13,384 nt of DNA from Chamaesiphon sp. (GTDB lineage: Bacteria; Cyanobacteriota; Cyanobacteriia; Cyanobacteriales; Chamaesiphonaceae). Below, one piece after another: positions 1 to 13,384 of the stretch. The translations under genes and the position numbers were made by a program. Positions within the stretch are counted from its first letter, which is position 1. Every line of letters begins with the position of its first letter. Location of the stretch: NCBI GenBank assembly GCA_026786125.1, contig JAJAYU010000056.1:1-13384 (forward strand). Direction: 5' to 3'. The notes under the pieces are model-generated. The model saw only the letters and a list, made by a program, of their open reading frames with translations. It ran no database searches and had not been told where the DNA came from.

Positions 1-1408
1 CATACACATGGGCAACTTGAAGCAAAATATCCTCACGCAGCACGTTGCCAATTAATTGCAACCCGATCGGCATACCTTTATCATCAAAACCACAAGGGAT
101 ACTAATTCCTGGTAATCCAGCCAGATTAACGGGAATCGTCATCAAGTCCGAAAGATACATGCTCAAAGGATCGGCTGTTTTTTCGCCAGCTTTGAACGCA
201 GTTGTCGGAGCAGTGGGGGTAATCAGAATATCTACTTGACTGAAAGCCGCTTCAAAGTCTTGCTTAATTAAGGTGCGTACTTTTTGTGCCTTGAGATAAT
301 ATGCGTCGTAATAGCCCGCCGAAAGTGCATAAGTACCGAGCATAATTCGGCGTTTGACTTCTGCGCCAAATCCGGCGGCTCTAGTTTTGGTGTACATCGA
401 CATTAAGTTATCTGCTTCAGCACGGAAGCCATATTTCACGCCATCATAGCGAGCTAAATTTGCCGATGCCTCAGAGGGAGCGATCACGTAATAGGTGGGT
501 AAACCGTAGCGGAAACGAGGACAGGAAATCTCTTGAATTTCAGCACCGAGGGCGCGGAAATGTTCGATCGATTGACGCACTGATTCCGCGACTTGTGGAT
601 CCAAACCTTCGCCAAAAGTTTCGGTAATAATCCCGATCTTTAGACCTTTTGGTAAGTCGGGAGTGAGTAACTGAGAGTACTTGGGAGTCTCGACTTTGAG
701 GCTGGTAGAGTCTTTGGGATCGTAACCAACGATCGCTTAGAGTAATATTGCCGCATCCTCAACTGTACGGGCAAATGGGCCGATTTGATCTAGTGATGAC
801 GCATAGGCAACTAGCCCAAATCTCGATACCAGTCCATAGGTCGGTTTTAGCCCCACCACGCCACAAAAAGAGGCAGGTTGACGAATGGAGCCACCAGTAT
901 CAGAACCAAGGGATACAACGCATTCTGACCCTGCTACAGCCGCCGCCGAACCACCGGAAGATCCGCCTGGTACTCGCTCTAGATCCCAAGGATTGGCAGT
1001 GACTTGATAAGCCGAATTTTCGGTGGAGCTGCCCATCGCAAACTCGTCGAGGTTAGTTTTCCCCAGGGATACCGCACCGATGTCTTTGAGTTTCTGGGTG
1101 ACGGTAGACTCATAGGGCGGTACAAATCCTTCAAGTATTTTGGAACCACAGGTAGTCGCAATCCCTTGGGTACACATATTATCTTTGAGAGCGATCGGAA
1201 TTCCAGCCAGGAGTCCAATTTCTTCCCCTGCGGCAATCTTGGCATCTACCAATCGGGCTTGTGCGAGGGCTTGCGTCGGAGTGGTGCAGAGGAAACTACG
1301 GAGTTTGGGTTCTAGTTGCTCTACTCGATTGATCGCCTCTGTGGCGATTTCTACTGCCGATCTTTGTTTCGTAACAAGCTGATTGTGTAAGTCGCGGATG
1401 GATGCCAT
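1..1408 (-). pseudogene. gatA: Glu-tRNA(Gln)/Asp-tRNA(Asn) amidotransferase subunit A, interrupted by an in-frame TAA
   Basis: GatA is the amidase subunit of GatCAB, which releases ammonia from glutamine and helps convert Glu-tRNA(Gln) to Gln-tRNA(Gln) in the cytoplasm. The start is ATG at 1406-1408. The amidase-signature motifs are all present: LKDN with Lys75, PGGSSGGS with Ser150, and GSDTGGS with Ser174, which matches the Lys/cis-Ser/Ser triad of the family. At codon 224 (737-739) the frame reads TAA, followed at once by [13 protein letters not shown]. GatA proteins normally read LLQAIAGYDP here, so one C-to-T change (CAA to TAA) explains it. I translated on to the window edge: 245 more codons are open and family-like, including [16 protein letters not shown] sequence (written [14 protein letters not shown]), [15 protein letters not shown] and [13 protein letters not shown], ending at LLQVAHVY. 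Only about 15 residues lie beyond the window. No ATG or GTG lies just after the TAA, so reinitiation looks unlikely. It may be a true lesion, a recoded codon or a sequencing error. Confidence 0.9.
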
Positions 1409-1414
1409 GTGAGT

Positions 1415-1449
1415 GGTGGATGGTGAATGGTGGATGGTGGATGGTGGAT
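1415..1449. repeat. Tandem heptamer repeat, GGTGGAT x5
   Basis: Five contiguous 7-base units with consensus GGTGGAT; the second is GGTGAAT. The array begins 6 bases upstream of the gatA ATG, so it lies in the gatA leader. The form fits the short tandemly repeated repetitive (STRR) heptamers known from cyanobacteria. The same unit recurs in inverted orientation at 1545-1572 and again around 5975-6166. Confidence 0.9.
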
Positions 1450-1544
1450 GGAGACTGTGTTTGAGGGTACTAATTAACCAAAAATATTTAGTTGCGCTTT
1501 GATCGAATTTTATAGCGATAACCGATCCAAATTCTGAAGCCCCT

Positions 1545-1572
1545 ATTCACTATTCACCATCCACTATCCACT
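1545..1572. repeat. Inverted heptamer array (ATCCACT/ATTCACC), partner of 1415-1449
   Basis: Four 7-base units, ATTCACT, ATTCACC, ATCCACT and ATCCACT, are the reverse complement of the GGTGGAT family. The array overlaps the 3' end of the metallophosphoesterase gene and supplies its last residues and its TAG stop (1564-1566). Together with 1415-1449 it brackets a spacer of about 95 bases in which I see nothing else. Confidence 0.85.
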
Positions 1573-2412
1573 AGATTTGAGATTAAATACTGAAATTTCA
1601 GGACGACAGTTAAAGCGGGCATAGAGTATGACCATCCCAATCCCTCGATTAGTGTACTGAATCATCTCGCCAACTTGATATTGTCCGAGTGGATATTTTT
1701 CAGCTAGAGTCGGCACATATCCACCAGAAAAGGGGATGCGAACCTGTCCGCCGTGGGAGTGTCCAGACAATTGTAGCCCAAATCGTCCAGTGGCCGCAGT
1801 TTGATCGGCAAAATCTGGTTCGTGAGCGAGCATGATTGCGGCTCCGGTGCTAGGTAATTGGGCGAGGACTAGATCGAGTCGATCTTGTTTAAAAAAAACG
1901 TCCCCAACACCAGCGATATGTAGTGTTGCTCGATCTCGTTTGAGCGTATAAATGCTATTTTCTAGTAACGTAATTCCCGCTTTTCTGATTGCGGCTCGAA
2001 CAGGTACGGGATCGTTCTGTACGTCATGATTACCCAGGATCGAAATAGTTTGATCGCGGGGCTGTAACTTAGCTAAAGTATCTAGTAATTCTAGATGCTG
2101 TTTAGGAATTCGAGTGATATGATCGCCTGTGATTACTACCAGATCTGGATGTTCGGCGTTGACAGTCGCGACAACTTTTTCTAGTTGCGATCGATCGGTT
2201 CCATCACCAGCATGAAGATCGCTAATTTGAACGATCCGATAACCGTCAAATGCTCGATCGAGTTTTGGTAGTGTAATATCGATGTGCTTGACTTCAACCC
2301 AGATCGGTTCGATTTTATGAGCGTAAATACTGAGTAAGAATATTAGGGCGCAACCCGCCACAAAGACTTGAATCACTTTGACTAAGATAAATCTAAATTT
2401 TGGTAAGTACAC
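1564..2412 (-). CDS. Membrane-anchored calcineurin-like metallophosphoesterase (YkuE-like)
   Basis: This is a 282-residue two-metal phosphoesterase. A single hydrophobic segment at about residues 9-30 anchors it, so the catalytic domain probably faces outward or sits at the membrane. The canonical metal ligands appear in order: SDLHAGD (Asp65, His67), TGDHI (Asp97), GNHD (Asn128, His129), AHEPD (His197) and GHSHGGQ (His218, His220). The GHSHGGQVRIP ending is typical of the YkuE/LpxG-like group, whose members include UDP-2,3-diacylglucosamine hydrolases; the substrate here cannot be told. The start is GTG at 2410-2412; an in-frame TAA at 2431-2433 blocks a longer start. A second GTG at codon 12 is possible. 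The gene is bounded by repeats at both ends: the heptamer array at 2413 touches the start codon and the TAG stop lies inside another array. It lies downstream of the kinase-like gene on the same strand, about 110 bases away. Confidence 0.85.
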   Translation of the reverse strand: MYLPKFRFILVKVIQVFVAGCALIFLLSIYAHKIEPIWVEVKHIDITLPKLDRAFDGYRIVQISDLHAGDGTDRSQLEKVVATVNAEHPDLVVITGDHITRIPKQHLELLDTLAKLQPRDQTISILGNHDVQNDPVPVRAAIRKAGITLLENSIYTLKRDRATLHIAGVGDVFFKQDRLDLVLAQLPSTGAAIMLAHEPDFADQTAATGRFGLQLSGHSHGGQVRIPFSGGYVPTLAEKYPLGQYQVGEMIQYTNRGIGMVILYARFNCRPEISVFNLKSSG

Positions 2413-2447
2413 GGGGATAGGGAATATGGGTTAGGGGATAGGGGGTA
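2413..2447. repeat. Tandem heptamer repeat, GGGGATA family x5
   Basis: The units are GGGGATA, GGGAATA, TGGGTTA, GGGGATA and GGGGGTA, in an exact period of 7. The array directly abuts the GTG start codon (2410-2412) of the metallophosphoesterase, so the untranslated leader of that gene is made of repeat. Its reverse complement lies at 2495-2529. Confidence 0.88.
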
Positions 2448-2453
2448 GAGTTT

Positions 2454-2469
2454 AGAACGCTTGCGTTCT
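2454..2469. repeat. Perfect palindrome AGAACGC-TT-GCGTTCT
   Basis: Two 7-base arms are separated by 2 bases, midway between the two inverted GGGGATA-type arrays. On the minus strand it could fold as a hairpin between the kinase-like gene and the metallophosphoesterase gene. There is no clear U-run, so I do not call it a terminator. Confidence 0.8.
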
Positions 2470-2494
2470 CTCATTTGTTTCCAACTACTATCTT

Positions 2495-2529
2495 CATTCC
2501 CTAATCGCTATTCCCTATTCCCTATCCCC
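2495..2529. repeat. Inverted heptamer array (TATTCCC/TATCCCC)
   Basis: The units are CATTCCC, TAATCGC, TATTCCC, TATTCCC and TATCCCC, the reverse complement of the family at 2413-2447. The array runs into the 3' end of the kinase-like gene and contains its TAG stop at 2522-2524. Confidence 0.85.
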
Positions 2530-3259
2530 TAATTGGTAACAGTACCCGAAACTTGGAGCCAGCCCCAACTTGACTGACAACTGAGATCGAGCCACCGCAA
2601 TGAGTCAGAATATTTTGAACGATCGTTAAGCCCAAGCCTGCACCACGATCGTTTGGTAAACTCCGAACGCGATAAAACCTATTAAAAATTTTGGGAAGTT
2701 CTGATGGTGGAATCCCAATTCCGGTATCTCTAAATTCTAACTGAACATAATTATCCCGCACGGAAGCTTGCACAAAAACATGCCCACCGTCAGGTGTATA
2801 TTTAATGCCGTTGTGTAATAGATCGATCGCAATTTGACGCAACCATGCCTCGACACAGATGATTTCTGGTAAATCGGCAGGGACAGTGTAACCCAATCTA
2901 ATTCCTTTTTCTGCTGCTAATGGTTGATAGATGCTAACTATGCCAGGAATAATTTGTGATAAATTAATTGGGACTATTTCCCCTGGACCTGGCAGTTGAT
3001 TGATCGCTAGGAGTCTAGTGACACCAGCAATTAACAAATTCTGTCGATCGCATTCACCCCGAATCAAGCCCAGATATCTTTGGCGTTGTACCTGTTTAAT
3101 CCCTGGCGATTCGAGCAACTTGAGAGCTGTTTGAATGTTAGTTAATGGGGTGCACAACTCCTGCATCAGATGCGCGATCGATTCATCTTTAAATTCACCT
3201 AAATTTCGTTCGGGAATAGACGTTTTTTCCATCAGAGCAGATGTGGGGATCGGGAGCAC
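2522..3259 (-). CDS. Short histidine-kinase-like ATPase lacking the phospho-accepting His
   Basis: This 245-residue protein resembles a two-component sensor kinase core with no sensor or membrane region. The dimerisation/H-box region is at about 28-85. Where kinases read SHELRTPL, this protein reads MQELCTPL, so Gln33 replaces the phosphorylated His and Cys36 replaces Arg. The HATPase_c domain (about 110-245) looks complete: N-box LLHNGIKYTP with Asn150 and Lys153, G1 box DTGIGIP (178-184), F-box IFNRFYR and G2 box RGAGLGLTIV (205-214). It should bind ATP but cannot autophosphorylate at the usual site. The longest start is GTG at 3257-3259, with AAAGG immediately before it (spacing too short) and a TAA just upstream. 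ATG at codon 10 (3230-3232) is a credible alternative. No response regulator is adjacent. It follows murE on the same strand. Partner and signal are unknown. Confidence 0.8.
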   Translation of the reverse strand: MLPIPTSALMEKTSIPERNLGEFKDESIAHLMQELCTPLTNIQTALKLLESPGIKQVQRQRYLGLIRGECDRQNLLIAGVTRLLAINQLPGPGEIVPINLSQIIPGIVSIYQPLAAEKGIRLGYTVPADLPEIICVEAWLRQIAIDLLHNGIKYTPDGGHVFVQASVRDNYVQLEFRDTGIGIPPSELPKIFNRFYRVRSLPNDRGAGLGLTIVQNILTHCGGSISVVSQVGAGSKFRVLLPIRG

Positions 3260-3276
3260 CTTTTAAAGACACACTG

Positions 3277-3311
3277 GGGGATTGAGCGAAACTTTTTAAC
3301 TCCCAATCCCC
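3277..3311. repeat. Inverted repeat GGGGATTG/CAATCCCC between murE and the kinase-like gene
   Basis: Arms of 8 bases (3277-3284 and 3304-3311) flank a 19-base loop, immediately downstream of murE on its strand. The right arm lies in heptamers CCCAATC-CCCAAAG. It might weakly terminate murE transcription, but no U-tract follows, so a repeat origin is at least as likely. Confidence 0.6.
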
Positions 3312-3328
3312 AAAGCCTAAAGCCTAAA
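3302..3328. repeat. Heptamer repeats CCCAATC/CCCAAAG and GCCTAAA x2
   Basis: Two heptamers of CCCAATC type (3302-3315) run into two copies of GCCTAAA (3315-3321, 3322-3328). The second GCCTAAA contains the TAG stop codon of murE (3324-3326). The reverse complement, TTTAGGC, forms the array at 9791-9818, and a single GCCTAAA sits beside the end of the DUF3285-like gene near 11958. Confidence 0.75.
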
Positions 3329-4820
3329 ACCTTTTACCTAGAGCAGTACGAGCTTGTTCGCGATCGTCAAAATGGATTTTTTCGGTACCGAGGATTTGGT
3401 AATCTTCGTGCCCTTTGCCTGCAATCAGGACACCATCACCAGCTTGAGCGATCAAAATGGCGTGGGCAATAGCTTCGGCTCGATCGGCAATCACTTCGAT
3501 ACCATCTGTGCGGTTGATACCTGCGACTACATCCTTGAGGATTTGAGCAGGATCTTCCGTGCGAGGATTGTCCGATGTCACTACGACTAAATCGGCAAGC
3601 TCGGCAGCAATTTTACCCATTTGTGGGCGTTTAGTCCGATCGCGATCGCCACCACAGCCAAATACACATATTACCTTACCATGAATGAATGGACGTGCCG
3701 CAGTAAGTAGACTTTCCAAACTATCGGGAGTGTGAGCATAATCGACGATCGTGGTGATATCCTGGGTTGGCGAAATTTGCACTCGCTCCATCCGCCCAGG
3801 TACACCAGGAAACTGCGCCATTGCCCCGACGATCGCTTTTAAACTCATCCCAAGATGGAGGCTCGTCCCCACCGCCGCTAGGAAGTTTTCGAGATTGTAA
3901 TCGCCAACTAGGGGCGAGCTGAAGGCAATTTCGCCCTGTGGTGTATGGAGTGTGCCTGTGACTCCAGTTTGGTGATATTCGACTGCGCTCGTCCACAAAT
4001 CTGCGGCTGAATCAGTTGTGCTGTAGCTCCAAACTCGCTCGGCGGGAATTTGGCTAATTAATCTTTTGCCATACTCGTCATCGAGATTGATGATCGCCCG
4101 TCCAGTCAGATAAGCAGGGCTAAATAGTAGTGCCTTGGCTTGGAAATAATTCTCCATATTGTGGTGATAATCCAAGTGATCCTGAGTGAGATTGGTAAAT
4201 ACTCCCACTTCAAACGGACAGCCCATTGCCCGCCCCTGATCTAATGCGTGGGAACTAACTTCCATTAATGCTACCTGACTACCAGCAGCTAAGGCTAGGG
4301 CTAATTGTTGCTGAAGATCGACTGCGAAAGGTGTGGTGTGAGTCGCCGTTTTCTGATAGCCTTTCCAACGGGTGTAGAGCGTACCCAGCAAAGCTGTAGA
4401 GATGTCTGCTTGGGCGAGTAAGTATTCAATAATATGAGTGGTAGTAGTTTTACCATTGGTACCAGTTACACCCACCATCTTGAGCGTATGGGCGGGTTGA
4501 TCGTAAAAAGTACCTGCCAAAGCTGCACAAGCGGCGATCATATCTTCAGCAATCACCACGCAATCAGATGAAGTAGGCGGATGTACGGCGGCTGCGGCTG
4601 GTGAAATCACTGCTCCAATTGCGCCTGCACCTTTGGCGGAGCCAATCGATCCTTGCCAAAATTCACCCCCATCGACTCTTGTTCCAGGCATCCCAATAAA
4701 TAAATCTCCCGCCTTACAGGTATGGGAATTAGTTTTTAAGCCTGTTACCTCTAGATCTAAATTTGGATGCTCGCTGGAGTAAGTTATTTGGCTCCGAGTC
4801 AGCAGTTCGCGTAGTTTCAT
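3324..4820 (-). CDS. murE: UDP-N-acetylmuramoyl-tripeptide synthetase, diaminopimelate type
   Basis: MurE adds the third stem residue to UDP-MurNAc-L-Ala-D-Glu in the cytoplasmic phase of peptidoglycan synthesis. At 498 residues it is full length for the family. The order is: N-terminal Mur domain (about 20-105), ATP-binding GVTGTNGKTTTT (117-128), central domain with EVSSHALDQGR (187-197) and TQDHLDYH, Lys229 in YFQAKALLF as the likely carbamylated lysine, and C-terminal ligase domain with YAHTPDSLESLL, GCGGDRDRTKRP (388-399) and GKGHEDYQ. DNPRTEDP at 417-424 is the signature of meso-diaminopimelate-adding MurE rather than the lysine-adding form, which agrees with cyanobacterial cell walls. 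The start is ATG at 4818-4820. The TAG stop lies in a GCCTAAA heptamer. The roughly 100-base leader upstream (4821-4922) has no feature I can name. Confidence 0.97.
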   Translation of the reverse strand: MKLRELLTRSQITYSSEHPNLDLEVTGLKTNSHTCKAGDLFIGMPGTRVDGGEFWQGSIGSAKGAGAIGAVISPAAAAVHPPTSSDCVVIAEDMIAACAALAGTFYDQPAHTLKMVGVTGTNGKTTTTHIIEYLLAQADISTALLGTLYTRWKGYQKTATHTTPFAVDLQQQLALALAAGSQVALMEVSSHALDQGRAMGCPFEVGVFTNLTQDHLDYHHNMENYFQAKALLFSPAYLTGRAIINLDDEYGKRLISQIPAERVWSYSTTDSAADLWTSAVEYHQTGVTGTLHTPQGEIAFSSPLVGDYNLENFLAAVGTSLHLGMSLKAIVGAMAQFPGVPGRMERVQISPTQDITTIVDYAHTPDSLESLLTAARPFIHGKVICVFGCGGDRDRTKRPQMGKIAAELADLVVVTSDNPRTEDPAQILKDVVAGINRTDGIEVIADRAEAIAHAILIAQAGDGVLIAGKGHEDYQILGTEKIHFDDREQARTALGKRF

Positions 4821-4922
4821 AGCAGAATGTGGGTGTAAAGATGCAACGAGCTGGTTGATAATGGTAACTACAACTAGCTAGCGACTTAATTTAACACCTG
4901 CTCATCTTAACTTGAGGCGTAG

Positions 4923-5336
4923 TTAGTCGATTGCAACTCCCGACGGATGAATTGCCCAACTCCGATCGATCGCTTGCCAGTGGTAGTATCCCAATGGTTG
5001 TAATTTACTCGTAAATCGATCGATTGGAAACCCCCCGCGACTCTGACGATGGGCAATCTGCTCCAAAAACATCCGCCGAAAGGCATATTTGATCACCGAA
5101 TCACCGCACTCTAGCATTTGTTCGGTAACTCTGCTGATCTTGCTGATTTCCACATCAACACCATCGCAGATTGTATCGATCGCAAAGTCAGCAAACTCAG
5201 CAATATCTAAAGCCACAGGGCGTTCTAATAGTGAATTCCAAGACTCCAGATGCAGATCCCACTGAGTCCGAAACGCTGGAAATTCTTGCAGAATAATCTC
5301 CACAAAATTGGTACGATCGATCTGAATATAATTCAT
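4923..5336 (-). CDS. Protein of unknown function, acidic N-terminal half, divergent from the next gene
   Basis: I do not recognise this protein firmly. With ATG at 5334-5336 it has 137 residues; the longer GTG start at 5373-5375 would run across the start of the divergent gene and is less likely. It is probably soluble and mostly helical, with no signal peptide or membrane segment. The pattern LQEFPAFRTQWDLHLESW, then DIAEFADFAID, then VTEQMLECGDSVIKYAF and RMFLEQIA recalls small helical DUF families of the 'EFP..W..HL / GD..V / FLE' type (DUF7674-like, from memory only). Such proteins are often stand-alone or found near toxin/immunity loci, but nothing here proves that role. The C-terminus is aromatic (GYYHWQAIDRSWAIHPSG). 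Its start codon is 8 bases from that of the plus-strand gene, so the two promoters must overlap each other's coding DNA or transcripts must be nearly leaderless. Confidence 0.7.
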   Translation of the reverse strand: MNYIQIDRTNFVEIILQEFPAFRTQWDLHLESWNSLLERPVALDIAEFADFAIDTICDGVDVEISKISRVTEQMLECGDSVIKYAFRRMFLEQIAHRQSRGGFPIDRFTSKLQPLGYYHWQAIDRSWAIHPSGVAID

Positions 5337-5344
5337 GTACTCTG

Positions 5345-5971
5345 ATGAATAATCACTTGAATGAGGCGATCTCACTACTTCAGTCAGCTACTCAAAATCT
5401 GATCGATTTAGCAGCAATTCCGGTGGAAAAACAACCGTTGAGAGAAACTGTTACTAATACTGTAAACCAAATTCATCGTGCAGTCGCCGAACTTTTAGCT
5501 GCTTCTAATCCGCCATCACTGGATAAAATTCCGCCAGATCTATTAATTAAAGCCGAGCGACTGAAAATTCCCCTCGATGACATCGAAGTGCGGGTGGCAA
5601 TTACTACCCATCATCTCAGTCAATTTGTCGGTATTCTCAATGAAATTGAAAATAGATTTGCAGAAATCCGCCGCGTGCGGGAATACTTATTAGTAAGGCT
5701 CCCAGATATCCCGATCGAACAGCTTGGCTCTAGGCTCCCAGTCTATACGGCATCTGACTTTGAATGGACAGAACCGAGGCTTTCTCCCTCAGAGCTAGCC
5801 ACGATCAGATCGAAATATCAGATCGATCGATTATTACAGCAACCGCCCCGTCACTCTGCTGACTTATTCAAACAAATTGCATCAGCAGATCTCGCCTGGG
5901 AACAAGCCAGATCTGCTACCCAGTCAGAGCAACTAAATGATACTGAAGATCTCAGTGATTTACCGTTTTGA
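5345..5971 (+). CDS. Helical protein of unknown function
   Basis: This is a 208-residue protein I cannot assign. It has no signal peptide and no membrane segment. Residues 1-55 and about 60-125 are heptad-like and helix-rich (for example AERLKIPLDDIEVRVAI and IENRFAEIRRVREYLLV), which suggests a helical bundle or coiled coil. A proline-containing linker then leads to a C-terminal region with conserved-looking blocks (YTASDFEWTEPRLSP, TIRSKYQIDRLLQQ) and an acidic tail (NDTEDLSDLPF). The start is ATG at 5345-5347. The codon use and CGATCG content match the neighbours, so it looks native and not newly acquired. It diverges from the unknown gene at 4923-5336 across 8 bases, so the two may be co-regulated. 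A repeat-filled spacer starts right after its TGA stop. Confidence 0.7.
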   Translation: MNNHLNEAISLLQSATQNLIDLAAIPVEKQPLRETVTNTVNQIHRAVAELLAASNPPSLDKIPPDLLIKAERLKIPLDDIEVRVAITTHHLSQFVGILNEIENRFAEIRRVREYLLVRLPDIPIEQLGSRLPVYTASDFEWTEPRLSPSELATIRSKYQIDRLLQQPPRHSADLFKQIASADLAWEQARSATQSEQLNDTEDLSDLPF

Positions 5972-5974
5972 ATT

Positions 5975-6002
5975 GGTGAATGGTGGATGGTGACTAGTGG
6001 AT
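5975..6002. repeat. Heptamer array GGTGAAT/GGTGGAT x4
   Basis: The units GGTGAAT, GGTGGAT, GGTGACT and AGTGGAT start 4 bases after the TGA stop of the upstream gene. This is the same family and orientation as 1415-1449. The inverted copies follow at 6085-6105 and 6153-6166, so the spacer 5972-6181 is bracketed by inverted arrays. Confidence 0.85.
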
Positions 6003-6006
6003 AGAT

Positions 6007-6017
6007 AGCCGAAGGCT
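6007..6017. repeat. Small hairpin AGCC-GAA-GGCT
   Basis: A 4-base stem with a GAA loop lies just after the GGTGGAT array. GAA is also the loop of the larger palindrome at 6111-6149. It is too small to be called a terminator. Confidence 0.5.
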
Positions 6018-6084
6018 GGGCAGTTCCCACCATCTAGTGTCTACGAAATATCTATTCAATCAATATTCGCATCTGACCAACTTC

Positions 6085-6105
6085 TTTCACCATCCACCAT
6101 CCACT
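6085..6105. repeat. Inverted heptamer array TTTCACC-ATCCACC-ATCCACT
   Basis: Three heptamers are the reverse complement of the GGTGGAT family. They lie directly left of the large palindrome at 6111-6149; two more units lie directly right of it. Confidence 0.85.
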
Positions 6106-6110
6106 GTCTT

Positions 6111-6149
6111 GATTCGCTAAACCCTCGGGGAACCCGAGGAGCGCGAATC
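6111..6149. repeat. Two-tier palindrome upstream of the pentapeptide gene
   Basis: The outer arms are GATTCGC (6111-6117) and GCGAATC (6143-6149). The inner arms are CCTCGGG (6123-6129) and CCCGAGG (6133-6139), around a GAA loop at 6130-6132. Short unpaired joints of 5 and 3 bases separate the tiers. The structure would fold strongly in DNA or RNA. It is enclosed by ATCCACC heptamers on both sides, so it looks like a small repeat inserted into a heptamer array. It ends 32 bases before the ATG of the next gene, so it could also act as a terminator or leader structure, but there is no U-run after it. Confidence 0.85.
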
Positions 6150-6152
6150 GCC

Positions 6153-6166
6153 ATCCACCATCCACT
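6153..6166. repeat. Heptamer pair ATCCACC-ATCCACT
   Basis: Two heptamers follow the palindrome, in the same orientation as 6085-6105. Together they make the palindrome look inserted within one array. The ATG of the pentapeptide gene follows 15 bases later. Confidence 0.8.
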
Positions 6167-6181
6167 AAACTAAATACCCCG

Positions 6182-6952
6182 ATGAAACTCAAAACTATTG
6201 CAACGACATTTTTCCTAATTACCAGTTTTACAGCTACCGCTCAAGCTGAAAACAATAATGACTTGCGACAATTATTATCAACCAAAGACTGTATCGCCTG
6301 TGACTTGAGAGGTGCAGGGTTAGTACTAAATGATTTAACAGGTGCTAATCTAGAGCGAGCAAATCTGGTTGGTGCCAATTTGAGTCAGACAAATCTGACG
6401 GGTGCAAATCTACGCGGTGCCAATCTCACGGGTGCCTCGCTCAATGGTGCAAACTTGACTGGTGCAGATTTACGCGGTGCCAATCTCACTGGTACGGATT
6501 TACGATCGAGCTATCTCACCAATGCCAATCTGCAAGGATTAGATATTCGCAATGCCTATCTCCAAGGTGCTGTCGGTATCCCCAATACAGTTGGTACTGC
6601 TGAAGATTTTTATAAGTGGGGCTATGCTGAATGGCAGAAAAATGATTTCGCCAGTGCGATCAATAATTACGATCGAGCAATTGCCCTCAAGCCCTTATTT
6701 CCAGGTGCATATCTCGCCAGAGCGATGGCCAAATTTCGCGCTCAAGACGATCGGGGTGCGGTGAAAGATGCTATGTTAGCTGAACGATTATTCTTCTCTC
6801 AATCCGATCGAGAAGGGACTCAAGTAGCCCAAGCATTGCAAGCAAAAATCAAACTTGCGAATCAACCAACTAACCTCAATACTAATGTTGGAAATGGTAA
6901 TATGGTCGATTTGCTCACTGGTTTGAGTTCGATGTTACTCAAGTTTTTCTAA
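6182..6952 (+). CDS. Secreted pentapeptide-repeat protein with C-terminal TPR
   Basis: This 256-residue protein begins with a clear signal peptide (residues 1-22, ending TATAQA before ENNN), so it is probably periplasmic or thylakoid-lumenal. Residues 30-40 read LLSTKDCIACD, with Cys37 and Cys40, a paired-cysteine lead-in common to cyanobacterial pentapeptide proteins. Residues 41-130 hold about 18 pentapeptide repeats of A(N/D)LxG type (GANLTGADLRGANL), which form a right-handed quadrilateral beta-helix. Residues 140-205 form a TPR-like region (YKWGYAEWQKNDFASAINNYDRAIALKP). This implies protein binding, not catalysis. The ATG at 6182-6184 gives a complete signal peptide. The DUF58 gene starts 5 bases after its TAA stop, so the two are very likely cotranscribed. 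The client or partner is unknown. Confidence 0.85.
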   Translation: MKLKTIATTFFLITSFTATAQAENNNDLRQLLSTKDCIACDLRGAGLVLNDLTGANLERANLVGANLSQTNLTGANLRGANLTGASLNGANLTGADLRGANLTGTDLRSSYLTNANLQGLDIRNAYLQGAVGIPNTVGTAEDFYKWGYAEWQKNDFASAINNYDRAIALKPLFPGAYLARAMAKFRAQDDRGAVKDAMLAERLFFSQSDREGTQVAQALQAKIKLANQPTNLNTNVGNGNMVDLLTGLSSMLLKFF

Positions 6953-6957
6953 ATCAT

Positions 6958-8310
6958 ATGCCTCAAATCCTCAGCTTTATTCCTAGTGCTAAAACATTGT
7001 GGTTACTAGCTAGCGGAGGATTTGTCACCACAATTATCGCGATCTTAATCCCTGCGCCTCAGGGGATTTTGATCGCGGTTGCCCTCACATTTGCTTGGTA
7101 TTTGTTGATTCTCGTTCTTGCAGGTATTGATGCTGGGCGGAATCAAACAGATCGGATTCAGGTAAGTCGAGAACCATTAGGGAAGCTTTCGATCGGTCGC
7201 GACAATCCAGTTACAATTACGATTCAGGCTGGGCAAACTAGCGGTAAATCTCGCCAATTCAACTATCAGATTCGCGACGGTTCACCCCAAGATTTGCCTG
7301 GAACACCCGAATTAATTGCTGGACAATTAGAACCAGGTAAAAGTCAAACTAGCACCTATACAGTCCAGCCTTACCAACGAGGCGAGTACGAATGGCAAGG
7401 AATTCAAGTTAGGCAATTGGGTATCTGGGGATTGGCTTGGCAACAGTGGCGAGTAGATGCCGCCCAAACTGTCCCTGTTTATCCAGATTTAATTGGCTTA
7501 AAGGCTCTCTCGATCAAACTTGCACTCCAATCCAGCGGAGCTATGCGCCAAGCCCGAAAGCGGGGAATCGGCACCGAATTTAGCGAACTCCGCGAGTATA
7601 ACATTGGGGATGACCCCAGATCGATCGATTGGAAAGCCACCGCTCGGCGCAATCGCCCCCTAATTCGGCTCCTAGAACCAGAGCAAGAACAAACCGTAAT
7701 TATCCTACTCGATCGCGGTCGGCTGATGACCGCTAATATTCAAGGATATAAACGCTTCGATTTTGGTCTAAATGCTACCCTCTCCCTCGCACTCACCGCC
7801 ATTCAACGGGGAGATCGAGTCGGTGTCGGCGTATTCGATCGATATTTGACTACCTGGATCCCACCCCAGCAGGGACAAAATCACTTTTCTAGAATCCTCG
7901 ATAAGGTAAGCCGGATTCAGCCCGAATTGCTTGAACCAGATTACCTCGGAGCAGTCACCACCATTCTCAAACAACAAAGTCGCCGCGCTCTAGTCGTGAT
8001 CATCACTGATATCATCGACGATATCGCCTCAGCCGAGCTACTCACCGCCCTCGGTAGACTCACTCCCCGCTATCTCCCCTTCTGTGTCACCCTCCGCGAT
8101 CCCCAAGTCGATGTCCGCGCTCATCAATTAGCCACCGATATTCCAGGCGCATACACTCAAGCCGTCGCCCTAGATTTACTCCGTCAACGGGAACTCGCCT
8201 TCGCCAATCTCAAACGCAAAGGGGTATTAGTCTTAGATGCTCCAGCTACGCAAATTAGTGATAGATTGGTCGATCGATATATTCAAATCAAATCTAGAAA
8301 TCAATTGTAA
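6958..8310 (+). CDS. DUF58 domain membrane protein with degenerate von Willebrand A fold
   Basis: This is a 450-residue protein with two hydrophobic segments at the N-terminus (about 12-32 and 36-56), followed by a beta-rich region (about 65-180). The DUF58 signature GTEFSELREYNIGDDPRSIDW is at 205-225, leading to WKATARRNRPLIRLLEPE. The C-terminal part looks like a von Willebrand A domain (246 onward), but the metal-site motif DxSxS reads DRGRL at 252-256, so classical metal coordination may be weak or lost. DUF58 proteins commonly work with MoxR-type AAA ATPases, and no such gene is in this window. The gene starts 5 bases after the secreted pentapeptide/TPR gene, so it forms a two-gene unit with it. 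The start is ATG at 6958-6960. The family function is not well defined, so I make no further assignment. Confidence 0.85.
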   Translation: MPQILSFIPSAKTLWLLASGGFVTTIIAILIPAPQGILIAVALTFAWYLLILVLAGIDAGRNQTDRIQVSREPLGKLSIGRDNPVTITIQAGQTSGKSRQFNYQIRDGSPQDLPGTPELIAGQLEPGKSQTSTYTVQPYQRGEYEWQGIQVRQLGIWGLAWQQWRVDAAQTVPVYPDLIGLKALSIKLALQSSGAMRQARKRGIGTEFSELREYNIGDDPRSIDWKATARRNRPLIRLLEPEQEQTVIILLDRGRLMTANIQGYKRFDFGLNATLSLALTAIQRGDRVGVGVFDRYLTTWIPPQQGQNHFSRILDKVSRIQPELLEPDYLGAVTTILKQQSRRALVVIITDIIDDIASAELLTALGRLTPRYLPFCVTLRDPQVDVRAHQLATDIPGAYTQAVALDLLRQRELAFANLKRKGVLVLDAPATQISDRLVDRYIQIKSRNQL

Positions 8311-8321
8311 ATGCTTAGAAT

Positions 8322-8337
8322 AAAGATATCAATCTTT
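8322..8337. terminator. Weak hairpin between convergent gene ends
   Basis: AAAGAT and ATCTTT form a 6-base stem with an ATCA loop, lying between the end of the DUF58 gene (8310) and the end of xisI (8351). The position suits a two-way terminator, but the stem is AT-rich and no U-run follows on either strand. Confidence 0.3.
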
Positions 8338-8350
8338 GCGATCATAGATC

Positions 8351-8686
8351 CTATCCTACTGCGTATTCAGTATGCTGTCTTATATAAACAGGATGGAAAG
8401 CCAATACGATTTTATCCTTCGGAATGCCTGCTGCTAATAATTCATCTGTGATCCCATCTTCGGTGCCATCTCTTTGTACCCAAACTTTACCATCTCGTAT
8501 TTCGACATGGATTAAAAAACCATGAATCCGTCTATCGCCATCCCAACCTTCAATTACCAGAAAGAATTGGCTCCGTTCAGCATCAATTACTACTCGCCGA
8601 TTGATGTCACTGTGACTGTAAGTGATTGCAGCATATTCTCGTAAGATTTTTTCAATGATCTCGCTATAATTATTTAGGTTATCCAT
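8351..8686 (-). CDS. xisI: XisI family protein (fdxN element excision controlling factor)
   Basis: At 111 residues this is the normal length for XisI. Recognisable family blocks are YSEIIEKILREYA, NRRVVIDAERSQFFLVIEGWDG, RRIHGFLIHVEIRDGKVWVQRDGTEDGI and the C-terminal GIPKDKIVLAFHPVYIRQHTEYAVG. In heterocystous cyanobacteria, XisH and XisI are needed with the XisF recombinase for excision of the fdxN element, but XisHI pairs are widespread in cyanobacteria with no such element, and their general role is unclear. The start ATG (8684-8686) overlaps the end of xisH by 13 bases, which points to translational coupling and a joint function. There is no recombinase gene in the window. The region has no CGATCG, in contrast to the flanking genes. 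Confidence 0.93.
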   Translation of the reverse strand: MDNLNNYSEIIEKILREYAAITYSHSDINRRVVIDAERSQFFLVIEGWDGDRRIHGFLIHVEIRDGKVWVQRDGTEDGITDELLAAGIPKDKIVLAFHPVYIRQHTEYAVG

Positions 8687-9090
8687 TTAGTAATTTCCTT
8701 GTTTTGGATATTAAAAACAACTAGATTTAGATGATTCTTCCTTATTATCAGTTCACCAATTGCTTCTGAAAATAAATCCATATAAATTGTCTGACTAATT
8801 GCAAGATATAATACCCGATGAGATTTTTGCTCTTCTAATATCTGAGAGTATAGAAGATATTGACCTAGTGCAGTTTCTAATTCACGTACTGGTGAATTAC
8901 CGATAAAGCTCTTGATCTCAACAGCAATTTGAAGTTCTCCTTTGTTTGCTGCCAGCAATTTTCTTGCTCCTAGATCGATATAGACAGATCTACTACCAAT
9001 ACTCAATGTTAGTGGATCTTCAGTGATTGTCCACCCATCTTTCTCTAATGCCGTTCTGACAGTATCGTGGTAAAAATCTTTTGCTGGCAT
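8674..9090 (-). CDS. xisH: XisH family protein, PD-(D/E)XK nuclease-like
   Basis: At 138 residues it has typical XisH length and blocks: MPAKDFYHDTVRTALEKDGW at the start, then YIDLGARKLLAANKGE, IAVEIKSFIG and ALGQYLLY. Asp39 in YIDLGA with Glu58-x-Lys60 in VEIKSF and Gln77 in GQYLLY make a PD-(D/E)XK-type arrangement, so the protein is probably related to restriction endonuclease-fold enzymes; activity here is inferred, not shown. The ATG is at 9088-9090. The stop TAA (8674-8676) lies within xisI, so the two are expressed together. The gene is AT-richer than its neighbours and has no CGATCG. It may be acquired DNA. A nuclease/partner role similar to a toxin-antitoxin or defence pair is possible but unproven. 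Confidence 0.93.
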   Translation of the reverse strand: MPAKDFYHDTVRTALEKDGWTITEDPLTLSIGSRSVYIDLGARKLLAANKGELQIAVEIKSFIGNSPVRELETALGQYLLYSQILEEQKSHRVLYLAISQTIYMDLFSEAIGELIIRKNHLNLVVFNIQNKEITKWIT

Positions 9091-9112
9091 ATCTATAATA
9101 AATTAATGATCT

Positions 9113-9137
9113 TTGGGTGCTTATAATCAGCACCCAA
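9113..9137 (-). terminator. Hairpin TTGGGTGC/GCACCCAA after the nitroreductase gene
   Basis: An 8-base GC-containing stem with a 9-base loop begins 7 bases past the nitroreductase stop codon and ends 23 bases before the xisH start. On the minus strand it is followed by an A/T-rich run without a clean U-tract. It probably separates the nitroreductase transcript from xisHI. Confidence 0.5.
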
Positions 9138-9143
9138 GCGAAA

Positions 9144-9791
9144 TTATCTCTGGTAAGGACGATCGATCCGATCGAGTGATACGTTAAATTCAAATGGCAT
9201 CCGACCTGGATTTTTGCGTGGTTCGGCAGCGTAGCCGATCGGTAGTACTAGGGCGATGGCGATATCTGGATCGTTTTCAGCACCGATTACTGCTTTGACT
9301 TTATCCTCGCTCCAGCCATTCATCATGCAGGTAGACAAGCCCAAACTCTCAGCGGCAAGCATGGCGTGAGTCGCAGCAATAATTGCATCTTTGATCGCAT
9401 ATTCCCGTGCTTTGTCACCTAATGCAACTGAGAAATCAGGAATAGCTTTCTTGAAATAACCAACGGTACCTTCATTCCAAGCTCCAGTCTGTAAACCCTG
9501 TTCCAAGATTGGTGTCAAATCTCGCTCACCAGCCTTAATATCGGCAGCAAACACCAAATTTACAGGTGCTTGGAGGATTTGAGGTTGATTGAAGCAAGCA
9601 GCTCCTAGCGCGGCTTTCTGTTCGGGACTCTGGACGACGATAATCCGCCAATCTTGGATATTGAAACTACTTGGGGCGGCGACAGTGAGTTCGAGCAGTT
9701 GACGGAGTAATGCTGGATCGATCGGATCTGGTTTGAAGTTTTTGATCGATCGGCGTTGTAAAATTGCGGTAGGTACGTCTAGTGGCATCAT
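9144..9791 (-). CDS. Nitroreductase family FMN-dependent oxidoreductase
   Basis: This 215-residue protein is of the NADPH-dependent flavin reductase/nitroreductase fold and is probably a soluble homodimer with FMN. Visible marks are Arg13-Arg14-Ser15 in RRSIKNF (phosphate of FMN), PSSFNIQDWRIIVV at 40-53, HAMLAAESLGLSTCMMNGW at about 142-160, and the closing IALVLPIGYAAEPRKNPGR, a typical LGYP-type end. The substrate is not readable from sequence. Two adjacent ATGs (9789-9791 and 9786-9788) can start it. The DNA immediately upstream is a TTTAGGC heptamer array, so its leader is repeat sequence. It diverges from the ABC permease gene at 9875. Confidence 0.9.
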   Translation of the reverse strand: MMPLDVPTAILQRRSIKNFKPDPIDPALLRQLLELTVAAPSSFNIQDWRIIVVQSPEQKAALGAACFNQPQILQAPVNLVFAADIKAGERDLTPILEQGLQTGAWNEGTVGYFKKAIPDFSVALGDKAREYAIKDAIIAATHAMLAAESLGLSTCMMNGWSEDKVKAVIGAENDPDIAIALVLPIGYAAEPRKNPGRMPFEFNVSLDRIDRPYQR

Positions 9792-9818
9792 TTAGGCTTT
9801 AGCTGTTAGGTTTTAGGC
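9791..9818. repeat. Heptamer array TTTAGGC family x4
   Basis: The units TTTAGGC, TTTAGCT, GTTAGGT and TTTAGGC are in perfect period 7 and touch the ATG of the nitroreductase gene. They are the reverse complement of the GCCTAAA units at 3315-3328. Confidence 0.85.
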
Positions 9819-9874
9819 TTGAGGATCGTCTCCCATCTTAGTATATTCGGCTCGATCGAATTTCCCAACTCAAA

Positions 9875-10747
9875 ATGCGCCAATCACTACTAGTTAAATC
9901 CATTCAGTCTAATTTTTGGAAGTCCCCAACCGTAAGGCTAATCGGGATTTATGGTGGCTTGAGTGCGATCGCTAGTTTGATGCTGTTTCCCTTACTATGG
10001 TTATTGAGTACATCCCTCAAATCGGCGGACGAAAATATCTTTCAGTCGCCACCACAGTTATTACCCAGTCATCCGACTGTTGAAAATATTATTACCGTTT
10101 GGCAAAGTAATGATTTTGGACGCTATTTATTTAATAGCAGCATCGTGGCGGTGTTGAGTGTAGGGATCAATCTGATCTTTTGTGCCCTAGCTGCTTACCC
10201 ATTAGCTCGGCTAGAATTTAAGGGTAAAGAAATTATCTTTTCAATTGTCGTTTCGACGATTATGATTCCATTTCAGATCGTGATGATTCCGCTGTATATC
10301 ATCGCCGTTCAGTTGGGATTAGTGAATAGTTACTTGGGTGTAATCTTACCCAATCTTGCTTCTGCTTTTGGGATATTTTTATTACGAGAAGCCTTTGCGT
10401 CTGTGCCCAAAGAACTCGAAGAAGCGGCGAGAATGGATGGCTGTTGGGAGATTGGGATTTGGTGGAGTGTGATGTTACCCGCTATTCGCCCGTCCCTGGT
10501 TACTTTAGCAATTTTTGTATTTATTGGTGCCTGGAGTGATTTTCTGTGGCCGTTAATTGTGCTTCAGGATGATACTCTATATACGCTCCCATTGGGCGTA
10601 GCTAAATTAGCCGAAGGTGCGTTTGGATTGAACTGGCGATTGGTAGCGGCTGGCTCAGTTATTTCGATCGCACCTGTATTCGCATTATTCATGTTTGTCC
10701 AAAGATATATCGTCCCTACTGCCGCTGGTAGCGGAGTTAAAGGTTGA
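9875..10747 (+). CDS. Carbohydrate-type ABC transporter permease (MalG-like)
   Basis: This 290-residue inner-membrane permease has about six hydrophobic segments (roughly 22-45, 86-110, 117-143, 150-170, 206-230, 258-279). The EAA loop that docks on the ATPase is clear at about 182-202 (LEEAARMDGCWEIGIWWSVMLP). The C-terminus FVQRYIVPTAAGSGVKG matches the usual (F)xQRYxVxGxxxGAVKG ending of MalG/CUT1 subunits. It would import a sugar or sugar-related solute with a binding protein, a second permease and an ATPase, none of which are in the window. Other subunits may be elsewhere, as is often seen in cyanobacteria. ATG is at 9875-9877, with the nitroreductase diverging to the left. It converges with dgkA; the 70-base gap 10748-10820 has no clear terminator. 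Confidence 0.93.
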   Translation: MRQSLLVKSIQSNFWKSPTVRLIGIYGGLSAIASLMLFPLLWLLSTSLKSADENIFQSPPQLLPSHPTVENIITVWQSNDFGRYLFNSSIVAVLSVGINLIFCALAAYPLARLEFKGKEIIFSIVVSTIMIPFQIVMIPLYIIAVQLGLVNSYLGVILPNLASAFGIFLLREAFASVPKELEEAARMDGCWEIGIWWSVMLPAIRPSLVTLAIFVFIGAWSDFLWPLIVLQDDTLYTLPLGVAKLAEGAFGLNWRLVAAGSVISIAPVFALFMFVQRYIVPTAAGSGVKG

Positions 10748-10820
10748 CATCTTAACAGGGTTGAAAGGATCGACAAATTGTGAATCAGAGTGATTGATTT
10801 GACGAACTAGCTGTGGTGGA

Positions 10821-11414
10821 TTAGATCCCGAACAAGATCATTACTTTTGGAGCAATTAGACACAATCCAACTAGAACTGAAGCAAACGCCGAAACCAAGA
10901 CAGCTCCAGCGGCACAATCCTTGGCAATCTTGGCAAGTTCATGATAATTTTGACCAACAGTGAGATCGACAACAGATTCGATCGCGGTGTTTAATAGTTC
11001 TAGGGTCAAAACTAGACCACTAGTGATACAAATTATCGCCATCTCGACATTTGTCAAACTCAATAAGGCACCGATGCTAATCGCCAATGTGCCCATCACA
11101 CAGTGAATCCGAAAATTTCGTTGGGTATTGAAAGCATAAGTCACACCAGCGGCAGCGTATTTGAAACTCACCCCAATACTGGTTGCTACTCGCCAAGCCT
11201 TAACCCGTTGTTGATGATTGCGCTCTAATTGCTGGTTGACAGAATTTGATACCTTGCTAGCCATATCTGGTTGGATACTCGTAGTATTGGATGATTCATC
11301 CAGTTTAATCTGCATTTGTGGTTGTTCCCAGAGGGAAAATAATGATTTTTTAATTAGATAGCTCACACTTATGGCTGAAAAAGTTTCATGCCTAATTTGG
11401 CAATAAAAACTCAC
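10821..11414 (-). CDS. dgkA: Diacylglycerol/undecaprenol kinase family membrane protein
   Basis: This protein belongs to the DgkA family, small integral membrane kinases that phosphorylate diacylglycerol or undecaprenol. The core occupies about residues 72-197, with three membrane segments and the family motifs YAFNTQRNFRIH (93-104), ELLNTAIESVVDL (139-151) and AKDCAAGAVL (164-173). Glu139, Asn142 and Glu146 correspond to the catalytic glutamates and asparagine of Escherichia coli DgkA. The longest start is GTG at 11412-11414, which overlaps the ybeY stop as GTGA, giving 197 residues with a long N-terminal extension of low complexity. ATG codons at residue 34 (11313-11315) and residue 51 are alternative starts and would fit the family core better. 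It is last in a priA, DUF3285-like, ybeY, dgkA cluster. Confidence 0.9.
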   Translation of the reverse strand: MSFYCQIRHETFSAISVSYLIKKSLFSLWEQPQMQIKLDESSNTTSIQPDMASKVSNSVNQQLERNHQQRVKAWRVATSIGVSFKYAAAGVTYAFNTQRNFRIHCVMGTLAISIGALLSLTNVEMAIICITSGLVLTLELLNTAIESVVDLTVGQNYHELAKIAKDCAAGAVLVSAFASVLVGLCLIAPKVMILFGI

Positions 11415-11884
11415 AGACCAATTTGAGTAAGAAAAGTTTCTTGTTGATCCAACATTATCAGTAGACTTGATTCATCGGGGTGATCCCATCCCAACAAATG
11501 TAGTAGTCCATGACTAGCCAACCATGCCAACTCCTTGTCTAGAGCATACCCATGTTCAGGGGCTTGTCTAACAGCAGTATCGACAGAAATAATAATATCT
11601 CCCAAATATAGAGATAAATTACCTGGTTCTGGCTCAATTTCGGGAAAATCAACTTCCATCGCCGCAAATGACAAGACATCGGTAGATTTGTCTTGATGGC
11701 GAAATTGAGCATTCAAAGCTTGGATTTCAGTATCGGTAGTGAGGCGGAGACTTAGCTCGTAAGTATCTGCTGGTGGTAAATCCAATCCTGGTGTCTGGTG
11801 CCAGTCTTGAAACCACCCCACCCAAGTAGATTCATCCACAACACTGGGCTGGTAGAGATCTTGGACAATTAATTCTAGATTCAT
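11411..11884 (-). CDS. ybeY: Endoribonuclease YbeY (rRNA maturation factor)
   Basis: This is a 157-residue metallo-RNase that acts in 16S rRNA 3'-end maturation and ribosome quality control. The zinc motif HGLLHLLGWDH is at 125-135, with His125, His129 and His135 as ligands. The KSTDVLSFA block at 66-74 and YLGDIIIS at 93-100 are also family marks, so the gene is complete. ATG is at 11882-11884. The stop TGA at 11411-11413 overlaps the candidate dgkA GTG start by one base shift (GTGA), which suggests coupled translation. A ybeY-dgkA neighbourhood is common in cyanobacteria. Confidence 0.96.
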   Translation of the reverse strand: MNLELIVQDLYQPSVVDESTWVGWFQDWHQTPGLDLPPADTYELSLRLTTDTEIQALNAQFRHQDKSTDVLSFAAMEVDFPEIEPEPGNLSLYLGDIIISVDTAVRQAPEHGYALDKELAWLASHGLLHLLGWDHPDESSLLIMLDQQETFLTQIGL

Positions 11885-11966
11885 CTAGGAAGTCGAAATA
11901 TGGTTGCGAGAGACTAGCGAGAATTTTTACGCTGGGAGGATGATGCTTGTGCCCAAAGCCTAAAAT

Positions 11967-12173
11967 CTATCTACTCAGATATGCTAATCCAACGAATAAC
12001 GTGATCAAACCGATTGCACTCAGGGCAAAGTGTTTGAGAGACTTAGCACCCTTTTTGACCATGTTCCGCATGGCATATTTGACAAACTTGGTTTTGAGTT
12101 CTTCTGGGGTCGGTGGGACTTCAGCATTTGTAGTAGTTTTGGAAATGGGGTTATCTATGGATATATCACTCAT
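11967..12173 (-). CDS. Small single-membrane-span protein, DUF3285-like
   Basis: With ATG at 12171-12173 this is a 68-residue protein. A longer start would be TTG at 12207-12209 and is less likely. After a disordered acidic N-terminus it reads PPTPEELKTKFVKYAMRNM, then a basic stretch VKKGAKSLKHF, then one membrane segment (LSAIGLITLFVGLAYLSR). I recognise this pattern as cyanobacterial DUF3285. Its function is unknown. It sits between priA and ybeY on the same strand, and its stop codon is next to a GCCTAAA heptamer. Confidence 0.75.
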   Translation of the reverse strand: MSDISIDNPISKTTTNAEVPPTPEELKTKFVKYAMRNMVKKGAKSLKHFALSAIGLITLFVGLAYLSR

Positions 12174-12254
12174 AGTGGCGATTAGTCTAATAGTTTTACT
12201 TAAATTCAACTAGCTTCATCTTACAACATGATTTATTTACTTTCTGTAACAATT

Positions 12255-13384
12255 TTACAAAAAGTTCTGCGGATCCACATCAATTGTCATTTTGACCACG
12301 TTGGAACATTTACTTCTAAGTAATTCCCAATCAGGTAGCGTTGCAGTACCATTTGCTAAATATTTGAGCATGATTTGCCAACGATAACGATTATTAACCC
12401 GCATCACTGTTGCGGGTGCGGGGCCTAATACTTCATAATGTCCAGCAATTGCCCCATCATTGAGAGCTAATCCAATTTCAGTCACCGTCTGTTCGACAGC
12501 GACAGGATCGATGCTATTAAACCTGAGCAAAATCAGTTTGCCATAGGGGGGATAATCGAGCATCCGACGTTCGGGTAACTCAGCCGCAATAAATGCCTGA
12601 TAATCATGCCTAGTTACCGCCGCAAGTACGGGATGATCTGGATTATAAGTTTGAATAATCACCTTTCCGGCTTCATCCCCCCGCCCACAACGTCCCGCCA
12701 CTTGAGTCAATGTTTGAAAAGTCCGCTCGGCAGCCCGATAATCGGATAAATGTAATAGCCCATCCGCAGCCACCACCCCCACCAAGGTGACTTGTGGCAA
12801 GTCCAATCCTTTAGTCAGCATTTGGGTACCAACAAGTAAATCCGCCTCGCCACGGACAAATGCGGTCAAGATCTGGCGATGTGCGCCCTTGGTGCGAGTA
12901 GTGTCACTGTCGAATCGCAGACAGGTAAGTTCGGGAAACTGCTGATTCAATTCTTCAACAATTTTTTGGGTACCACTCCCAAAGAATTTGAAATAAGCAG
13001 ATTCACACTCAGGACACTTGCTGGGCTGGGGTTCGCAATGGTTGCAGTAATGGCAACGTAATAGAGCACTTGCTGCAGCTCCTGGCTGATGATACGACAG
13101 AGATACATCGCAGTTGGGACACTCACACACATAGCCACAAGTCCGACAGGAGACGAAAGTACTATGTCCACGCCGATGGATAAACAAGATCCCCTGTTGC
13201 TTATTTGCTTGCATCTGGCGCAAAGCCTGGGCGAGAGGACGACTAAAGATGCTCCGATTGCCATCTTTCAATTCTTGCCGCATGTCTACAATGGCGACTG
13301 GCGGTAGGGGGCGAGAGTGGACGCGGGTGGGGAGGGGGAGGTAGATGGGGACTTGGGGACTTGGGGACTGGGAGACTGGGAGAC
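12255..13384 (-). CDS. priA: Primosomal helicase PriA, C-terminal part (5' end outside the window)
   Basis: PriA is the replication-restart helicase that loads the primosome at stalled forks. About 375 codons are visible, of a family that is usually 730-850 residues. The frame continues upstream past the ATG at 13281-13283: it reads YLPLPTRVHSRPLPPVAIVD before MRQELKDGNRSIFS, which is normal PriA sequence, so that ATG is internal. Following it are HRRGHSTFVSCRTCGYVCECPNCDVSL and RCHYCNHCEPQPSKCPEC, the zinc-binding cysteine pairs, then helicase motifs GTQMLTKGLDLP and QVAGRCGRGDEAGKVIIQT. The stop is TAA at 12255-12257. At the window edge an octamer repeat lies in frame (see 13347-13384). priA is first in the minus-strand cluster with the DUF3285-like gene, ybeY and dgkA. 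Confidence 0.95.
   Translation of the reverse strand, partial: LPVSQSPSPQVPIYLPLPTRVHSRPLPPVAIVDMRQELKDGNRSIFSRPLAQALRQMQANKQQGILFIHRRGHSTFVSCRTCGYVCECPNCDVSLSYHQPGAAASALLRCHYCNHCEPQPSKCPECESAYFKFFGSGTQKIVEELNQQFPELTCLRFDSDTTRTKGAHRQILTAFVRGEADLLVGTQMLTKGLDLPQVTLVGVVAADGLLHLSDYRAAERTFQTLTQVAGRCGRGDEAGKVIIQTYNPDHPVLAAVTRHDYQAFIAAELPERRMLDYPPYGKLILLRFNSIDPVAVEQTVTEIGLALNDGAIAGHYEVLGPAPATVMRVNNRYRWQIMLKYLANGTATLPDWELLRSKCSNVVKMTIDVDPQNFL
13347..13384. repeat. Octamer tandem repeat in the priA coding frame
   Basis: The units GGGGACTT, GGGGACTT, GGGGACTG and GGAGACTG, plus a partial GGAGAC, have a strict period of 8 and continue to the window edge. On the minus strand they read in frame as LPVSQSPSPQVP and lie just before the conserved YLPLPTRV of PriA. 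Because 8 is not a multiple of 3, each added unit shifts frame, so the total copy number must keep priA open. Confidence 0.8.

Follow-up and report, generated by a model that had tools for sequence, protein, structure and literature searches.

An in-frame stop codon in gatA

Near the end of a Chamaesiphon contig, gatA, the gene for subunit A of the Glu-tRNA(Gln)/Asp-tRNA(Asn) amidotransferase, is interrupted by an in-frame TAA, and the locus raises the question of whether this stop belongs to the living organism or to the assembled sequence. The window that we analyzed is the entire contig C56 (13,384 bases) of a draft assembly comprising 2,727,943 bases in 415 contigs, which is 77% complete and 0.88% contaminated; its fragmentation and incompleteness suggest a metagenome assembly.

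The gene lies on the minus strand. Its 5′ part (740..1408) runs for 223 codons from an ATG at 1408 to the in-frame stop at 737..739, where tta on the plus strand reads as TAA on the minus strand and constitutes codon 224. Codons 219 to 229 are GCG GCA ATA TTA CTC TAA GCG ATC GTT GGT TAC, and the 3′ part (2..736, minus strand) continues as an open frame of 245 codons up to the contig edge. In the assembled sequence, gatA is thus not one uninterrupted reading frame. The 223-residue left piece matches positions 2-214 of the gatA model TIGR00132 (length 466; E = 9e-97) and 2-203 of Pfam Amidase, while the 245-residue right piece matches 217-459 (E = 5e-94) and 205-445, respectively, with the stop falling between them. 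Each piece alone scores below the curated TIGR00132 cut-off of 481.1 bits (324.7 and 315.6 bits), whereas the whole protein reaches 657.9 bits when the search passes over the stop. Because both halves match the family so strongly, this is not a chance frame. The best solved relative, 4wj3, matches residues 5-467 of the query.

The original prediction of an in-frame TAA at this position is confirmed in the sequence, with both halves matching the GatA model around it. Its description of gatA as otherwise intact holds for the single-base lesion and the conserved remainder, but not for the gene as a whole, which is incomplete and runs off the contig end. The 3′-terminal part is absent from the window, which holds 468 codons of gatA compared with 482 and 485 residues in the same genus (two genomes measured of four tried).

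Other features of the window were recorded as well. Short tandem-like repeats (tggatggtggatgg and tagggaatag-type runs, on both strands) were seen by eye at 1408-1450 and 2400-2530, in the intergenic regions flanking gatA and a phosphoesterase-like gene. At 8351-9090, a putative XisH/XisI pair of fdxN-element excision factors is encoded by minus-strand frames of 138 and 111 aa that overlap each other.

Codon in the relatives and constraint past the stop

Codon 224 is GAA (Glu) in all eight same-genus genomes examined and GAG in the two same-family genomes. Given this uniform GAA within the genus, the change would most simply be G to T on the coding strand and not the CAA-to-TAA change originally proposed on the view that the family has Gln here. 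Gln is one of many residues at this highly variable position: among the 123 records giving a residue (of 125 compared), in which some genomes may be counted twice, Gln occurs in 27 and Glu in 19, and two of the 123 are the stop of this same sequence, in the window and in its copy. CAA is therefore the wrong base to expect in reads covering 737-739.

None of the eight same-genus genomes has an in-frame stop at codon 224, nor any stop inside its gatA match. The same stop was considered in genome G040, whose gatA match lists two TAA codons, and was rejected: codon 224 is GAA there, and the aligned part contains no stop from residue 17 on.

Compared with that of the nearest relative (G001), gatA is 94.3% identical at the DNA level. 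The 223 codons before the stop carry 32 synonymous and 4 amino-acid codon differences, and the 244 codons after it carry 41 synonymous differences and a single amino-acid difference. Judged from these substitutions, the 3′ part shows no decay and is under full constraint after the stop, and the relaxed constraint past the lesion that marks a pseudogene was not found across these 244 codons. At five bases of gatA, the draft differs where all eight relatives agree; the stop is one of them, and one other alters an amino acid.

Absence of a visible back-up for GatA

The interrupted gene is the sole gatA match in the 77% complete draft, and no second copy was found. Its partner gatB is present without internal stops (C225:1106-2560, 621.3 bits), and no GlnRS scored above the cut-off in the same 77% complete draft. 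The only match to the glnS model, a 108-residue piece at the end of contig C157, was rejected as GlnRS, as the bacterial gltX model fits it far better (182.9 versus 63.4 bits). The search of the genome proposed in the original prediction thus turned up neither a second gatA nor a glnS above the cut-off in the part assembled.

In the seven cyanobacterial genomes tabulated in PMC3927822, GatCAB is present and GlnRS is absent in every case; PMC7541841 describes GatCAB as essential in mycobacteria. Given a single gatA alongside an intact gatB and the lack of a GlnRS above the cut-off, loss of gatA should be lethal, and the lesion still looks lethal, as predicted, after a search of the 77% of the genome in hand. 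The three ways out first offered, namely a second copy, read-through, or an error, form a reasonable set; neither a second gatA nor an ochre-suppressor tRNA was found in this 77% complete draft. Nothing links the polar Chamaesiphon drafts described in PMC10438808 to this window. Among the literature matches listed, "premature stop codon" was not found.

Other interrupted genes and their distance from contig ends

We surveyed 81 contigs including the window (534,552 bases, approximately a fifth of the draft), and six conserved genes besides gatA contain in-frame stops. An RppB-like histidine kinase (L142:637) has a single stop, with pieces that fit its profile at 1-217 and 219-410, and ureC likewise has one (L147:396), with pieces that fit at 250-380 and 382-568. 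An RND adaptor (L142:6040) has a single stop across which a relative aligned with 49% identity, although the family search names the right piece only. Single in-frame stops also interrupt an esterase (L140:6201), with Abhydrolase_2 in both pieces, and a methyltransferase (L143:10940), whose relative is 93% identical. The sixth gene, folK (L213:87-578, on contig C22), has two in-frame stops near its start, no more than about 155 bases from where the contig ends, and the rest fits the HPPK family. Near its stop, ureC (L147:3-959, on contig C103) carries several residues that are presumably unusual for a urease, which would fit either poor assembly of this stretch or decay of the gene. Like gatA, folK is expected to be needed, and the presence of both among the broken genes points to the assembly rather than to real loss.

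The distances to the nearest contig end are 736 bases for gatA, 636 for the kinase, 395 for ureC, 414 for the adaptor, 496 for the esterase, 1476 for the methyltransferase, and 155 for folK. In simulations, the mean of 615 bases compares with 2063 expected (P about 0.0017) and the median of 496 with 1776 expected (P = 0.013), in a test that is post hoc, as the closeness was noticed first and the seven genes were picked partly by eye.

Survey controls

Raw split-frame candidates were no more frequent in this draft (17 over an initial 302 kb and 8 over a further 232 kb, 535 kb in all) than in two related genomes, G004 (26 in 332 kb) and G007 (20, or 24 with slightly looser lengths, in 280 kb). 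A stricter survey by codon score had given an excess (8 here versus 1 in G007, with gatA missed) that vanished when the survey was loosened (17 versus 20). Among the 17 candidates, the pieces of six besides gatA were searched against families (both pieces for four, the left piece for two), and the other 10 were judged by eye. Among the eight candidates of the second sample, only L246 was searched against Pfam, which gave a kinase domain followed by a receiver domain and left it a candidate. The rates are not strictly comparable, as ureC and the esterase were confirmed by family searches, a step not applied to the control genomes.

By tblastn, the draft yielded 8 sites over 125,922 covered bases, compared with 5 over 120,681 in G004 and 1 over 91,029 in G007. 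Five of the eight draft sites were taken by eye as true frames (gatA, the RppB-like kinase, the adaptor, the methyltransferase, and folK), and L126:977 and window positions 2997 and 3132 were dropped by eye. By the same kind of judgment, L269:323 and perhaps L266:1840 in G004 may be real, while the other three G004 sites and the G007 site appeared to be shadow frames or to fall outside the gene. A comparison of aligned frames gave 12 stop codons, four of which are those of gatA, folK (two), and the methyltransferase; the remaining eight were dropped (window 2485, 2488, 2494, 2997, and 3132, L126:977, L242:4383, and L146:9169), with L242:4383 and L146:9169 lying just 5′ of a likely start.

A general pile-up of errors at contig ends was rejected. 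The number of amino-acid codon differences per synonymous one stays flat over five bins of distance from the contig end (0.42 at 0-300 bases, 0.36 at 300-600, 0.49 at 600-900, 0.42 at 900-1500, and 0.45 beyond). An oxidative-damage signature was likewise rejected, with no clear excess of G-to-T over T-to-G changes across the draft (57 versus 47 amino-acid, 136 versus 128 synonymous). C-to-A changes and their reverse are nearly equal (88 versus 86 and 199 versus 199), and the largest imbalance, amino-acid A-to-T over T-to-A (61 versus 40), runs the opposite way among synonymous changes (137 versus 169). Taken together, the flat end ratio, the lack of a clear G-to-T excess, and the raw split-frame counts suggest that the draft consensus is not generally error-ridden, and that the fault, if any, is sporadic.

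A consensus error or rare allele as the probable explanation

Our analysis suggests that the TAA is probably either a sequencing or assembly error or a rare defective allele in the consensus, and that it is not a fixed change in living cells. The consensus of a fragmented draft would contain, 736 bases from a contig end, a base that is erroneous or not representative; within the same account, a rare defective allele may instead have happened to be picked by the assembler. The living population would then read GatA at full length as the normal amidase subunit of GatCAB, and the reads behind 737-739 would be expected to be few or mixed. The fragmented draft, the position of gatA at a contig end, the lack of a back-up, the undecayed 3′ part, and the broken genes near other contig ends together make this account a likely one. 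It is kept short of certainty by the flat end ratio, the lack of a clear G-to-T excess, raw split-frame candidates that are no commoner than in relatives, and the post hoc nature of the end-distance test.

The main rival, which ranks next and which we regard as possible though doubtful, is a very recent nonsense mutation in the sampled strain or cells, present either in a dying or dead lineage or in some genome copies only. Neither widespread consensus error near contig ends nor a clear G-to-T excess was seen, and the undecayed C-terminal half is as expected of a very young change. Many cyanobacteria have several genome copies per cell and can shelter a lethal allele, and such copies could shelter this one. 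On the other hand, gatA has no visible back-up in the draft, and the breakage of several other conserved genes goes beyond what a single young lethal mutation would explain.

Read-through or suppression of the TAA in vivo, yielding full-length GatA from this very sequence, would account for the constraint past the stop in a gene expected to be indispensable. The decoding apparatus in the draft argues against it. None of 27 tRNA matches was seen to have the anticodon UUA of an ochre suppressor, and ARAGORN named none, in a genome of which about a quarter is missing. A partial tRNA at a contig end, not called by ARAGORN, shows CAT in its loop when read by eye, and the anticodon loop of one tRNA on contig C69, unusual in having six bases, contains no UUA. 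TAA is moreover a working stop and the commonest one in this genome, in agreement with the original prediction that it is a true stop: the 81 sampled contigs contain 283 non-overlapping open frames of at least 200 codons, some of which may not be genes, and 130 of these end in TAA, 106 in TAG, and 47 in TGA. Within the window, the corresponding counts are 6 (the gatA stop among them), 3, and 2. With the stop also absent from all eight same-genus relatives, we consider read-through or suppression very unlikely; that the cell carries the TAA and still makes full-length GatA, through an ochre suppressor in the unassembled quarter or through efficient read-through, seems slightly less probable still. 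A real TAA that is read through would make gatA a striking example of an essential gene whose expression depends on nonsense decoding.

As an observation in its own right, the six-base-loop tRNA, which ARAGORN did not name, belongs to a pair of adjacent odd tRNA-like genes (L210, 1499-1649, on contig C69) that perhaps derive from a mobile tRNA array; its neighbor is a tRNA-Ile with anticodon TAT and 36.8% G+C.

Two further accounts are highly improbable. GatA made as separate N-terminal and C-terminal polypeptides that assemble is compatible with two halves that are intact as sequence, but the first ATG, GTG, or TTG lies 44 codons past the stop, which would cost a conserved stretch, and none of the eight same-genus relatives splits the gene. 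A gatA pseudogene superseded by another functional gatA or a GlnRS, encoded in the quarter of the genome that is missing, would fit a draft that is 77% complete, but conflicts with the lack of decay past the stop, with the GatCAB-positive, GlnRS-negative tabulated cyanobacteria, and with the gltX-like identity of the only glnS-model match.

Comparison with known systems

The consensus error or rare allele that we favor carries a caution: when a single stop interrupts an indispensable gene in a fragmented draft, the nearest relatives and the contig geometry should be checked before any biology is inferred. Most likely, the TAA in gatA does not represent a novel mode of decoding.

Both halves of the gene match the family of known GatA subunits (TIGR00132; solved structures 4wj3, 3h0l, and 2df4), from which the sequence here differs by the stop at codon 224 and by the 3′ end missing at the contig end. 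Stop-codon read-through and reassignment are known systems, and gatA resembles them in the constraint that persists past its stop. Unlike in those systems, the stop is kept in none of the eight relatives, TAA is the main stop, and the 77% complete draft showed no suppressor tRNA. Spurious interrupted genes are a general artefact of draft metagenome assemblies. The present case departs from that pattern in that amino-acid changes in this draft are not raised near contig ends, so that such faults are sporadic at most, and it resembles the pattern in its single-base stop, in a constrained and presumably indispensable gene, with a contig end nearby and further conserved genes interrupted elsewhere in the draft.
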